Origin: Candidatus Methanovorans sp. | GTDB lineage: Archaea > Halobacteriota > Methanosarcinia > Methanosarcinales > Methanosarcinaceae | DNA length: 63,154 bases | Direction of reading: 5' to 3' | Assembly: GCA_020793565.1 (NCBI GenBank) | Contig: DQIP01000235.1 | Span: 1-63,154 of the forward strand | Part shown: piece after piece, positions 1 to 63,154 of the stretch | How positions within the stretch are numbered: the first letter of the stretch is position 1 | Layout of the letters: every line of letters starts with the position of its first letter | Notes under the pieces: generated by a model | Databases searched by the model: none | The model's input: only the letters and a program-made list of their open reading frames with translations | Told to the model about the DNA's origin: nothing | Translations under genes and position numbers: made by a program

Positions 1-125
1 CCCACCAGATATATTCGCTGAACTTTTCACGTCACGCCTGTATGTGCTTCTGATTTCGAAACAACGAAAACTGGGTATATTAAATTTTGTGAAATCCCTA
101 ATACAATAAAATGATCCACTGCACC

Positions 126-162
126 TGAATTAACCCGGACTGCATAATTTCACAAAATATGC
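126..162 (+). repeat. partial copy of dispersed repeat A
   Basis: The stretch resembles the core of the 62-bp intergenic repeat seen in full at 57589-57712 (core 'ttaactcggactacataat'); here it reads 'ttaacccggactgcataat' followed by an AT-rich part. It lies downstream of the DHH gene. The rest of 1-200 holds no gene that I can see. Confidence 0.5.
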
Positions 163-200
163 ATTACAAAACATGCACACAGAAAAATCATCATCAAGAT

Positions 201-1166
201 CTATAAGATCGACGGATTTTTCTTGTTCTTTAAGATCTCGCATACACGAGTCTTGCACTCAAAAAGAATTGTATCCATATTTGCAATAACATCGATTCCA
301 GCAGCACCCGCATGTCCTCCGCCTGTGCCCTGATAATGTTTGCTGATGTCTTCCATGATCTGTCCAAGATTTACTCCTGCGCTCACAGCATCACGTTTTG
401 CACGTCCACTTACTCGTATTGTATCATCACGGGATGTTCCTACAAGTGCCACATCTGCACCAATATTAACAAGCATTGACGATGCTGATCCTCCAAAAGA
501 ACTTACATTTGACAATACTACCAACCAGTTATTAACGCGCTCGACCTGTGCACGTTTGGCAGATTTGAGCATTGCAATGCGCATTGAGATATCCTGTGGG
601 GTGGCGGCCATCATTTCTAATACTTCAACATATTCAACACTGCTCATTTCTATAATATCTGCCATTGTTTTGAAAGTTGAAGGATTTGCGTGTTTGAAAT
701 GTCCCGTATCAGTTATGATACCTGTCATAAGACCAAGTGCTATCCGCCGCATTATCGGGGCTTCCATAAACTGCAGAACATTAAATACGATCTCTGCTGT
801 AGATGCTGCATTACGGTGCAGGAAAAATTCTGCATTCTCTGTCAGGGCCGTAGTCATATGATGGTCAATAACACAATAATTTGTAAGTTTTATGTCATTT
901 AACTGTGCGCTTGTAGAAGTATCGACAACAACTGTAAAATCGTAATCAAAAGGATCTGGTGTATCTACTACATCAATTTCCAGTTTGTCGATCAGGAGAG
1001 ATGCAACCCGGTTGCTTCCATCAACAAGACCTACAGTACCGCCAATGGCTTCCGATAAGGCAAATGCACTACTAACAGCATCCGGATCAGCATTACGGTG
1101 GCACAAAAATAAAATGTTGTGATAATCCAGAAGCCTGCTATAAAACTCAACTTCATTAACTTGCAT
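201..1166 (-). CDS. DHH/DHHA1 family phosphoesterase (NrnA/RecJ-like)
   Basis: The 321-residue protein has the DHH-family metal motifs in order: HRNADPDAVSS near residue 23, a DTS motif near 85, DHH (VIDHHMTT) near 101, and the C-terminal DHHA1 substrate motif GGGHAGAAG near 283. Members of this family hydrolyse short oligonucleotides, nucleotides such as pAp, or ssDNA using Mn2+. It is the last gene of the exosome superoperon, about 75 bp after prefoldin beta, which fits an RNA-turnover role such as removing oligoribonucleotide ends, but that is inference. The start is preceded by 'agaggt'. The family is clear; the substrate is not. Confidence 0.85.
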   Translation of the reverse strand: MQVNEVEFYSRLLDYHNILFLCHRNADPDAVSSAFALSEAIGGTVGLVDGSNRVASLLIDKLEIDVVDTPDPFDYDFTVVVDTSTSAQLNDIKLTNYCVIDHHMTTALTENAEFFLHRNAASTAEIVFNVLQFMEAPIMRRIALGLMTGIITDTGHFKHANPSTFKTMADIIEMSSVEYVEVLEMMAATPQDISMRIAMLKSAKRAQVERVNNWLVVLSNVSSFGGSASSMLVNIGADVALVGTSRDDTIRVSGRAKRDAVSAGVNLGQIMEDISKHYQGTGGGHAGAAGIDVIANMDTILFECKTRVCEILKNKKNPSIL

Positions 1167-1240
1167 TGATACCTCTGACCATCATTTAAAACAATAGAAA
1201 TGACAATCGCTTTAATTGATGCTCATGGTTATATCAGTAC

Positions 1241-1594
1241 TTATTGTGCCTGGGTTCCCATTGATTGCTGGAGTTGTTCCTGAAGTTGTGTAAAACGTTT
1301 AGAGATGCGCTCTTCCTGTTTGCTGATGGATTGAAGTCTCAATGACAGGGTTTCGCTCTTTTCATTCAACTTTGCAACTGTTTCTTCTTTACTGGATAAT
1401 ACCTGTAATTCTCCAACAGCCCTGTAAATAACAGCATCATCCGCCAATTTCCCAAGTTCTTCAAGTGCAATTTCAGATTCTTTTTTAATATTGTCAATCT
1501 GCCCTTTCTGCGCTGCAATCGCCTGTGCTTGCTGCTGAACTTGCTGCAATTGTGCTAACTGGTTCTGTACCTGTGGGGGTAATTCATTACTCAT
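1241..1594 (-). CDS. pfdB: prefoldin subunit beta
   Basis: The 117-residue protein is mostly coiled coil: an N-terminal helix rich in Q/A (QNQLAQLQQVQQQAQAI), a central hairpin region (VYRAVGELQVLSS-like), and a C-terminal helix with heptads ending in a Gln-rich tail. Length and layout match archaeal prefoldin beta, the 'arms' of the alpha2beta4 chaperone that passes unfolded proteins to the thermosome. In many archaea this gene sits in the same superoperon, next to pcc1, as here. It is translated after pcc1 with a 125-bp gap. Confidence 0.92.
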   Translation of the reverse strand: MSNELPPQVQNQLAQLQQVQQQAQAIAAQKGQIDNIKKESEIALEELGKLADDAVIYRAVGELQVLSSKEETVAKLNEKSETLSLRLQSISKQEERISKRFTQLQEQLQQSMGTQAQ

Positions 1595-1719
1595 TTTATT
1601 TCACCTGAAACTCCAATAATCACTAAAAGGATTTTAATGTTTCTATGAATGACGCGCAAAAAACCAAAATGCTCCTGACATACGTCTAAAACAAATACAT
1701 TGTTAGTAGTCTGGGGTTC

Positions 1720-1971
1720 TCATGTGTGACCAGTGGCCTGTGATATCTCATGTGCGACCTGTATCAGGCGTAGCCATGTATTCAAAGTTGAACGCATAGA
1801 TACGACATCTTCTGCCTCTACAGTTAAAACAAGACTTGAATCACTGTTTGACATTCTAATAATGGATCGGTTAGATACCGGAGTTTCAAGTTCTGGTAAA
1901 ATCGATTGGTAGATCGAATATGCATCGTCCGTTTCAAAAATAAATTCGGCCTTGAACTTCAATCGATTCAC
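1720..1971 (-). CDS. pcc1: KEOPS complex subunit Pcc1
   Basis: The 83-residue protein (NRLKFKAEFIFETDDAYSIYQSILPE... with a C-terminal helix WLRLIQVAHE) has the length and pattern of archaeal Pcc1, the dimerisation subunit of the KEOPS complex that works with Kae1/Bud32/Cgi121 in making t6A37 of ANN-decoding tRNAs. Its start overlaps the Brix gene stop by 4 bp (ATGA), so the two are translationally coupled. The family normally occurs at this exact place between Brix and prefoldin beta. Confidence 0.88.
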   Translation of the reverse strand: MNRLKFKAEFIFETDDAYSIYQSILPELETPVSNRSIIRMSNSDSSLVLTVEAEDVVSMRSTLNTWLRLIQVAHEISQATGHT

Positions 1972-2438
1972 TCCGAAAAATCAAATTTAAGACTTTTGAC
2001 CTTAAGACTAAAAATAAGATGATCCGAATTAGTAAAATCCATCCTATTATCATTAACTATGATACAACGTGGATTGGATGGATCATCTGCACGCTGGAAT
2101 GAGAGGCTTTCGACCAGTGTATCAGCAAGTTTAGACCTACCTACTCCTACAATAACAGGTTCAACTAATTTCAATTTTGAAAACTTTGAATTTTCAGGAT
2201 AGGACACTGTCATGTGAATTGACAGCAAGCAAAGACCATTTCCATCATATATTGCAAGACTTCCAGGATTTCCGTGGAATTCACCGATAATCAGGAAGGG
2301 ACTATTATGTGCAAGGTGTAATACCTCGCCCATGCCCATTTTTCCCCGGTTTACGTACTCGCAGTTAAAAAAGGTAGCTAAATATTTGCACAAAGTGCGA
2401 GTTCTACCGGATGGTTTGCGAGAAGAAGTAATTAACAT
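1968..2438 (-). CDS. Brix domain protein (Imp4-like ribosome biogenesis factor)
   Basis: The ORF track begins at 2516, but that extension runs through the rpoP gene. The ATG at 2438 (MLITSSRKPSGRTRTLCKYL) begins exactly at the conserved Brix N-terminus, 5 bp after the rpoP stop, giving 156 residues, the normal archaeal length. Brix proteins bind rRNA during ribosome assembly; the eukaryotic relatives Imp4, Rpf1/2 and Brx1 act in the nucleolus. The start motif S-S-R-K-P-S-x-R-T-R and the following Cys/Tyr-rich helix are visible. Confidence 0.88.
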   Translation of the reverse strand: MLITSSRKPSGRTRTLCKYLATFFNCEYVNRGKMGMGEVLHLAHNSPFLIIGEFHGNPGSLAIYDGNGLCLLSIHMTVSYPENSKFSKLKLVEPVIVGVGRSKLADTLVESLSFQRADDPSNPRCIIVNDNRMDFTNSDHLIFSLKVKSLKFDFSE

Positions 2439-2443
2439 ACTTC

Positions 2444-2581
2444 TTACTCTGCCTTGACTTGTTTTATTGAGGTCGGTCGCTCTTTTACGATTATCCGATG
2501 CCCACAATACGGACATCGAATTCCAGTATATTCATAATCGATCTCGACATCGCGTTTGCATCGAGTACACTTGTAACCCAT
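2444..2581 (-). CDS. rpoP: DNA-directed RNA polymerase subunit P (Rpo12/RPC10)
   Basis: This 45-residue gene is below the ORF-track cutoff. The reverse strand reads [20 protein letters not shown]... then [14 protein letters not shown] and ends ...QVKAE. The two CxxC knuckles 17 residues apart (CTRC, CPYC) plus the basic [10 protein letters not shown] tail are diagnostic for Rpo12, the small Zn-ribbon subunit of archaeal RNA polymerase. It sits between L37Ae and Brix, 6 bp after the L37Ae stop, its usual place in this superoperon. Confidence 0.95.
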
Positions 2582-2587
2582 GATTAC

Positions 2588-2875
2588 CTACTCTAGTACT
2601 TCTGTGGCTTTTTTAACTGTACGTATGACAGTCTGTCCAACCGATGTGGTTGGTAAATATGTTCCACCTGCAAAGGTGTAACCACATTTGCTACATTTCC
2701 ATATTCCTGTGCCAACTCTCTTCACAGTGGGGCGTGCACATTTTGAACACTTGTGCGGCATTCGCATGCGATCTTCAAGATCAGCTATCAATTTTCTGTC
2801 TCTTCTACCGTACCGTGTACCAAATCGACCTGCGGATCGGGATACCCGCCCTTTTCGTGTAAATTTTTTTGCCAT
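2588..2875 (-). CDS. rpl37ae: 50S ribosomal protein L37Ae
   Basis: The track ORF starts at 2893, but the conserved family start is [19 protein letters not shown] at 2875, giving 95 residues. A C4 zinc finger is visible as [22 protein letters not shown]. The N-terminal basic segment and the 'RYGRRDRK' motif are typical of archaeal L37Ae (eL43). It follows Rrp42 by 34 bp in the superoperon and precedes rpoP. Confidence 0.95.
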
Positions 2876-2909
2876 AAATAATGTCTCCTTCAATCGTGAA
2901 TCAAATCAA

Positions 2910-3689
2910 CTATATTTTTAAAAGGTGTTCCTCTCGCACCTTTTCAGCCTTTTTGCATGCAATCGTAACTGCTTGTAGCACTTGTTCCTCTGACAGTGCA
3001 CCTTCACCGCTTTTTTGCATTGCACATATCGAGCCGTCCTGATTAGATGTGATCGAGATCCTTGTTTCACAAACAGTCTCTTCATTACGTCCAGGATCTA
3101 CCATTAGCTCTCCGCCGATGTCAACCACTGAAATACACACTGGCATCTCACGGACAGGCATCATGAAATCTTCGCCTTTACCATTACGCTCAGCCGGAAC
3201 TATCGCAGTCATAAGTGCAGCAATCGCACCAAGAGATGCAGCATTTAGAATATTACCGTCATCATTTAGCACATGTACATCTATAAATACCATCCAGACT
3301 TCTTCTCCTTTCGTAATACACAACTTCTTTAAATCAATTGCGCCTGATTCACGAATTCCACGATCCGTCACACGAGCCATTTCAATAGCATTTTCTCGTG
3401 GAGGTCCTGATTCAAAAGTCGGTGATGCAATTGGGTTCAATTCCAGGCTGGTTATAATTACACCAACATCCGGCGAATCCGGAAACGGAGTACCGAGCTG
3501 AACTTTCACACCAACTAAAAGCTGTGTTGCGCCATATTGTACTTTTGCAGATCCTTCAGCTTTATCGATAACATGTGTCTCAAGCGTAATATCCCGAATC
3601 TCATCAAATGCACGACCATCTTCGCGCTGACCTTTGAGCATCAGGTTATAGATATAGTCTTTCTTGAGTTTTGACATCACTTCACTCAT
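2910..3689 (-). CDS. rrp42: exosome complex component Rrp42
   Basis: This is an RNase PH-fold protein of about 259 residues. Rrp42 is the non-catalytic partner of Rrp41 in the hexameric ring of the archaeal exosome, which degrades or A-tails RNA 3' ends. Visible signatures are the N-terminal [14 protein letters not shown] and the mid-region [20 protein letters not shown] prefer the ATG at 3689 ([14 protein letters not shown]) over the track start at 3698: it overlaps the rrp41 stop and has 'ggtgag' 5 bp upstream. Confidence 0.93.
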
Positions 3690-4809
3690 TTGTCTCACCT
3701 TTTCCTATATCTTCATCAATATTTTCGTCAGGTTCTTTGTCGTTCTCATCATCTTCCATGACCACATTCCCGACATTTTCATTATCTTCTTCGGTCTCGA
3801 TGATTTCAGTTTCAACAACTTCTTCATCATAAGTTTCAACTTCTACCGTTTCATCGTCTTCAGTTTCAACTTCTACCGTTTCATCGTCTTCAGTTTCGAC
3901 TTCAACCGTTTCATCGTCTTCAGTTTCGACTTCAACCGTTTCATCGTCTTCAGTTTCAACTTCAACCGTTTCATCGTCTTCAGTTTCAACTTCTACCATT
4001 TCATCGTCTTCAGTTTCAACAACTTTTTCATTTTCAGCCTTTTCAACTTCAGGTGCCGGTGCTTCGATCACGGCTTCATTTTCAATTTCTTCGGTCTCGG
4101 ACTGACTGAACTTACCTTTAAGTGCTTCGCGCTGGATCTCAAGGATCTGTTTGCATCCTACCTTTACCAGTTCCATTGCTTCTTTGAACTCATCCTGTGT
4201 AAAATTTCCGTCCATCTGGATCAATGTCACATCTCCATCCTGTGTCATTGCAACAGGGAGATCTGCATCACCATAATTATCTTCATCTTTGCCCAGGTCA
4301 AGCACAAGTTTACCATCAACTTTACCAACTGCACATGCCGATACAAGTCCTTTCATTGGAATTCCTGCATCTGCAAGCGCAATGGCTGCTGCATTGATCG
4401 CTGCGGTTCTTGTCCCTGCATCTGCTTGAAGTACTTCAGCAAAAACATCGATTACGGCGCTTGGGTACAAGTGTGTCAGGACAACAGGTTCAAATGCCTC
4501 ACGGCTTACCTTTGAGATCTCAGTACTGCGCCTGTTCGGACCAGGACGGATCCTGTCTTCTACCGAGAACGCAGCCATATTATATCTATATCTTACAATT
4601 GCAGTGTCAGGTCGCTGCATCCTGCGTGGATGTAGTTCTCTTGGTCCAAAAACACCTGCCAATACCTTATTGTTGCCCCATTCAAGATAACAGGAACCAT
4701 CAGCCCTTGAAAGAACTCCGACCTCAATTTTCATAGGTCTTATCTCATCGACACGTCTTCCATCAAGACGCAAACCGTTTTCGTCAAAAAACTTCTCTGG
4801 TTTACTCAT
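3682..4809 (-). CDS. rrp41: exosome complex component Rrp41, with repetitive acidic tail
   Basis: Residues 1-~240 are a standard RNase PH domain: [11 protein letters not shown] near the N-terminus, the phosphate-site RRSTEISKV region, and the catalytic acidic segment [13 protein letters not shown]. This is the catalytic subunit of the phosphorolytic exosome ring. The family is normally about 240-250 residues; this protein has 375. The extra ~125 residues are strongly acidic and include six decapeptide copies of the type [10 protein letters not shown] encoded by 30-bp DNA repeats. Such a tail is probably disordered and may vary among strains. It is followed with overlap by rrp42. Confidence 0.93.
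3841..4020. repeat. 30-bp tandem repeat inside rrp41 (6 units)
   Basis: There are six consecutive 30-bp units of the form 'ttctaccgtttcatcgtctt...', each differing by at most a few bases. They encode the acidic decapeptides of the Rrp41 tail on the minus strand. The period is a multiple of three, so copy-number change keeps frame. Confidence 0.95.
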
Positions 4810-4893
4810 AATCTACTCTCCAAATTTAAACTTAAATTTAAATGTACTTGTTTCTCTCATTCTTCCTTGAATCTTCTGTCCTGACATGAGATA

Positions 4894-5673
4894 TTATTCA
4901 TCTTCAGGATCTAACAACATGTCGATCTTTCTGGATGTGTCTTCAGGCACTTTCTCTTCCGTATCATTTGCCTGTGTATCATCTGCATCTTCTGCTGATG
5001 TACTTACCACAGTATCGACATCGTTTTCATTTCTAAAAAACTTAAAGACCATTTCAGTTAATCCGGAAACATTTGAATTGCGTGATATTATGTCGATTGC
5101 TTTGCCAAGACGATCCATATCATTGTCCTTTCCATTGATCCAGACCCTACCATTTTGTCCGACAAATATCTCGCAATTCGTTTCTTTCTGTAACATTGTG
5201 ATCATAGAACCACTGTGCCCGATAAGCCGTGGTACTTTTGTTGGCATGATCGTGATGATCCTGCCATAGTTGATGGCTCGCAATCCTCTCTCACGCATGG
5301 TAAGTTCGACTTTCATGGCTGTATTCACATCTTTAATGCGAATGATAACAGAGTCCCCTACATTCATGATACCCCTCATTTGTGCAGAATCCACTCTTCT
5401 TGGGAATTCTGATACATGAAGAAGCCCATCATAAGCAGAACCGAGTTCAAATATCCAGTTCGAAGGAGTCACTACTATTACAGTTCCGATAACCAGGTCG
5501 TTTCGGGAAGGAATATATTTTCCGGAAAAAGGCAACACATTAATTCTTTTCTTGTCATTTAATATTCCATATAATAGTGAATATACCTTTCCATCGTCAA
5601 TGTATGTTCCTGATCCTGCATTTTTGACATTATTTGATATAAATTGACCAGGGATAACTATTTTTTTATTCAT
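4894..5673 (-). CDS. rrp4: exosome complex RNA-binding component Rrp4
   Basis: The 259-residue protein has the three-domain layout of Rrp4, the cap subunit of the archaeal exosome: an N-terminal domain with IVIPGQFIS, an S1 domain (residues ~65-145, with VVVTPSNWIFELGSAYDGLLHVSEF), and a KH domain (~150-210, with VPRLIGHSGSMITML, where the usual GxxG loop reads GHSG). The last ~40 residues are acidic (EDADDTQANDTEE...). It precedes rrp41 by 84 bp and follows SBDS by 12 bp. Confidence 0.93.
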   Translation of the reverse strand: MNKKIVIPGQFISNNVKNAGSGTYIDDGKVYSLLYGILNDKKRINVLPFSGKYIPSRNDLVIGTVIVVTPSNWIFELGSAYDGLLHVSEFPRRVDSAQMRGIMNVGDSVIIRIKDVNTAMKVELTMRERGLRAINYGRIITIMPTKVPRLIGHSGSMITMLQKETNCEIFVGQNGRVWINGKDNDMDRLGKAIDIISRNSNVSGLTEMVFKFFRNENDVDTVVSTSAEDADDTQANDTEEKVPEDTSRKIDMLLDPEDE

Positions 5674-5685
5674 TCTACTGTCCTC

Positions 5686-6387
5686 TTATAAGAGTTTGGT
5701 TTCAGCATCACCTTTTGTCAGGTGATTAATAAGACCATAAAAATCATTTTGCAATCCTGCCGGAATCTTTACAACTGCAACCCATGAGCCGTCATTTTGC
5801 CACTCCTGTTTTTGCAGTGCACCAAAACTTGCGATATCGCCGTATGCTTTTGCTGCATACTCAGCAGGTATTTTAATGGCAATATTTACTTCTTCAAAGC
5901 GGATTGGAATGATCGGACGTATCGCTTTCATTACGATAGTGACCTGATTATCCACACTTTTTAAAGGGTCAATGTGTACTTTTGCTTCTTCCATTGCCTT
6001 TTCGATCCGTGCAGGCGGATGCGGTGTCCTTGTTTGTGGGTTGATCGCATTCTGTGCAATAGTGCTTATAACTTGTCTGGTTTTCTCTTCAAGAATGTGT
6101 TTTCTCTGCTCTTTTGTAAGCTGTAATTCCCCATGTTGAATAATATTGGCAGCTATCTCAAATATGTCACTTGTACCAAACACTTTGACAAGGTCCGATT
6201 CTGCAATATGATCGCCCCTACTTACATCCTCAAATATGGATTCCACAGCAAGAATATCTTCGATCTTGACATCTTCGCCTCTTTTGGATGCAAATGCCCC
6301 GTCAGGATCGACAGCGACTTCAAAATGCTTTCCACCTTTCTTAAGTCTCGCAGTTACAGAATCATCGAGAGATACCATTCTTGACAC
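5686..6387 (-). CDS. sdo1: SBDS/Sdo1 ribosome maturation protein
   Basis: The 233-residue protein shows the SBDS three-domain pattern: N-terminal FYSH domain (SLDDSVTARLKKGGKHFEVAVDPDGA...), a helical middle domain containing TRQVISTIAQNAINPQTRTPHPPARIEKAM, and a C-terminal ferredoxin-like domain. The NP(Q)T-x-PHPxxRIExAM motif is highly diagnostic. SBDS with elongation factor-like GTPases removes the anti-association factor aIF6 from the large subunit in eukaryotes; the archaeal role is taken as equivalent. It lies upstream of rrp4 as in most archaea. Confidence 0.95.
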   Translation of the reverse strand: MSRMVSLDDSVTARLKKGGKHFEVAVDPDGAFASKRGEDVKIEDILAVESIFEDVSRGDHIAESDLVKVFGTSDIFEIAANIIQHGELQLTKEQRKHILEEKTRQVISTIAQNAINPQTRTPHPPARIEKAMEEAKVHIDPLKSVDNQVTIVMKAIRPIIPIRFEEVNIAIKIPAEYAAKAYGDIASFGALQKQEWQNDGSWVAVVKIPAGLQNDFYGLINHLTKGDAETKLL

Positions 6388-6446
6388 CTTCTTTTATATG
6401 AAAATATAATTTTATACTTTAGTGATGTTTAATCTCAGGTTATGAG

Positions 6447-7298
6447 TTACTTTTCATCCTGATCATCGGATTCGTTTTCATTCTCTTCATCAGTTTCTTC
6501 TGTATCCGATTCGTCTTCTTCACTCTCTTTATCAATTTCTTCTGTATCCGATTCGTCTTCTTCACTCTCTTTATGCATTTCATGAATCCGGAATACATAG
6601 GATTCCACTTCTTCAGGTGTGAGTTTCCTAAACTGCCTGCCCTCAAGCGTCACCGTTCCAACTTCAAGGGTCGTAGCATCAAGTTTTCCTTCTGTAGCAT
6701 TGAAAAGTGCATCCATAGCAAGTATGATTGCGGAGTCAATATTCATGTTCTCATCATAATCAGTTTCAAACACTTCCACGACTGCATTCCTGCCTGCTCC
6801 GATGGCTGTAGCTTTGTATTCTAATAGTGCCCCGCTTGGGTCGGTCTCGAACAATCTTGGGCTGTGATCATCAACACCCGCTATCAAAAGGGCTGTTCCG
6901 TAAGGGCGGACACCGCCGTATTGTGTATATGTTTGCTTGTGGTCACATATCTTCTTTGCAAGAACCTCAACACCGATCGGTTCATCGTATGATACCCTAT
7001 TGATCTGGGATTCAACCCTTGACCTGTCAACAAGTGCCCGTGCATCGGCAACAAGACCTGATGTAGCAGCACCAATGTGATTATCGATCTGGAATATCTT
7101 TTCAATTGATTCGGTTTCAATAAGCCTGCTTGTAATCCTTTTGTCAACCAGCAGTACTACTCCTTCTTTTGCTTTCACTCCAACTGCTGTTGTGCCTCGC
7201 TTTACCGCTTCCCTGGCATATTCGACTTGGAAAAGCCTGCCATCAGGACTAAAAACCGTGATTGCCCTGTCATACCCCATTTGTGGTGCCATTTGCAT
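6447..7298 (-). CDS. psmA: proteasome subunit alpha, with acidic repeat tail
   Basis: The N-terminus [20 protein letters not shown] and [17 protein letters not shown] are the classic alpha-subunit signature (gate region and PROTEASOME_A motif). Alpha subunits form the outer rings of the 20S core and gate substrate entry. At 283 residues it exceeds the usual ~245; the extra C-terminal ~40 residues are nearly all D/E/S/T and include two copies of a 14-residue unit ([14 protein letters not shown] type) from a 42-bp DNA repeat. The HbYX-type contacts of the regulatory particle involve alpha pockets, so the tail may sit near the ring surface (inference). Start chosen from 'aggagatg' upstream. Confidence 0.95.
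6494..6577. repeat. 42-bp tandem repeat in psmA tail (2 units)
   Basis: There are two nearly identical 42-bp units starting 'tttcttctgtatccgattcg'; they encode the repeated acidic 14-mer at the C-terminus of PsmA and keep the reading frame. Confidence 0.9.
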
Positions 7299-7438
7299 GC
7301 TAAATTCATCTCCTGTTAATGTTAAATTGATATGTGATTACGACTGAGACTACACTTAAATTAACGCGTACAACGTACAATATTGGTACTGTATAGTCTT
7401 TCCTCATTTATATGTGATTGCTCTATTGCTGTATTTTC

Positions 7439-7801
7439 CTATTCGATACCTTCATTGGTAAATACTTCTATTCCTTCTAAATACTTTTCTGTTGCACCCG
7501 CAATTGTACCGGATATTCCGAGTATGTGCATTAAAACCCTCTTGCCACTTATATGTGTAATAGTGGTAACAGCAGCACGTGTCAGCCCGGTTTTTTTGTG
7601 CGCACATCGAATTATACCTTTTGAATCTTCAAATGTAAGAAGGCGTATGCCGCATTCACTTGAACCTACATCCCCGATAAGGGAACCCACACACGAGAAC
7701 ATCTCACGCAAAAGTTCCTCTCTTGTGACTTCATGTTCACAGATAAGTTCAAAGGCAAGATAGCGTTTTTTGTCACGCAATGTAGGCGGAAGTATCTTCA
7801 A
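7439..7801 (-). CDS. rnp2: ribonuclease P protein component 2 (Pop5)
   Basis: The 120-residue protein begins MKILPPTLRDKKRYLAFELI, the typical Pop5 start, and keeps the RRM-like fold pattern with GIIRCAHKKTGLTRAAV in the second half. Pop5 pairs with Rpp30 to activate the catalytic domain of RNase P RNA in tRNA 5' processing. Its start overlaps the rnp3 stop by 4 bp. The 140 bp to psmA hold no gene and may carry an internal promoter. Confidence 0.92.
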   Translation of the reverse strand: MKILPPTLRDKKRYLAFELICEHEVTREELLREMFSCVGSLIGDVGSSECGIRLLTFEDSKGIIRCAHKKTGLTRAAVTTITHISGKRVLMHILGISGTIAGATEKYLEGIEVFTNEGIE

Positions 7802-8574
7802 TTTGACACACCTGCCTCTTCCGGTTCACTATCTATATTATCTATATCGATACTACTATCTTTACTGTTTACTTCTTCTATGATCTCTTCTACCCCTTCC
7901 CGAATGAATCCTGGTCCAGGCCTGTTTCTTGCTATGATCCCTGCCGGAACAGTTGAAATCGCTGATATGGCTTCATCTTTTTCCATACCGAACAGCCCGG
8001 CAAGTGCTATCATTTCCCATGGTGCACGGAGATCGAAGTATGATGCTGCATTGCTTGTAAGTATCATTGGAACGTCAAATTTCCGTGCAATTTCAACATT
8101 CTTCCTGAAATATGAAAGTGTATGCACTCTTCGCCCACCTCGACCTTTGAATACCGAATCAAGATTGAACTCTATGGCTACATTATTCTCACTTGCCGAT
8201 TTTGCAAGAATATGATTCAATCCGCTGTCTTTTGGTGTACATGGATGCGCAAGTATGTCCACATTCCTGTTTTCTACTGCAGCACGGTTGATGTTCTCGT
8301 TTCCTCCATGGATGACAAGGACATCCACATTCCTGCGGTATTTTCCAATTAGTCCATGAAGTTTTGAAGGATTATTAGATACTACCTCAATACCCTTGAA
8401 CACTTCAAAACCATTCGATTTAAATCCTGTCGGTTTTGATTCTATGTTGGAATGGTTAGTTATTGCAATTCCGGCATAGCCAAAATGTTTTGCAAGAATG
8501 GATGTTTGTTGTGGTGTATTCTTACCATCCGGTATGGAATGAACATTCATGTCATAGAATTTTGGTTTAACCAA
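7798..8574 (-). CDS. rnp3: ribonuclease P protein component 3 (Rpp30)
   Basis: The 258-residue protein is a PHP-like TIM barrel: FYDMNVHSIPDG at the start, ITNHSN, DVLVIHGGN, DILAHPC, and AIEFNLDSVFKGRGGRRVHTLSYF. These are the family hallmarks. It forms the Pop5-Rpp30 tetramer of RNase P. The last ~25 residues are acidic (SSIDIDNIDSEPEEAG), like the tails of neighbouring gene products. It overlaps the upstream gene by 8 bp. Confidence 0.92.
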   Translation of the reverse strand: MVKPKFYDMNVHSIPDGKNTPQQTSILAKHFGYAGIAITNHSNIESKPTGFKSNGFEVFKGIEVVSNNPSKLHGLIGKYRRNVDVLVIHGGNENINRAAVENRNVDILAHPCTPKDSGLNHILAKSASENNVAIEFNLDSVFKGRGGRRVHTLSYFRKNVEIARKFDVPMILTSNAASYFDLRAPWEMIALAGLFGMEKDEAISAISTVPAGIIARNRPGPGFIREGVEEIIEEVNSKDSSIDIDNIDSEPEEAGVSN

Positions 8575-9028
8575 ATAATTCCTCCACGATCTTCCCGGCT
8601 TGTTTTCGGTTCTTCGGGTATGTGGTGATCTTGGCTTTTACTATGATCGCATCCGAGGAAGAACTGAGCTTTACTTTATTCATATAAGCTGCCTGCTTAT
8701 CGAGCCTGAAATGAAAAAGTTGTTCATCATCCAGACGGTCTGACATCTCACTACGAAGTAATTTTACATCCTCGGGATGCATGTTCTCCCGAATAAAACT
8801 TGCAAATGCAAGACAATCCTGTTTGCGTGTGATCTGCGCACTTAATGTTGTGATCGGGTTCTGGTAATACCCATTAACATTAGTTATCTCAACAATGTTG
8901 TCTGTATTTTCATCTATTATTTTAGATTTAGATGCCGAATTCAGTAAAAAAAAATCCAGGGCACTTCTAACCCTGAATTGATCTTCTGTTGAGTGCGCGT
9001 TTACACGCAAAATTATATTGTGTATCAC
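8567..9028 (-). CDS. COG1325-type RNA-binding protein, predicted exosome-associated
   Basis: The 153-residue protein begins [28 protein letters not shown] and matches the archaeal family of L5/ferredoxin-like fold RNA-binding proteins found between L15e and rnp3 in the exosome superoperon. Its precise function is not established; association with exosome or RNase P has been predicted from context. It is coupled to both neighbours by 4-8 bp overlaps. Confidence 0.8.
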
Positions 9029-9615
9029 TTGCCCCGGTTCAGGTTTGACCTGATGCTTGGTCTGGTCTTTTCCGTACCCTTTCCACGTGTCATCATACCG
9101 CGACCTTTCTTGCCTGCGCTGGTTTTTCCGCGGAACACACGTCCCTTCTCAGTGTTTGCGCATATCCAGTTAAGGTTCTTGTCACTTTTGATGACAGGAT
9201 GATTTGGATCTACAAGAATTACTTCGTACCACTTGGATCTACCATCATCGCCTACCCAGTAGGAGTTCAGGACTTCCATGTTAGGATATTTTCTGGCTGC
9301 ACGCTCTTCAGATATCCTCTGAATGCTCATACCGGAGGTTATCTTATTCTTGCCCATACGCTGTGTACGTCTTCCACGCACGTATCTTGATTTTCTCATT
9401 CCACCACGGCGAACCTTTGCACGCACGACAATAATGCCCTGTTTTGCTTTGTAACCAAGTGTTCGTGCCCGGTCAATACGTGTTGGGCGTCTTATCCTTG
9501 TAACAGACCCTTCTTTTCTCCATGACTGGAGTCTTTCCCATCTAAAACCGCGCACGTAAGTCTCATGCGGTTTTTTCCATGCGTCCCTGATATATCCATA
9601 AAACGATTTAGACAA
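9025..9615 (-). CDS. rpl15e: 50S ribosomal protein L15e
   Basis: The 196-residue protein [30 protein letters not shown] has the L15e N-terminus and the very basic [29 protein letters not shown] tail; it binds 23S rRNA. The start codon is TTG, supported by 'aggtga' 6 bp upstream and by the family N-terminus. It is the first gene of the leftward superoperon. Confidence 0.95.
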
Positions 9616-9654
9616 TTTATTTCACCTATGTTTCATTTTAGTTTCACGGTTCGG

Positions 9655-9672
9655 CTTTTTTATTAAAAGCCA
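9655..9672 (-). promoter_or_regulatory. probable TATA box of the exosome superoperon
   Basis: On the minus strand the sequence reads 'gcttttaataaaaaagcc', an AT-rich box in the right place (40-55 bp upstream of the L15e TTG start) for a TATA element with a short leader that holds the 'aggtga' ribosome-binding site. Inference from position and composition only. Confidence 0.45.
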
Positions 9673-9815
9673 CATTCCTACGGGATTTTATCCCGACAAT
9701 GAAACTTGCCAGATTACGCACTTGATATGACTTAAAGGTTTGTATGGATCCGGTGGGAAATCAATCCCGAAAACATTAATAATAGTAGCAACCGATAATA
9801 CTTGAGGTGAATCAA

Positions 9816-9941
9816 ATGTCAAAGTTTCATAAGCGGGATAATGAGCGAAAAGGAACCAAAAAACATGAGGGGTTGGAGGATAAACTGATAAAGGGTAACC
9901 TCGATGACTTAAAAGGAGAAGGCGGTGAAGTATTAGATTGA
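9816..9941 (+). CDS. 41-residue basic/acidic small protein
   Basis: This short ORF reads MSKFHKRDNERKGTKKHEG... ending ...GGEVLD, and is too short for the ORF track. A 'gaggtga' lies 9 bp upstream of the ATG, and the stop overlaps the TTG start of the ubiquitin-like gene, which is the arrangement of a translationally coupled pair. The protein is highly charged with no visible fold. I do not recognise it; its position suggests a partner of the downstream SAMP-like protein. Confidence 0.6.
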   Translation: MSKFHKRDNERKGTKKHEGLEDKLIKGNLDDLKGEGGEVLD

Positions 9942-10150
9942 GCATCAAGGTGAATATAAAAATACTCGCAGGTGGCACTTCTGAACAAACAATTGAAGTT
10001 GAGACCGGTACTACCTACGAATGTTTGCTGGATATGCTTGACATAAATCAAGAAAGCGTTATTGTATTGAAGGATGGGCAAGCTGTTCCACTTGATGGGA
10101 CAGTTATATCCGGCGATCTAACGATCTTAAAAATAGTCTCAGGTGGATGA
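9938..10150 (+). CDS. ubiquitin-like small archaeal modifier / ThiS-MoaD-like protein
   Basis: The 70-residue protein has the beta-grasp pattern of ThiS/MoaD/SAMP proteins (VNIKILAGGTSEQTIEVETG, VIVLKDGQAVPLDG) and ends in -IVSGG, the di-glycine C-terminus that an E1-like enzyme adenylates. Such proteins carry sulfur for thiolation of tRNA, molybdopterin or thiazole, or are conjugated to lysines (SAMPylation). The track start is TTG at 9938, overlapping the upstream stop; a GTG at 9950 is the alternative. No E1-like gene is in the window. Confidence 0.8.
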   Translation: MSIKVNIKILAGGTSEQTIEVETGTTYECLLDMLDINQESVIVLKDGQAVPLDGTVISGDLTILKIVSGG

Positions 10151-10328
10151 ATTTTTCAATCTGCTTTATTTTGTTTAAAAATATTATTTTGTGTCGGATC
10201 GTTTAAACTGAATTACTCTTGTTGCACCTTTGAATGGAAGATTTCAATCCAATGGGATTGTTCACTCAGAAAATCGGGCAAATATTCACAAAATGGTATT
10301 TGTATAGCTGGATATGATAAAATACTGA

Positions 10329-10625
10329 TGCATAGCCAAAATTGCTAGACCCCACGCAGCAACCCGCCGCAGGCGGCACATTTCAATTATTATGAAAATG
10401 TGTATATCTCTATATCAGTCAGACAAACCCGAATATTTCTAATAACATTGGCATGTGGAAAACGCTATGCTGCGCTATTCTACATTTATTCTATAATGGT
10501 ATATAATTTATAAAATTATATAGTCCGAGTTAAATCGACCGTAGGGAGATTTTTATCGGTTGAAATGCTGCGAAAATGCCCATATCGTTCACGTTAGTGG
10601 TATGGGAATCCGCCGCCTGCGGCGT
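10329..10625. repeat. dispersed repeat B, copy 1 (with insertion)
   Basis: It is bounded by GC-rich palindromes 'ccgccgcaggcggc' (about 10365) and 'cgccgcctgcggcg' (10611). The left part aligns with copy 3 at 58495-58670 (shared 'gca..gcc', 'taataa.attgg', 'aaaaacgct'). The distance between palindromes is about 124 bp longer than in copies 2 and 3, which agrees with repeat A lying inside it. Confidence 0.7.
10498..10560 (-). repeat. dispersed repeat A copy (reverse)
   Basis: The minus strand reads '...ctccctacggtcgatttaactcggactatataattttataaattata', close to the 62-bp units at 57589-57712. It lies within repeat B copy 1. Confidence 0.8.
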
Positions 10626-11124
10626 TTGTATTGGTTTTAGCTTTAGTTTTAGATCGAACAATCTAATTTACGCAGATATACAAATACGTTTATTTTTTTG
10701 TGTTTACCCTGCATCACAACGATGCACCCCGTAAATCTGATTTGATATTTAATCCATGTTCTCCAGTATCACACTAAAATTCACAATTTTCATCCATAAA
10801 TATATTCTTCTACCGTTCACTCCTCTCAATTTTATTTCATACTGGCGAAGATGGGCTTTAAGCCAAATACGATAAAACTTGTTCTGTCCGCAGATAATCC
10901 ATATCGCTCCGCAAGTGTAATTTGGAATTATGCATGACTACCACAGAGAATGGATCCTGTGATGCGGAATATGTCTCTTTGTGGCAGGAAGTTATAACTG
11001 ATGCGTTTTAGTATAATTAACGTCATGGCAAAACTTGACAAAGATCCATATATCGTATGTGTTTTCATCTCTACTGGCAAAAACAACCACAATGATATTA
11101 TTTGATTACCCGGTTTCATTTACG

Positions 11125-12567
11125 ATGTCAAAAAAGTCAAAACAAACGGTCGTACTGTTCAACCCTATGCCTGTAAAACATCAGGTTGCAATTGTAAACA
11201 AAAAAACCACATCCCTTCAGGTTCCTCTTGTAAATGTTCCTCTTTCCCTTCTGGCTCTTGCAAGGATGATCAGGGATGATTTTGATGTTCGTATTATCAA
11301 TGCTGTGGTGGATATCAATTATGAAGAGATGATTCTTGATGCATGTAAGGATGCGCTTTGTTTTTCCCTGAGCAGTATGACCTGTTACCAGATACGCGAT
11401 GGTATGAATGTGTCAGCTGCTGTCAAGGAACGATATCCTGATATGCCGATTATCTGGGGAGGTTATCATCCATCAACCCAGACAGAACAGACACTCCAAG
11501 ATCCCAATATTGATATTGTTGTGATAGGGCAAGGCGAATTGACCTTTAAGGAAGTTGTTGAAAGGCTTGCTAAAGGACAATCCCTTGATGGTGTGCCAGG
11601 TATTGCCTACAAGGATGATGGACGCATAATTACGACTTCGTCTCGTGGTTTTACAGATCTTAACGAATTTCCAGCTATTCCTTATGAGATGATCGATGTG
11701 GAGGCGCATATCAAGAGTTACAAGTTCGGGGAGCGATGCCTTGATTATTATATCAGCCAGGGATGCGCGGCAGGGTGCAGTTTTTGCTCGGAGCCTGTTT
11801 TTTGTGGCAGGAAATGGACGGGTCTTGAGCCTGAAACAGTGGTTGCGGAACTCGAATATCTCGCAAAGACCTACAATATCGATACGTTTATGATACGGGA
11901 TAGTGATTTTTTCATCAATGTGACCAAGTTAAAAGAATTGTGCAATCTCCTGATTGATAAGGACCTCGGACTCAGGTTGACAAGTGTCAATGGTCGGATG
12001 GAGCAACTTTATCGTATGGATGATGAGGTTTGGGCACTTGCACGAAAAGCGGGTGTGCGTGAGGTATTCATTGGTGTGGAAAGTGGTTATCAGGAAGCGT
12101 TGGATGCTATGAACAAAGGCGCAAAGGTCATCCAGAGTAAAATATGTATGGAACAGTGCATTAAACACGATATTGATGCCCGTGCTTCATTCATGGTAGG
12201 TATTCCTGATCTGGATACAGGGGAAGAGATAAGACTCACTTTTGAATCTATTCATGATGCCATATCCGTTTATGGCAAACAGGGAAAACTTGACCACATG
12301 GATGTATTGCTTTCTTTCTTTACGCCTTACCCGAATACTTCGCTCTACCAGACGGCTGTTGGGTGTGGATTGATACGTCTTGATACCCTTGGGGACTGGG
12401 GCGATTTCGATCAGGTAGACTTTAAGGCACCATGGATGCCGCAGGAATATTACGATCTTGTCAAAAAGTTCAGGGACGGCATGCCATGGAACTCCGGATG
12501 TGATTTTGATGAGTGGTGTGAATTCTATTCAGGGATAATGGATGAACTTGGTAGGTGTAGTTCCTGA
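11125..12567 (+). CDS. B12-binding-domain radical SAM protein
   Basis: The ATG at 11125 (MSKKSKQTVVLFNPMP) is preferred to the track start 11035, since the family begins at the VVLFNPM strand; this gives 480 residues. Residues ~1-160 form a cobalamin-binding-type Rossmann domain (IIWGGYHPSTQTEQTL, DIVVIGQGELTFKEVV), without an obvious DxHxxG lower-ligand motif. The radical SAM cluster motif is CAAGCSFC (CxxxCxxC) near residue 213, followed by a TIM-barrel (FMIRDSDFF, EVFIGVESGYQEALDAMNKG). Relatives do methylations or ring rearrangements; the substrate here is unknown. It stands alone between repeat-rich spacers, so it may be accessory. Confidence 0.85.
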   Translation: MSKKSKQTVVLFNPMPVKHQVAIVNKKTTSLQVPLVNVPLSLLALARMIRDDFDVRIINAVVDINYEEMILDACKDALCFSLSSMTCYQIRDGMNVSAAVKERYPDMPIIWGGYHPSTQTEQTLQDPNIDIVVIGQGELTFKEVVERLAKGQSLDGVPGIAYKDDGRIITTSSRGFTDLNEFPAIPYEMIDVEAHIKSYKFGERCLDYYISQGCAAGCSFCSEPVFCGRKWTGLEPETVVAELEYLAKTYNIDTFMIRDSDFFINVTKLKELCNLLIDKDLGLRLTSVNGRMEQLYRMDDEVWALARKAGVREVFIGVESGYQEALDAMNKGAKVIQSKICMEQCIKHDIDARASFMVGIPDLDTGEEIRLTFESIHDAISVYGKQGKLDHMDVLLSFFTPYPNTSLYQTAVGCGLIRLDTLGDWGDFDQVDFKAPWMPQEYYDLVKKFRDGMPWNSGCDFDEWCEFYSGIMDELGRCSS

Positions 12568-13037
12568 ATTTTATGGTGTGGTAAGTTATACGATTAAGTC
12601 CTCGCAACCAAAGTTACCAACGGCGAACTCGAACTGACCGAGTTTGTGATAACGTCCTTTGATACCACTCAATACGATTCCTTAGCCGATGCTTTTGCAT
12701 AGGATATCGAACAATTTAGAGACTTTTTATTATTTTCTGGTCACACTTATGAATCAGTTCTGTTAACCGCGGATTAACGCGGATACTGCATACGAAATCT
12801 GCGTTACCTGCGCGTCCTTTAGATGCAGTAGGCACTCAACTCCATAGGAGGTGAGTGTATTTGCGATCATCTGCGGTTCATTATAATTCAAACCAGAAGA
12901 TATTAAAAAGTCTCTGTAATCACCACTGCTATGGCGCAGTATCGGTATGATACCGAGCAAGAGACCTTAATCAAGGAAGTGAATGGTAAAAAAGAGTGCC
13001 TGGGCTGCGGAAAGATCGTGGTGAAACCTGTTTTTAA
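12568..13037 (+). other. gene-free stretch with decayed coding remnants
   Basis: No intact gene. At 12601-12768 one plus frame reads LATKVTNGELELTEFVITSF... with a stop near 12700, which looks like the decayed end of a protein. At 12931 a short zinc-ribbon-like piece (KKECLGCGKIVVKP) runs out of frame into the HsdS fragment. I see these as debris of the same restriction locus as the next two entries, but cannot assign them. Confidence 0.45.
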
Positions 13038-13181
13038 GAAAGCGAGCAAAAAGCCATCGCCGATTACCTCGACACCAAAACCGCCCACATTGACCGCATC
13101 GTCGAAACCATCAACACCCAAATCGAAAAACTTAAAGAGATGCGCAAAACTTTAATTAATGATGTTGTTACAGAAAATTAA
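13038..13181 (+). pseudogene. C-terminal fragment of type I restriction specificity subunit (HsdS)
   Basis: The plus frame reads ESEQKAIADYLDTKTAHIDR then VETINTQIEKLKEMRKTLIN and DVVTEN-stop. This is the conserved C-terminal coiled-coil end of HsdS (target recognition subunit of type I restriction-modification), opened directly after a stop at 13035. The two DNA-recognition domains are missing. It is followed 9 bp later by the AlbA_2 gene relic, a common neighbour in type I loci. Confidence 0.75.
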
Positions 13182-13190
13182 GGTGCCTCA

Positions 13191-13580
13191 ATGAAAGAAT
13201 CAAATCGAATTGAACTCAAAAGAAAGCTCAACGATTCTCTTGAAAAATAAGTGGTGGCTTTTCTCAATTACCGTGAAGGCGGCCATATTTATATTGGAGT
13301 TGACGATGCTACCGGCAAGGTAGTGGGAGTGTCCGATCCTGATGCGGTTCAACTTAAGATCAAAGATCGTATCAAAAATAATATCATGTCTTCTGCTCTG
13401 GGTATTTTTGATGTAATTGCTGAACAACACGACGGCAAGGATGTTATCAAGATCACCGTTGCCAGCGGTCCTGAAAAACCATATTACTTAAGAAAATTGG
13501 GCATGTCTGAACGAGGTTGTTTTATTCGGATTGGCAGTGCATCGGAACCGATGCCGGGACAATCCGCCCTAGGCGGCGCA
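13191..13580 (+). pseudogene. AlbA_2 (Schlafen-type) domain gene, interrupted and truncated
   Basis: From the ATG at 13191 the frame reads MKESNRIELKRKLNDSLEK, then TAA at 13248, then VVAFLNYREGGHIYIGVDD...GVSDPDAV, a good N-terminal AlbA_2 nucleic-acid-binding domain. The family normally has E where the stop lies (LEKEVVAFLN), so a single GAA-to-TAA change explains the break. After GSASEPMP the frame runs into repeat B copy 2 and ends, losing the C-terminal ATPase-like part. It is thus broken twice. It probably belonged with the HsdS relic upstream. Confidence 0.8.
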
Positions 13581-13700
13581 CCCCGTTATCACTGATGAAA
13601 ATCTCATATTTTCACATTTATGGACCTAATTAATAATCCCATTGATATTAGGCACCATTTTCGTGACAAGTGGTGTGGAAATGCGCCGCCTTCGGCGCTG
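13564..13700. repeat. dispersed repeat B, copy 2
   Basis: A 137-bp element is bounded by 'ccgccctaggcggcg' at 13564 and 'gcgccgccttcggcgct' at 13683. Its interior shares 'tggaccta', 'taataat..attg' and 'aagtggtgtggaaat' blocks with copies at 10329 and 58495. It terminates the AlbA_2 reading frame. Confidence 0.7.
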
Positions 13701-13924
13701 TGATAAAAAATTAATACAAGAAGTATCTAAGATATGTGAGGTGGAATTGACACGAAAAAACCGAAATTCATCGATGGACACATGTGACAAAAGAGGTTGA
13801 GAATACATTAAAACCCTTAAATATCTCATCTCTTCAAACCTAATTACTAAATCCACCGATAGACGGGTTTTACCTTAATAACCATACGTTCTATTGCGGT
13901 TAGGCATGCCGTCGCAACTTTTGA

Positions 13925-14164
13925 CTATTTGAGGATCGCAGTCAGTATTTTCATGATCAGGAACGATGTAGTGATCATAACAATAACAATAACTGCAAAA
14001 AGAAAGAGGTTTCTGTAAACAACATCACTTTCTGAGCCGGATCTGATACCAAGTCCGCCTGCACATCCGGTTGAACCACATGTACTGCATCCAGTGCTAC
14101 AGTTTGAGCTGTCATCAGGAGGGTTCTGGTTTAATAGCGGGAGCTTTTTCGTATCATTTGACAT
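13925..14164 (-). CDS. small Cys-rich single-pass membrane protein
   Basis: The ATG at 14164 gives 79 residues, MSNDTKKLPLLNQNPPDD... The track start at 14308 would run through the tRNA gene and is rejected. A cysteine cluster CSTGCSTCGSTGC is followed by one hydrophobic helix (LFLFAVIVIVMITTSFLIMKIL) at the C-terminus. The Cys cluster could bind a metal or form disulfides. I do not recognise a family. Confidence 0.6.
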   Translation of the reverse strand: MSNDTKKLPLLNQNPPDDSSNCSTGCSTCGSTGCAGGLGIRSGSESDVVYRNLFLFAVIVIVMITTSFLIMKILTAILK

Positions 14165-14266
14165 AAATATACTTATTTTTTCAATTGATATAAATCTGTT
14201 GTTTGCTGCAAATTTTGCTGGAATGTAATGATCAGTAATTCTCAAAAATTTCTTGTAAAAATAGAG

Positions 14267-14351
14267 CGACGAGAGGGGGATTCGAACCCCCGAGGCGCAA
14301 AGCACCACAGGATTAGCAATCCTGCGCCATACCGGGCTTGGCTATCTCGTC
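14267..14351 (-). tRNA. trnS: tRNA-Ser(GCU)
   Basis: The minus strand folds as an 85-nt cloverleaf: acceptor GACGAGA/TCTCGTC with discriminator G, D-arm TAGCCAAGCCCGGTATGGC, anticodon arm CAGGATTGCTAATCCTG with anticodon GCT, a long variable arm typical of serine tRNA, and T-arm GGGGGTTCGAATCCCCC. No intron. CCA is not encoded. Confidence 0.95.
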
Positions 14352-14491
14352 ATCAGGATAGATGTTGAAGTGTGCTCTTAATGTAACCTACGTATTTAAT
14401 GCTTTCTTTGTAATTTTATAATTATTTGTAATATTTGCAACATTTGCAAAATTATGTGCTATAAATAAATCCGAGCAGCGAGCATTATATT

Positions 14492-14813
14492 AAGTGGCAG
14501 GCGCACCGCAGGTTGTTGACCATCCTATTTCCAAGTGGTCTGCAATCTCTCCTCCACCCCGCAACCCTGTAAGCGATGGTTGTCTACGGTAGGTCTGCTC
14601 CCTTCCGGGCCTCAACTGGTTCCCGCAGTTAAGTTATGAAAACAAGCTCTCCAGCAAGCTCTCATATCAACTCCATCCAAACAGGACGGGGCTTCTACGT
14701 TGAGATCACAGGTTTGAAAATGATCTGGACATCTTCTATTGGCTTCGTCCCCCGCATATCGGCGATATCGGGTAACAGGTAACGCCGAACTACCCGGACT
14801 AGCCCGCCACCCT
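14492..14813 (-). ncRNA. 7S signal recognition particle RNA
   Basis: The minus strand begins 'ggtggcgggctagtccggg' and ends 'cctgcggtgcgcctgccac'; 'gtggcgggc' and 'gcctgccac' pair as helix 1 that closes archaeal 7S RNA. It contains 'gttcggcgttacctgttacc...gccgatatgc' (helices 2-4 region) and the conserved helix 8 'ggcccggaagggagcagac', the SRP54-binding GGAAG/GCAG loop. The RNA of ~320 nt with SRP19 and SRP54 targets proteins to the membrane. Ends are approximate. An AT-rich 'aatacatttatta' 25-35 bp upstream may be its TATA box. Confidence 0.9.
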
Positions 14814-14944
14814 ACATATGCATTACAGGTAATAAATGTATTCCTGTCAATGTTGTATTTTGACAAAATGGTCAAGTGATTGCATAAATAAGAAAGTAGT
14901 TATAGTATGTCAGCTGACCTTTTAAAGGTGGAGAAGTGATATCA

Positions 14945-15184
14945 ATGGACGAATTAATAGGTTTTGTAACAGGCAATAATAATCGGCAAAAAATACTGGC
15001 ATTGCTTGGTTCAAAAGGCGAGCTTGACCCTGCACGAATTGCAAAAACAACACATATGGTGCGCATTTCTGTGGACAGGATCCTGAAAGACCTGCTGGAA
15101 AAAGGGTTGGTGGTAAAAGAAGGTGAAATGTACCAGTTGACTGCACTCGGGGGCACAGTTGAGAGACAGGTTCACAATATGTGA
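14945..15184 (+). CDS. winged-helix transcriptional regulator
   Basis: The ATG at 14945 gives MDELIGFVTGNNNRQKILAL..., 79 residues; the GTG at 14936 sits too close to the 'ggtggag' site to be the start. It is a single winged helix: helix pair GELDPARIAKTTHMVRISVDRILKDL and wing region GLVVKEGEMYQLTALG. Small HTH proteins of this type are common in Methanosarcinales, but the target is unknown. It converges on the KaiC-like gene. Confidence 0.75.
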   Translation: MDELIGFVTGNNNRQKILALLGSKGELDPARIAKTTHMVRISVDRILKDLLEKGLVVKEGEMYQLTALGGTVERQVHNM

Positions 15185-15195
15185 CCGCCTGTCCT

Positions 15196-16596
15196 TTATT
15201 TTACATCTAACACTACATCATTTTTAATAAACAGGCCGGTATCTGTTATGGAATATTCTCTTATTTTGCTATCGTGTTTCGTTCCCCTGGATTTCAGTAT
15301 GTATGCATATTTTCGGAGTTTATTCTCAGATTCTATATGTTTCAGGATTATGACTGAATCCATTATAAAGGATGCGTCCGGGCTTATGATCCTGTTTTTG
15401 CCGTTTGGGGATATTTCGGTAGTGAAAACAGATGTTACACTGCTGCTTTTCAGGTAATTTGTGAGCGAGTGCAAGTATCCCCGTAGTTGAAGGTGGTCAG
15501 GCAGTGTCATCTCAAGATTTACAATTCCATCAAAGAACACTCGTTTTACACCTATGCTTTCTACACATTTTTTAATGCGTATCGCATGTTCGGCCGGGCA
15601 CACATCATCAGGATCGGAATAAATGAATTTCAATAGTCCATTCTCAATATATGGTGCAAGGTCAAGTCCCAGTTTTTTCGCTTCCAGTACCATCTGTTCC
15701 GGTCGTTCATCAAAAGTTGCAATGATACATGGTTCCTTTTGCAAAAGTCCACAGTTTATGAATTGCAATCCAAAGATCGTTTTCCCAGTCCCCGGACCGC
15801 CCGCAACCAGCATGCTGCTGTTTTCCATCATTCCGCCATTTAACATTGTGTCAAGTCCATCGATGCCGGATTTAATCCTTGTATCGGAAAGATGGATATC
15901 ATTTATAGGTTTAGGGCGTGGATACACCGTAATGCCTTTTGGTGTCATGCCACAACGATATTTGCGCGAAATATATCCGGACCTTGCTTTTGGGTTAACT
16001 CCCCGCATTTTAAGAATTTGCAAATAATGTTTGATACGGTATCCCATATCTTCTCTTGACATGTAAATGATCCCATCGGCAAGATGACTGATAACAGAGT
16101 TATGAAGTTCGTCCTTAAGCATTTCTCCTGTCAGTACTACAAGTGAATCCCATTCCTGCACCATGGAATCAAATGTATAGATGAAGCGTCGTTTTTCCTG
16201 TTCTACAAAACCAAAACCAAGAGGTGTTATGGGATCGAACACTACCCTATCCGGATTAACAGAGTCGATTACGTTTCCTATATCTATTAATGTGGTCAAC
16301 GGATCTTTTTCAGCCACAGGTCGATTAATACTGTGTATCTGGACAGATTCATCGAAAAATTCGAATGTGGAGAGAAACATTTTCAATTTTTCGGGAGATT
16401 CAGTTGTCAAAGGAATATAAAGTGTCTTCTCACCCCGTTTGGCAGCATTTGACAGCATCTGAAGTGCCATCATTGTTTTTCCAACACCGGCAGTTCCTGC
16501 AATGAGGATGGTTGACGGAGTTTTGAAACCACCTAATATGTCATCCAACCCATTGATGCCGCATGGTATGTCCCTCAGTTTATCCATTTGACTCAA
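15196..16596 (-). CDS. KaiC-like double RecA-fold ATPase
   Basis: The 466-residue protein has two KaiC/RecA domains. Domain 1 has Walker A GTAGVGKT near residue 34 and Walker B-like VVFDPITPL; domain 2 has GGPGTGKT near 267 and RVFFDGIVNLE. Archaeal KaiC homologues act in signalling (for example ArlH for motility) and often work with HTH or histidine-kinase partners; clock function is not implied. No KaiA or KaiB is visible. The nearest regulator is the convergent winged-helix gene at 14945, with 12 bp between the stops. Confidence 0.85.
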   Translation of the reverse strand: MSQMDKLRDIPCGINGLDDILGGFKTPSTILIAGTAGVGKTMMALQMLSNAAKRGEKTLYIPLTTESPEKLKMFLSTFEFFDESVQIHSINRPVAEKDPLTTLIDIGNVIDSVNPDRVVFDPITPLGFGFVEQEKRRFIYTFDSMVQEWDSLVVLTGEMLKDELHNSVISHLADGIIYMSREDMGYRIKHYLQILKMRGVNPKARSGYISRKYRCGMTPKGITVYPRPKPINDIHLSDTRIKSGIDGLDTMLNGGMMENSSMLVAGGPGTGKTIFGLQFINCGLLQKEPCIIATFDERPEQMVLEAKKLGLDLAPYIENGLLKFIYSDPDDVCPAEHAIRIKKCVESIGVKRVFFDGIVNLEMTLPDHLQLRGYLHSLTNYLKSSSVTSVFTTEISPNGKNRIISPDASFIMDSVIILKHIESENKLRKYAYILKSRGTKHDSKIREYSITDTGLFIKNDVVLDVK

Positions 16597-16901
16597 AACA
16601 TAATATGTATAAAGGTATTACTTATACTTTCGTAAAAATGGTATTTGCATACATTATTTGGATAAATGAATTAAAATATATACAGCAAGGGAGTCCGGCG
16701 AAGTCAGACCAATATTATCATATCTGTGTGCGATCAATGTACATGCACCATCCTTCGTAAGTTCATCAAACCTATATATATAATTGTAAGTTCTTTGTGG
16801 AGGTCCCAATAAAACTCAACAAGAACTATGAATATGTTTTCGATGCTCGATCTCGCTTGAATATATAATAGTCATCCAACGGTTTATTGATACAATAGAT
16901 C
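16597..16901. other. 305-bp spacer between KaiC-like and XseB genes
   Basis: It holds no clear gene. A good TATA-like box 'cctatatatataattg' (16768-16783) precedes a 23-codon GTG ORF at 16797 (VEVPIKLNKNYEYVFDARSR...), which may be a small leaderless gene or a relic. I would not annotate it as a gene. Confidence 0.4.
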
Positions 16902-17141
16902 CTACCCGTTTTTGTCAAAAGGTTCAGTTTTAAGTTCCCCGTTCTCTTTTATCAATTGCTCAATCTTGCGCTCGGCTCGAGTCAGTTTTTGTGTGCATAC
17001 ACGCGCGAGTTTCATGCCGTTCTCAAAAGTCCCAAGGCTCTCGTCAAGTGTCAACTGTCCATGCTCAAGTTTTTCAACAAGAATTTCCAGTTCTTCAAGA
17101 GACTGTTCAAATGTCACATCTTTTTCTTTTCGCTTTACCAT
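16902..17141 (-). CDS. xseB: exodeoxyribonuclease VII small subunit
   Basis: The 79-residue protein contains the XseB signature TFEQSLEELEILVEKLEHGQ and SLGTFENGMKLARVC, a helical hairpin. XseB binds several copies per XseA to make exonuclease VII, which degrades ssDNA in both directions. The gene follows xseA by 23 bp. The enzyme is bacterial in origin, but is known in Methanosarcinales. Confidence 0.93.
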   Translation of the reverse strand: MVKRKEKDVTFEQSLEELEILVEKLEHGQLTLDESLGTFENGMKLARVCTQKLTRAERKIEQLIKENGELKTEPFDKNG

Positions 17142-17164
17142 ATCTTCACCTCACTGGTCTGATT

Positions 17165-18355
17165 TCATTTTGTACTATCCACACTACATTCGATGGCACC
17201 ATCCTTTACAATTATTTCAAGTCCATCGCCTTTCTTTACATCAGAGATGTTTCCAACGATCTTTCGATCATCTGCTCTGATCGTGATTGAGTACCCGCGC
17301 TCTATCGTCTTAAGCGGGCTTATCGCATCAAGTCGTCCGGCGCATATCTTTAGTGATGAGCCTTTCATGTTCAGGATGGTTTTAATGCTGTATTCCATTC
17401 TTGATGTTATTTCGTCTACTCTTTGCTGGTTCTGTCGTAAGAGATCATTGAGTCGATCAGGGTCAATCTGCCCCCGCAGGTGATCAAGGTGTGCTGCTTG
17501 CCCCGATATCTTATAAATGGCTGCCTGCTCCATACGGGTGGACAATGATTCGATATGCCGGCGTATCTCGATACGGTTTGGTACGACAAGTTCCGCAGCT
17601 GCAGATGGCGTGGGTGCGCGTATGTCTGCGGTGAAGTCTGCGATCGTGTAATCTGTTTCATGACCGACAGCAGAGACGATCGGGATATTGGAATTAAATA
17701 TAGCTCTTGCGACAATCTCTTCATTGAATGACCAGAGGTCTTCAAGTGAACCCCCGCCCCTGCCGATTATAATCACATCGACATCGGTTTGGTTGAGCAT
17801 TTCAATGGATGCGGCGATATCCTGTGCTGATCGTTCACCCTGCACCAGCGCTGGAGCGACCAGGATGTCCACAGGGCATCGGCGCTTTGCAACGTTGAGT
17901 ATGTCATGGATCGCTGCGCCTGTGGGGGATGTGACAATACCTATTTTTTTAGGATACCTGGGGATTGGTTTTTTGTGTGATCCCTCAAAGAATCCTTTTT
18001 CTTCGAGTTTTTTCTTGAGTTGCTCAAAAGCTTTGTACAATTCACCAATTCCATCCGGTCGCATGTCAAAAACGCGTAGCTGGTATAGTCCCCGCACTGT
18101 GTATACATCTATAGAACCAAAGACCAGCACTTTCATTGAAGTTTCCGGCTCGAATTTGAGGATGCGGTTCGTTGACCTGAAACTGACACAATTTAACTGG
18201 CTGTTGCGGTCTTTTATCGTGAAATAATAGTGACCGGATGAATGTTTTGTAAGGTTGGATATCTCACCGCGTACCCACACTTCGCTCATTTTAGGGTCAT
18301 TTGTGAGTATGTGTTTGATGCGGTTGTTGACTTCGGATACGGTATATATTCCCAT
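17165..18355 (-). CDS. xseA: exodeoxyribonuclease VII large subunit
   Basis: The 396-residue protein has an N-terminal OB-fold (TVSEVNNRIKHILTNDPKMSEVWVRGEISNL), then the catalytic domain with IVTSPTGAAIHD, DVIIIGRGGGSLEDLWSFN and AVGHETDYTIADFTADIRAPTPSAA, all highly conserved, and a helical C-terminal region that holds XseB. Length is at the short end of the family (about 400-450). It is cotranscribed with xseB. It processes ssDNA in repair and in removing mismatched strands, which is notable since bacterial MutSL lie 9 kb away. Confidence 0.95.
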   Translation of the reverse strand: MGIYTVSEVNNRIKHILTNDPKMSEVWVRGEISNLTKHSSGHYYFTIKDRNSQLNCVSFRSTNRILKFEPETSMKVLVFGSIDVYTVRGLYQLRVFDMRPDGIGELYKAFEQLKKKLEEKGFFEGSHKKPIPRYPKKIGIVTSPTGAAIHDILNVAKRRCPVDILVAPALVQGERSAQDIAASIEMLNQTDVDVIIIGRGGGSLEDLWSFNEEIVARAIFNSNIPIVSAVGHETDYTIADFTADIRAPTPSAAAELVVPNRIEIRRHIESLSTRMEQAAIYKISGQAAHLDHLRGQIDPDRLNDLLRQNQQRVDEITSRMEYSIKTILNMKGSSLKICAGRLDAISPLKTIERGYSITIRADDRKIVGNISDVKKGDGLEIIVKDGAIECSVDSTK

Positions 18356-18462
18356 GTGGTGTTTCTCCGGTTTTCTTATGGATAGTATGTGTCAGGAGGT
18401 ATTATACTTGATGTAAGCGAGGTGAAAGTGTCATCGGGACAGGTCAATAAATGAGTGTTTAT

Positions 18463-18497
18463 GGCCGGATTAACTCGGACTACATAATCCTATCGAT
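18463..18497 (+). repeat. partial copy of dispersed repeat A
   Basis: 'ccggattaactcggactacataatcctatcgattat' matches the right half of repeat A, most closely the unit at 33940-33980. It ends exactly where the MITE-like element at 18498 begins, as if that element had inserted into it. Confidence 0.75.
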
Positions 18498-18612
18498 TAT
18501 GGAGGCTGTCCTGCAATTCAAAAATTCAGGGAAAAAAAGGTCAAATATGGATTTAAATATAAAAAGAAGGATTGATATTATTGAATACCGTAATTGTTGG
18601 ACAGCCTCTATA
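18498..18612. mobile_element. 115-bp MITE-like element (terminal inverted repeats)
   Basis: The left end 'tatggaggctgtcctgcaatt' and the right end 'aattgttggacagcctctata' are inverted repeats of 21 bp with 3 mismatches. The interior of about 70 bp is AT-rich and non-coding. The terminal 'gaggctgtc' is shared with the element at 49241-49369, so both could be moved by the same transposase family. Confidence 0.7.
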
Positions 18613-18664
18613 TGCTATAAAAAAGCATGAAAATATTTTGCAAGGTATCAATCGTAAAAATGTT

Positions 18665-19030
18665 TCACACAAGTGTCCCATTGAGTTTTGTATAGAAATC
18701 CATGACCAGTTTTGTTGCATTGTTTTCCATATTAATCCTGAATGTGCGAATTTGTTTTCCAAGAGGTTTCTCTATAACAATATTTATATCAACAAGAGGC
18801 GCAATGACCCTCGCGACGCTGGAATGGGATAATCCCGTATCTTCTGCAATGCCTGAAAGATAAGTAAATTCATCCGGATGGTCCATCAGGTTCTTAAGAA
18901 CAGTCATCTGTGCAGTTTTGCCAAATACTTTTTCAAGTGCATCCATATCAATCGTATCAAATAAGGAGTTATTGGTTATAAAGATTTCTTTTATTTTGTA
19001 AGATGAAACGATAAATAATAGAACGTTCAT
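18665..19030 (-). CDS. ArsR/MarR-like winged-helix regulator
   Basis: The winged-helix core is MDALEKVFGKTAQMTVLKNL then EFTYLSGIAEDTGLSHSSVARV and a wing with IVIEKPLGKQIRTFRI. A start at 18946 (MDALEKVF) would give 93 residues and matches the family; the track start adds a hydrophobic 28-residue N-terminus and is preceded by a TATA-like 'attaaat', which could make it leaderless. I leave the longer form and note the doubt. It is divergent from the two-component pair, so it might control it. Confidence 0.65.
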   Translation of the reverse strand: MNVLLFIVSSYKIKEIFITNNSLFDTIDMDALEKVFGKTAQMTVLKNLMDHPDEFTYLSGIAEDTGLSHSSVARVIAPLVDINIVIEKPLGKQIRTFRINMENNATKLVMDFYTKLNGTLV

Positions 19031-19097
19031 ATATTTAGAAAAGATTTAATAGCATAAGTGCACTACCTAAAAACAGTAAATTCCTGAAGTGATAATT

Positions 19098-19607
19098 ATG
19101 AAACCACAAATAGATAAAGATATTCTCGACTTGATCGAGCAGCAACCAGATATAACGAATAAGGAAATTGCCCATACATTATCGCTTCCAGAAAATATGA
19201 TTAAAGACCTACTAGAAGAACTATCGGACACAAGACAAAAGATCCTGATCGTTGACGATGAACTCGATGCATTGACCGCGCTGAAAATAGCATTAGAAGC
19301 CGAGAACTATAATGTTGTAGAAGCAGCCGACGGGTTAAGTGCAATTGAAAAGGTCAAATCCGAAAAACCGGATATAGTTCTACTTGACCTTATGATGCCG
19401 GAAATCGATGGAATTGAAGTTTGCAAGCGGTTAAAATCAGATTCACAGCATAAGCATGTTCCCATAATAATGCTAACGGCAAAGGGTGAGATCAATGACA
19501 AAATCGAAGGTATTGAAATTGGGGCAGATGATTACGTCACAAAGCCTTTTAACTTAAATGAGTTAAAGGCCAGAATAAAAATGGTACTAAGGAGAAGCCA
19601 GGACTGA
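19098..19607 (+). CDS. response regulator, N-terminal HTH plus receiver domain
   Basis: The start is the ATG at 19098 (MKPQIDKDILDLIEQQPD), with 'gaagtgat' upstream. Residues ~5-45 look like an AsnC-type helix-turn-helix (ITNKEIAHTLSLPENMIKDLL). Residues ~50-165 are a receiver: acidic pair VDDE, phospho-Asp in VLLDLMMPE, T in MLTAKG and K in VTKPFN. The usual order is receiver then DNA-binding, so the order here is reversed. It is upstream of and probably cotranscribed with the histidine kinase. Confidence 0.85.
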   Translation: MKPQIDKDILDLIEQQPDITNKEIAHTLSLPENMIKDLLEELSDTRQKILIVDDELDALTALKIALEAENYNVVEAADGLSAIEKVKSEKPDIVLLDLMMPEIDGIEVCKRLKSDSQHKHVPIIMLTAKGEINDKIEGIEIGADDYVTKPFNLNELKARIKMVLRRSQD

Positions 19608-19635
19608 ATATATATTCTGCCCGGTTCACCATATC

Positions 19636-19676
19636 AAAATGAAGTTCTCAACAGCAAGAGCTGTGAGGTATCATCA
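19636..19676. repeat. hairpin element similar to 23836-23866
   Basis: 'tgaagttctcaacagcaagagctgtgaggtatcatc' resembles 'tgaaactccccacagcagagctgtggggtataat' at 23836 and can form a (here imperfect) CAGC/GCTG hairpin. It lies just downstream of the response regulator stop. Confidence 0.5.
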
Positions 19677-19748
19677 TGTCCCAGGCTACTGAGGTTGTAT
19701 TGACCATATCTTATCCCAACCGCAGCAGAGTGGAGTATATAAAATAAA

Positions 19749-21521
19749 TTGACGGAAGGAATTCGCGTTCAAACATCCATGTTCGCAAAGCAAATCAGAT
19801 GGAACCCATACATAATAGTAGTAGTAGTGGCAGCCATATTTGTCATAGGCACTGTTGTATTTCTTGGTATCCGGTCGAACAGCGAGGTCAAAGATGTTGT
19901 TGAGCAGCAATTTACCAGCCAGCAGATGTTGCTGAGCAAACAAATATCCAGGGGGATCGAGGAATTTCTTAATGAAAAAGTGCTGCTGATCGAAATAATG
20001 GCAAAACAGGAATCACAGGTACCACCTGATCATTTTGCATCTAATTTTAAGACAATATACGAAGAATCCAGCGGTTTTTACGCGATCCAGTTCATCAATG
20101 AAAGCGGCACAGTGGTTTCTGGTTATCCTGAAGATAACCTGCCGCTTGGTTACAACCTTTATAAAAATAACCAGTCCTGGGCTTTTGAAAAAGTACAAAA
20201 AGATAAGAAAACATACATCACTGGCGGGGTGCAGATGTTTGAGGGAGATCTTGGCTCTTTCACATGGGTTCCTGTGTTCCATGAAGGTGAATTCAAAGGA
20301 GCCATACTTTCAATAATCAAAGTTTCCGATGTCACAGGCCGATTCCTGGAAAGCTATGCACCCCAGGGTCATGTATACCTGGTTGACAAATACGGAATGA
20401 TACTATACGATAGTTCCTATAAGCTTCAAATTGGTGGAAAATATTTTGATCTGGTAAACGAATCAAACTTGCAGCAGATAAATACTTTTCAGGAACAGAT
20501 TAATGGTACCGAAGGTAACGGCAAATATTTTGAAACATCTGAAGATGGCACCAGTGAAGAAAGAATTGTTACATATTCATTAATTAAATGGCATAACCAA
20601 AAGTGGTCAGTCGGCATAACAAATCCAGTCTCCGATGTTGATTCCCTGATACGTTCGGTCTATATAATACAAGGTGTATTCATAGGGGTGTCCGGCATAT
20701 TCATATTCGTCGGAAGTATGTGGGTAATCCTGTTTCTTGTGAAATGGAATAAAACACTTGAGAAAAAAGTCGCAAGCAAAACCCGCGAAATTAAACAGTC
20801 AAATGAGCTACTTCAAAGCGCAAACATAAAACTAAAAGAACATAATCAGTTGAAGACCGAATTTGTTTCAATAGTATCACACGAACTCAGGACACCCCTG
20901 ACAGCCATGAAAACCTCTGCTGAATTTTTAAAAGATGATAATTGTGATTCTTCTGTGAGGTTGGAAATGCTCGACCTGATCATCAGGAACATTGATCGCC
21001 AGACGAGAATGGTAAGTGACCTGCTGGATATTTCCCGTATTGAATCTGGCAAGATCAAATTCAATCCGGAAATTACAAATTTATATAGTATCGTCAAATT
21101 GTCTGTCAAAAATGTGGATAGCTTATCAAAGGAAAAAGGTGTCAGCATTGATGTCAACCTTCCGGAAGACCTGCCACATATTAAAACCGATAAGGATAAA
21201 CTTATTCAGGTATTTGTGAATCTGCTGAACAATGCCTTGAAATTCACGCCAAAGGGTGGGAACGTTGAGATATCATCTGTTGAATCCGATCATATTATAG
21301 AGGTGCGAATAAAAGATACCGGCATTGGGATTGCACCGGGTCTTCTTGACAGGATTTTCGATAAATTTTACCAGATCGATAGTACCTCTACCCGGAAAGT
21401 GGGGGGCAGTGGACTGGGACTTGCGATTACAAAGGGTATAATCGAAGGCCAGGGTGGATCAATACGTGTTGAAAGCACGCAGGGTAAAGGATGTGTTTTC
21501 ATTTTCACGCTCGTTAAATAA
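19749..21521 (+). CDS. membrane sensor histidine kinase
   Basis: The protein has a transmembrane helix near residues 21-40 (YIIVVVVAAIFVIGTVVFLG), an extracytoplasmic sensor of ~250 residues of Cache type (GFYAIQFINESGTVVSGYP, GHVYLVDKYGMILYDSS), a second helix near 300-325, a coiled coil, HisKA with FVSIVSHELRTPLTAMKT, and an ATPase domain with N box NLLNNALKFTP, G1 DTGIGIAPG, and G2 GSGLGLAI. The track start is TTG at 19749; an ATG at 19779 is possible. The partner is the upstream response regulator. The ligand is unknown; Cache domains bind small molecules outside the cell. Confidence 0.92.
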   Translation: MTEGIRVQTSMFAKQIRWNPYIIVVVVAAIFVIGTVVFLGIRSNSEVKDVVEQQFTSQQMLLSKQISRGIEEFLNEKVLLIEIMAKQESQVPPDHFASNFKTIYEESSGFYAIQFINESGTVVSGYPEDNLPLGYNLYKNNQSWAFEKVQKDKKTYITGGVQMFEGDLGSFTWVPVFHEGEFKGAILSIIKVSDVTGRFLESYAPQGHVYLVDKYGMILYDSSYKLQIGGKYFDLVNESNLQQINTFQEQINGTEGNGKYFETSEDGTSEERIVTYSLIKWHNQKWSVGITNPVSDVDSLIRSVYIIQGVFIGVSGIFIFVGSMWVILFLVKWNKTLEKKVASKTREIKQSNELLQSANIKLKEHNQLKTEFVSIVSHELRTPLTAMKTSAEFLKDDNCDSSVRLEMLDLIIRNIDRQTRMVSDLLDISRIESGKIKFNPEITNLYSIVKLSVKNVDSLSKEKGVSIDVNLPEDLPHIKTDKDKLIQVFVNLLNNALKFTPKGGNVEISSVESDHIIEVRIKDTGIGIAPGLLDRIFDKFYQIDSTSTRKVGGSGLGLAITKGIIEGQGGSIRVESTQGKGCVFIFTLVK

Positions 21522-21693
21522 GTATTAAACATAGAACTTTAAAATCACACTTTTCTATTAATCGATGCGTTTAAGTACTTGCATATCCATTAACAAATTG
21601 CTAGACGATTTATCGACGCATCAGTCAACAAATGTGGTAATTGGTGTAAACATAAATGGATGTGCTTGTTAAATTTGACCGGAAGGTTACGAT

Positions 21694-21807
21694 ATGATGA
21701 AAACAAGAGTACTACTTATGCTGCTTCCGATCAGTTCGTCACTGTTTGCTGCAGGACGTATTAATAGGGAATTTACGGCTGGGCAGATAGCAGAATCCAT
21801 CCAGTGA
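21694..21807 (+). CDS. possible 37-residue signal-like peptide
   Basis: MMKTRVLLMLLPISSSLFAAGRINREFTAG... looks like a signal peptide followed by 17 residues, with 'ggaagg' 8 bp upstream. It may be a real small secreted peptide or the stump of a lost secreted protein gene. I do not recognise it. Confidence 0.3.
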   Translation: MMKTRVLLMLLPISSSLFAAGRINREFTAGQIAESIQ

Positions 21808-21889
21808 TTTATGGGATAACTACGAATGGATTTGAAGTTTAGACAAATGTTTAATAAGTTCACACAGATAGACTACATAAAACATAGTT

Positions 21890-21900
21890 AAGGAGGAGGA
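21890..21900 (+). promoter_or_regulatory. strong ribosome-binding site
   Basis: 'aaggaggagga' is a near-perfect anti-16S match 8 bp before the ATG at 21908. It implies high expression of the secreted protein, in keeping with a surface component. Confidence 0.8.
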
Positions 21901-21907
21901 ATAAAAG

Positions 21908-23191
21908 ATGAATAAACATATAACAAAAATCGTACTTGGGCTGCTCATTATGAGTATTATTGCAGTTCCAAATGCAGCGGCTGAGGTTCCAGTACCGGAG
22001 CTAATAATGATCGATGAAGGAATGATTGATCCAGATAGCATGTATATGGATATGGACTTTGCAAGGCTTCAGATAAATCCGGGTTATTCAAATATGCAGA
22101 TAAAACCAGGGAATAGCGATGAAGTAACAGTAACGGTAACAAACAAGGATAATGAAACCATTACCGCAGCGCCATTCGTTTCAGTTGTCACATATAGTGA
22201 TAATTTATTTGAGAAAAGCTGGGTCACCATAACTCCTGTGAGTGCAGATATTGCACCGGATACAAAACAGGAATTTTTGATCGAGGTCAACATACCACAA
22301 GATGCGGATATTGGACACTACTCCACAAGCATCGCATTCACAGACGATGTGATGCCAACACCATATCCAACTCCGTATCCTGATTATCTCAACAGCATGC
22401 ACTTATCTGTTGATGTATGGACACCGCCAAATATCCGGATCCAGACACCATTCTTACATGATCGTGTTAAATCCGGAGAAAACTACGACTATAAGATCAA
22501 GCTTGAGAATATAGCTGATAAAGACATTTCGATCAATCCTGAGATCAGCGATAATAATCGCATGTATGACTTTGGTCCATTCGGCTCAATGTCTCCAGCA
22601 TTTGAAGATGATGCCATTACAATTACTGCACCATCAGTAGTAAAAGCAGGTGAGACTGCTATTATCAATGTACACCTGGAAGTTCCGGATGATTCAAAAG
22701 GCAGCTACAGCGGAGGCATTGACCTGAACATTGATGATCCTTCGATCCGTGAATGGGATGGACAGGTACAGATGAATTTTGAGGTATGGATACAGCCAAC
22801 AGAACCGTACACAAAAACATTTACCACCAGGACTGATGGTCCTGTAACAATCGAAATTTCATCGAACCCATTTAGTGAATACGCCTATGCCATGTGGATG
22901 GGTGCAGACACTCAAAACCAGGAAGAGCCATCATTTGATGTGACACTTGAAAATGAATCCGGTGAAGTTAAAATGACGCTGGTTAAAACAACCTGCACCG
23001 GCAAGGTTAGCCTTGGAATGTCAAATTTCCCACCATGGGAATCTGATAGCACAGGCATCTACCAGGATCTTTCGGCGAGTTACACAGAAGAATACTCTGC
23101 ATCTGGTGCAGCCGGGGACTGGACACTTGGAATTCTTCCGGATAATGCTGATATGTTCAGTTATACGATAACGTTTGGTCCGGGTGAATAA
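21908..23191 (+). CDS. secreted Ig-like-fold protein
   Basis: The 427-residue protein has an N-terminal signal peptide (ITKIVLGLLIMSIIAVPNAAA|E). Two regions look like beta-sandwich (COG1470/NEW3-type) domains: ~50-150 with PGNSDEVTVTVTNKDNETI and DIAPDTKQEFLIEVNIPQDADIGHYS, and ~190-290 with KSGENYDYKIKLENIADKDI and VPDDSKGSYSGGIDL. A Tyr/Pro/Thr spacer (PTPYPTPYPDY) separates them. No C-terminal anchor is visible. Likely exported and part of, or attached to, the cell surface. A strong ribosome site and a clear terminator frame the gene. Confidence 0.75.
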   Translation: MNKHITKIVLGLLIMSIIAVPNAAAEVPVPELIMIDEGMIDPDSMYMDMDFARLQINPGYSNMQIKPGNSDEVTVTVTNKDNETITAAPFVSVVTYSDNLFEKSWVTITPVSADIAPDTKQEFLIEVNIPQDADIGHYSTSIAFTDDVMPTPYPTPYPDYLNSMHLSVDVWTPPNIRIQTPFLHDRVKSGENYDYKIKLENIADKDISINPEISDNNRMYDFGPFGSMSPAFEDDAITITAPSVVKAGETAIINVHLEVPDDSKGSYSGGIDLNIDDPSIREWDGQVQMNFEVWIQPTEPYTKTFTTRTDGPVTIEISSNPFSEYAYAMWMGADTQNQEEPSFDVTLENESGEVKMTLVKTTCTGKVSLGMSNFPPWESDSTGIYQDLSASYTEEYSASGAAGDWTLGILPDNADMFSYTITFGPGE

Positions 23192-23199
23192 AATTTGTG

Positions 23200-23222
23200 A
23201 AAGGCGCATTGCGCCTTTTTTC
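23200..23222 (+). terminator. hairpin terminator
   Basis: A 9-bp stem 'aaaggcgca'/'tgcgccttt' is followed by a run of T (ttttt), directly after the stop of the secreted protein gene. It looks like an intrinsic-type terminator. Confidence 0.75.
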
Positions 23223-23239
23223 ACTTTTTTGGTGGTAAT

Positions 23240-23830
23240 ATGAAAAAGATCATCGATTTATGTGCAGTTTTATTGTTTATAGTACTTATAGCATCGATAT
23301 CAGGATGTGTCGTGGGTACCGATGATGAAGCTTTGGAAAACGGTGTTGCCTGGATAGGTACGCCTCCTGCTGACAGTGTGGCGATCGAGAAAAAGATCAT
23401 ACAGCAGGCAATTCCTTACACAGGTACGAAATATGAAAATATCACGGTCAGCGCGTTGCAGAACAATGGCAAATTGCGTTTACATGTATCAGGAGTATTG
23501 GCAAATACCATGCGCATTGACCTGTATGATTTCACCTATAATTATGACAAAAAAGAGCTGACACGGGTCAGTTATCTCCTGGAAGCAATTCCGGAATCTG
23601 TTCGGGGCGAAGCTATTGGAATTGCGATGCAGGATGAACAGGTAAGGAATGTATTGTCTGCTGGTATGGGTGCATATGGCAATCCGTCTGTCAAACGCAT
23701 ACTTCCGGAAACTGCGGAGAAATTCTATGAACCAAAGACATTGCTCAGTGTGACGTGGAAGCATATCTCCCTGTCCGCACTGGTTGATGTGGATGCGGGA
23801 CAGGTGGTCGATGTCTGGAGTGGAAACTGA
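23240..23830 (+). CDS. lipoprotein of unknown function
   Basis: The 196-residue protein begins with a signal sequence and lipobox (LIASISGC|V), so it is probably lipid-anchored outside the cell. The rest (VAIEKKIIQQAIPYTGTKYENI, LRLHVSGVLANTMRIDLYDF, LLSVTWKHISLSALVDVDAG) has a mixed alpha-beta pattern and ends with a strand resembling PepSY-like endings. I do not recognise a named family. Confidence 0.65.
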   Translation: MKKIIDLCAVLLFIVLIASISGCVVGTDDEALENGVAWIGTPPADSVAIEKKIIQQAIPYTGTKYENITVSALQNNGKLRLHVSGVLANTMRIDLYDFTYNYDKKELTRVSYLLEAIPESVRGEAIGIAMQDEQVRNVLSAGMGAYGNPSVKRILPETAEKFYEPKTLLSVTWKHISLSALVDVDAGQVVDVWSGN

Positions 23831-23835
23831 AGCAA

Positions 23836-23866
23836 TGAAACTCCCCACAGCAGAGCTGTGGGGTAT
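23836..23866. repeat. perfect hairpin after lipoprotein gene
   Basis: 'ccccacagc-aga-gctgtgggg' has a perfect 9-bp GC-rich stem 13 bp after the lipoprotein stop, followed by AT-rich sequence. It may serve as terminator; the sequence is related to 19636-19676, so it may also be a small dispersed element. Confidence 0.65.
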
Positions 23867-23934
23867 AATTATTAAAATAAAGGTCAAGGAATGCCACTGG
23901 AATGTGATAATAAGCAACATGAGACGTGATACAA

Positions 23935-24162
23935 ATGAACGAAACTGAATTGATTGAGCTGTTAATGTCACAAGATGTGATACTAATTACGGTAATAATA
24001 CTGTTTTTGATCGGATTAGTTTCAGTTATGGTTCACTGGTTAATTCTTGGAAAGCGGGCACTTGAGATAGGCCGTGTCCGGGTAGAGTCAATGAATAGTG
24101 CTGTGAATTGCGAGAAAAATGACAATGATGATTTGTATCACACACCATTTAACAAAATTTGA
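23935..24162 (+). CDS. small single-pass membrane protein
   Basis: From the ATG at 23935 the protein is MNETELIELLMSQDVILITVI..., 75 residues, with a long hydrophobic helix (ILITVIILFLIGLVSVMVHWLIL) and a polar C-terminus. The track start at 23926 (ATA-ATG-type variant MIQM) is three codons longer. No known family is evident. Confidence 0.5.
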   Translation: MNETELIELLMSQDVILITVIILFLIGLVSVMVHWLILGKRALEIGRVRVESMNSAVNCEKNDNDDLYHTPFNKI

Positions 24163-24292
24163 TCACATCATTTGTGAATAGTGTTTGTAGAAAATATGAA
24201 GAAGGCGCCAATACATCTTATCTGGTGTATTTGTTATTCTATTGTTATTTTCACTGTTCATCTACAAAATATCTTGAACTCGAACAACGGGT

Positions 24293-24802
24293 TCAATCTG
24301 CCTTTTCCATCCCTTTGCAAATCAAAAATCCCCTCGCACGTTCCGTATACCTGTACTCATTGACCTTATCCCAGAACCTTTTGGAATGATCGGGATACAA
24401 CAAATGCGCCATCTCATGCATGATGAGATAGTCCAGCACCCATTTTGGCATGTCTGCCAGCCTGTGCGATATCCTGATCGTGCCTTTTGCAGGCGTACAA
24501 CTGCCATTGCATGTGTTCTGGTTCGTCACGAACTTGATGGATGCTGTCTGCAATTTCCCGTTAAAGTATTTCTTGTTGAACTCATTGAAGCGCATATTGA
24601 GGTAATCGTCACCATTGAGTTCTCTTTTCAGGCGTTTTTTCTCGACCTTTTCCCTCATCTTCTCGATCAGTTCAGACTCTCTTGTTTTGCTCAGCCCTGC
24701 CGGAAGGTAGATCAACAGTTTATCGTCAACTACTTTCGCCTGCACGGTCTTTTTACGCTTATGGCTTCTTATAACCTCAATGGGTAATTCCTTGTTTTTC
24801 AT
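24293..24802 (-). CDS. YgjP/SprT-like zinc metallopeptidase (DUF45)
   Basis: The 169-residue protein contains the zincin motif HEMAHLLYPDHSKRFWDKV (HExxH plus downstream H), the hallmark of the DUF45/YgjP family, preceded by the substrate-strand region GTIRISHRLADMPKWVLDYLIMHE. In bacteria YgjP-like proteins are encoded near type I restriction genes or alone; a role in cutting DNA-bound proteins, as for SprT/Spartan, is possible but unproven. The family is usually 230-240 residues, so the N-terminal half is short here. Confidence 0.85.
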   Translation of the reverse strand: MKNKELPIEVIRSHKRKKTVQAKVVDDKLLIYLPAGLSKTRESELIEKMREKVEKKRLKRELNGDDYLNMRFNEFNKKYFNGKLQTASIKFVTNQNTCNGSCTPAKGTIRISHRLADMPKWVLDYLIMHEMAHLLYPDHSKRFWDKVNEYRYTERARGFLICKGMEKAD

Positions 24803-24951
24803 GACATCATGTTCTTAATTCATTTGTGTAAGTTTTATAATGCACTATCATTTATATAAAAATTTATGAAAACCCCTTCTACTCCACTTGCTAAACCTAT
24901 ACAATATGTCGCATATATATTTTATGCCATAATGGGCAACTGTGAGCGTTA

Positions 24952-24968
24952 AACTGTATATAAAATTA
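24952..24968 (+). promoter_or_regulatory. candidate TATA box of the YwgA-HD gene pair
   Basis: 'aactgtatataaaatta' is a good archaeal TATA match 60-75 bp before the ATG at 25027; a second possible box 'gatgtatatac' lies at 24983. A clear 'aaaaggagat' ribosome site at 25012-25021 follows. Confidence 0.45.
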
Positions 24969-25026
24969 TTCCCAAACCAAACGATGTATATACTACATAG
25001 TAATACATATGAAAAGGAGATAAAAT

Positions 25027-25515
25027 ATGACTAAGGAAGAAATATTGAGCAAAGTGCTGGATATTTTAGAGGTTGGAAAACCAGATATGGAAGATTTTTC
25101 AAACCGTATTAAATATCAAAAGATTATCTATCTTTTACAAACATCAGGTCCATCTTTAGGTTATGGTTTCAATTGGTATATTAGAGGGCCGTATTCATCC
25201 CCTTTGGCACATGTGTTGTATAATATAAATGATACAACATATGAAAAAAGTAAAAATATAACATTTAACGATAATGAACGTATTGAATCTTTAATAACAG
25301 ATTTTAAAAACAAATTGGGATCTGATATCGACAACGTTGATTATTTAGAAGTGTTAGCATCACTACACTACATAAACAAATCAACATTTTCTGGAAATGG
25401 TGAATTTTCGGATTTAAAAAAGAAGTTATTAAATGTTAAACCGAATTTGATGCAGATTGACAATATCAATGATCTTGTTCAAAGAGCATGTGACGACCTT
25501 CCAGATTATAACTAA
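25027..25515 (+). CDS. YwgA/SocA-like helical protein, partner of HD protein
   Basis: The 162-residue protein has the pattern KYQKIIYLLQ...YGFNWYIRGPYSSPLAHVLYNIN, which resembles YwgA-family proteins and the wider SocA/DUF4065-type fold, where a 'Y-x-x-G-P-Y/F-S' turn is conserved. In Bacillus ywgA is next to the HD protein gene ywfO, the same pairing as here. The stop is 10 bp before the HD gene ATG, so the two form an operon. Codon use is strongly AT-rich, unlike mutS next door, which suggests transfer. The role is unknown: regulator, antitoxin-like or sensor subunit of the HD enzyme (inference). Confidence 0.7.
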   Translation: MTKEEILSKVLDILEVGKPDMEDFSNRIKYQKIIYLLQTSGPSLGYGFNWYIRGPYSSPLAHVLYNINDTTYEKSKNITFNDNERIESLITDFKNKLGSDIDNVDYLEVLASLHYINKSTFSGNGEFSDLKKKLLNVKPNLMQIDNINDLVQRACDDLPDYN

Positions 25516-25525
25516 AAAATCGTTT

Positions 25526-27319
25526 ATGACTGTCGATGAACTCATCACTTATAAAGAATTTTATGACAATGTCCACGGATTTATCAAAGTTACAGAATTG
25601 GAAAGTAAAATAATTGATTCTCCTTTTTTTCAAAGATTACGCAATATCAGACAATTAGGATTAATAGACTATGTTTTTCCTGGGGCTTTGCATAACAGGT
25701 TTAACCACTCCTTAGGAGTGCTGCAAATAGCAGATAAAATGATAGTCAGTCTTCAGGAAAACTACGGTGAAAAGTATTTGTTTAGCTGGGATGAGATTTT
25801 AGAAAATGATAGTGTCAAATTCGCAAATATTCTAGAACAAGAATACGATATTGATTGGGCAAAAACAGCAAAGTTTGAAAAAAATAACAATGATAACTCC
25901 ATGAGAGTATCCACTTCAACAAATTGCATTTTGCTGAAGCTTAACGATGAAAAAACAGAGATAAACCTCGAAAAAGATGGGGATATAATTGATAAATTTC
26001 GATTAATTGTGAAAATTGAAAATAATAAGATCAACATCTACGGAAAAGATAAAGAAATAACTGGCAAACGTGAAATATTAAGAATGGCTGCTTTACTTCA
26101 CGATATTGGGCATTATCCTTTATCCCATCTTGTTGAAAGTGTTATTAGAACTGATGCAAAATCAAAAATTAAATCTGATGAGATATCTTTGGAAAAAAGC
26201 AATGACAATAAAATTGATTTAGATGAAACTGATATCCAAAAATTGATTTGTGATATACACAACCGTGAGTCATCATTTGATTTCTCTCATCACGAATTAA
26301 TGGCAACTGTTGTCATCTTTAAGACTCAAATTCACAAAATTTTAAAGGAATGTTTTACAACTGAACAAATACGGTCAATAGCGCAAATTATAGCAGGAAA
26401 CTATCCTGGACCTTTGGGGTTAATAATACATTCAGAATTAGATGCAGATCGATTTGATTACTTACTTAGAGATTCTCATCAAACAGGAGTAACATATGGT
26501 CTATTTGACCTTGACCAAATTATACGTAATCTTGAATACGTATCAAAAGACAATAAACTGGCTGTGAACGAAAAAGCTAGGAGAGCAGTAGAACACTATC
26601 TGGTTTGCCGATATTTCTTATATAGTACAGTAATTTTTCATAAAACATCTGTAGCATTTGAATTAATGATAAAAAAGGTGTATAGCGGATTAATGGAAAG
26701 AAAATTGTTTTGGTCCTACTTCGATTTGATTGATATATTCAAAAGCCACGACTCTGCAAAAGAGTACCTGATGTATGACGATTCATATTTTTTTAACGTG
26801 CTGAAAGATGTGGCAAATGGTAAAAGAGATTGGGATAGTAGTATTGAATACGATATTCCAGATGATTTTTTATTCGAACTAATTGATAAAGTATTAAATC
26901 GCAAGCCTCTAAAAGAATGTATTGAAGAACAGAAATTTATAAATCCATTAGAAGAAGAACCTTTTAACTCTCGTTTTTTAGATGAAATTGTTGGAGAATC
27001 TATCATAAAAAAGGCTGAAATTGAAGATTATTGGTACATTCCTTTTGAAATGTCAATTCCGATTACTGATATCCACCCATACAGGAGTTCAAGTGATATT
27101 TCGAAATCACCTAGGGTGCATGACGAAACGATTAAAATTGTAAAAAAATCAGATTCGGGTGTAATTGAAAAAACATCAATTAATTTAGTTGATGACAAAA
27201 CATCAATTGTGCATGTTCTTAGTAAACATGAATTGAAAATCAACAGATTGTATACAAAAAATGATGAATACAAAGAAAAATTGCGAAAGGCTTTTGATAA
27301 TATTTCAGTACAAAAATAA
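25526..27319 (+). CDS. HD-superfamily phosphohydrolase (SAMHD1/dGTPase-like)
   Basis: The start is set at the ATG at 25526 (MTVDELITYKEFYDNVHGFI), not the track start inside the upstream gene, giving 597 residues. HD metal residues appear in order: NRFNHSLGVLQIA near residue 60, the HD pair LLHDIGHYPLSHLV near 193, HHELMATVV near 255, and DADRFDYLLRDSHQTGVTYG near 312. That layout matches dNTP triphosphohydrolases of the SAMHD1/YwfO group. An insert of ~80 residues separates the first H from HD, and ~250 extra residues follow at the C-terminus. dNTP depletion is a known antiviral strategy. AT-rich, likely acquired. Confidence 0.82.
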   Translation: MTVDELITYKEFYDNVHGFIKVTELESKIIDSPFFQRLRNIRQLGLIDYVFPGALHNRFNHSLGVLQIADKMIVSLQENYGEKYLFSWDEILENDSVKFANILEQEYDIDWAKTAKFEKNNNDNSMRVSTSTNCILLKLNDEKTEINLEKDGDIIDKFRLIVKIENNKINIYGKDKEITGKREILRMAALLHDIGHYPLSHLVESVIRTDAKSKIKSDEISLEKSNDNKIDLDETDIQKLICDIHNRESSFDFSHHELMATVVIFKTQIHKILKECFTTEQIRSIAQIIAGNYPGPLGLIIHSELDADRFDYLLRDSHQTGVTYGLFDLDQIIRNLEYVSKDNKLAVNEKARRAVEHYLVCRYFLYSTVIFHKTSVAFELMIKKVYSGLMERKLFWSYFDLIDIFKSHDSAKEYLMYDDSYFFNVLKDVANGKRDWDSSIEYDIPDDFLFELIDKVLNRKPLKECIEEQKFINPLEEEPFNSRFLDEIVGESIIKKAEIEDYWYIPFEMSIPITDIHPYRSSSDISKSPRVHDETIKIVKKSDSGVIEKTSINLVDDKTSIVHVLSKHELKINRLYTKNDEYKEKLRKAFDNISVQK

Positions 27320-27413
27320 TGCCATGCTGTGACCCTTTTCATCAATTTTATTTGTAAACTAATATCCCATGTAAATATAATCATAAAAAACCAAAAAACC
27401 AAAGGTACCAAAA

Positions 27414-30104
27414 ATGAGCAAACTTACCCCTGCGATGCAGCAGTACTACGACGCTAAAAAACAGCATAAGGATGCGCTGATATTCTTCAGGATGGGTGAT
27501 TTTTACGAATCGTTCGGAGAAGATGCAAAGACCATCGCGCATGAACTTGAGATCACGCTCACAACACGCGGCAAGGGAAAGGATGGCGAAAAGATGCCGC
27601 TTGCAGGGATACCCTATCATGCTATTGACAACTACCTTCCACGCCTTATCAAAAAAGGATACAAGGTAGCCATCTGCGAGCAACTCGAAGATCCGAAAAA
27701 AGCCAAGGGCGTTGTGAAAAGAGGAGTTGTGAGGGTGGTTACACCCGGGACTGTAATCGATTCATCCATGTTCGCCGACCCTGCAAACAATTATCTCATG
27801 GCGGTATCCGGAAACACGACCGGATCTAAGTTTAAGTTTAAATTCGGAGTCTCATTTCTTGACCTCTCCACAGGAGAGTTTCTCACAACAGAGTTCAAGG
27901 ATGACGCCCCGTATGACATGATAGCAAGCGAAGCCGCACGAATGCGGCCTGCCGAATGTATCATGCCGCCTGCCCTGTTCGAAAATGTGGGAATTGCCGA
28001 ACGGCTTGGGGAACTAAAAATTATAGTCCACGAATTCGATGCCAGTGCATTCGGGATCGAAAACTCAAAAAAGCGATTGCAGGAGCATTTTAATGTCGCC
28101 ACGCTCGAAGGCATGGGATGTGAAGACCTGCCCTGTGCCATTTCCTCTGCCGGCGCAGCACTCCAATATGCCACAGCAACACAGATGCGTGAACTCGGAC
28201 ACATCCATACCCTCAAGACCTATTCGGAATCCGAGTTCATGATACTGGACTCCATTACCCTGCGAAACCTTGAAATTACAAAGAACGTGCGTGAGGAAGG
28301 AAATGGCACATCGCTTTTGCGGGTGCTGGACGAGACAAAGACACCAATGGGCAGCAGGCTGCTCAGGAAATGGCTGCTCAAGCCGCTCATCTCTGTAAAG
28401 GACATCAACAGCAGGCTTGATGCTGTCGGGGAAATGAAAACAAACACCTTCCTTCGCTTTGACCTGCGCTCAAAACTGTCATACGTTCGCGATATCGAAC
28501 GCCTCATAGGGCGGGTCGTGTACGGGAATTCCAATGCCCGTGACCTTGTAGCCCTCAAAAGTTCGCTTGAGGTCGTGCCTGCCATCATTGATTCCCTGAG
28601 TGATGGAATTGATCCGGAAATGCTGAACAATATCAGGCAGGGACTTGAGGACTTCATTGAACTTAAGGACCTGACCGAACTTATTGAACGGGCAATCGTT
28701 GATGAGCCCCCGGTAACTGTCAGGGAAGGCGGGATGATAAAATCAGAGTACAACGAAAAACTGGATGAACTTAAGGACATGGCAAGGAACGGAAAACAGT
28801 GGATCGCCAAATTCCAGCAAAAAGAGCGCGAGCGGACAGGTATTAAATCTCTCAAGGTCGGGTATAATAGGGTATTCGGGTACTACATCGAGGTCACAAA
28901 GATCAATATCGCACAGGTTCCTGATGATTACATCAGGAAACAGAGTCTGACCAATGCCGAGCGGTTTTACACACCCGAACTCAAAGAACGTGAGGGAATG
29001 ATCCTCTCTGCCGATGAGAAAATGGTGGCTCTTGAATATGAACTTCTTACCGGGATCAATACTATCATTGCCGGTCGATCAAAAGAGTTGCAGCAGACTG
29101 CTGCATTGATAGGTGAACTTGATGTGATCGCAAACCTTGCCGATGTGGCGGAAAACAACAATTACACGCGACCGGATATCAGCAGCGACTGCAGGATACT
29201 TATCAGGGATGGACGGCATGTGGTTGTGGAAAACTCGGTGGAGGGAGGTTTTGTTCCGAATGATACAGAAATGAACTGCACGGATAACCAGTTTATGCTG
29301 GTCACAGGACCGAACATGGCAGGTAAATCCACATACATGCGCCAGATAGCACTTATTGTGATCATGGCACAGGCAGGTTCTTTTGTTCCTGCATCGCATG
29401 CATCCATAGGAATAACCGACAGGGTGTTTACAAGGATCGGCGCGTTTGATGACCTTGCAAGCGGGCAGAGCACGTTCATGGTGGAGATGATCGAACTTGC
29501 CAATATCCTGAACAATGCCACACCGCAAAGCCTTGTGCTCCTGGATGAGATCGGGCGAGGTACGAGTACCTATGACGGGTACAGCATTGCTAAAGCAGTG
29601 GTGGAATACATACACAATAAAGGACGGGTAGGGGTGAGGTCGCTTTTCGCAACGCATTACCACCAGCTCACAGACCTTGCAAATACACTCAAACGTGTCA
29701 AGAACTACCACATTGCAGTGAAGGAAGACGGACATGAGCTTGTATTCCTGCGCAAGATCATGCCGGGTGCCACCGACAGGAGTTATGGTATCCATGTAGC
29801 ACGACTTGCAGGAGTTCCGCATAAGGTTACTAAAAGGGCGAATGAGATATTGCATGATATTGAGAACGAGAGTGTAATGAGCAATGAGCGGGGCAGCAGG
29901 GGGCGGACGAGAGGCAAGACCAATGCCAGGTACACCCAGTTGATCCTTTTTGATTCGGATGATACAAAGGAGCACGATAAAAGCCATCCTGTCCTGGATG
30001 AGCTGAACAATATGGATGTCAACGGAATGACACCACTGGATGCATTGAATACGCTTAATGAACTTAAGAAAAAAGCGGTAAATGATGGGGAATCACCAGC
30101 ATGA
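27414..30104 (+). CDS. mutS: DNA mismatch repair protein MutS
   Basis: The 896-residue protein has the MutS1 layout: mismatch-binding domain with the Phe-x-Glu motif (FFRMGDFYESFGEDA) near residue 35, connector, lever and clamp, and the ABC-type ATPase with VTGPNMAGKSTYMRQIA (Walker A), LVLLDEIGRGTSTYDG (Walker B), and the FATHYHQLT segment. It recognises mismatches and loops and recruits MutL. It overlaps mutL by 4 bp (ATGA). The gene is GC-richer than the upstream island. Bacterial-type MutS/MutL are known in Methanosarcinales through transfer. Confidence 0.97.
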   Translation: MSKLTPAMQQYYDAKKQHKDALIFFRMGDFYESFGEDAKTIAHELEITLTTRGKGKDGEKMPLAGIPYHAIDNYLPRLIKKGYKVAICEQLEDPKKAKGVVKRGVVRVVTPGTVIDSSMFADPANNYLMAVSGNTTGSKFKFKFGVSFLDLSTGEFLTTEFKDDAPYDMIASEAARMRPAECIMPPALFENVGIAERLGELKIIVHEFDASAFGIENSKKRLQEHFNVATLEGMGCEDLPCAISSAGAALQYATATQMRELGHIHTLKTYSESEFMILDSITLRNLEITKNVREEGNGTSLLRVLDETKTPMGSRLLRKWLLKPLISVKDINSRLDAVGEMKTNTFLRFDLRSKLSYVRDIERLIGRVVYGNSNARDLVALKSSLEVVPAIIDSLSDGIDPEMLNNIRQGLEDFIELKDLTELIERAIVDEPPVTVREGGMIKSEYNEKLDELKDMARNGKQWIAKFQQKERERTGIKSLKVGYNRVFGYYIEVTKINIAQVPDDYIRKQSLTNAERFYTPELKEREGMILSADEKMVALEYELLTGINTIIAGRSKELQQTAALIGELDVIANLADVAENNNYTRPDISSDCRILIRDGRHVVVENSVEGGFVPNDTEMNCTDNQFMLVTGPNMAGKSTYMRQIALIVIMAQAGSFVPASHASIGITDRVFTRIGAFDDLASGQSTFMVEMIELANILNNATPQSLVLLDEIGRGTSTYDGYSIAKAVVEYIHNKGRVGVRSLFATHYHQLTDLANTLKRVKNYHIAVKEDGHELVFLRKIMPGATDRSYGIHVARLAGVPHKVTKRANEILHDIENESVMSNERGSRGRTRGKTNARYTQLILFDSDDTKEHDKSHPVLDELNNMDVNGMTPLDALNTLNELKKKAVNDGESPA

Positions 30105-31876
30105 AAAATGATACGAAAAATAAGATATGCATCCTTGATGAAACTACAATAAACAAGATCGCTGCTGGTGAAGTAATAGAGCGCCCGGCATCGGTTATCA
30201 AGGAACTTATTGATAATGCAATTGATGCTTCCGCTACTGGTATTCGAGTGGAAATCGGGGGGTGCTTGTCGATAATGTTGTCAGTTGTGGATAACGGGTG
30301 CGGGATGAGCAAAAATGACGTATCCGTTGCTTTCTTAAAGCACGCCACAAGCAAGATCAGGACTGCAGATGACCTTTTTGCAATCTCTACAATGGGATTT
30401 CGTGGGGAAGCGCTCTCATCCATTGCAGCGATATCAAAACTTACGATCATCACACGACAAAACGATGAACTATCTGGTACGAAAGTGATTGTTGAAGGCG
30501 GCGACCTAAAGGGTGTAACGGATGTCGGGACTGCGGTCGGGACCCGTGTTATTGTGGAAGACCTGTTCTACAACACGCCTGCGAGGAAGAAATATCTTAA
30601 AAGCGATCGCACAGAACTTGCACATGTTACGGATGTTGTCACAAGATATGCGCTTGGAAATACGGATATCTCCTTTACGCTCACCAGCAATGGCAAGACG
30701 ATACTCCGTGCACCCGCTTCAGACGGGCTTTTTGACCGTATCATACATGTGCTTGGTACTGATGTGGCAAAAGCCATGATTCCCGTTTCGTTCAAGTCTG
30801 AGTGGGCGAAAGTGTCTGGTTTTGTGTCACAACCCGAAATTACCAGAAGCGGAAACGACCTGCAGTCATTTTTTGTAAATGGGAGGAGCGTTAAATCAAA
30901 GGCTATCAGCAATGCCATGCGACTGGGTTATTATTCATTTATTGCAAAAGGACGGTATCCTGCTGCGATCCTGAACATATCGATTAATCCGGAGGATGTG
31001 GATGTCAATGTTCATCCTGCCAAGACAGAAGTGCGTTTTAGTCATGAAAAAAAGGTTATGGATACGGTTATAAAAGCCGTTGTGGAAGCACATAGGTCAC
31101 AGGTCGTCCATGAGATCGATGAAAGGGACAAAACAGTACAATCGTTGCTGGACGAAAGTCAGTCCGGGGTTAGTCCGGGTGTGGAAAATACATTGCGTGA
31201 GAGTACCACGCCTTACCATACATCGATAAAGGATACCGAGCGTCGTCTTAAACGAACAGGGAGAGAACTTTTTGCTGTGGATTCGGATACTGTGGGCAGT
31301 ATGCAGATCGATGATATTAAAATACTCGGGCAGATCAATGACCTGTATATTGTGGCGCAGTCCGGGGACGGGCTTTTGCTTATTGACCAGCACGCCGCCC
31401 ATGAGCGAATATTGTTCGACCGGATAAAAGACCGCAAGGATACAGGATGGCAGGAGTTGATCACCCCGGTTACCATTGAACTGAATGCAAAGGAGAGGAT
31501 CTTGCTGGAAGAGTACATCCCCTACCTTGAGGAGTTCGGTTTCGCCATATCTGAATTCGGGACCAATACCTATGTGATCACTGCTATCCCAAGCATATTC
31601 AGCAAACTGGAAGATACGGATGTTGTGCATGATATTATCTCAGACATCCTGTCAACCGGCAGGATCAGGGACGAGACCGGCATCTACGACCATGTATCAA
31701 AAAGCATTGCATGCCGTGGTGCGATCAAGGCAGGCGCAGCATGTAGTTTTGAGCAGATGGGGAATCTGGTCGCTCAACTGGGACTTACTGAAAATCCAAA
31801 GACATGCCCGCACGGGCGACCTACTATGGTATCGTTTACGAGAAAAGAACTTGGCAAATTGTTCGGGCGGACTTGA
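30101..31876 (+). CDS. mutL: DNA mismatch repair protein MutL
   Basis: The 591-residue protein has a GHKL ATPase N-terminus: IAAGEVIERPASVIKELIDNA with the catalytic E, DNGCGM, and TMGFRGEALSSIAAIS. The C-terminal region has endonuclease-type motifs: DQHAAHERILFD (the last position of the DQHA-x2-E-x4-E motif is D), ACRGAIKAG and CPHGRPT. This indicates a nicking MutL rather than the E. coli type. It forms an operon with mutS. The D in place of E is conservative, but bears on metal binding. Confidence 0.96.
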   Translation: MKNDTKNKICILDETTINKIAAGEVIERPASVIKELIDNAIDASATGIRVEIGGCLSIMLSVVDNGCGMSKNDVSVAFLKHATSKIRTADDLFAISTMGFRGEALSSIAAISKLTIITRQNDELSGTKVIVEGGDLKGVTDVGTAVGTRVIVEDLFYNTPARKKYLKSDRTELAHVTDVVTRYALGNTDISFTLTSNGKTILRAPASDGLFDRIIHVLGTDVAKAMIPVSFKSEWAKVSGFVSQPEITRSGNDLQSFFVNGRSVKSKAISNAMRLGYYSFIAKGRYPAAILNISINPEDVDVNVHPAKTEVRFSHEKKVMDTVIKAVVEAHRSQVVHEIDERDKTVQSLLDESQSGVSPGVENTLRESTTPYHTSIKDTERRLKRTGRELFAVDSDTVGSMQIDDIKILGQINDLYIVAQSGDGLLLIDQHAAHERILFDRIKDRKDTGWQELITPVTIELNAKERILLEEYIPYLEEFGFAISEFGTNTYVITAIPSIFSKLEDTDVVHDIISDILSTGRIRDETGIYDHVSKSIACRGAIKAGAACSFEQMGNLVAQLGLTENPKTCPHGRPTMVSFTRKELGKLFGRT

Positions 31877-31923
31877 CCATAAATCACAACTATTTTAAAC
31901 AGGTTATAGCATCCTGATTACGT

Positions 31924-33054
31924 ATGAATGAAAATGGAGTTTCGGAAAAAGAGATATTCGCTTTTTTAAATTACACTAAAACACGTGACACTACATACGA
32001 GCGTGTACTGAGTGCTATGTGCACCCACCCGCATAAGATTGCGGTTGAGGCTCATATGCAATTCATTGAAGCAAATCTTGGAGACTTCGGTTTGTTCCCG
32101 GGTACCCATGACCTCGAAAAAGAAGTAATACGGATGATGGGGGACCTTATGAACGGTCCATCCGTGCACGGGTATGTCACAACAGGCGGAACTGAATCAA
32201 ATATACAGGCACTTCGTGCCATGCGTAATATCAGCAATATCCGGCATCCGAACGTAGTTGTTCCTGAATCTGCTCATTTTTCGTTCGACAAGATTGCAGA
32301 CATGCTTGAGATCAAGATTCGAAAGGCTGCACTTAATCCGGAGTTTAAGGTAGATATGAACTCTGTAAGAAGCCTTGTGGATGAACATACTATAGGTCTG
32401 GTCGGAATTGCCGGCTCGACCGAGTTTGGTCAGATAGACCCTATCAAAGAAATGTCGGAATTTGCGGTTGAAAAAGGTATATTCCTGCATGTGGACGCTG
32501 CTTTTGGTGGTTTTGTGATCCCTTTTTTGAAACATCCGCAACCATATGATTTTGCGCTGGATGGTGTCACATCCATAGCGTCAGATCCCCATAAGATGGG
32601 ATTTAGCACCATTCCTTCAGGCGGACTGCTGTTTAAGGACCCCGTACATCTCAAGCACCTGCAGACACACACGCCATACCTTACTGTCGATACCCAGTAC
32701 TCCCTGACAGGTACCAGAAGCGGTGCTACTGTTGCAGGTACATATGCTGTTATGAAACACCTGGGAAAAGAAGGATACCAGCATATTGTAGACCAGTGTA
32801 TGGAACTTACACACATGATCGTAACAGGGGCAAGGGATATCGGGATTGAACCATTGATCGAGCCTGTTATGAATGTAGTGGCTCTTGACGTGCCTGATGC
32901 GGATTCGGTGAGAAAACGACTTCGTGAGGAATTCGGCTGGCAGGTATCCATTACACGGCAACCCCGTGCCCTGAGGCTTGTCCTGATGCCTCATGTGACT
33001 AAGAAAAATATAGAACTTTTTTTGCATGACCTGAAAACTGTGTGTGACCTTTGA
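31924..33054 (+). CDS. mfnA: L-tyrosine decarboxylase MfnA
   Basis: The 376-residue protein is a group II PLP decarboxylase: [24 protein letters not shown] (PLP phosphate region), [13 protein letters not shown] (cofactor-stacking region and Asp) and [18 protein letters not shown] with the Schiff-base lysine. In methanogens it makes tyramine for methanofuran; some homologues decarboxylate aspartate for CoA. Length and the DPHKMG motif fit the archaeal family. It follows mutL by 47 bp and probably has its own promoter. Confidence 0.92.
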
Positions 33055-33168
33055 TGTATTTAATTAGCATATGCAAAACGATATGTTTGATTACAAATGT
33101 TCCTTCAATTTTGACGAATTTGAATGGAAATCTGGGCTGTACAATCCTCAATTCTGACAAAAGACAGG

Positions 33169-33852
33169 TTATATAAGAAAAATAAAATCCACAAACTCTG
33201 AAACTGCCTTATTTTCAGATAATTCAGCCTTAAATCTGGTAAGAACCTGATATTGCCATGTTTTTCGCATTGCCTTAAAAGGAATGAACTTTTGATGGAT
33301 GAATTTACCTGATTTATCAAATCCACCTTCGGTTAGAAGTATGTGAAGATGTGGATTGGACCCCATCTTTTTGGAAAACGAATGCAACACAACAATAGCA
33401 CCTGCCTGCAATTGTCCACCTCTGTGTTTTAATGATATTGTGTCGTTGATTGCTTTAATTGCTGCATCCATCAGAACCTTTAGCAATGAACGATTTTGCT
33501 CCACTGTGAATCTTAGCATCTCTGGAATTGTGAGAACTGCATGACGATGGGGAACAGTGAACATTGCTTTTTTGAGAGATTTTGCCCATTTGTCGGTGTG
33601 ATTCTTACCACAATTCGTGCAGATGCGACTGTTGCATCCAAAATGAACAGTTTTGAACTCTCCACAACATTCGCATTGATATACAAAGTAACCCCGACTT
33701 TCGTCCTTGCAGGAAAGCATCTTGTTAACTTCTTCGATCTCAACAGTGCGAAGGCTATCTGTTGCAGTGAGGCAAAACGTGTTCCAGTTATTATTGTCCT
33801 CAAATATGTGCTTAACAGTAATGGTTGGTTTGAATGGGGGAATAGTGGGCAC
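33169..33852 (-). pseudogene. truncated IS91-family (HUH) transposase
   Basis: The 227-residue ORF has the N-terminal zinc-binding region (CECCGEFKTVHFGCNSRICTNC) and the HUH motif (GSNPHLHILLTEGG) of IS91/IS1294-type Y2 transposases. The full protein is about 350-400 residues with catalytic tyrosines after the HUH motif; here it stops shortly after (...SEFVDFIFLI), so the nickase Tyr pair is gone. A relic that cannot rolling-circle transpose. The flanks show no intact ori/ter ends that I can identify. Confidence 0.8.
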
Positions 33853-33921
33853 AATATAGATGAATGTTGAGAAGAGGTTTATGTGGTTCGCTACATTGTG
33901 GATATGAAAAGTTATAAATTA

Positions 33922-34000
33922 TATACAACGAGAAAATCTTCGCTAACGCTCAGATTAACTCGGACTACATAATCCCATAGATTATATACAACGAGAAAAA
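33922..34000 (+). repeat. dispersed repeat A, one unit plus start of a second
   Basis: 'cgagaaaatcttcgctaacgctcagattaactcggactacataat' is followed after 63 bp by another 'cgagaaaa'. It agrees with the 57.6-kb tandem units in the 5' and 3' parts and differs in the middle. It is located downstream of the thioredoxin gene. Confidence 0.85.
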
Positions 34001-34012
34001 AGAAAGATGATC

Positions 34013-34282
34013 TCACAGGAGTTTGTTAAATTCTGCACTAAGGACATTGCCCTGTGTGACACCTGTAAAACGTCTTGCTTCAACATCATCTTTTTCCATG
34101 ACAAGTGTCGGAACTACACGAATAGAATACTTTGCTGCAAGTTCCTGATTCTGGTCAACATCGATTCCCTTGATCTCTACCCGGTCACCAAATTCCTTTT
34201 CAAGTTTATCAAGGATCGGTTTCTGCATTCTGCACGGTCCACACCATGTGGCTGTAAAATCTAATAATATTGGTTTGCCCAT
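34013..34282 (-). CDS. thioredoxin
   Basis: The ATG at 34282 has 'aggtgat' 5 bp upstream and gives MGKPILLDFTATWCGPCRMQKPILDKL..., 89 residues; the track start is three codons longer and less well placed. The active site is WCGPC, with the cis-Pro in RVVPTLVM. It is a short thioredoxin lacking the N-terminal beta1-alpha1 part, as usual in methanogens. It is a cytosolic disulfide reductase; the reductant (NADPH or F420-linked reductase) is not encoded here. Confidence 0.93.
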   Translation of the reverse strand: MGKPILLDFTATWCGPCRMQKPILDKLEKEFGDRVEIKGIDVDQNQELAAKYSIRVVPTLVMEKDDVEARRFTGVTQGNVLSAEFNKLL

Positions 34283-34291
34283 TTGTATCAC

Positions 34292-34753
34292 CTATTTGTA
34301 GTTATTATTACTATTACTATTATTAGTATCTGAATTATCATCTTATTTAGGTTTTGTATAACACATTATACATTATCTGCATATATCAGGTATGCTTTTC
34401 TTTTTCTTCCAGATTCCTGACATAATATTATCCTTTGTACCAGATTGCCATCATTTTACAATCCGGTGGTATTGCACGGACTACACACAACCATTGTGCT
34501 ACTCACATAAATACGTTTCGCATGTTAGATATGTTAAAAGTACAAATACCGAGGGGAAAGGAAAATGGCGGCAATGCTACCACCTGCCTGTGCCGTACCG
34601 GAATCTCCCCCGATACATATACTCGGCAACCACAACTGCCGATAATGCTGCAACTGCGATAACAACCCGCATACTCGACAGTCCTGTTGATACTTTTGGC
34701 GCTGTTGCAATCGAAAACTTCTCCAGCTACAAAAAAAATAAGTGAAAAAATAA
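34292..34753. other. 460-bp spacer, possible small ORF at its end
   Basis: The part near 34300-34500 is AT-rich and probably holds promoters for the divergent genes. In the plus frame ending at 34745 the last ~45 codons (SATTTADNAATAITTRILDSP...) look protein-like, but no good start is visible, so it could be a relic. No RNA gene seen. Confidence 0.4.
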
Positions 34754-35425
34754 GTGATCACTGTCACGTTGAAAAATATAACATCCATAGCAAATGAGAT
34801 TATATGCTACGCTGAATGCGTCAATAATTCAGGCCTTTTACCGTTGATTACGTTCTTGATAGTTGTATCGATATTTCTTTTCGCATTTTACCTGAAAACC
34901 AAAACCCCGATCCATCGAGTTATTTCATTTGCAGGTGCACAACTATTAATGGTTGGTGCTATCGCCGCAATCTTTTCGACAATGGAATGCAGCCGCATGC
35001 TGACAATTGAGATGTATCTTGCATACGTATTGATCTCAACAAGCGTTATGATGTTTCTGCCCGGATCATATTACAAGATACTTATCAGACACTACAATGC
35101 ACGTCCGATCTCAGAGATCGTTGATTGGGCAGATAATTTTGTGAACACGCTTGCCAATAATTCACAGGTATATTATTTTGATTCCGCGATCCCAAAAGCG
35201 TTCACATCAGGCAAGGCGATCTTTGTATCAATTGGCATGCTTGAGATTTTTGATGAAGCATGGCATCTGCGCCATAATAACAAAACTCCGATCCTGCGGC
35301 AACTGTCGCTGATGACCTTCACAAAATACCGACCTGAACAGGAACTTGAACTGATGGCAAACAGGTTTGCTGAAGAGATCGTTGGCAGGGAACCACTTGA
35401 GTCAGCATGGGCAAAACTCATTTAA
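34754..35425 (+). CDS. M48-like membrane protein lacking the HExxH motif
   Basis: The 223-residue protein has three or four hydrophobic helices (LLPLITFLIVVSIFLFAFYL; VISFAGAQLLMVGAIAAIF; MYLAYVLISTSVMMFL), then YYFDSAIPKAFTSGKAIFVSIGMLEIF, a typical M48/HtpX-like strand region. At the place of HExxH it has FDEAWHLRHNNKTP: the first zinc ligand is D or missing, and the preceding helix ('exLxAVLxHE' in relatives) is absent, as though ~10 residues were deleted. The downstream ELMANRFAEE keeps the third-ligand type E. Start is GTG. Perhaps an inactive protease. Confidence 0.65.
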   Translation: MITVTLKNITSIANEIICYAECVNNSGLLPLITFLIVVSIFLFAFYLKTKTPIHRVISFAGAQLLMVGAIAAIFSTMECSRMLTIEMYLAYVLISTSVMMFLPGSYYKILIRHYNARPISEIVDWADNFVNTLANNSQVYYFDSAIPKAFTSGKAIFVSIGMLEIFDEAWHLRHNNKTPILRQLSLMTFTKYRPEQELELMANRFAEEIVGREPLESAWAKLI

Positions 35426-35588
35426 AACTGCCAGATTTACTCCTTTTAAAGAATTAGCAGCAATAATAACAGCAACCACCCATAACTAATTATACTAAAT
35501 ATTAGTATAATTATAATTACACAGATGTATCGGTAATGAGAGTGGCTGGTGCATATAAAATGTGCAATACTACTGAACTTGAGGGACA

Positions 35589-35714
35589 ATGGTAACAATT
35601 GCAAAGACACAAAACACGGCTACAGAAGAAGAACGTGTGAATCCAAATACCGATAAATATGAAGATGGCTTCCATACTTCATGTGGCCAGGCATACATAC
35701 GTTTTGAAAGGTAA
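35589..35714 (+). CDS. possible 41-residue hydrophilic protein
   Basis: MVTIAKTQNTATEEERVNPN... ends ...HTSCGQAYIRFER, with 'gaggg' 4 bp upstream. It is too short for the track. No family is recognised; the ending is close to the inverted repeat. Weak support. Confidence 0.3.
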   Translation: MVTIAKTQNTATEEERVNPNTDKYEDGFHTSCGQAYIRFER

Positions 35715-35732
35715 GCAATCCAAATTTGATTT

Positions 35733-35855
35733 TCGGTATCCATTTCAAATCCAATGTTAACGACCCTATTTTGAAATATAAAGCATTTTCAGGCACTTTA
35801 TTCAGGTAATTTGAATATGTATGCATTTCACCTTGCTTTTTGAAATGGATACCGA
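35733..35855. repeat. perfect 17-bp inverted repeat around ~90 bp
   Basis: The left arm 'tcggtatccatttcaaa' and the right arm 'tttgaaatggataccga' are exact reverse complements with 89 bp between. This could be the ends of a very small mobile element or a structured RNA; it lies downstream of the small ORF. Confidence 0.8.
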
Positions 35856-36008
35856 CCGCACATGATTATGCTGGCAATTTCAGACCGGATCTACGGTATT
35901 AGCACGATTTGAATGTTATTATTGGCACACCGTAAATCCTATTCATCCAGTCCATTATGCTTGCGTCCCGTATCGATTCAGGAATAAGCATCTAATGTAA
36001 CCTCAGCC

Positions 36009-36785
36009 TCATTTTCTCTTTATGTTACTGTAATACATACACTCATCACTAGAGAACAGCGGCATCTCAACCGCCCCTTCAACAATCTCAACAGGCGCGC
36101 CGCGAACGAGTACACACGGCACCCCTTCATCCGCTTCACCCATCAACACCTGCGAGGCTGAAACAAGATTATCCGCAACCGCCTTTTGTGTGATATGCAA
36201 TGTTTTGCCGAAAAGGTCAGATGACCCTCTTGCATCTTCAACAGGCCTGATACCCGACGATCCAAGCGCGATCCCCACGCAGCCAAGCCGCAGGGGCTGT
36301 GTCCTGCTATCCCCGATAATCACGCCAACATGGCAGGAATATCGTTTCTCGATCCCGGCGCGGATGAGTGCTGCACTTTTTTGGGCATCTTTTGGAAGCA
36401 GTACTACACACCCATCAGGCGCATTGGAATCATCGATACCCGCATTCGGAGACAGGGTGCCGTTGGTGATAGTAAGTGCAGCGCCCGGAACGCCTCCGAA
36501 AACATCATCACATTCCTGCAGGATAAGTTCCATCTCCCGCGCATCAAGTTCGTACTTTTTTGCAAATTCCCGTGCCTTGTTTCCAGGATTTACATTACAA
36601 AGTTGTACAACCCGTTCTTCCGCAGTCGCAACTGCGGACTCTGCAAGAACAAGTATATCGTTATCCACAGGATGCATTCCTGCACTTGCAAACGCATCCG
36701 AGAGAATCTCCACTATGTCGTCACCCGGTTTTATGAGTGCAGTCCGTATCCCGAACATCTGCATGGAAGAATAACTGTTGTTCAT
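36009..36785 (-). CDS. cofE: coenzyme F420-0:L-glutamate ligase
   Basis: The ATG at 36785, one base after the thiC stop, gives MNNSYSSMQMFGIRTALIKPG..., 258 residues, which is the CofE length; the track start runs through thiC. Signature parts: IKPGDDIVEILSDAF, DILVLAESAVATAE, GVIIGDSRTQPLRLGCVGIALGSSG and ARGSSDLFGKTLHIT. CofE adds two gamma-glutamates to F420-0 using GTP, giving the hydride carrier of methanogenesis. Coupled to thiC. Confidence 0.95.
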   Translation of the reverse strand: MNNSYSSMQMFGIRTALIKPGDDIVEILSDAFASAGMHPVDNDILVLAESAVATAEERVVQLCNVNPGNKAREFAKKYELDAREMELILQECDDVFGGVPGAALTITNGTLSPNAGIDDSNAPDGCVVLLPKDAQKSAALIRAGIEKRYSCHVGVIIGDSRTQPLRLGCVGIALGSSGIRPVEDARGSSDLFGKTLHITQKAVADNLVSASQVLMGEADEGVPCVLVRGAPVEIVEGAVEMPLFSSDECMYYSNIKRK

Positions 36786-36786
36786 G

Positions 36787-38034
36787 TCAACCGCCGTTTT
36801 TGAGATAATCACCCATGATCTTGATAGCGCAGTACTCACCGCACATTGAACACGGTCCTTCCACAGGGCACATATTCCCTGGTTTATCAGGATCGATCGC
36901 AAGTTTCAACTGTGCAGCCCAATCAAATTTAGCACGCTTTTTCGCAAGCATCAGATCCCTGTCACTCACGCCGTACTTGATGGAATCACCAATATGTGCC
37001 GCGACCTTGAATGCGATAAGCCCTTCTCTCACCTGCGCAGGAGTTGGAAGGGCAAGATGTTCCGATGGCGTGATATAACACATATAATCCGCACCCGCAC
37101 CGATTGCCATACTCGCACCAACCGCACCTGCGATGTGGTCATATCCCAGCGCAATATCTGTAGGCAACGGCCCTGCCACAAACAGCGGAAAATCAGATCT
37201 TGATTTATAGAACTGCACAGATCCGGATATGTCTTTTGCCTGCACATGCCCGCCCATGCCTTCTATGATGACCTGCACCCCTTCTTCATTTGCTTTATTT
37301 GCAAGGCGCGTATTGGTATTGATCTCCATCTCCTGCGCACCGTCACGCAGGTCATGGATACACCCGCTTCGCATGGAATTACCAAGGGATAGCACAACAT
37401 CGTTTTTCCTGAGTATCCCGAGCACCTCGTCAAAATTTTCAATAAAAGGGTTCTCACATTCGTTCGTCAGCATATAGACACTTGTAAATGAACCGCCCTT
37501 TGAGACCATACCCATTACACGCCCTGTGCCCTTTAGTTTTTCAAGGATGCTTTTTTCCACACAATGGAGAACAACTGAACTTACACCCTCATTGACATGT
37601 TCTTTTAGATTTGAGAGTATATCATCCTCATTGACACCCTTCATGCCGTGCTCAACAATGGACTGGTATATCGGGACTGTAGTGATCGGCAATGTGGTGT
37701 TCTCAAATACCATCCTGCGAATCTTGGAAATATCCCCTCCCATTGAAAGATCTGTGATGGTATCTGCCCCGTATTTTTCAGCGATCTTCACTTTTTCCAT
37801 CTCACCGGCAGGATCAATTGATACTGATGATGTGCCCAGGTTGACATTTATCTTTGTGCTCACACCTTTTCCAATGGCAACAGGACGTTTTCCTTTTCGT
37901 GTCATTACGACGAGGCTGCCATTTGCGACATTCGCCAGAACTGCATTTTCATTAAGACCTTCGGTCTTTGCAACCTGTTCCATTTCAATGGTGAGGGTTC
38001 CGTTTTTTGCGTGATCGACTTGTGTAAATTTCAT
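36787..38034 (-). CDS. thiC: phosphomethylpyrimidine synthase ThiC
   Basis: The 415-residue protein is a non-canonical radical SAM enzyme converting AIR to HMP phosphate for thiamine. Diagnostic parts are ADTITDLSMGGDISKIRRM, LSLGNSMRSGCIHDLRDGAQ, GYDHIAGAVGASMAIGAGADYMCYITPSEHL, and the C-terminal cluster motif CSMCGEYC (CxxCxxxxC type). The protein is shorter than bacterial ThiC (no long N-terminal domain), as in archaea. I see no TPP riboswitch upstream; the leader instead contains a reverse copy of repeat A. Confidence 0.95.
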   Translation of the reverse strand: MKFTQVDHAKNGTLTIEMEQVAKTEGLNENAVLANVANGSLVVMTRKGKRPVAIGKGVSTKINVNLGTSSVSIDPAGEMEKVKIAEKYGADTITDLSMGGDISKIRRMVFENTTLPITTVPIYQSIVEHGMKGVNEDDILSNLKEHVNEGVSSVVLHCVEKSILEKLKGTGRVMGMVSKGGSFTSVYMLTNECENPFIENFDEVLGILRKNDVVLSLGNSMRSGCIHDLRDGAQEMEINTNTRLANKANEEGVQVIIEGMGGHVQAKDISGSVQFYKSRSDFPLFVAGPLPTDIALGYDHIAGAVGASMAIGAGADYMCYITPSEHLALPTPAQVREGLIAFKVAAHIGDSIKYGVSDRDLMLAKKRAKFDWAAQLKLAIDPDKPGNMCPVEGPCSMCGEYCAIKIMGDYLKNGG

Positions 38035-38069
38035 TGATTTTTCACTCTTTCTGTTTTTTAGTGTATATG

Positions 38070-38122
38070 ACCTATAAGATTATGTAATTCGGGTTAATCC
38101 GGGCACAGGGAGAATCTTCTCA
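38070..38122 (-). repeat. dispersed repeat A copy (reverse) upstream of thiC
   Basis: The minus strand reads 'gagaagattctccctgtgcccggattaacccgaattacataatctta', matching repeat A with several changes. It lies 35-90 bp upstream of the thiC start, so it would be in or near its promoter. Confidence 0.75.
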
Positions 38123-38138
38123 CCAGGCTATTGTGCTA

Positions 38139-39023
38139 TTATCGCCTGACAGGAAGTCCCGCCATCTCAAGCAGTTTTGGTGTATTCAGGTGTTGTCCTA
38201 TAGGCATCAAGTGAATCCCGCGACATGTTTTTTTAAGCATTCCAATCGTTTCCGAACATATCATAAGCCCTTCCTGCACAGGGTTACCTGCACTTTCCAT
38301 TCTTGCGATGATCTCATCATCCACATTTATCCCCGGAATATTCTCATTCATGAACCTGGCCGCATTTGCGGATTTTAAGGGAATGAGTCCTGCTATTATT
38401 GGAATATCAAGGTGAGACACTGATCCGGTGAACTCCTCAAATTGCCCGACATCATAAACAGCCTGCGTTTGTATGAAACGTGCGCCCATCCTGACCTTCT
38501 TTTCAAGTTTCATCATCTGCATAACCTGCGAAGGGTCAGTGTTGGACACTGCCCCGACAACCAGTTCAGGTACACCTTCCAGTTCATTTCCTGAAATATC
38601 AAAACCGTTTTGCATCTTCTGCACCATCGAAAGAAGTTGCACGGAATCAAGATCATAAACAGGCTTTGCACCCGGGTGATCACCGTTTGTAGTATGATCA
38701 CCTGACATTAAGCAGATGTTCCCAATACCAAGCGCCGCCGCTCCCAGTATATCCGACTGGATTGACAATCGGTTGCGATCCCTACATGTCATCTGCATGA
38801 TTACCTCATACCCCCTCTCAAGCAGTAATTTGCCAAGCGCCAAAGGACTCATGCGCATGATTGCACGCTGGTTGTCCGTGATATTGAGCGCATCCACTAA
38901 CCCTTTGAGTATCTTTGCATCTGCAAGTGCAGCCGATGCATCTACACCTTTTGGAGGTGTAATCTCTGCGGTTATGATGAATTTGTTTGAGTTGAGTTTT
39001 TCACCGAAAGTTGATTGCATCAT
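38139..39023 (-). CDS. metF: methylenetetrahydrofolate reductase-like protein (MetF)
   Basis: The 294-residue protein is a MetF TIM barrel: FIITAEITPPKGVDASAALADAK, NITDNQRAIMRMSPLALGKLL, IMQMTCRDRNRLSIQSDILGAAALGI, NICLMSGDH, GARFIQTQAVYDV and IPIIAGLIPLKSANAARFMN. The FAD-binding TxRDRN and GDH motifs are visible. It reduces methylene-tetrahydrofolate (or possibly methylene-H4MPT) to the methyl form. No MetV partner is adjacent. Methanosarcinales use folate enzymes for biosynthesis; some ANME use MetF in place of Mer. Confidence 0.88.
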   Translation of the reverse strand: MMQSTFGEKLNSNKFIITAEITPPKGVDASAALADAKILKGLVDALNITDNQRAIMRMSPLALGKLLLERGYEVIMQMTCRDRNRLSIQSDILGAAALGIGNICLMSGDHTTNGDHPGAKPVYDLDSVQLLSMVQKMQNGFDISGNELEGVPELVVGAVSNTDPSQVMQMMKLEKKVRMGARFIQTQAVYDVGQFEEFTGSVSHLDIPIIAGLIPLKSANAARFMNENIPGINVDDEIIARMESAGNPVQEGLMICSETIGMLKKTCRGIHLMPIGQHLNTPKLLEMAGLPVRR

Positions 39024-39242
39024 AGGTAATATGTTGGATTAGGGTTTTAAATACATCGAAAAGATAACGTCCGGTTTTACTCCCCTTTTCGTTTCCCCAG
39101 ATAAATTACATCAATAGCCAATCCGGATTCTTCTAAATGTTTGTTGGTCGTGGTTCTCGCTTTCGCGTGTGTTTCAGACATTCTACTTATGACACATTCG
39201 GTTTTGTTTGGTGTAATGTTTATTGTTGCGGTGTATATTGAA

Positions 39243-39310
39243 TAATAGTGTCATGTCAACAATACAAAGTTGCTAAACGGAAGGGGTTAGGACATATGTG
39301 AAAAACGGTG
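39243..39310 (+). repeat. element end shared with 48490-48575
   Basis: 'tagtgtcatgtcaacaatacaaagttgctaaacggaagg' and the following 'atgtgaaaaacggtgcgaccatg..gcgcggcat' match the reverse complement of 48490-48572 closely over ~100 bp. The shared part directly precedes the truncated AlbA_2-type gene, so it may mark the end of a lost mobile element. Confidence 0.7.
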
Positions 39311-40528
39311 CGACCATGCGCGCAGCGCGGCATACTGTCAACGGCGGCTTTGATCGACAAAGCTGGCAGCCAGCTCATCAGACGTCATTTTACCAGTGTG
39401 CCGGAATTGATCGCGGCGGTCTATGCCAGCCTTGTCCATTATCTGGAAGATGTCGGATGTTTGCGAACAGGGCCGTTCGATGCAACGGCAGCGCGTAACG
39501 CCACACTGGAAGACATCTCGCCTGACAAAGTGCAGTGGTTCTTATCCCGCGCGCATAATGCACGTGATTATGCTTTGGCAGAAACAACCCCTGTAGCTGA
39601 TATGTTAACACATTTAGATCTTCTTGATAACGGGAAACCCAATCATGCGGCCATTTTGTTATTCGGGGTCAAACCCCAGCGCTTTCTAATCTCTTCAGAA
39701 TTAAAGTGCATGCATTTTCATACCCTGGAGAAGCACAAGCCGATTCCTTCATATCAGATATACAAAGGAACAATCTTTGATATGGTAGATCAGGCAGTTG
39801 ATTTTGTCATGTCGAAACTGAACCGGTCTGTCGGAACCCGCACCTTGGGACCGCAGGCACCTGTTGAATATGACATCCCTCAGGAAGTTGTCACAGAAGG
39901 TATCGTAAACGCCGTAGCACATCGCGATTACACCAGTAATGCAAGCGTGGAAGTACAGCTTTTCCCTGACCGACTTGAAATCTGGAATCCCGGCACCGTG
40001 CATCCTCCGCTGACACTGGAAAAACTGCTCCTGCCCCATGCCAGCCAACCCAACAATCCATTGATCGCTGAACCGCTTTTCTTGACAAAATATATTGAGA
40101 AGGCAGGCACGGGAACGGTCGATATGCTTGAACGCTGCCGGAAGGCAGGAATGCGGGAACCTGAGTTTCGTTTGGATTCGGGTTTTTTCATCCTGACTAT
40201 TTGGCGTAATATATTTGAGATACCAGTGGTTCAACCGAAGCAGGAGCTGGAGTCACGGCTAGAGTCACGGCTAGAGTCACTCTTAGCAGCAAAGATTCTT
40301 ATCATCTTAAAATACGGTAAACAGGGCAAGTCTGGATTGGCATTCAAACTTGGGCACAAAACAGTGTCAGGGGAACTTCATAAACAAGTCCGGAGACTTG
40401 TGGGGCTTAATTTCATTGAAATGACCATCCCCAAAAAGCCTAATAGTCGCCTGCAGAAATACCGATTGACTGGAAAAGGCCAAAACCTTCTGACAAAACA
40501 GAAAAATGGGATTCAGGATAATGAATAG
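39308..40528 (+). pseudogene. AlbA_2/HATPase_c_4-type regulator, N-terminus missing
   Basis: The 406-residue frame starts at ALIDKAGSQLIRRHFTSVPE, which lies inside known proteins of ~550 residues: the N-terminal AlbA_2 DNA-binding domain is lost. What remains includes KPNHAAILLFGVKPQRF, IPSYQIYKGTIFDMVDQAVD and the HATPase_c_4 region VPQEVVTEGIVNAVAHRDYT-like (here IPQEVVTEGIVNAVAHRDY), DRLEIWNPG, EKAGTGTVDMLERC, plus a C-terminal HTH. The upstream edge coincides with the repeat shared with 48.5 kb. It may still be translated, but I think it is a relic. Confidence 0.7.
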
Positions 40529-40853
40529 CCAAGATAAACAATCTATGAACAACATGCTTCAGACGATCAAGAAACTCGTAGTCGAACAGCAGCAGCTTGC
40601 ACGTCAAGCAGGACAACAATACTTCTTTGAAGTAGAAGCTATCTTGCAAGACAAATGCCGTGATCCCCGGCGCATCGAATGCTTGCTTGACGGAATGCTT
40701 GGTTTTTGTTTCGATGATGGGATGTTGCGTTTATACAAAAAACTCTGCCGCTATTACTACAAAATTGATTCCGTGGCAACCACTTCGTATGTCTACGCAT
40801 ATCGTGAAATGTGGGATGAGGCCGAACATTTTAAACCCCATCAGGATTCATAA
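40521..40853 (+). CDS. hypothetical protein coupled to the AlbA_2-type gene
   Basis: The ATG at 40521 overlaps the upstream stop by 8 bp and gives 110 residues, MNSQDKQSMNNMLQTIKKLV..., helical, with FFEVEAILQDKCRDPRRIECLLDGML and a Tyr-rich stretch LCRYYYKIDSVATTSYVYAY. Proteins of this type occur with type I restriction or AlbA_2 genes, but I cannot name it. Its base composition is like that of the upstream gene. Confidence 0.6.
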   Translation: MNSQDKQSMNNMLQTIKKLVVEQQQLARQAGQQYFFEVEAILQDKCRDPRRIECLLDGMLGFCFDDGMLRLYKKLCRYYYKIDSVATTSYVYAYREMWDEAEHFKPHQDS

Positions 40854-40978
40854 TTGAATCTGTGATTATGTTTCAAATACAATCATATGCTTAATTCAAA
40901 ATGTTATTGTTGATCGTGCAGGACATAAAAAATCCTAAATATCCTGCTTTCAGCAGGAGGTGTGGAAAGTCTAATCAA

Positions 40979-41692
40979 TTATTTAGCTTTTTTATAACAG
41001 GTATAACAAACAGGTTTTGTCACAGTACTATTCGAATTCTTTCCACAAGCATGGCAGAACTTCTCTTTATATTCAGAATTGCAGTATTTTCCCCACGATT
41101 TGTAACATTTTAAGCAAAGTGGTTTTTCAGGATTTAGTTTTATATCCGTTCCACAACGAATACAAAAGCCCATATCTTTCTTCTGATGTTTTTTGTTGTT
41201 TTTTGTAGGAACTTTTTTGGATGCCGTGGGGGCATCGGTCTCGATTTTTTTTATTGAAAACTCGGGTTGCTGACTTGTTTTTAGGATTACTTTCACTTCA
41301 TCGAAAATATTAGTATATAACTCGTGCTCCTCTTCTTTTTCAACTTTAATACCCATTTCTCGATTATTTTGTTGGGAATATTGATACAAGTTCATGGAAG
41401 TGATGATTGCTGTATTTTCATTTAAATAACACTTAGCGTGGAGATTTTCACAAGCGGAAATTTTAACACTGGTTAATTCTTGTAAGAAATTCATGTCTTC
41501 GGCATTTATTTTGTTATCTTTTCTATGAACCACACGAATATCGATTTTTTGTAAATCTCTTTCTGCAATAAGATGTTTGAGACTACCTGCAATTTGGAGG
41601 TAGGGACTTATCAAAATCAGTTTTTCATCTGATTTCTTTATTAAATTTTCAAGATTGTAGGATATTCCGGTAGTAGTTAAAAACTCTGCCAT
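40979..41692 (-). CDS. phospholipase D-like protein with zinc ribbons
   Basis: The 237-residue protein has one PLD-type half site: SDEKLILISPYLQIAGSL, then LHAKCYLNENTAIITSMNLYQYS with the H-x-K motif and downstream S-N as in nuclease/ligase-type PLD enzymes. A Lys-rich linker (~165-180) leads to two Cys4 zinc ribbons: CIRCGTDIKLNPEKPLCLKC and CHACGKNSNSTVTKPVCYTC. A single PLD site suggests a dimeric nuclease. Zinc ribbons may bind DNA. AT-rich, in an accessory stretch; function unknown, possibly defence or repair. Confidence 0.75.
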   Translation of the reverse strand: MAEFLTTTGISYNLENLIKKSDEKLILISPYLQIAGSLKHLIAERDLQKIDIRVVHRKDNKINAEDMNFLQELTSVKISACENLHAKCYLNENTAIITSMNLYQYSQQNNREMGIKVEKEEEHELYTNIFDEVKVILKTSQQPEFSIKKIETDAPTASKKVPTKNNKKHQKKDMGFCIRCGTDIKLNPEKPLCLKCYKSWGKYCNSEYKEKFCHACGKNSNSTVTKPVCYTCYKKAK

Positions 41693-41780
41693 TCTTTTAC
41701 CACCTCATTAATTTATTATTGCCATTCTGAAGTCACCACATCTTAAATTAAGTCCAATACCTGTATGCAACTCCAATCAC

Positions 41781-42905
41781 TCACAAAACAACAACCCGAC
41801 TCCGATTCCCAACACTCAACTCTATCTCATCATTGAACCCTGACTTTGAATATCCATCGATTACCTGTACCCGGGTATCGATATCAAGTTCATCCACAAT
41901 AGGTGCGTGGTCGCCCCAGAGTGCAATACGTATGCGCCCGGTATCATCGGAAACATAGATATTTGAGACCATATTGAGCGTACCGTCGTCGCGTGAGAAT
42001 TCTCGCAACTCGCCCAGTCCTGACACAGCACCCTCGATGGAATATGATTCCCCTGGTACAATGTCAGCAATAGGCGTAAACGTCTCCTTGTACTCGACAA
42101 CAGAATCACTTTTCTTGATCACTCCGTGGTTGCCGACCTGGATCTCCACCTGCTGGTTGAAATTGTTCTCGCGGGCATAGCCGTTGATGATCTCGATCGA
42201 ATCATCAAAACTGATATCCTTTGTAAAATCGGTCTTATCATCCCAGAGTGTGACCCTTATCTTACCTGTCTCATCACCGATCCCGATATTACACACGCGC
42301 CCCTCAGTTCCATCCTTTCTGCTAAATGTACGCACATCCGAAATATCCACAATCCTTCCGCAGAGATTGATATCACCCATCCCGTCCTTGATATCAGTGA
42401 TCTTTTGCGAATTAATTGTGGCATCCACATCTTCGTCAGTCTCTGCGATCACATTATTCTTGCCGATATTCACTTCAACTCCAGAATACCCGTCTTTCAC
42501 ATATCCGCTAACCTGCACATTCTGACCGATCTCAATGCTACCGGTCTTGATAAGATCTGCCTTATCGTCCCAGAGCGTCAAGCGGATCGACCCCGTCTCA
42601 TCTGCAACAGTTATATTTCCGACTTTACCGATCGTACCGTCGTTGCGGCTAAACTCTCTTGTATCAAAAACCGATATTACCTTGGCAATAAAATTTACAT
42701 TGTTGCTGTCAGCAGTAATATCTGCTATCTTTGTGGTCTCACGGCCAGTGTCTGTAACCCCAAGGTCATGGGCAACAAGCATCGCTGCCGTTTTGCTATC
42801 ACACAGACCGCTCATCTGTTCCACCTTTTCTTCAACCCTTTTAATAAACTCTTCCTTGCTGACCACACCGCCGAGTTTTTCGTAAATTTCACTGATATCG
42901 TCCAT
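41781..42905 (-). CDS. rpa: replication protein A (three OB folds)
   Basis: The 374-residue protein consists of an N-terminal helical segment followed by three OB folds with recurring text: VFDTREFSRNDGTIGKVGNI, ISDVRTFSRKDGTEGRVCNIG and LGELREFSRDDGTLNMVSNI, each followed by a 'DETG.IR.TLWDD' strand. This is the RPA1-like ssDNA-binding protein of Methanosarcinales; no zinc finger is present, unlike RPA2/3. It protects ssDNA in replication and repair. 'aggtgt' lies upstream of the start. Confidence 0.92.
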   Translation of the reverse strand: MDDISEIYEKLGGVVSKEEFIKRVEEKVEQMSGLCDSKTAAMLVAHDLGVTDTGRETTKIADITADSNNVNFIAKVISVFDTREFSRNDGTIGKVGNITVADETGSIRLTLWDDKADLIKTGSIEIGQNVQVSGYVKDGYSGVEVNIGKNNVIAETDEDVDATINSQKITDIKDGMGDINLCGRIVDISDVRTFSRKDGTEGRVCNIGIGDETGKIRVTLWDDKTDFTKDISFDDSIEIINGYARENNFNQQVEIQVGNHGVIKKSDSVVEYKETFTPIADIVPGESYSIEGAVSGLGELREFSRDDGTLNMVSNIYVSDDTGRIRIALWGDHAPIVDELDIDTRVQVIDGYSKSGFNDEIELSVGNRSRVVVL

Positions 42906-43030
42906 GATAACACCTGTTTCATTGTAATTAAATCAAAATATAATGCGAGTATCCGGCTGTTTGACAGCCATTATAACAAAATATGCTATTAGTAATATTC
43001 AGATAATTATAGTGTAGTGTAGTATAATAT

Positions 43031-43057
43031 TACATTAACCTGACGAAAGACTCCCAA
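43031..43057 (+). repeat. direct repeat, left copy (flanks methyltransferase relic)
   Basis: 'tacattaacctgacgaaagactccca' recurs at 43819-43844 with two changes ('...caaaagacttcca'). The two copies bracket the methyltransferase pseudogene, about 790 bp apart, and could have arisen by duplication or mark the borders of an inserted segment. Confidence 0.75.
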
Positions 43058-43147
43058 TATGCTATAACAGGAAAACATCCATCGGATGCGAAATTATTGT
43101 AGACATTGCTAATCAATTACATAATGTCAATTATAAATTATAGTCTG

Positions 43148-43729
43148 TCATTTCATTTCGTTTTTCAAAACCACTGCTCTGCTTAATAGTACTCCCGGTC
43201 TTTCAACTGGTTTGAGTCCGATCTCAGCCGCTTTGTTTACAGTTTTCTCAAATGCCTTCTTTGAAACATGAAACATCGGCTCAATTAAAAAAAATATACC
43301 GTCAGGTTTTAGTATTGATCGTATCTCTTCCAAAAACATTTCCTGGTCAGGAACCTCATGTACCATATAAAATGCCAGAACAAGATCAAACTTGGTTTAT
43401 ATACCTATTTTATTTACTCCACATTTATGTAATTCAATTCTCTGTTCAATATCTTTTCCCTGGATCTTGTTCTTAACTTTCTCAAGCATTCCTTCCTGCA
43501 GGTCTGCAGCAATAACCCTGCCTGATTCACCGACCATCCTGGCTATTTCCACTGAAAAAAAACCAGGTCCGCAACCGATATCTAAAACAACCATCCCTTC
43601 TTTTACATAGTTTCCAAATATTTTCTTTGGATTATGAACAAACTTCCGGATGAAATTGTCAAAGGACGTAGCATGTTCAACCGGACACACACGTTTATTT
43701 TGATTTTCCATGTTAGGTCTATCCATCAT
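43148..43729 (-). pseudogene. SAM-dependent methyltransferase interrupted by one stop
   Basis: Two track ORFs (43397-43729 and 43148-43366) are in the same frame, split only by a TAA at 43397-43399: ...ELHKCGVNKIGI-stop-TKFDLVLAFYMVHEVPDQEM... Read through, the protein has ~193 residues: SAM motif GMVVLDIGCGPGFFSVEIARM, the acidic loop VIAADLQEGML, the strand FDLVLAFYMVHEV and FLIEPMFHV, a UbiE-like methyltransferase. The stop is TAA, so it is not pyrrolysine. A direct repeat flanks the locus and a piece of this gene recurs at 50087-50172. Confidence 0.85.
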
Positions 43730-43737
43730 GTTTTTAT

Positions 43738-43796
43738 ATAGATTTTGTGAAATTATGAGTGCGAGTTAATTCGACCGAAGGACGATCTTTTAACAA
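43738..43796 (-). repeat. dispersed repeat A copy (reverse)
   Basis: The minus strand reads '...gatcgtccttcggtcgaattaactcgcactcataatttcacaaaatc', clearly the same unit as at 57.6 kb. It lies upstream of the methyltransferase relic. Confidence 0.75.
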
Positions 43797-43818
43797 CCTT
43801 ATAGTTTAACATAAAAAT

Positions 43819-43844
43819 ACATTAACCTGACAAAAGACTTCCAA
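43819..43844 (+). repeat. direct repeat, right copy
   Basis: 'tacattaacctgacaaaagacttcca' pairs with 43031-43057 (see there). Confidence 0.75.
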
Positions 43845-43907
43845 ACTATCTTCATAAAAAAAGTTCATCCCAACAATTTGAAATAAAGATAACCACTTAT
43901 TGAGCCG

Positions 43908-44978
43908 ATGAGACTCAATACTATACAGTTCCTGACAAATTCATCGTATATGATGAGTATCATCTTTATTCCCCTTTTTGCAGAGTCTCTTGGAGCCACG
44001 TATTTTGAGATCGGCGTAATCAGTGCGATCTTTGGGGCAACATCTTTAATCTCATCATTCATATTCGGCAAAGCGGCAGACATTCATCGTCTCAAAAGCG
44101 TTATCGTTTTGGGCCTGCTAGTATCTGCGATTACATTCTTCCTGCAGGTATTTGCATATGACCCGCTCTCACTTGCGATTGCCAGGGGGTTTGCAGGATT
44201 TAGCGTAGGCATGTATCCGGCTGCCCTTATCGCCTATGTGCATTACCAAAAGCGTAGCATAGGAAAATTCAGTTCATTCGGGGCGCTTGGGTGGATGATA
44301 GGATTCCTGCTGGCAGCACTTATCGGCAACATCATCTACCTGTTCGCGCTGTCCTCACTTTTCTACTGCTTTGCACTTGTCAGCGCACTTCGGATGAAGG
44401 ATATTGAAAGACCCATTATCCATGTCACATATTTCTCAATTGCCACATTCACAAGCAATATTGGCACGTACCTGTCCTTTTTTGTACGGCACAGCGGTGC
44501 AGTGGCTGTATGGACAATATTTCCGCTCTATCTTACATCACTCGGGGCAAGCAAATTCTGGATAGGGGTTATCTATGCGATCAATCCGGCAGTACAGTTT
44601 TTTGTAATGCGCCGGCTTGATGGATATGGGAATGAACGGCTCATAGTCTGGGGACATCTTCTTTCCGTAGTCGCGTTCGCAAGTTATATTGTAGTCCCGA
44701 ATTACCTTTTTGTCATTCCCGGAATGATCATAGTGGCATGTTCGTGGTCTTTTCTCTATGTCGGTTCAAACCAATTGCTTGTTGAGCGCAATATTGACAA
44801 GGCGACCGCTGCAGGTCTCCTGAATTCTATGATTGGTGGGGCAGGGGTCACAGGTGCACTTATTGGCGGGATATTATCACAATTCTACGGATTTGTAGCA
44901 GTACTAATCGGTGCATCCATTCTTTCAATGGTCAGCGTTGTGATTTTTACGGTTTTTGACAGGCCAAAAACGCAATAA
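43908..44978 (+). CDS. MFS transporter
   Basis: The 356-residue protein has about 10-12 hydrophobic helices. The motif-A-like loop FIFGKAADIHRLKSVIVLG between helices 2 and 3 and the RGFAGFSVGMYPAALIAYVHY helix are typical of the major facilitator superfamily. It is shorter than the common 400 residues. The substrate is not evident. It has no operon partner; a damaged partial copy of its 3' half lies 1.1 kb downstream at 45984-46109. Confidence 0.85.
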   Translation: MRLNTIQFLTNSSYMMSIIFIPLFAESLGATYFEIGVISAIFGATSLISSFIFGKAADIHRLKSVIVLGLLVSAITFFLQVFAYDPLSLAIARGFAGFSVGMYPAALIAYVHYQKRSIGKFSSFGALGWMIGFLLAALIGNIIYLFALSSLFYCFALVSALRMKDIERPIIHVTYFSIATFTSNIGTYLSFFVRHSGAVAVWTIFPLYLTSLGASKFWIGVIYAINPAVQFFVMRRLDGYGNERLIVWGHLLSVVAFASYIVVPNYLFVIPGMIIVACSWSFLYVGSNQLLVERNIDKATAAGLLNSMIGGAGVTGALIGGILSQFYGFVAVLIGASILSMVSVVIFTVFDRPKTQ

Positions 44979-45207
44979 TCTTGCAATCTCCGAACAATAT
45001 ACCCATATAAAATCACCCCACCTAATAATATATTTTTTGATCGTGCTACACAATTTCATACATGCCAATCATGAACACTTTGAAACTCACCTCATCTTTG
45101 TATCCCACGTTTAACAAAAATAAAGCAAAAATGGTAACATAATGAGCATCGTTCGTACAAATCGATTTTATTTTAGACTCATCTTTTTAAGTGTAACTTC
45201 TTCCAAA

Positions 45208-45676
45208 TCAAAAGTTGGTTTCTCGTTTCGTACTCACACTTTCGCACATCACCTCGGGCCAATCTATTGTATGATTTATCTCTTTTTTGATAGATAGTAC
45301 CGTTTCATTGTTTAAATCTATGGCAATTTTGTATGTTTCCCCTCCCACCATATGTCCTTCCTTACTCGTGTTCGAAGTTATTATCTCATGATGTTCCCCT
45401 CCGATTCGAAAAAATAATTCTGCGTAAGTTTCGTTCCATATTATTCCACCTGCTAAAGGACATGGTTCACTACCAATCAATTCCTGCACTCCCTCATCTT
45501 TCAAAGCTATATCTCTCGCCTTTTGCCCCCAATCGGTTTTTTCTATTTCAGGCGAATTATTAGTTTCTTGTGTATGGTTTATCAGATTTACTCAAGTATG
45601 CCTGTGTCGAATGTATCAACGATAACCAATATAGCCATAAATGCGAGGATTGAAACAAAAATTATTTTCTTCATTG
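45208..45676 (-). pseudogene. small secreted protein, apparent frameshift
   Basis: An ATG at 45676 starts MKKIIFVSILAFMAILVIVD..., a signal peptide/anchor, and stops after 28 codons. The next frame continues at once as NLINHTQETNNSPEIEKTDW then GQKARDIALKDEGVQELIGS and on to ...VSTKRETNF at 45208. One frameshift near 45590 would join them into ~155 residues. The track shows only the second part as 98 residues from an internal ATG. Whether this is a real mutation or a read error cannot be told here. No family is recognised. Confidence 0.6.
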
Positions 45677-45689
45677 CCACCACTTCTTT

Positions 45690-45823
45690 TCACCATTCAC
45701 CAAATATCAATTGTCCTGATTTGATATAATCAGAATAACCAGCATCTATTTTCATATATCGCCATGTAACTTGACATTATCACCTTTTAGCATACTGCTG
45801 GCGCAACCAAGTAATATAGCCAT
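45690..45823 (-). pseudogene. small lipoprotein relic with small deletion
   Basis: The minus strand reads MAILLGCASSMLKGDNVKLH then GDI-stop, with a lipobox (LLGC). A second frame continues MKIDAGYSDYIKSGQLIFGE to a stop at 45690, just before the next gene. A 2-bp loss near 45770 explains the break. The N-terminal signal is also short. Probably a broken surface lipoprotein gene paired with 45208-45676. Confidence 0.45.
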
Positions 45824-45983
45824 TGCAACCAGTGTCTATAGTTCATATGTTGTGTTATATGACCACCAAAGCGAGTATGATGAGACTGTAGTATATAAGT
45901 TTTCTATGTAGAGTCTCTAACTGCCATGGAATGAGTAAACTCGGGGTCGGTAAGCGTATGGTGGTGCGGTGGTTTGGTGATCT

Positions 45984-46109
45984 GTAGTCGCGTTCGCAAG
46001 TAATATTATAATCCCGAATTACCTTTTTGAACGCAACATCAACAAGGCGACTGCTGTAGGTCTCTTTAATTCGATGGTCGGTGGGGCAGGAGTCACAGGT
46101 GCACTTATT
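45984..46109 (+). pseudogene. fragment of the MFS gene with internal deletion
   Basis: 'gtagtcgcgttcgcaagt..attat' and 'gcgactgctgtaggtctc' match the MFS gene at 44667-44711 and 44783-44868; about 70 bp between them are missing, and several substitutions are present. It is a decayed partial duplicate. 45824-45983 shows no gene. Confidence 0.85.
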
Positions 46110-46157
46110 TCCCCGGTGTCAAAAAACACTAGTGTTCAACGTTTATACCCATGTCAT

Positions 46158-46367
46158 TCATTCAAGAAGTATCTCAACCCTACACTTAAAAAGAATGATC
46201 TTGTTATCCTCCACTTCCACATCGAAATTCTTTACATTAACCTTTGTGATATTCTTTTTGGATTTGAATATCGGAAGTTCCGATGCATCATCCACTGCAT
46301 TTTTCAATGCCGCTTCCCAACTATCCGGGGATGAACCAATTGTTTCTATTATTTTTACTATTCCCAT
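46158..46367 (-). CDS. dodecin family flavin/CoA-binding protein
   Basis: From the ATG at 46367 the protein is MGIVKIIETIGSSPDSWEAA..., ~69 residues. This is the dodecin beginning (K-x-I-E-x-x-G-x-S-x-x-S-W-x-x-A), followed by VDDASELPIFKSKKNITKVN and the last two strands. Dodecins form 12-mers that store flavins, or in archaea riboflavin and lumichrome. The usual aromatic flavin-stacking residue near position 36 is not obvious here. The track start at 46382 adds five codons. Confidence 0.85.
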   Translation of the reverse strand: MGIVKIIETIGSSPDSWEAALKNAVDDASELPIFKSKKNITKVNVKNFDVEVEDNKIILFKCRVEILLE

Positions 46368-46410
46368 GTTATTTGCCTCCACATTCCATTTAGGTTAAAC
46401 CATTATAAGA

Positions 46411-47403
46411 TTATTCCACTTTTCTTGTTATCACCGAACCATCCCGCATGTGGACAGTGATATATTTCTCTTTTTCTTCCTCTATCTCGTACTTGTTGTA
46501 GAGCATCGATTCCACGCGCCCGATATCGAGCAAATTTTTAAGCAGGGAACTGTCCTTGCCTTTCATCCTCGACTTACCGGAAGGTGGACTTGTTTTAACC
46601 TTCTTCTTTGAATATATGGCACCGTCTTTCATCCCGGCACCGACATATCCTTTTGCGTTTTTGAACACCAGCACGCCACCTTTCATGTACGCACCAGCAA
46701 ACTCATCAACCGTGCCAAGTACGATAACAGTCCCGCCGTCGAGGTGTGCACCAGTGTTCATGCCGGCATCGCCTTTGACAATGATCATACCGTGCCGCAT
46801 CAGCAGACCTGTGCCATTATAAGCATCACCTTCGACAACGATACTTGCCATACGACCGCACCGAGCACCGAGGGTTCCGCGAACTATGCCGTCATCCAGT
46901 GTCAAACGCCGTTCCTCTTCATCAAATATATTCGATATAATTGTATCTGTATCAAGACCGTTGTAAAGTATATCGGTGATCGAACGGAACTTCCTGTATC
47001 CCTGCACATCAGATCCGACCTCAATGATGTTGCCCAGGGGCTCTGCCACATCTCCGCTTATATATAGCGTCCCTGATACCATGCCCATACCTGCTTCTTC
47101 GCCAACATTCCCGTCAACGAACACACGTCCTGCAAACTCGGAATTTCCGCTTCCGCCAGAGTGTTTCAGGTTAACACCAAGACTATAGGCAAACCGTGCG
47201 CCTACATCGCCTTTAATGTGAATGTCCGTACCGCCTTTAAGGGCATCCACGAGATCGGAGTAGGTAAACTGTGTACCTGACTGGTCCGGAATAACCGACA
47301 CCGGATCAAGTTGCTGGTTCTGCCAGTGGAAATCAAATGTGTAATCACATATATTATTGACAGGCGCGGTCAGTTCGATCCTGATATCCATTGGTTCCAT
47401 CAC
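46411..47403 (-). CDS. GXGXG-domain protein (glutamate synthase alpha-3 / FwdC-like)
   Basis: The 330-residue protein is a right-handed beta-helix of repeated G-x-x-x-G turns: GTLGARCGRMASIVVEGDAYNG, HGMIIVKGDAGMNTGAHLDGG and TVIVLGTVDEFAGAYMKGGV. This fold is shared by the C-terminal domain of glutamate synthase and by FwdC of formylmethanofuran dehydrogenase. It lacks other GltS domains. Its start overlaps the ferredoxin gene stop (ATGA), so it probably works with that ferredoxin. The actual reaction is unknown; annotations as 'esterase' in methanogens are not supported by sequence. Confidence 0.8.
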   Translation of the reverse strand: MMEPMDIRIELTAPVNNICDYTFDFHWQNQQLDPVSVIPDQSGTQFTYSDLVDALKGGTDIHIKGDVGARFAYSLGVNLKHSGGSGNSEFAGRVFVDGNVGEEAGMGMVSGTLYISGDVAEPLGNIIEVGSDVQGYRKFRSITDILYNGLDTDTIISNIFDEEERRLTLDDGIVRGTLGARCGRMASIVVEGDAYNGTGLLMRHGMIIVKGDAGMNTGAHLDGGTVIVLGTVDEFAGAYMKGGVLVFKNAKGYVGAGMKDGAIYSKKKVKTSPPSGKSRMKGKDSSLLKNLLDIGRVESMLYNKYEIEEEKEKYITVHMRDGSVITRKVE

Positions 47404-47768
47404 CCGTGGATGAGTGTTGGAAGACAGCGCGTGCAGACCCAGAGACTTTCCATTTGATGCCGCATCGGAAGGAGGTACCTTGTATCCTCACCCGCACCAC
47501 AACTGAAACACTTGATAGAAATGTCCGTGGTCTTTTGATGCGCATCCGCCTTTTCGGCATTGAACTCGACGGTCTGTCGCTCTTCAATAGTAATTGCATC
47601 TTCAGGGCATATTCCTATGCAAAATCCCATGCCGTCACAAAGTTCCTCTGATACGACCTTTGCCTTACCATCGATTATCTGGATAGCGCCTTCGGCGCAA
47701 GGGGATACGCACTGCCCACAGCCAGTGCACTTATCCTCATCTATATGTACGATCATACGTTTCACCAT
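47400..47768 (-). CDS. 2[4Fe-4S] ferredoxin with extra cysteine motifs
   Basis: The 122-residue protein has one canonical cluster motif CTGCGQCVSPCAEG and a second CDGMGFCIGICPED (CxxxxxCxxxC spacing), then a C-terminal extension with KCFSCGAGEDTRYLLP and VCTRC that could hold a zinc or third site. It is coupled to the GXGXG gene downstream and 14 bp after the CGGC gene. It likely carries electrons for that set. Confidence 0.88.
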   Translation of the reverse strand: MVKRMIVHIDEDKCTGCGQCVSPCAEGAIQIIDGKAKVVSEELCDGMGFCIGICPEDAITIEERQTVEFNAEKADAHQKTTDISIKCFSCGAGEDTRYLLPMRHQMESLWVCTRCLPTLIHG

Positions 47769-47782
47769 TTATCTCATCTCCT

Positions 47783-48130
47783 TTAGTGATGTGTACCTTC
47801 AACAATCTTTATTCCCGCGTCTGTTATTGTCTTTCTGATTAAATCGATATGCGGACACTTCGGGTAATTCTCCATCTGCATGCATGAGCTCAAATGAACC
47901 ACATCAGCACCGTGTTTCTTAATTGATTTTACCAGGCGATAGACGCGTCGCCCTGAACAGCCTCCGCATGTAAAAAAGGCTATCATCTCCGTGTTTTCGT
48001 CATAATCTTTAAAATACATCTTCCGTTTGTTGAACGCAATGAAACATCCAACACCTGGACAGGTTTCTGATATTATATCGCACCTGACCACTGCGACCCT
48101 GGTTGGCTTTTTTTCTGTGATGATCTTCAC
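47783..48130 (-). CDS. CGGC domain protein
   Basis: The 115-residue protein has the FFTCGGCSGRRVYRLVKSIK motif and DVVHLSSCMQMENYPKCPHI, both conserved in the CGGC family, which is thought to bind metal or an Fe-S cluster. It starts the three-gene leftward set CGGC-ferredoxin-GXGXG. Function is unknown; together they look like a small redox module. Confidence 0.85.
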   Translation of the reverse strand: MKIITEKKPTRVAVVRCDIISETCPGVGCFIAFNKRKMYFKDYDENTEMIAFFTCGGCSGRRVYRLVKSIKKHGADVVHLSSCMQMENYPKCPHIDLIRKTITDAGIKIVEGTHH

Positions 48131-48576
48131 CTCGTTCTAAACATTCATTTATGTCATAATAATCCTGACGGAAATCAGACGCATATTTGCGCCTAGGATT
48201 TTACTCCGCCACTAGATATTTGATTAGTCGAAAATCAGATATAAGGATTTTCGGATTTTATCAACATAATAATGATAACTATCAGATGGTGTTTATGTTG
48301 CTAGTGTAGTGTCAACTATCAAATGTCATATTATTTTGCCGAAACTGAAGAGATCGGAGTTCCAGTTCCCATCATAGATAGGACATTTCACTACTGCCAA
48401 TCCACAATCCAAACATACAATTCTAAGATCTGCAAATACGACACCGCTTGAAAACAGTATTGTATTTCATATTTATAGTGTTGGAACATGCCGCGCTTAA
48501 GCGAGTATGGTCCCGTCGTTTTTCACATCTGCCTTAACCTTCCGTTTAGCAACATTGTATTGTTGAGATGACACTA
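48131..48576. mobile_element. 446-bp spacer holding a decayed mobile-element relic
   Basis: The part ~48308-48576 begins 'gtgtagtgtcaac' and ends, on the opposite strand, 'gtagtagtgtcatctcaac', which look like short inverted ends. The right ~85 bp match 39243-39330. Inside, the minus frame reads VVFADLRIVCLDCGLAVVKC then PIYDGNWNSDLF, a zinc-ribbon-like protein piece with no start. I take this as the remains of an insertion element. 48131-48300 shows nothing. Confidence 0.5.
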
Positions 48577-48876
48577 CTACCCTCTTCGCTTTTCCAGCTC
48601 TGATACAATATCTTTTAGTTTCACATCATTTGCTGCAAGCATTACAAGCAGGTGGAACAGCAGGTCTGAAGATTCGTAGATTATCTCCTCGCGATCCCTG
48701 TTCTTTGCCGCAAGTATGACCTCGATCGCTTCTTCACCTACTTTTTCAAGTATCTTGTCCATTCCTTTGCGATGGTTCAGGAGCGAGCATACATATGACC
48801 CTTCTATAGGGTTATTTTTGCGGTCAAGTATAATATCGTATATCTCATTTAGAATTGACAGGTCGGCATCTGACAT
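48577..48876 (-). CDS. hisE: phosphoribosyl-ATP pyrophosphatase
   Basis: The 99-residue protein shows the MazG-like helical motif: [53 protein letters not shown] and [14 protein letters not shown], where the ExxE..ExxD acidic residues bind Mg2+. It hydrolyses phosphoribosyl-ATP to phosphoribosyl-AMP, the second step of histidine synthesis. It stands alone, without other his genes. Confidence 0.95.
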
Positions 48877-48933
48877 ATTTTAACCTCTATTATTAGGGAC
48901 CAATGATCATGTGTGATCATAGTCCAATGATAT

Positions 48934-49193
48934 TTACTCTGGTGTTTTCCTTACGTATATTATTGTCCCTTTGTATTCAATCCGGAGTATCCGGTGATAT
49001 GGTATCATTGTATCCGGGTAAAGTGTAATAAATGAAGCCCCAATATCTAAGATATTTTTTCCTGATACGGTTTTAGTATCACCTGGTGTACCCTGTGGAT
49101 ATACTGTATGTTGCATTCATTTAATTCCATCATTTTCCATTTCAGTTCGTTCAATATGTCCCTGGAGTGTTTCGATCTGATCACACCATTCAT
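48934..49193 (-). pseudogene. UPF0248 (DUF504) protein with one-base frameshift
   Basis: The minus strand from the ATG at 49193 reads MNGVIRSKHSRDILNELKWK then MMELNECNIQYIHR, and after one missing base continues GTPGDTKTVSGKNILDIGAS to ...KGTIIYVRKTPE. The join lies in a G run ('cacagggtac', 49091-49093) where 'gggg' would restore the frame. Read so, ~87 residues match the UPF0248 family (IHRGxPGD, DIG, IPYHRIL motifs). The track shows only the second half, with a false start. Might be a real mutation or a homopolymer error. Confidence 0.8.
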
Positions 49194-49240
49194 AATCTCA
49201 CCATCCACATGTTGAATGCTGTCAGATTTTTAGACATAAT

Positions 49241-49369
49241 GTCTGTCGGAAAAGTGATAAAATCAAAACACATTGTATTATATGTAGGAGTAAAAACCAT
49301 GCTTCGATTTGCCAAATTTAGTTCACAAATTAGAATACATCAAGATATGGACTTTTCCGACAGCCTCAT
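49241..49369. mobile_element. ~129-bp MITE-like element
   Basis: The left end 'gtctgtcggaaaagt' and the right end 'acttttccgacagcctcat' are inverted repeats (14 of 15 match). The interior is AT-rich and reads as a short frame MLRFAKFSSQIRIHQDMDFS, perhaps a transposase end. The terminus 'gaggctgtc' is shared with 18498-18612. It lies next to the UPF0248 start. Confidence 0.65.
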
Positions 49370-49457
49370 ATTATATATCATTGAAAATAATATATAATAT
49401 AATATTGAACGATCATTTAATATTAATGGATCTTCAATTTATAAAAGGAGTGGAACT

Positions 49458-49880
49458 ATGGAAACCGATATTCACATAAAGGATATAATGACGCGCGGAG
49501 TGTTGACCGTGCCAGTTGAATCAACTGCAGATTATATTGCAGCAGTAATGGCAGACCATGAAGTTTCTGCAGTTGCTGTAGTTGAAAAAAGTGGCGAAGC
49601 TATTGGTATCATATCTGATATGGACATTCTCAGAAAAATAAGCAATATCGATTGGGAAAATACATTGGCAGATGACCTGATGGCACCATCAATTGAATCG
49701 ATCAGCCCTACCTCAACAATAAAGGAAGCTGCCCGGCTCATGTCGAAAAAACATATTCACCGCTTGATGGTCATGTCAGAAAAAAATGTGGGTGCGTCTA
49801 ACCGACCGGTTGGGATAGTAAGTGCGAGTGATGTTGTTAAAAAAATGCTGCAAGAGCGAAATAGGGTAAATACTCGCTAA
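49458..49880 (+). CDS. CBS-domain pair protein
   Basis: The 140-residue protein has two CBS motifs: IKDIMTRGVLTVPVESTADY ... AIGIISDMDILRKI and DDLMAPSIESISPTSTIKEA ... PVGIVSASDVVKKM. One Bateman module binds adenine nucleotides (AMP, ATP, SAM) to sense energy state. A good 'aaggagtgg' ribosome site lies 6 bp upstream. No partner is evident; a four-CBS protein is encoded at 56675. Confidence 0.9.
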   Translation: METDIHIKDIMTRGVLTVPVESTADYIAAVMADHEVSAVAVVEKSGEAIGIISDMDILRKISNIDWENTLADDLMAPSIESISPTSTIKEAARLMSKKHIHRLMVMSEKNVGASNRPVGIVSASDVVKKMLQERNRVNTR

Positions 49881-50086
49881 CACCTGAATCGATTTAAACC
49901 GTAACTTTGCCTAAACAGGCATGTCTTACCTTTATTTTTCGATTTGTTTGCATGTATCCGATCATTTCTGCTATTTTCACATATTATTATTCCCTAATCA
50001 CTGAATATGGATGAATGGGTAAAGAACTGGATGGAAGAGCGGGGAAGCCAGGGCACAAGTACCTTGAAATAAAGATCATAGGCAAA

Positions 50087-50172
50087 AACCACTACCCTGC
50101 CCGGTAACACTCTTGGTCTTTCAACTGGTTTGAATCCGATCTTAACCGCTTTGTTTACAGTTTCTTCAAACT
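50087..50172 (+). pseudogene. duplicate fragment of the methyltransferase gene
   Basis: 'ggtctttcaactggtttga.tccgat' to 'accgctttgtttacagttt' repeats 43165-43255 with ~15% changes. It is the C-terminal part of the methyltransferase at 43148-43729 on the minus strand, and is not expressed as a protein. The rest of 49881-50176 shows nothing clear. Confidence 0.85.
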
Positions 50173-50176
50173 TGCA

Positions 50177-50689
50177 TCACGAGTTTCTTTGATATCTCCT
50201 GAAAAGAAAAATCAGGATTAACATACTCAGGATTAATCCAATGATCGCAGGATTAGTATGGTATGAAATTGTTGATTTATTAAGATTTATGTTTACTGGT
50301 ATTTTCACACCGCTGCCCAGTTTAAGGTTACTATCCGGATTGAGAGCAACTGCATATATTGTTGCATTGAATATTCCTACTTTTTCGGTCAATGGTGTGA
50401 AATGGATGTAGATCTCCTTTTCCTGATATGGTCCAAGTGAGAAATCCGTATTAGTTATTGTTATCCAGTCATTATATTCATCGTCTGTGTATATATGGAA
50501 TACAAGGTCGGCATTATCCGGATTTGAGATGGTAATGTTCTTCTGAATACTTTCACCGTTTTCAATTTCCAATTCAAGTTTTGCAGGACTTGCACCAATA
50601 CCTATGGCAGATACACATAAAGTAAAGATAAATATGTAGCATAATATTGATACAATTCCAATCCCGGCAATTTTAATTTTAAATTTCAT
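50177..50689 (-). CDS. secreted/membrane-anchored Ig-like protein
   Basis: The 170-residue protein has an N-terminal hydrophobic signal (GIGIVSILCYIFIFTLCVSA|IG), one beta-sandwich domain (ASPAKLELEIENGESIQKNI, VFHIYTDDEYNDWITI, PYQEKEIYIHFTPLTEKVGI), and a C-terminal membrane helix (AIIGLILSMLILIFLF) with a basic tail (RRYQRNS). So it is held to the outer membrane face. It follows the DUF4198 gene by 82 bp on the same strand. Confidence 0.75.
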   Translation of the reverse strand: MKFKIKIAGIGIVSILCYIFIFTLCVSAIGIGASPAKLELEIENGESIQKNITISNPDNADLVFHIYTDDEYNDWITITNTDFSLGPYQEKEIYIHFTPLTEKVGIFNATIYAVALNPDSNLKLGSGVKIPVNINLNKSTISYHTNPAIIGLILSMLILIFLFRRYQRNS

Positions 50690-50771
50690 ATTTATATTAT
50701 TATTAAAGGCTTTATTTAAAAACCTTATTGAAAAAAATCATTTTACATCTAAAAAAATAAATGGTCAGGAT

Positions 50772-51998
50772 CTAATTAATAGCTTCTGACCAGATAATTA
50801 TTGTTCCCATCATTTCACCAGAACCGACAAATTCTGCAGGAACATGCAATTGTAGATCCAATGAAGCGAAATTATCCTTCGGGATTATGGTTTTGTATTC
50901 ACCCCATAATGTATCATCTATCTGAAGTCCTGTTGTGTATAATCCACTTGTGTCTTCTACACTCACACTTATCATCAGGTCTTTTGATCCGAGATTCTGA
51001 ATTACAGCAATTTCAACATCACTCACATCATCCGGATCGAGTTCACCAAAGTCAAAGTATGATGGGTTCATATTGAACTGTATCTGGGGCCTTATTTTCG
51101 TGCGCATGGTAGCTGTATTGCTCTCACGAATTTCCAGTAACGTTAAAGCTGTCGAATAAGTATTTCCTACAAAAGCTGTGCTTCCATCAGTATAGTTCTC
51201 TCCATGTGAGAAATCACCATTATATTCCCCGTCCCAGTAATCGCCTGCTGATCCTGCAGTTATCAACCAGTCACAGTCGTCATTTAGTGGCAGTACTGCC
51301 CTGCCATTTTCATCGCATATTGCACTTACTTTTGTATCCCTATCTTTTGTACCTGTTATCATTACGGTACCATTTGGCAGTGCTTTCCCGTCAAATAAGA
51401 CCATGAATTCAAAATCACCGGTCCCTATTGTTGATACATCATCAACGGGAATGATCTCAAATTTCTGTCCAAAAGCATTGTCGTTTCCGTAGAAATTACA
51501 ATTCGTGCTTACAAAGGTTTTCATATATTTGTATGGCTTGGCGAATCGCACTACATGCCAGTCATCTGCCCATTTTGATTTGTCAATTTCATCCCAGTTA
51601 ATTTCACCTTCGAAATAGCTGTAATTGGAATTAGAATTGACTCTTGACCCGGGGCCTGTATAGATCTTGTAAGAATATTCATCTACATGAGTCCCAAGAA
51701 TGGTATATAATCCGACTTGATCTGCTTCGAAATTGGAATACCAGTACATTTCATCTTCAGCTGTTTTGTCAAGAGTAATTCTTGAGCCATCAGGTTCGAC
51801 CAGTTCTGCTGATAAATCATATGGCGGTATACCTTCTTCAACAAAGTTATGTCCTTCAGTAATTCTTATCTCGACGTTCTCATCAAGATCAACGCACATA
51901 GCATCAATCTCCATCCAGGATCCATGAGCACTTGCCATTCCGGTTGTTCCCAACACTATACAAATCATAGCAAATACTATGATAATTTTATTTTCCAT
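50772..51998 (-). CDS. secreted DUF4198 domain protein
   Basis: The 408-residue protein has a signal peptide (IIVFAMICIVLGTTGMASA|HGSWMEI) and a beginning HGSWMEIDA...ENVEIRITEGHNFVEEG, typical of DUF4198 proteins that occur with nickel/cobalt uptake or as periplasmic metal-handling parts. Residues ~170-260 contain an Ig-like strand set (FMVLFDGKALPNGTVMITG), and the end a second sandwich (VIQNLGSKDLMISVSVEDTS). The mature protein begins with His, which could bind metal in an amino-terminal manner. No transporter is adjacent. Confidence 0.75.
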   Translation of the reverse strand: MENKIIIVFAMICIVLGTTGMASAHGSWMEIDAMCVDLDENVEIRITEGHNFVEEGIPPYDLSAELVEPDGSRITLDKTAEDEMYWYSNFEADQVGLYTILGTHVDEYSYKIYTGPGSRVNSNSNYSYFEGEINWDEIDKSKWADDWHVVRFAKPYKYMKTFVSTNCNFYGNDNAFGQKFEIIPVDDVSTIGTGDFEFMVLFDGKALPNGTVMITGTKDRDTKVSAICDENGRAVLPLNDDCDWLITAGSAGDYWDGEYNGDFSHGENYTDGSTAFVGNTYSTALTLLEIRESNTATMRTKIRPQIQFNMNPSYFDFGELDPDDVSDVEIAVIQNLGSKDLMISVSVEDTSGLYTTGLQIDDTLWGEYKTIIPKDNFASLDLQLHVPAEFVGSGEMMGTIIIWSEAIN

Positions 51999-52492
51999 GC
52001 TCTATCATTCCTTTATTTTATTACATAAATCCTATTCATATGTACCTTGAAAACGTGCTGGCGTTAGCAAGGTGTTTTATCAACATTTGTAACACTAATG
52101 AATACATTAGTATTAAAAAGTAATATTACTGTATGACTTTGCTATATTTAATACTATTGTTTTCATCACGATCCAGTTCCACCATTTATGACACTACCGG
52201 TAAGACAAAAGATTTTTGATCGATGTCTCTCCTCCGCCCTTCTTTGCGATCAAGTGGCAGCGCGTCCTTCGATCTGCTTGTTGGCAGCATAGGAATATGT
52301 CACCGGTTCATTTGCCAGGATGGTGGCAAATGCAGACACGGCAGTAGTGGAGGTGCAGATTGGTGATTAGCGGGTGGATGTTGCCGAATGTGTGGTTGTA
52401 ACAGTTTGTCGAATGGAAGAATCGAAACCCCCTCCCGATGCATAACCCTGGTGCGCGAACTACTTATACAAAAATGAATAATACACATTCAC
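51999..52492. other. 494-bp spacer before dapF
   Basis: It has AT-rich promoter-like sequence up to ~52180, then a GC-richer block (52190-52440) of decayed coding look in several frames. I could not recognise a gene or RNA in it. Confidence 0.5.
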
Positions 52493-53320
52493 ATGATCGA
52501 ATTTACAAAACTCCATGGCAATGGTAACGATTTTATCGTGATAAACGAGTTCGGTAAAAATATCATCCCTGATGACAAAAAGGCGGATTTTGCGGTAAAG
52601 TACTGTAACCGGAGATTTGGCATTGGTGCTGACGGCGTTCTTTTCATATCAGGGTCAAACAAAGCAGATATGAAAATGCGTCTGTTCCAGCCGGATGCAT
52701 CGGAAGCCGAGATGTGCGGAAATGGGATTCGTTGCCTTGTCAAGTATGCTTTTGACAGCGGGCATATCAATGTGAGTACTGCCATGGTCGAGACACTTGC
52801 AGGTGTACTTCCTGCTGAAACGCGCAGGGATAACACGGGATTCTGGGTAAGGGTTAATATGGGGCCGCCTCTTACCACCCGTGCGGAAATTCCTGCAAAA
52901 GGTGATGCCTGTGATGAGTTTATTAATGTCGATATGTATGGGTACACTGTCTCTGCGATAAATACGGGTGTTCCGCATGCTGTGATCTTTGTTGACGACC
53001 TTGATCTTGATATTCTGGAGATTGCACCAAAGATAAGGTTTGACCCCATATTCCCAAATGGTGTGAATGTGAATTTCGTAAAGGTGGAGTCTGATAATAT
53101 GATCACTATCAGGACATATGAACGTGGGGTTGAGGATGAGACATTGAGTTGTGGCACTGGTTCAGTGGCGTGTGCATATCTTGCACACAAGTTAAAGAGC
53201 ATAGCTGATGAAATCCTGGTTCATACAAATGGTGGTGTTTTGAATATTTCCATATCGGATGATGTTACCTTCATGGAAGGACCTGCGGAAACGGTATTTA
53301 AGGGTACAATCCCTCGATAA
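52493..53320 (+). CDS. dapF: diaminopimelate epimerase
   Basis: The 275-residue protein has both catalytic cysteines in their motifs: AEMCGNGIRCLVKYAF near residue 74 and ETLSCGTGSVACAYLAH near 216, plus the start MIEFTKLHGNGNDFIVINE. It interconverts LL- and meso-diaminopimelate on the way to lysine. It is a PLP-independent two-base racemase. No other lysine genes are near. Confidence 0.97.
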   Translation: MIEFTKLHGNGNDFIVINEFGKNIIPDDKKADFAVKYCNRRFGIGADGVLFISGSNKADMKMRLFQPDASEAEMCGNGIRCLVKYAFDSGHINVSTAMVETLAGVLPAETRRDNTGFWVRVNMGPPLTTRAEIPAKGDACDEFINVDMYGYTVSAINTGVPHAVIFVDDLDLDILEIAPKIRFDPIFPNGVNVNFVKVESDNMITIRTYERGVEDETLSCGTGSVACAYLAHKLKSIADEILVHTNGGVLNISISDDVTFMEGPAETVFKGTIPR

Positions 53321-53336
53321 ATATCATTGGTTATAA

Positions 53337-54990
53337 TGGCACAATTCCATAATCTAGTGATTTTCCACTTTTTACGCCAAACATACCCCCTTAATCAGCT
53401 AAATACTGTTTTCCAATCACTTATGATTTTCTAAAATTTGATCTTCAATACTCAAATATCTAAAAACCAATTTTTTTCAGCATGAAAACAAAAAAACTGC
53501 AGCCAATATGGCATCTAATTACATAAAAATAGATAGCTACGGCTCAACCCCTATAAAAAGTATCAATCCAAAGTATATCAACTAATTGCAAAAGGTCTGA
53601 ACAATCCGAAAAGTTCTAACAGTGTTGGTTTTATGCCTTCGAACATCCCCGCTCTTTTCATAGCAGCAAGTTTCATCTGATAAAGAATGCCTCTCTCGGT
53701 TCGGAATTGTTTTTTCCGGTGTGTTTTAAGACTCGTTGAATAAAAGTTCTCAATGGCGTTATTCGTAGCAGGAGCGCCCTCAAAATAGTGAAATGCTGTA
53801 ACATTCATCCAATGCTTTTTAATCATTTTCAATCGATACTGTATATTTTCATCAAACGAATCGATTTCATCCATCAGCTCAGTGAAATGTTCTTCAGCTT
53901 TTTCAAGACTGTTTATTTCAAGATTTTCTTTATTCCTTCTACGAGCAAGTTCTAATTCGTGTACATAGTTGTAGAAAACCTTTTTTGCGATTTTAATCCA
54001 TGATTTATAAGCATTTTCATCCTGAATGATTTCAAATTCTTCCAATTCGAGTTTGCGGAGCATTTCAATCTCTTTCTCACGATTGTAGAAAATATTCAAT
54101 AATCGGTATTTCAATAATTCCTGCGCAATGGATGTATGTCTCGGAAAATCATTGACGACAAGCTTGTTTAAATGAAACAAGCAATACTGATGTATTAAAT
54201 TATCTCCAAACACTTCTTTTAAGACTGGAGGATAACTTGAGTAAAAATCTGTTATGATGAATATAGGTTTTGATGTGTCTAAGTTCGCCACTAAAAATTG
54301 CTTTATTGTTTCAGGATCTTTCTTATCAAACAGTTCATCTGCTACTGGTCTTTTGGTATTAGCATCCAATAGTGTAAGGCGGTATTTTTGAGTGCGTCCT
54401 TTCTTTGGAAACTGTTCATCGTAGTGGACTATTAAAACATTCTCTAAAGGGGGAATTTCGGTGTTTTCCATAGCACGATTAAATTCCCTGAAAATTGTAC
54501 TTTTGGATTGTGGGAAAATAAGACGCATTAGCCTAGAAATCACATCATAGGCAACATGATTTAATCTAAGCATCTGATATAAATCTCCCAGCAAATCGAT
54601 AAACAAGGTTTTGAGTTGCTCCCAAACACTTCGATCTTCTTCGAGATTTTCATTACATGGTTTACAGATATATTTGCCGATTTTAATCCTGCCCATACCT
54701 TTTTTGGTGTAACGGTTGAAGCCATTGTGCACCATTTTACGAGCACATATAGGGCATTGAGGTGGGTTTTTCTTGCGAAAAATATCGTTTTCAGTATATT
54801 CATATTCATTGCCAAATTCACCAAAAATCTTCTGGAGAATCTGGGTTTCGGAAAAATTACCAAAAGTAGTGTTTATCATCACCATAAATGTCACAGATAC
54901 TATAACTACTTTTAAATTTATATAAATATGCATCCGATGTGATATTATTACTGTTTTTTTACTGTGTAACTGAATTATGGGACTGTGCCA
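53337..54990. mobile_element. complete insertion sequence, ~1.65 kb
   Basis: The left end 'tggcacaattccataatctagt' and the right end (reverse) 'tggcacagtcccataattcagt' are inverted repeats with 18 of 22 identical. They bracket one full-length transposase gene. I see no clear target duplication. The element sits between dapF and the amidohydrolase gene. Confidence 0.8.
53578..54933 (-). CDS. DDE transposase (MULE-like/ISNCY-type)
   Basis: The 451-residue protein appears intact. N-terminal zinc-ribbon DNA-binding region: CPICARKMVHNGFNRYTKKG ... YICKPCNENL. DDE core: VLIVHYDEQFPKKG (first D), PIFIITDFYSSYPPVLKEVF (second D), and PATNNAIENFYSTSLKTHRK (E). HQYCLFHLNKLV between them is a 'C/D-x-x-H' element of MULE-like transposases. 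Start is uncertain (an ATG at 54885 is also possible). I cannot name the IS family with certainty. Confidence 0.85.
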   Translation of the reverse strand: MHIYINLKVVIVSVTFMVMINTTFGNFSETQILQKIFGEFGNEYEYTENDIFRKKNPPQCPICARKMVHNGFNRYTKKGMGRIKIGKYICKPCNENLEEDRSVWEQLKTLFIDLLGDLYQMLRLNHVAYDVISRLMRLIFPQSKSTIFREFNRAMENTEIPPLENVLIVHYDEQFPKKGRTQKYRLTLLDANTKRPVADELFDKKDPETIKQFLVANLDTSKPIFIITDFYSSYPPVLKEVFGDNLIHQYCLFHLNKLVVNDFPRHTSIAQELLKYRLLNIFYNREKEIEMLRKLELEEFEIIQDENAYKSWIKIAKKVFYNYVHELELARRRNKENLEINSLEKAEEHFTELMDEIDSFDENIQYRLKMIKKHWMNVTAFHYFEGAPATNNAIENFYSTSLKTHRKKQFRTERGILYQMKLAAMKRAGMFEGIKPTLLELFGLFRPFAIS

Positions 54991-55045
54991 CTAATCAGTA
55001 CCTATAATCAGTACATATATCAAGTATTATAACAATTATTTTGTG

Positions 55046-56158
55046 ATGTCATCGTCATGTGAACAAATAATATCCGGAACAATAATTATTGGCACGGAAT
55101 TCGAACATGTTGAAGGTTATATCTGTGTAAGTAACGGAATAATTACAGAGATAGGCGAGGAATCATCAGATACGGGAACTATTATCGCACCGTGTTTTGT
55201 GAATTCCCACACCCATATAGGTGATTCAATATGCAAAGACCCTTCACTTGGTAAATATGATGGGGGCAGGCTAATACATGACCTTGATTCACTTGTTCGC
55301 CCACCGGATGGTCTCAAGCACCGGATTTTGCGCAGTACCCCTTACCATGCGCTTGTGGAAAGCATGAGGGGTACGATTTTGGATATGATCACAACCGGTA
55401 CGTGTGCATTTGCAGATTTCAGGGAAGGCGGGGTGGTAGGGGTGTTGGCATTAAAAGAAGCAATTGGCACTCTTGATATGGAAAACCTGATATTTGGAAG
55501 ACCTGACAGGCCTGATGCCCAAATCGAAGACGTACTTGGCGAAGTTAACAGGGTACTTAGGAATGCGGATGGTCTTGGTATCAGCGGGGTCAATGACATG
55601 GACTCCGGAATGATCCGTAAAATGGTCGAATATGTAAGAGGACAGAAACATTTGTTTGCTATTCATGCCGGCGAAAAGGATCGCACCGATATTGAAGAAG
55701 CACTGTCATTGGAACCAGATATGCTGATCCACATGACACATGCCAGCAAGAATGATATTTCGATGACTGCTGATACTGGTATTTCGGTTGTCATCTGCCC
55801 ACGCTCGAATTTCACGACAGGGGTTGGAATGTCACCACTATGCGATATGCTTGAAGCTGGAATCAAAGTTGGAGTCGGAACCGATAATGTTATGCTTAAT
55901 TCTACGAATATGTTTGCGGAGATGGAATTCTTATCAAAAGTATTTGGGCTTGATAATAGACAAGTATTTAAGATGTGCACGCTTTATGGAAGCCAAATAT
56001 TGGGATTGGATGGTCTTGGTTCTATTGAAAAGGGAAACAAGGCACATCTTATGATACTAAATGGTAATTCAAATAACCTTTCAAACATTCAGGACCCGCT
56101 AAATGGGATTGTGAGGCGGGCAAGACCGGATGATATTTTATCCATAATACGTGCATAA
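55046..56158 (+). CDS. amidohydrolase (chlorohydrolase/deaminase group)
   Basis: The 370-residue protein is a TIM-barrel metal hydrolase: APCFVNSHTHIGDS (HxH), HLFAIHAGE, LIHMTHAS, and VGVGTDNVMLNSTNMFAEM (D). The set of H, H, E, H and D suits COG0402 deaminases; SAH/5'-deoxyadenosine deaminase (DadD) of methanogens belongs here, but this protein is shorter (family ~420), so the substrate is open. Start chosen at ATG 55046, one codon inside the track ORF. Confidence 0.8.
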   Translation: MSSSCEQIISGTIIIGTEFEHVEGYICVSNGIITEIGEESSDTGTIIAPCFVNSHTHIGDSICKDPSLGKYDGGRLIHDLDSLVRPPDGLKHRILRSTPYHALVESMRGTILDMITTGTCAFADFREGGVVGVLALKEAIGTLDMENLIFGRPDRPDAQIEDVLGEVNRVLRNADGLGISGVNDMDSGMIRKMVEYVRGQKHLFAIHAGEKDRTDIEEALSLEPDMLIHMTHASKNDISMTADTGISVVICPRSNFTTGVGMSPLCDMLEAGIKVGVGTDNVMLNSTNMFAEMEFLSKVFGLDNRQVFKMCTLYGSQILGLDGLGSIEKGNKAHLMILNGNSNNLSNIQDPLNGIVRRARPDDILSIIRA

Positions 56159-56201
56159 TTTCTAATTTCAAATCTAAATTCCGGGTAATGGAGATGGAAA
56201 T

Positions 56202-56642
56202 ATGAGCAGTAAATTATACAGGAAAATTTTGATTGCAACTGATGGATCGGAACCAAACAAAAAAGCAGTTTTATACGGCATTGAACTTGCAAGATTGAGC
56301 GATGCAAAACTATATATTGTTTATGTGGTAGATACAGCGGCATTTGCTTCCATTCCTATGGATTCAGGGTGGGAAATAATGTATGAACTCCTGCAAAAAG
56401 AAGGTACTGAGGCAATACAACAGATAGTGGATGATGCAAAAGTATCAGGCATTGGGGTCGAGTCATCATTGCTTGAAGGCCATCCAAGTCAGGAGATCAT
56501 CGAATTTACACAGGATAATGATATTGACCTGATAGTATTGGGCACGCTTGGTAAGAGCGGACTGAATCGCTTCTTGCTTGGTAGTGTTGCAGAGAAGATC
56601 ACACGTAATTCCAGAATACCCGTACTCGTGGTACGAGGATAA
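56202..56642 (+). CDS. universal stress protein (UspA family)
   Basis: The 146-residue protein has [20 protein letters not shown] at the start, and the ATP-binding G-x2-G-x9-G(S/T) motif near the end ([21 protein letters not shown]). It is a cytosolic dimer likely to bind ATP. It is followed 32 bp later by the four-CBS gene, so the two may sense energy state together. Confidence 0.93.
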
Positions 56643-56674
56643 GAAAGAAGTATGATTTATGAGGTTATAAAAAC

Positions 56675-57526
56675 ATGCCGAAAAACACAATCATTGACGA
56701 TATTATGGTCAGGAATGTCGCATGTGCAACCCTTCCCGGTTCAAGAGATGAAGTTCTCAAGATTTTAAAAGATAAGCACATTTCCGGAGTTCCGGTATTA
56801 AAAAATAACAAGGTAGTTGGGCTTGTAACCCGTACCAATTTACTTCGGAAACCTGAAGAGGAGCAACTTGCATTGCTTATGGCACGGGATCCGATAACAA
56901 TCGCATCCGATGCAGATATTACTGATGCGGCAAGGTTACTCATTGATAACAGGATACGAAGGTTGCCTGTGGTAGAGGATGATAAACTTGTAGGGCTTGT
57001 CACGATTGCAGATATAATCGGGTCAATGGCTGATTTGAATATCACAGAGCCAGTCGGACAATACCTGAACAATGGTGTTGTACCTGTCTGGAATGAAACG
57101 CCTCTCCCTGTTGTGGCAAGAGCTATGGAACTTGCACATGTCAAAGCTGCTCCGGTCCTTGATTCCAACTTGGAACTTGTAGGGATCATATCAGATCGCG
57201 ATATCATCAGTGCAAGTATCATTGAGGATACGGTGGAGATGTCTGATATGTCCGCAGGTGCTGATGATGATGCATGGACATGGGAATCCATGAGAGATAC
57301 AATGAGCATCTACTATAGTGTTTCAAGGATTAAAGTTCCAAATGTCATTGCAAAGGATGTAATGATAAAGAACCCGATCACCGCTTCATTAATTTCAGGG
57401 GTTAGTGACTGTGCACGCAAGATGAAACGCAATAAGATAGACCAGATGCCTGTTGTGAATGCAAACCATAAATTGATGGGAATTCTTCGGGACCGCGATC
57501 TTTTGAAGGCACTTATAAGATATTAA
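56675..57526 (+). CDS. four-CBS-domain protein
   Basis: The 283-residue protein has four CBS motifs in tandem, two Bateman modules: IDDIMVRNVACATLPG...VVGLVTRTNLL; LMARDPITIASDADITDAA...LVGLVTIADII; a third around NGVVPVWNETPLPVVARAME...LVGIISDRDII; and AKDVMIKNPITASLISGVSD...LMGILRDRDLL. A linker of ~50 residues with acidic DMSAGADDDAW separates three and four. No effector domain. Probably an adenine-nucleotide sensor. Confidence 0.9.
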   Translation: MPKNTIIDDIMVRNVACATLPGSRDEVLKILKDKHISGVPVLKNNKVVGLVTRTNLLRKPEEEQLALLMARDPITIASDADITDAARLLIDNRIRRLPVVEDDKLVGLVTIADIIGSMADLNITEPVGQYLNNGVVPVWNETPLPVVARAMELAHVKAAPVLDSNLELVGIISDRDIISASIIEDTVEMSDMSAGADDDAWTWESMRDTMSIYYSVSRIKVPNVIAKDVMIKNPITASLISGVSDCARKMKRNKIDQMPVVNANHKLMGILRDRDLLKALIRY

Positions 57527-57588
57527 AATGGTTTACCCAATGCGAAAATCTCCTTGTAAAATCCGGTGACTCACAAAAATAAACACAT

Positions 57589-57720
57589 CGAGAAAATCCT
57601 CCCTACGGTCGGATTAACTCGGACTACATAATTTTACAAATTATATACAACGAGAAAATCCTCCATGCGGTCGAATTAAATCGGACTACATAATTTTACA
57701 AATTATATACAACGAGAAAC
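57589..57720 (+). repeat. dispersed repeat A, two tandem 62-bp units
   Basis: The units begin at 57589 and 57651, and a third start 'cgagaaac' is at 57713: an exact 62-bp period. The consensus is 'cgagaaaatcctcc' + 'nncggtcgnatta' + 'antcggactacataattt' + 'tacaaattatatacaa'. Units differ at only five sites. They end 50 bp before the reductase gene start. Confidence 0.95.
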
Positions 57721-57769
57721 TTTGTAAAACATTATTTTGGCAGGATAATAAGTTAAACAGGTGAATAGT

Positions 57770-58462
57770 ATGGAACGACCCTACACATTCATAAACTCAG
57801 CAATGTCTGCAGACGGTAAGATCTCGACAAAGGAACGCAAACAGGTCAGGATCTCGGGTAGTGTGGATTTTGACAGGATGGACGAACTTCGTGCAACTTC
57901 GGATGCTGTGATGGTTGGAATTGGTACTGTTCTTGCAGATGATCCAAGTTTAACCGTTAAGTCCGTGGAACGCAGGGCGAAGCGCAAGGACAGTGGGCAT
58001 GAGGAAAATCCGATCAGGATAATTGTTGATAGCCAGGCAAGAACACCAATTGATGCTGATATTTTCAAAAAAGGCAAGGGAACCCGGATTATTGCGGTAT
58101 CACAGTCTGCTCCGGTCGAGAGGGTTAATGCCCTGGGGAATACGGCTGTGGTGATCGTTGCTGGTGAGAACAAGGTGGACCTGTCTGAACTTGTTGTACG
58201 GTTAAAGATGATGGGTATCAACCGTTTGATGATCGAAGGCGGTGCAAGTTTGAATTTTGGTATGCTCTCAAGCGGTCTTGTGGATGAGATATATAGCTTT
58301 GTAGGTAATTTAATAATCGGCGGAACCTCGTCGCCTACACTTGTTGATGGGGTGGGTTTTGAAGAGAATGAAATCTGTGGATTGGAATTTGTATCATGCG
58401 ATAGAATGGATGACGGTGTACTTTTGAAGTGGCGCGTAAATGCGGCACAGGCATTTGATTAA
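57770..58462 (+). CDS. 2,5-diamino-6-ribosylamino-pyrimidinone 5'-phosphate reductase
   Basis: The ATG at 57770 has 'aggtga' 6 bp upstream and gives MERPYTFINSAMSADGKIST..., 230 residues; the GTG in the track is three codons earlier. Family motifs: SADGKIST, DAVMVGIGTVLADDPSLTV and RLMIEGGASLNFGML. This is the RibD C-terminal-type reductase that in archaea uses NADPH in the riboflavin and F420 (FO) pathway. Alone, no operon partner. Confidence 0.93.
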   Translation: MERPYTFINSAMSADGKISTKERKQVRISGSVDFDRMDELRATSDAVMVGIGTVLADDPSLTVKSVERRAKRKDSGHEENPIRIIVDSQARTPIDADIFKKGKGTRIIAVSQSAPVERVNALGNTAVVIVAGENKVDLSELVVRLKMMGINRLMIEGGASLNFGMLSSGLVDEIYSFVGNLIIGGTSSPTLVDGVGFEENEICGLEFVSCDRMDDGVLLKWRVNAAQAFD

Positions 58463-58494
58463 CTGTATTTGTTTAGATGGTTTCAATAAAATGT

Positions 58495-58670
58495 AGATGC
58501 ACAGCCTATATACCAGATCCCGTGCAGTAATTCCGCCGCAGGCGGCGTATTTCGAGCATTATAATGAATATAACTCTATTGAATGGACCCTAACATTTTT
58601 AATAATATTGGTGTTAAAAAACGCTAAACAAATACGATTAACTTATTTGGTGAGGCGGCATACGCGCCAT
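58495..58670. repeat. dispersed repeat B, copy 3
   Basis: It has the palindrome 'ccgccgcaggcggcg' at 58533 and a second GC block 'ggcggcatacgcgcc' at 58654, 136 bp in all between ends as in copy 2. The interior shares 'tggaccctaa', 'taataatattgg' and 'aaaaaacgct' with copy 1. The remaining 58463-58827 shows no gene; AT-rich promoter-like sequence is near 58780. Confidence 0.7.
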
Positions 58671-58827
58671 AAGGACTAATGGCCGGAGTGTTTGTTTAAA
58701 ACAACCCATGCGCCTGTTCTTTCGTGACCGGCTTCGTGGTAGCGTACAAAATATACCTTACCAAAAAAGCCTTTAAAAGGATAAATGAATATTTAGTATT
58801 ATAAGTGAATTGGTTATCGGTGAATCT

Positions 58828-59301
58828 ATGAGAAAATCCATTATTATAACAATCTTGATTGGAGCTGTTCTGGTGCTAAGTGGCTGCGCTGGTCAAGACA
58901 GTAGTGAAGCAAGCGGTGATAACCTTGCAACCCAGGTAACAGACATCCGGCAGATCAACGAAGCACTTCTGGATAAACCTGTATTGCTTAAGATCGGGGC
59001 AGAGTGGTGTCGGCCCTGTCTGGATCAGGGGGCCATAATTAATGCACTGGCAGGAGAATATGAAGGTAGGGCTGCGGTCATGTACATTGACACGGATGAA
59101 AGCCCGGAACTTTCAACTTTTTTCAGTGTATACTCCATACCAGATTCGTGTGTGATAGTTGGTGTTGAGAATGAGCAATATATCTACATGGCACGCGATG
59201 GCACTACAAGTACCCGGCGCGAGTATGCAAGATTTATTGGACTTACCGATAAACAGACGCTTGCAAATACACTTGATCATGCTATTGAACTGAATAAATG
59301 A
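58828..59301 (+). CDS. thioredoxin-like lipoprotein
   Basis: The ATG at 58828 (MRKSIIITILIGAVLVLSGC|A) starts a lipoprotein signal with lipobox; the track start is six codons earlier. The rest is a thioredoxin fold with the active site EWCRPC and the cis-Pro region SIPDSCVIVG. The protein is thus a membrane-anchored extracytoplasmic thiol oxidoreductase. The CcdA gene 185 bp later would supply electrons. Possible clients are cytochromes or other Cys proteins outside the cell. Confidence 0.85.
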   Translation: MRKSIIITILIGAVLVLSGCAGQDSSEASGDNLATQVTDIRQINEALLDKPVLLKIGAEWCRPCLDQGAIINALAGEYEGRAAVMYIDTDESPELSTFFSVYSIPDSCVIVGVENEQYIYMARDGTTSTRREYARFIGLTDKQTLANTLDHAIELNK

Positions 59302-59485
59302 ATATTCAAAGTAACATGAAATTCACAATCAAATAAACTTACATGATGATAAACGGGATGAACAGAATTGACTGGATACAACGCAAAAATAAAATCCAGT
59401 ACATCCTGTAAATCCTGTCAAAAAACAAATGTGGAAATCAAGATACCGGACAATAATTTCGTAAAGCAGTAAAAAAGGCGATATA

Positions 59486-60136
59486 ATGGATCTCCCAACA
59501 ATAACCCCGGTTGCAGCATTTTTAGCAGGTATTCTCAGTGTTGCTTCACCATGTGTGTTACCGCTCATTCCTGCGATATTTGCATATTCTACTGAAAAAG
59601 GAAAGTTAAGGCCAATAGCTATTGTTCTGGGACTATCAATCTCCTTCACTTTAATGGGGATTGTTACATCGGCTTTTGGCTCAACGTTTAAGGCATACAT
59701 CGGGTATCTTAACATTCTCGCTGAGATCGTCATTATCGGGTTTGGTGTGGCAATGCTTTTTGAACTCAATGTATTCAATGCATTTGGGAGATTCTCGTCC
59801 CTGCGCATTAGCAATGAGGAGGGACTGCCTGGCGGGTTGCTTCTGGGGATGTCACTCGGTATTATATGGATCCCATGTGTAGGTCCCATACTCGGCACGA
59901 TCCTAACGATGGTGGCAGTGGCTGCTGATATTACTTATGGCGCGATGATGCTTTTCACCTATTCACTCGGGTTTGCTATTCCGATGCTTATAATTGCATA
60001 TTCGGGAAATCTATCATCTGCAAAACTTGGCAGCATTTCGAAATATAATGTGGTCATCAAGAGGACTGCGGGTGCTGTGTTGATAGCGGTGGGGCTTTGG
60101 ATGATCTATACGAACCATCTTGTGCGGATGTTATAA
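59486..60136 (+). CDS. ccdA: CcdA/DsbD-type thiol-electron transporter
   Basis: The 216-residue membrane protein has six hydrophobic helices. The helix-1 cysteine motif ASPCVLPLIPAIFAY and the helix-4 motif IWIPCVGPILG are the pair that carries reducing power across the membrane from thioredoxin. It is downstream of the thioredoxin-like lipoprotein, giving a full relay: cytosolic thioredoxin, CcdA, external thioredoxin lipoprotein. Such relays support c-type cytochrome maturation. Confidence 0.93.
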   Translation: MDLPTITPVAAFLAGILSVASPCVLPLIPAIFAYSTEKGKLRPIAIVLGLSISFTLMGIVTSAFGSTFKAYIGYLNILAEIVIIGFGVAMLFELNVFNAFGRFSSLRISNEEGLPGGLLLGMSLGIIWIPCVGPILGTILTMVAVAADITYGAMMLFTYSLGFAIPMLIIAYSGNLSSAKLGSISKYNVVIKRTAGAVLIAVGLWMIYTNHLVRML

Positions 60137-60355
60137 GGATTGTTCGGGAAGCAAGGTGTTTTTTTGCGGTTGAACGAAACATTTATTCAAGCGGTGTATG
60201 GTTAATACTTTCACAATGCTTGCCAAAAGGTAATATATAGTCATACATCTTTTATAAACGTCAGAAGCAATATTGTTCACATAATAAACGATATATATAA
60301 AATTTTAAAAATTAAAATTTTAAATAAATATATTAATAATAACAGAGAAGCAAAA

Positions 60356-61216
60356 ATGAAACTTCTAACGCACAAACAAAGAATCCTCTTAAAAGTCATA
60401 GAGGAACTTGCTGAAAAAGGCATTTCATCTAAATTTATGCTGGTGAAAAATCTGTTTTTACTTTATAAAGAGAATAATATGGGGCATCTAATTAAGTTTT
60501 ATAATTTTTATCCCTATAAATATGGCCCATTTTCTAATGAATGTTATGCTGATCTTAGTAAACTTGAACGTGCGGGGCTGGTAGTCGAGGAAAGAAAACA
60601 TCTAGTACTAACCGAAAAGGGAAAACAGGCGGCAAGTACGTCAAACCGCAAGGCGTTATATGTGGTGAAAAAAACAGCTAATAGGTTTAAGTCAGACCGC
60701 GAAATAAGGAAGTATGTTTATAGCCATTATCCCGAATACACAGTAAAAAGTGAAATTGCTCCTACTCCTGAGAAACGATATACTTCTGGGATATTTACCA
60801 TCGGTTATGAAGGCAAGGATATAGATTCTTTCCTTAATATTCTTATAAAAAACGAAATTGACGTAATTGTTGATGTTAGAAAAAATCCTTTTAGTATGAA
60901 ATTCAATTTCACAAAAAATAAATTGAAAAATTATCTTAAAAAAGTCGATATTCAATATGTTCATATTCCAGAGCTTGGGATTGAAGGGAAGTTAAGAGAT
61001 GATCTTTCAACAATGGAAGATTACCAAAACCTTTTCGAACAATACAAGGCCACGACTTTGAAAGAACGTTCAGATCAAATTGAACGTATTGTAAAATTAG
61101 GTGAAAAACACAGAGCATCATTGATGTGTTTTGAAGCTAGCAAAAACTTTTGTCATAGAGGTATTATTGCCGAAAATATAAAAATACAATATGATGTGGG
61201 GGTAACACACCTTTGA
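60356..61216 (+). CDS. winged-helix (YwgA/SocA-like) plus DUF488 fusion protein
   Basis: The 286-residue protein has two parts. Residues ~5-100 (KQRILLKVIEELAEKGISSK, FYNFYPYKYGPFSNECYADL, ERAGLVVEERKHLVLTEKG) form a helical/winged domain with the Y-x-Y-GP-F-S turn also seen in the 25027 protein. Residues ~145-286 are DUF488: FTIGYEGKDIDSFLNILIKN, IDVIVDVRKNPFSMKFNFTK and LMCFEASKNFCHRGIIAENI with the C..CHR motif. The stop overlaps the next gene by 4 bp. AT-rich, likely acquired. Function not known; possibly a nuclease or nucleic-acid-processing defence component. Confidence 0.8.
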   Translation: MKLLTHKQRILLKVIEELAEKGISSKFMLVKNLFLLYKENNMGHLIKFYNFYPYKYGPFSNECYADLSKLERAGLVVEERKHLVLTEKGKQAASTSNRKALYVVKKTANRFKSDREIRKYVYSHYPEYTVKSEIAPTPEKRYTSGIFTIGYEGKDIDSFLNILIKNEIDVIVDVRKNPFSMKFNFTKNKLKNYLKKVDIQYVHIPELGIEGKLRDDLSTMEDYQNLFEQYKATTLKERSDQIERIVKLGEKHRASLMCFEASKNFCHRGIIAENIKIQYDVGVTHL

Positions 61217-61965
61217 ATGAGAATATTCTTGTATTGGTCAGGGTTACACCTGAAAAAAGCAGTAATCACGGACATCTGGTATGTGTAGCAGGAATAAATG
61301 AAAATCGAGAATGGAGGCGGTTATATCCCATTCAGTTCCGTTATGGGGATAAATCGATTAATTTCAAAAAAAGAGATCTGATTGATGTCACTCTTGCAAT
61401 GCCGGATAACGATAAAAGAAAGGAGAGCAGAAAAGTTATCAAACACACAAATTTGAACTCGCAACTAAGTAATGATAAAGTTCGTGAATGGATTTCGCCT
61501 TTAGTAACTTCTATTGAAAAACTGAATGAAAAGAATGCCAGTTTGGGAGTTATAAAACCTGAATTATTAGATGTTGAGATTAAAATAAACAGTACTGAAA
61601 TTTATGATAAACAAACATATTTTTCGATGGCTGGTGATTATTTATCAGAAAGTCGAGAAAAAGTAAAGATGCCAGTCGAATTTAGATACATTTTCAAGTG
61701 TAAGGATGAACCTGAATGTACCGGACATAAAATAATTCTGATTGATTGGGAATTAAATGAACTTGCAAGAAATATCATGCGGAAAGATAAGGATCCCGAT
61801 ATTATAAAAGAAAAAATTAAGAAAAAACTATTTGATGATATGAAAACAAGGGATCTGTATTTTTTTATGGGTACACATTTTCGCTTTGGCACATGGATAA
61901 TAATTGGTATTTTTTATCCACCACAACCAGAAAAAACAGTTCAGAAAACATTGTTTGATATATAA
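61213..61965 (+). CDS. dual-OB-like protein, partner of DUF488 protein
   Basis: The 250-residue protein starts with TTG overlapping the upstream stop. The N-terminus NILVLVRVTPEKSSNHGHLVCVAGINENREWRRLYP... resembles proteins described as having two OB-like domains that sit with DUF488 genes; the second half carries KMPVEFRYIFKCKDEPECTG and GHKIILIDWELNELARNIMR and ends FMGTHFRFGTWIIIGIFYPP. I recognise the pairing but not the function. The tail QKTLFDI is a common C-terminal end of this type. Together with the DUF488 gene it forms a compact two-gene module. Confidence 0.7.
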   Translation: MNENILVLVRVTPEKSSNHGHLVCVAGINENREWRRLYPIQFRYGDKSINFKKRDLIDVTLAMPDNDKRKESRKVIKHTNLNSQLSNDKVREWISPLVTSIEKLNEKNASLGVIKPELLDVEIKINSTEIYDKQTYFSMAGDYLSESREKVKMPVEFRYIFKCKDEPECTGHKIILIDWELNELARNIMRKDKDPDIIKEKIKKKLFDDMKTRDLYFFMGTHFRFGTWIIIGIFYPPQPEKTVQKTLFDI

Positions 61966-62084
61966 TAATATTTAATTTTCAAATAAGAGGGGGAAACCCC
62001 ACATTTGAAGAAGTTAGTCAACTTGTACAGGACCGAAGAGTAACAGATATAAAATATCTGCCTCTTGTTTTTATATTCTAACCA

Positions 62085-63038
62085 TCATAAATCAGAAACC
62101 GTACCGTCCTTCGATAAAAGCACAACCCTGCTTATCTCAACATCGTCCGCAACCTTATATCCAAGATGACGTGCAATATCCTTTGCAAACACCATAACTT
62201 CACCGTGTGATGGCATGGCTTCACGCGGCAGGCGCCCTCTTGAAAAACCAAGATGCATATATGCCTTGACCTCAACAAAATCAGGCTCTGCCTTTTTTAT
62301 TAACTTCGCATATCCTGCCGGGTCGAACATGTTCAGGCCCTTGATAGCCGTTATCCTGATAGCTGTCCGCGTTTCCTTATCTTTGAGAACGTGCAGGGAC
62401 TCATTGATCCTATTCCACAGGCCAGGAGATCCGGGTAAGCATGCCTTGATATAGGTATCCTCATCCGGCGCGTCCAGGCTCATATACAACTGGCTTGGGT
62501 TGATCTTTTTCAACATATCAGGATTTGTACCGTTAGTAACAACAAAAGTACTGATCCCCTGCTTGTCGAACTCTTCAACAAGTTCAGGCAGGTATGGATA
62601 CATGGTCGGCTCGCCTGATAGTGATATTGCCGCGTGTTTCGGCTCGTTCCCTTCCAGCCAGCGCTCCCTTGGTGCAGAACCTCCAAAACCTGATATCAAT
62701 TTCCGCTGTGCAGCGATGCATAACCCCACAATTTCCACTGGAGAATCCCAATCGGTCGGCATAGGTACATCAATTTCCGTGGGGCGCCAGCAGTGCAGGC
62801 ATTTCTGGTTGCACATAAGCGTAGGGGTCATCTGGATGCAGCGGTGCGATGTAATACCGTAGAACCGCGATTTGTAGCATGAACCCTCATTCTTTATCGA
62901 ACGGGTAAGCCAGAGACACGTCTTGACTGCCGAATGGCTGCCTGCAAGGCTATAGCCCTGTTTTTTTAACAGGGTTTTAAAATCAGGGATATCAATTATA
63001 TTCTTTACATTAATTATTTCATCTTGTCTGGACATCAC
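62085..63038 (-). CDS. taw1: tRNA 4-demethylwyosine synthase (TYW1/Taw1)
   Basis: The 317-residue protein has the radical SAM motif TPTLMCNQKCLHCWRPTE (CxxxCxxC), the AISLSGEPTMYPYLPELVEE motif, FVVTNGTNPDML, SLDAPDEDTY and VEVKAYMHLGFSRGRLP. It condenses pyruvate carbons with N1-methylguanosine-37 of tRNA-Phe to give the tricyclic wyosine base, typical for archaea. The length is normal. Its upstream region is a 12-bp tandem array (next entry). Confidence 0.95.
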   Translation of the reverse strand: MMSRQDEIINVKNIIDIPDFKTLLKKQGYSLAGSHSAVKTCLWLTRSIKNEGSCYKSRFYGITSHRCIQMTPTLMCNQKCLHCWRPTEIDVPMPTDWDSPVEIVGLCIAAQRKLISGFGGSAPRERWLEGNEPKHAAISLSGEPTMYPYLPELVEEFDKQGISTFVVTNGTNPDMLKKINPSQLYMSLDAPDEDTYIKACLPGSPGLWNRINESLHVLKDKETRTAIRITAIKGLNMFDPAGYAKLIKKAEPDFVEVKAYMHLGFSRGRLPREAMPSHGEVMVFAKDIARHLGYKVADDVEISRVVLLSKDGTVSDL

Positions 63039-63047
63039 AACACACCC

Positions 63048-63154
63048 AAATTATCATTCAAATTATCACTTAAATTATCACTTAAATTATCACTTAAATT
63101 ATCACTTAAATTATCACTTAAATTATCACTTAAATTATCACTTAAATTATCACT
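63048..63154. repeat. 12-bp tandem array, cut by window end
   Basis: Nine units of 'aaattatcactt' start at 63048 (first unit ends 'attc'); eight are identical and the last lacks one base because the window stops. It starts 10 bp upstream of the TYW1 start and runs on past the window, so its full length is unknown. On the TYW1 strand it reads 'aagtgataattt'. Confidence 0.97.

What the first reader, a model, noticed from the sequence alone, without database searches (positions are those of the whole stretch)
25027..27319. AT-rich YwgA-like + HD phosphohydrolase pair, candidate defence module next to mutS
Seen: two coupled ORFs 10 bp apart, strong ribosome site, base composition much more AT-rich than mutS; the HD protein has H..HD..HH..D metal residues in the SAMHD1/dGTPase order plus an ~80-residue insert and a long C-terminal part. 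Known: dNTPases of this superfamily act against phages by depleting dNTPs, and ywgA-ywfO are adjacent in Bacillus. Inference: the YwgA-like protein senses or restrains the HD enzyme.
Basis: partly seen in the sequence, partly recalled or inferred. Interest (0 to 1): 0.7.

Follow-up and report, generated by a model that had tools for sequence, protein, structure and literature searches.

The report
Enzyme-guard pair carrying a gene-hopping insert
A mobile, probably anti-viral gene pair (a predicted DNA-building-block-destroying enzyme and a small guard protein resembling those that hold toxins in check) contains a short jumping DNA element that has copied a protein segment, in frame, into scores of unrelated archaeal proteins, including parts of RNA polymerase and the DNA-replication primase.

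Summary
In detail: two coupled AT-rich ORFs lie between a YgjP-like gene and mutS. ORF1 (25027-25515) is a YwgA-like protein whose only confident PDB fold match is the DarTG toxin-antitoxin complex. ORF2 (25526-27319) is a SAMHD1/YwfO-type HD hydrolase with all metal-binding residues intact.

The pair is mobile, not vertical. Congeneric genomes lack it at this site; one carries a type IIG restriction gene there instead. Orthologous pairs sit at unrelated loci in six other Methanosarcinales genomes, two beside restriction systems. A distant pair with the same order and 10-bp gap lies on a viral contig. Relatives of the small protein neighbour PIN or MazF/PemK toxin genes, so antitoxin-like restraint is the best reading, untested biochemically.

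The "~80-residue insert" is the surprise: a transposable element of typically 262 bp (268 bp here) with 12-bp terminal inverted repeats and 8-bp target duplications, open in one forward frame. Net insertions are usually 270 bp, so the frame is kept. Copies sit in frame in RNA polymerase A', AlaRS, PriS, CDC48 and many other proteins; 70 of 150 Methanosarcinales genomes have it. The closest known kind is the Rickettsia palindromic element.

The parts
25016..25019 (+). GGAG, ribosome-binding-site-like, 7 nt before ORF1 start
   Evidence: read directly
25027..25515 (+). ORF1 (P0001), 162-aa YwgA/DarG-C-like protein, proposed restraint (antitoxin-like) subunit
   Evidence: DarG profile matches; AlphaFold pLDDT 93.9; only confident PDB fold match 7yk3 DarTG complex; relatives paired with HD, PIN and PemK/MazF genes
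25526..27319 (+). ORF2 (P0002), 597-aa HD hydrolase of the SAMHD1/YwfO superfamily
   Evidence: Pfam HD and HD_assoc_2; PDB relatives 2hek, 2o6i/3irh/4lrl, 2q14, SAMHD1; invariant metal residues
25774..26041 (+). Inserted transposable element, 268 bp, encoding ORF2 residues 84-172; left end GTATTTGTTTAG 25774-25785 (exact repeat), right end ATCAACATCTAC 26030-26041 (3 differences from CTAAACATATAC)
   Evidence: absent in orthologues; family ends, repeats and duplications; exact window coordinates
25766..25773 (+). left copy of the presumed target-site duplication, GGTGAAAA
   Evidence: 5 of 8 bases equal to the right copy; decayed, not significant on its own
26042..26049 (+). right copy of the presumed target-site duplication, GGAAAAGA
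24293..24802 (-). YgjP-like metallopeptidase gene, left border of the insertion site of the pair
   Evidence: Pfam YgjP-like 5.4e-20; about 200-240 bp from mutS in congeners
27414..30104 (+). mutS, right border of the insertion site of the pair
   Evidence: orthologues 89-91% identical in congeners
58465..58635 (.). Non-coding 171-bp element with the same 12-bp terminal inverted repeats (GTATTTGTTTAG...CTAAACAAATAC) and a perfect 8-bp target-site duplication GATTAACT (58457-58464 and 58636-58643)

Best explanation
(1) The pair is a horizontally moving two-gene module that works like a toxin-antitoxin or abortive-defence system. ORF2 is a dNTP triphosphohydrolase of the SAMHD1/YwfO superfamily that would drain the dNTP pool. 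ORF1 binds and restrains it through a DarG-like toxin-binding fold until infection or another stress relieves the restraint. Shown: fold class, catalytic residues, pairing, mobility, neighbours. Inferred: substrate, toxicity, binding, trigger. (2) The ~90-residue insert in ORF2 is a separate element: a non-autonomous transposable element, typically 262 bp (inverted repeats GTATWTGTTTAG, 8-bp target duplication), open in a single forward frame. It usually adds 270 bp (90 codons), so an insertion in the right frame and orientation adds a small predicted alpha/beta domain to the host protein without a frameshift. Shown: repeats, duplications, clean insertion, in-frame spread. Inferred: mobilisation in trans by a transposase not yet identified.
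For: Pair: absent at this site in congeners, a type IIG restriction gene there in G002; orthologous pairs in the same order in 6 other genomes at unrelated loci, with type III RM, type I RM, PDC-S27/S60 or a GmrSD-type gene nearby in 4; a pair on viral contig L154; DarTG fold match; family members next to PIN or PemK/MazF genes; catalytic residues intact; in the related Clover system the HD effector CloA is toxic without its partner (PMC12265719). Insert: missing in 6 orthologues; clean 270-bp gain in PriS of one congener; synonymous conservation of the ends; duplication signal at one offset only, 0/2000 permutations; 17 repeat pairs with duplications against 0 in the control.
Against: No biochemical or genetic data. 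The ORF2 model is of moderate confidence (pLDDT 65). The fold match of ORF1 has a weak Foldseek E-value (0.012) despite probability 1.00. In Priestia the ywfO-ywgA pair sits among housekeeping genes, so the pairing alone does not prove defence. Two of the seven pairs have no visible defence neighbour within about 8 kb (L050, L051). The insert could impair ORF2 in this strain. No autonomous element with these repeats was found.
Confidence: 0.62

Rival explanations
1. The pair is a housekeeping or accessory regulator of dNTP pools (YwfO/YwgA-like), not a defence module; ORF1 tunes ORF2 in normal growth.
For: Priestia YwfO-like and YwgA-like genes are adjacent among hemQ, pta and other housekeeping genes.
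Against: In Methanosarcinales the pair is patchy (7 close copies in 150 genomes), absent from congeners at this site, at different loci in each genome, often near restriction or candidate defence genes, and on a viral contig.
Confidence: 0.2
2. ORF2 acts on another nucleotide, for example an alarmone or a defence second messenger, rather than on dNTPs.
For: HD enzymes as a superfamily have varied substrates (general knowledge).
Against: The nearest solved relatives include E. faecalis structures with bound dNTPs (3irh, 4lrl) and SAMHD1, and the SAMHD1-type motif order is kept.
Confidence: 0.13
3. The insert is an ordinary promiscuous protein domain spread by domain shuffling, not a transposable element.
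For: It is under purifying selection in orthologous hosts (dN/dS mostly 0.13-0.3), and nearly all detected copies lie in long ORFs.
Against: Synonymous positions at the ends are fixed far beyond the interior (Leu TTG 26/42 vs 20/342, Leu CTA 31/46 vs 57/342); inverted repeats; 8-bp duplications; the same repeats bound non-coding elements with perfect duplications.
Confidence: 0.05

Closest known systems
YwfO (HD dNTPase family) with YwgA in Bacillaceae
   Same: HD gene and YwgA-like gene adjacent; both families match by profile.
   Different: Gene order reversed; chromosomal-type housekeeping neighbours in Priestia; archaeal ORF2 has a longer C-terminal part and here an insert.
DarTG toxin-antitoxin
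   Same: ORF1 shares the fold of a chain in the DarTG complex 7yk3 and part of the DarG profiles.
   Different: No macrodomain in ORF1 and no DarT gene; the partner is an HD hydrolase.
Clover (CloA/CloB)
   Same: An HD dNTPase effector restrained by a partner gene product (PMC12265719).
   Different: CloB is a nucleotidyltransferase making p3diT; ORF1 is an all-helical DarG-like protein, so restraint would be by direct binding.
Rickettsia palindromic elements (protein-coding MITEs)
   Same: Short non-autonomous repeats inserted in frame in unrelated genes and adding a peptide (PMC10969869).
   Different: RPEs are about 150 bp and bacterial; this family is typically 262 bp, archaeal, with defined 12-bp repeats and 8-bp duplications, a domain-sized product, and hosts such as RNA polymerase A', AlaRS, PriS and CDC48.

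Membership tests
SAMHD1/YwfO-type HD dNTPase superfamily | HD motif and the full set of metal-binding residues in SAMHD1 order | tested here: met
   H61, H192-D193, H196, H201, H256, D306 invariant in 7 homologues; profile alignments to 2hek, 2o6i
SAMHD1/YwfO-type HD dNTPase superfamily | same fold | tested here: met
   Foldseek best matches 3irh, 2hek, 4lrl, 9mr6, SAMHD1, E to 1.6e-14, on a model of moderate confidence
SAMHD1/YwfO-type HD dNTPase superfamily | hydrolysis of dNTPs | not testable with these tools
   needs enzyme assay
Type II toxin-antitoxin module | two adjacent co-oriented genes, conserved as a pair | tested here: met
   6 other close pairs in the same order and viral contig L154
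Type II toxin-antitoxin module | toxicity of one product neutralised by binding of the other | not testable with these tools
   needs co-expression and pull-down
DarTG | DarT ADP-ribosyltransferase gene and DarG macrodomain | tested here: not met
   ORF1 matches only an internal part of the DarG profiles (12-82 against 173-237 of 329); ORF2 is an HD protein
Clover | CloB nucleotidyltransferase partner | tested here: not met
   ORF1 model is mostly helical, with only the DarTG complex as confident fold match; no nucleotidyltransferase family match
MITE (non-autonomous transposable element) | terminal inverted repeats | tested here: met
   GTATWTGTTTAG...CTAAACAWATAC; 36 exact copies in the own genome against 2 for the control pattern
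MITE (non-autonomous transposable element) | target-site duplication | tested here: met
   8 bp; 0/2000 permutations reach the observed identity; 17 against 0 in control
MITE (non-autonomous transposable element) | short, multicopy, no transposase of its own | tested here: met
   mostly 261-262 bp, up to 29 copies per genome
MITE (non-autonomous transposable element) | autonomous partner with the same ends | tested here: inconclusive
   repeat-flanked ORFs inspected hold no clear transposase
Rickettsia palindromic element | recurrent in-frame insertion in unrelated genes | tested here: met
Rickettsia palindromic element | sequence of about 150 bp belonging to one of the described RPE families | not tested
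   no RPE sequence was compared; size differs (PMC10969869)
Intein | N-terminal Cys/Ser, C-terminal His-Asn and following nucleophile | tested here: not met
   conserved ends are YLFSW and LNIY with variable next residue

The most novel reading that the evidence does not exclude
A family of transposable elements in methane-oxidising and related archaea whose cargo is a protein domain: by its typical length (262 + 8 = 270 bp) it preserves the reading frame and seeds the same ~90-residue segment into scores of unrelated proteins, including core transcription, translation and replication enzymes, where it is then kept under purifying selection. In this window it landed just before the catalytic HD helix of a defence-type dNTPase.
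Probability: 0.85. Interest if true: 0.88.

Novelty: new variant of a known kind. Interest (0 to 1): 0.78.

Why it matters
The pair makes a direct test possible: does one small toxin-binding fold restrain chemically different effectors (DarT, PIN, PemK/MazF and now an HD dNTPase)? The insert is a natural case of a transposable element adding a domain-sized segment to essential proteins without breaking them. It makes an old question testable, namely whether selfish DNA can create multi-domain proteins on a large scale. It also warns annotators that apparent extra domains in these archaea can be element copies.

Tried and rejected
Clover membership (no CloB-type nucleotidyltransferase). DarTG membership (no macrodomain, no DarT). 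Intein (no splice residues). Vertical inheritance at mutS (absent from congeners). ORF2 or insert relatives in IMG/VR by degenerate patterns: none; a weak test, since the HD gene on L154 was missed by the ORF2 patterns and found only through its neighbour. ORF1 in plasmid and phage records by tblastn: none. Short 6-bp direct repeats near the insert are not significant alone; the family-wide test replaced them. The duplication was first read as 9 bp; near-exact pairs show that the ninth base is the element's terminal G. Search for the autonomous element: a 493-aa ATPase ORF and a maturase-like ORF lie between repeats, but no clear transposase. GC of the insert against its host gene gives no uniform foreign signature over 62 copies (mean difference -0.02), only in some copies such as PriS.

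Full report
OBSERVATION. GC is 30.5-31%, against about 40% in most of the window and 49% in mutS. ORF2 matches Pfam HD and HD_assoc_2. All metal-binding residues are conserved in seven homologues.

WHAT THE PROTEINS ARE. ORF2's solved relatives are 2hek, E. faecalis 2o6i/3irh/4lrl (the last two with bound dNTPs), 2q14 and SAMHD1. ORF1 has no Pfam match above a cut-off. It matches an internal part of the DarG profiles of PADLOC (1.2e-8) and NCBIfam (1.1e-7, below cut-off). Its model is excellent (pLDDT 93.9), and the only confident PDB fold match is the M. tuberculosis DarTG complex 7yk3 (probability 1.00, TM 0.69/0.60, but E-value 0.012). That the matched chain is the toxin-binding part of DarG is my inference from chain length and from the profile matches.

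MOBILITY OF THE PAIR. In congeneric genomes G001, G003 and G005 the YgjP-like gene and mutS are about 200-240 bp apart with nothing between. G002 has a 957-aa type IIG restriction-methylase there. In 150 genomes of the order ORF1 has close relatives (54-64% identity) in six others, each directly beside an ORF2 orthologue in the same order. Five could be named from contig matches: Methanoperedens BLZ2, Methanoperedens STD1_19, Methanolobus vulcani, Methanosarcina sp. 2.H.T.1A.6 and a Methanosarcinales MAG. Neighbours differ in every genome. They include a type III RM operon directly beside the pair (L052), a type I RM (L055), candidate systems PDC-S27/S60 (L054) and a GmrSD-type gene about 4 kb away (L053). 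The other two (L050, L051) show no defence neighbour. More distant pairs exist in G056 and, with the HD gene split, in G112. Viral contig L154 has a YwgA-like gene and a 499-aa HD gene 10 bp apart.

WHY ANTITOXIN-LIKE. Elsewhere in the phylum, members of ORF1's family sit next to PIN-domain genes in convergent orientation (L120, L125, L127, L132, L151; two of these matches fall just below the Pfam cut-off) or next to PemK/MazF-type toxin genes (L138, L144). With the DarG fold this suggests a generic partner domain for toxic effectors. Clover shows the logic in a relative: the HD dGTPase CloA is toxic without CloB (PMC12265719). Clover's partner is a nucleotidyltransferase, which ORF1 is not. 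Substrate, toxicity, binding and trigger remain inferred.

THE INSERT. Residues 84-172 of ORF2 are missing from all six close orthologues, yet the same segment is found in unrelated proteins. It has no Pfam family. Hosts checked by Pfam include DNA primase small subunit, RNA polymerase Rpb1/A', CDC48, alanyl-tRNA synthetase, a T2SSF/TadC-like protein, DprA and patatin. It occurs in 70 of 150 genomes of the order, up to 29 copies per genome, none of the listed copies with internal stops and nearly all in long ORFs. In a phylum-wide draw it occurs in 35 of 295 genomes, mostly in one further family (f10), where the RNA polymerase insertion is shared by several genomes. The window's genome has three copies.

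IT IS A TRANSPOSABLE ELEMENT. (a) PriS of G002 carries it; PriS of G000, G001, G003 and G005 aligns without it (92-95% amino-acid identity upstream of the insertion, 486 against 395-396 aa open frame), a gain of 90 codons, 270 bp. (b) Its ends are conserved at synonymous sites: first Leu TTG in 26/42 against 20/342 inside the element, final Leu CTA 31/46 against 57/342, Ser AGC 27/31 against 58/236, Ile ATA 39/44 against 101/386. (c) The ends are inverted repeats, GTATTTGTTTAG...CTAAACATATAC. (d) Flanks repeat each other at one offset (D=9, z 4.8, 0 of 2000 permutations reached the observed identity in 44 copies from different hosts; other offsets at most z 2.4), which is an 8-bp duplication plus the element's terminal G. 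Perfect examples are L214 GATAAAGG and L288 CAAAAATT. (e) A search for repeat pairs with duplications of at least 7/8 in 1.28 Mb of held sequence gave 17 elements, coding and non-coding, against 0 with the reversed repeat. These loci were partly chosen by the repeat, so this is support, not an independent rate. (f) The window's own genome has 36 exact repeats against 2 for the control pattern, and the window has a non-coding 171-bp element at 58465-58635 with the perfect duplication GATTAACT. (g) The element is open in one forward frame in 55/55 copies and closed in the other two in 55/55. Typical length 262 + 8 = 270 bp keeps the frame; the window copy is 268 bp and its duplication has decayed (5/8).

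AFTER INSERTION. In orthologous hosts that share the insert its dN/dS is mostly 0.13-0.3, a weaker constraint than on the host in most pairs; one pair (L178/L184) is near 0.55 and one pair is too similar to judge. So it is kept as protein, not as decaying DNA. The PriS copy is 26% GC in a 45% GC gene, but over 62 copies there is no uniform difference. In ORF2 the model places the insert as short helices and a beta-meander in the loop before the HD helix, at moderate to low confidence. Whether it alters the enzyme is unknown.

COMPARISON AND NOVELTY. The pair is a new variant of known kinds (HD dNTPase effector; DarG/YwgA-type partner). The insert's nearest known kind is the Rickettsia palindromic element, described as recurrent in-frame insertions of about 150 bp (PMC10969869). 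Size, defined repeats and duplications, a domain-sized product and essential archaeal hosts set it apart. No paper in the searched library held its motif strings, and two further topic searches found no description; absence from that library is not proof of novelty.

Noticed in passing
window 60356-61965 (+): A second AT-rich (32%) two-gene candidate defence module: a DUF488 protein (PADLOC PDC-M19A, 8.4e-83) whose N-terminal part weakly matches DarG, followed by a PDC-M19B protein (4e-122). The DarG-like domain thus recurs as partner in the same window.
   Followed up: partly
window 58465-58635: Non-coding 171-bp element with the insert's terminal repeats and a perfect 8-bp duplication; a related but decayed sequence begins near 10296.
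   Followed up: yes
window 53578-54933 (-): A 451-aa DDE transposase-like ORF with weak IS66/IS1 matches; no copies of the insert's terminal repeats lie next to it, so it is not shown to mobilise the element.
   Followed up: partly
L187, L190, L191 (about 910-3255), L182, L186: RNA polymerase subunit A' of several genomes of one archaeal family (f10) carries the insert at the same place, apparently inherited vertically.
   Followed up: partly
L107 1-1953: A CDC48-type ATPase with three copies of the insert in one protein fragment.
   Followed up: no
L120, L125, L127, L132, L151: Convergent, closely spaced or overlapping pairs of a YwgA-like gene and a PIN-domain gene in archaea: a candidate toxin-antitoxin arrangement.
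   Followed up: partly
L138 1045-1959 (-), L144 1076-1962 (-): YwgA-like gene directly followed by a PemK/MazF toxin gene in two archaeal genomes.
   Followed up: partly
L057 9473-11453: In G112 the HD gene of a divergent pair is split into 90-aa and 390-aa ORFs just before the HD motif, near the place where the element sits in the window; cause not examined.
   Followed up: no
L267 10-1933: A 493-aa ATPase ORF lies between two inverted exact copies of the terminal repeat in G002; possibly a larger cargo-bearing element, or chance.
   Followed up: partly
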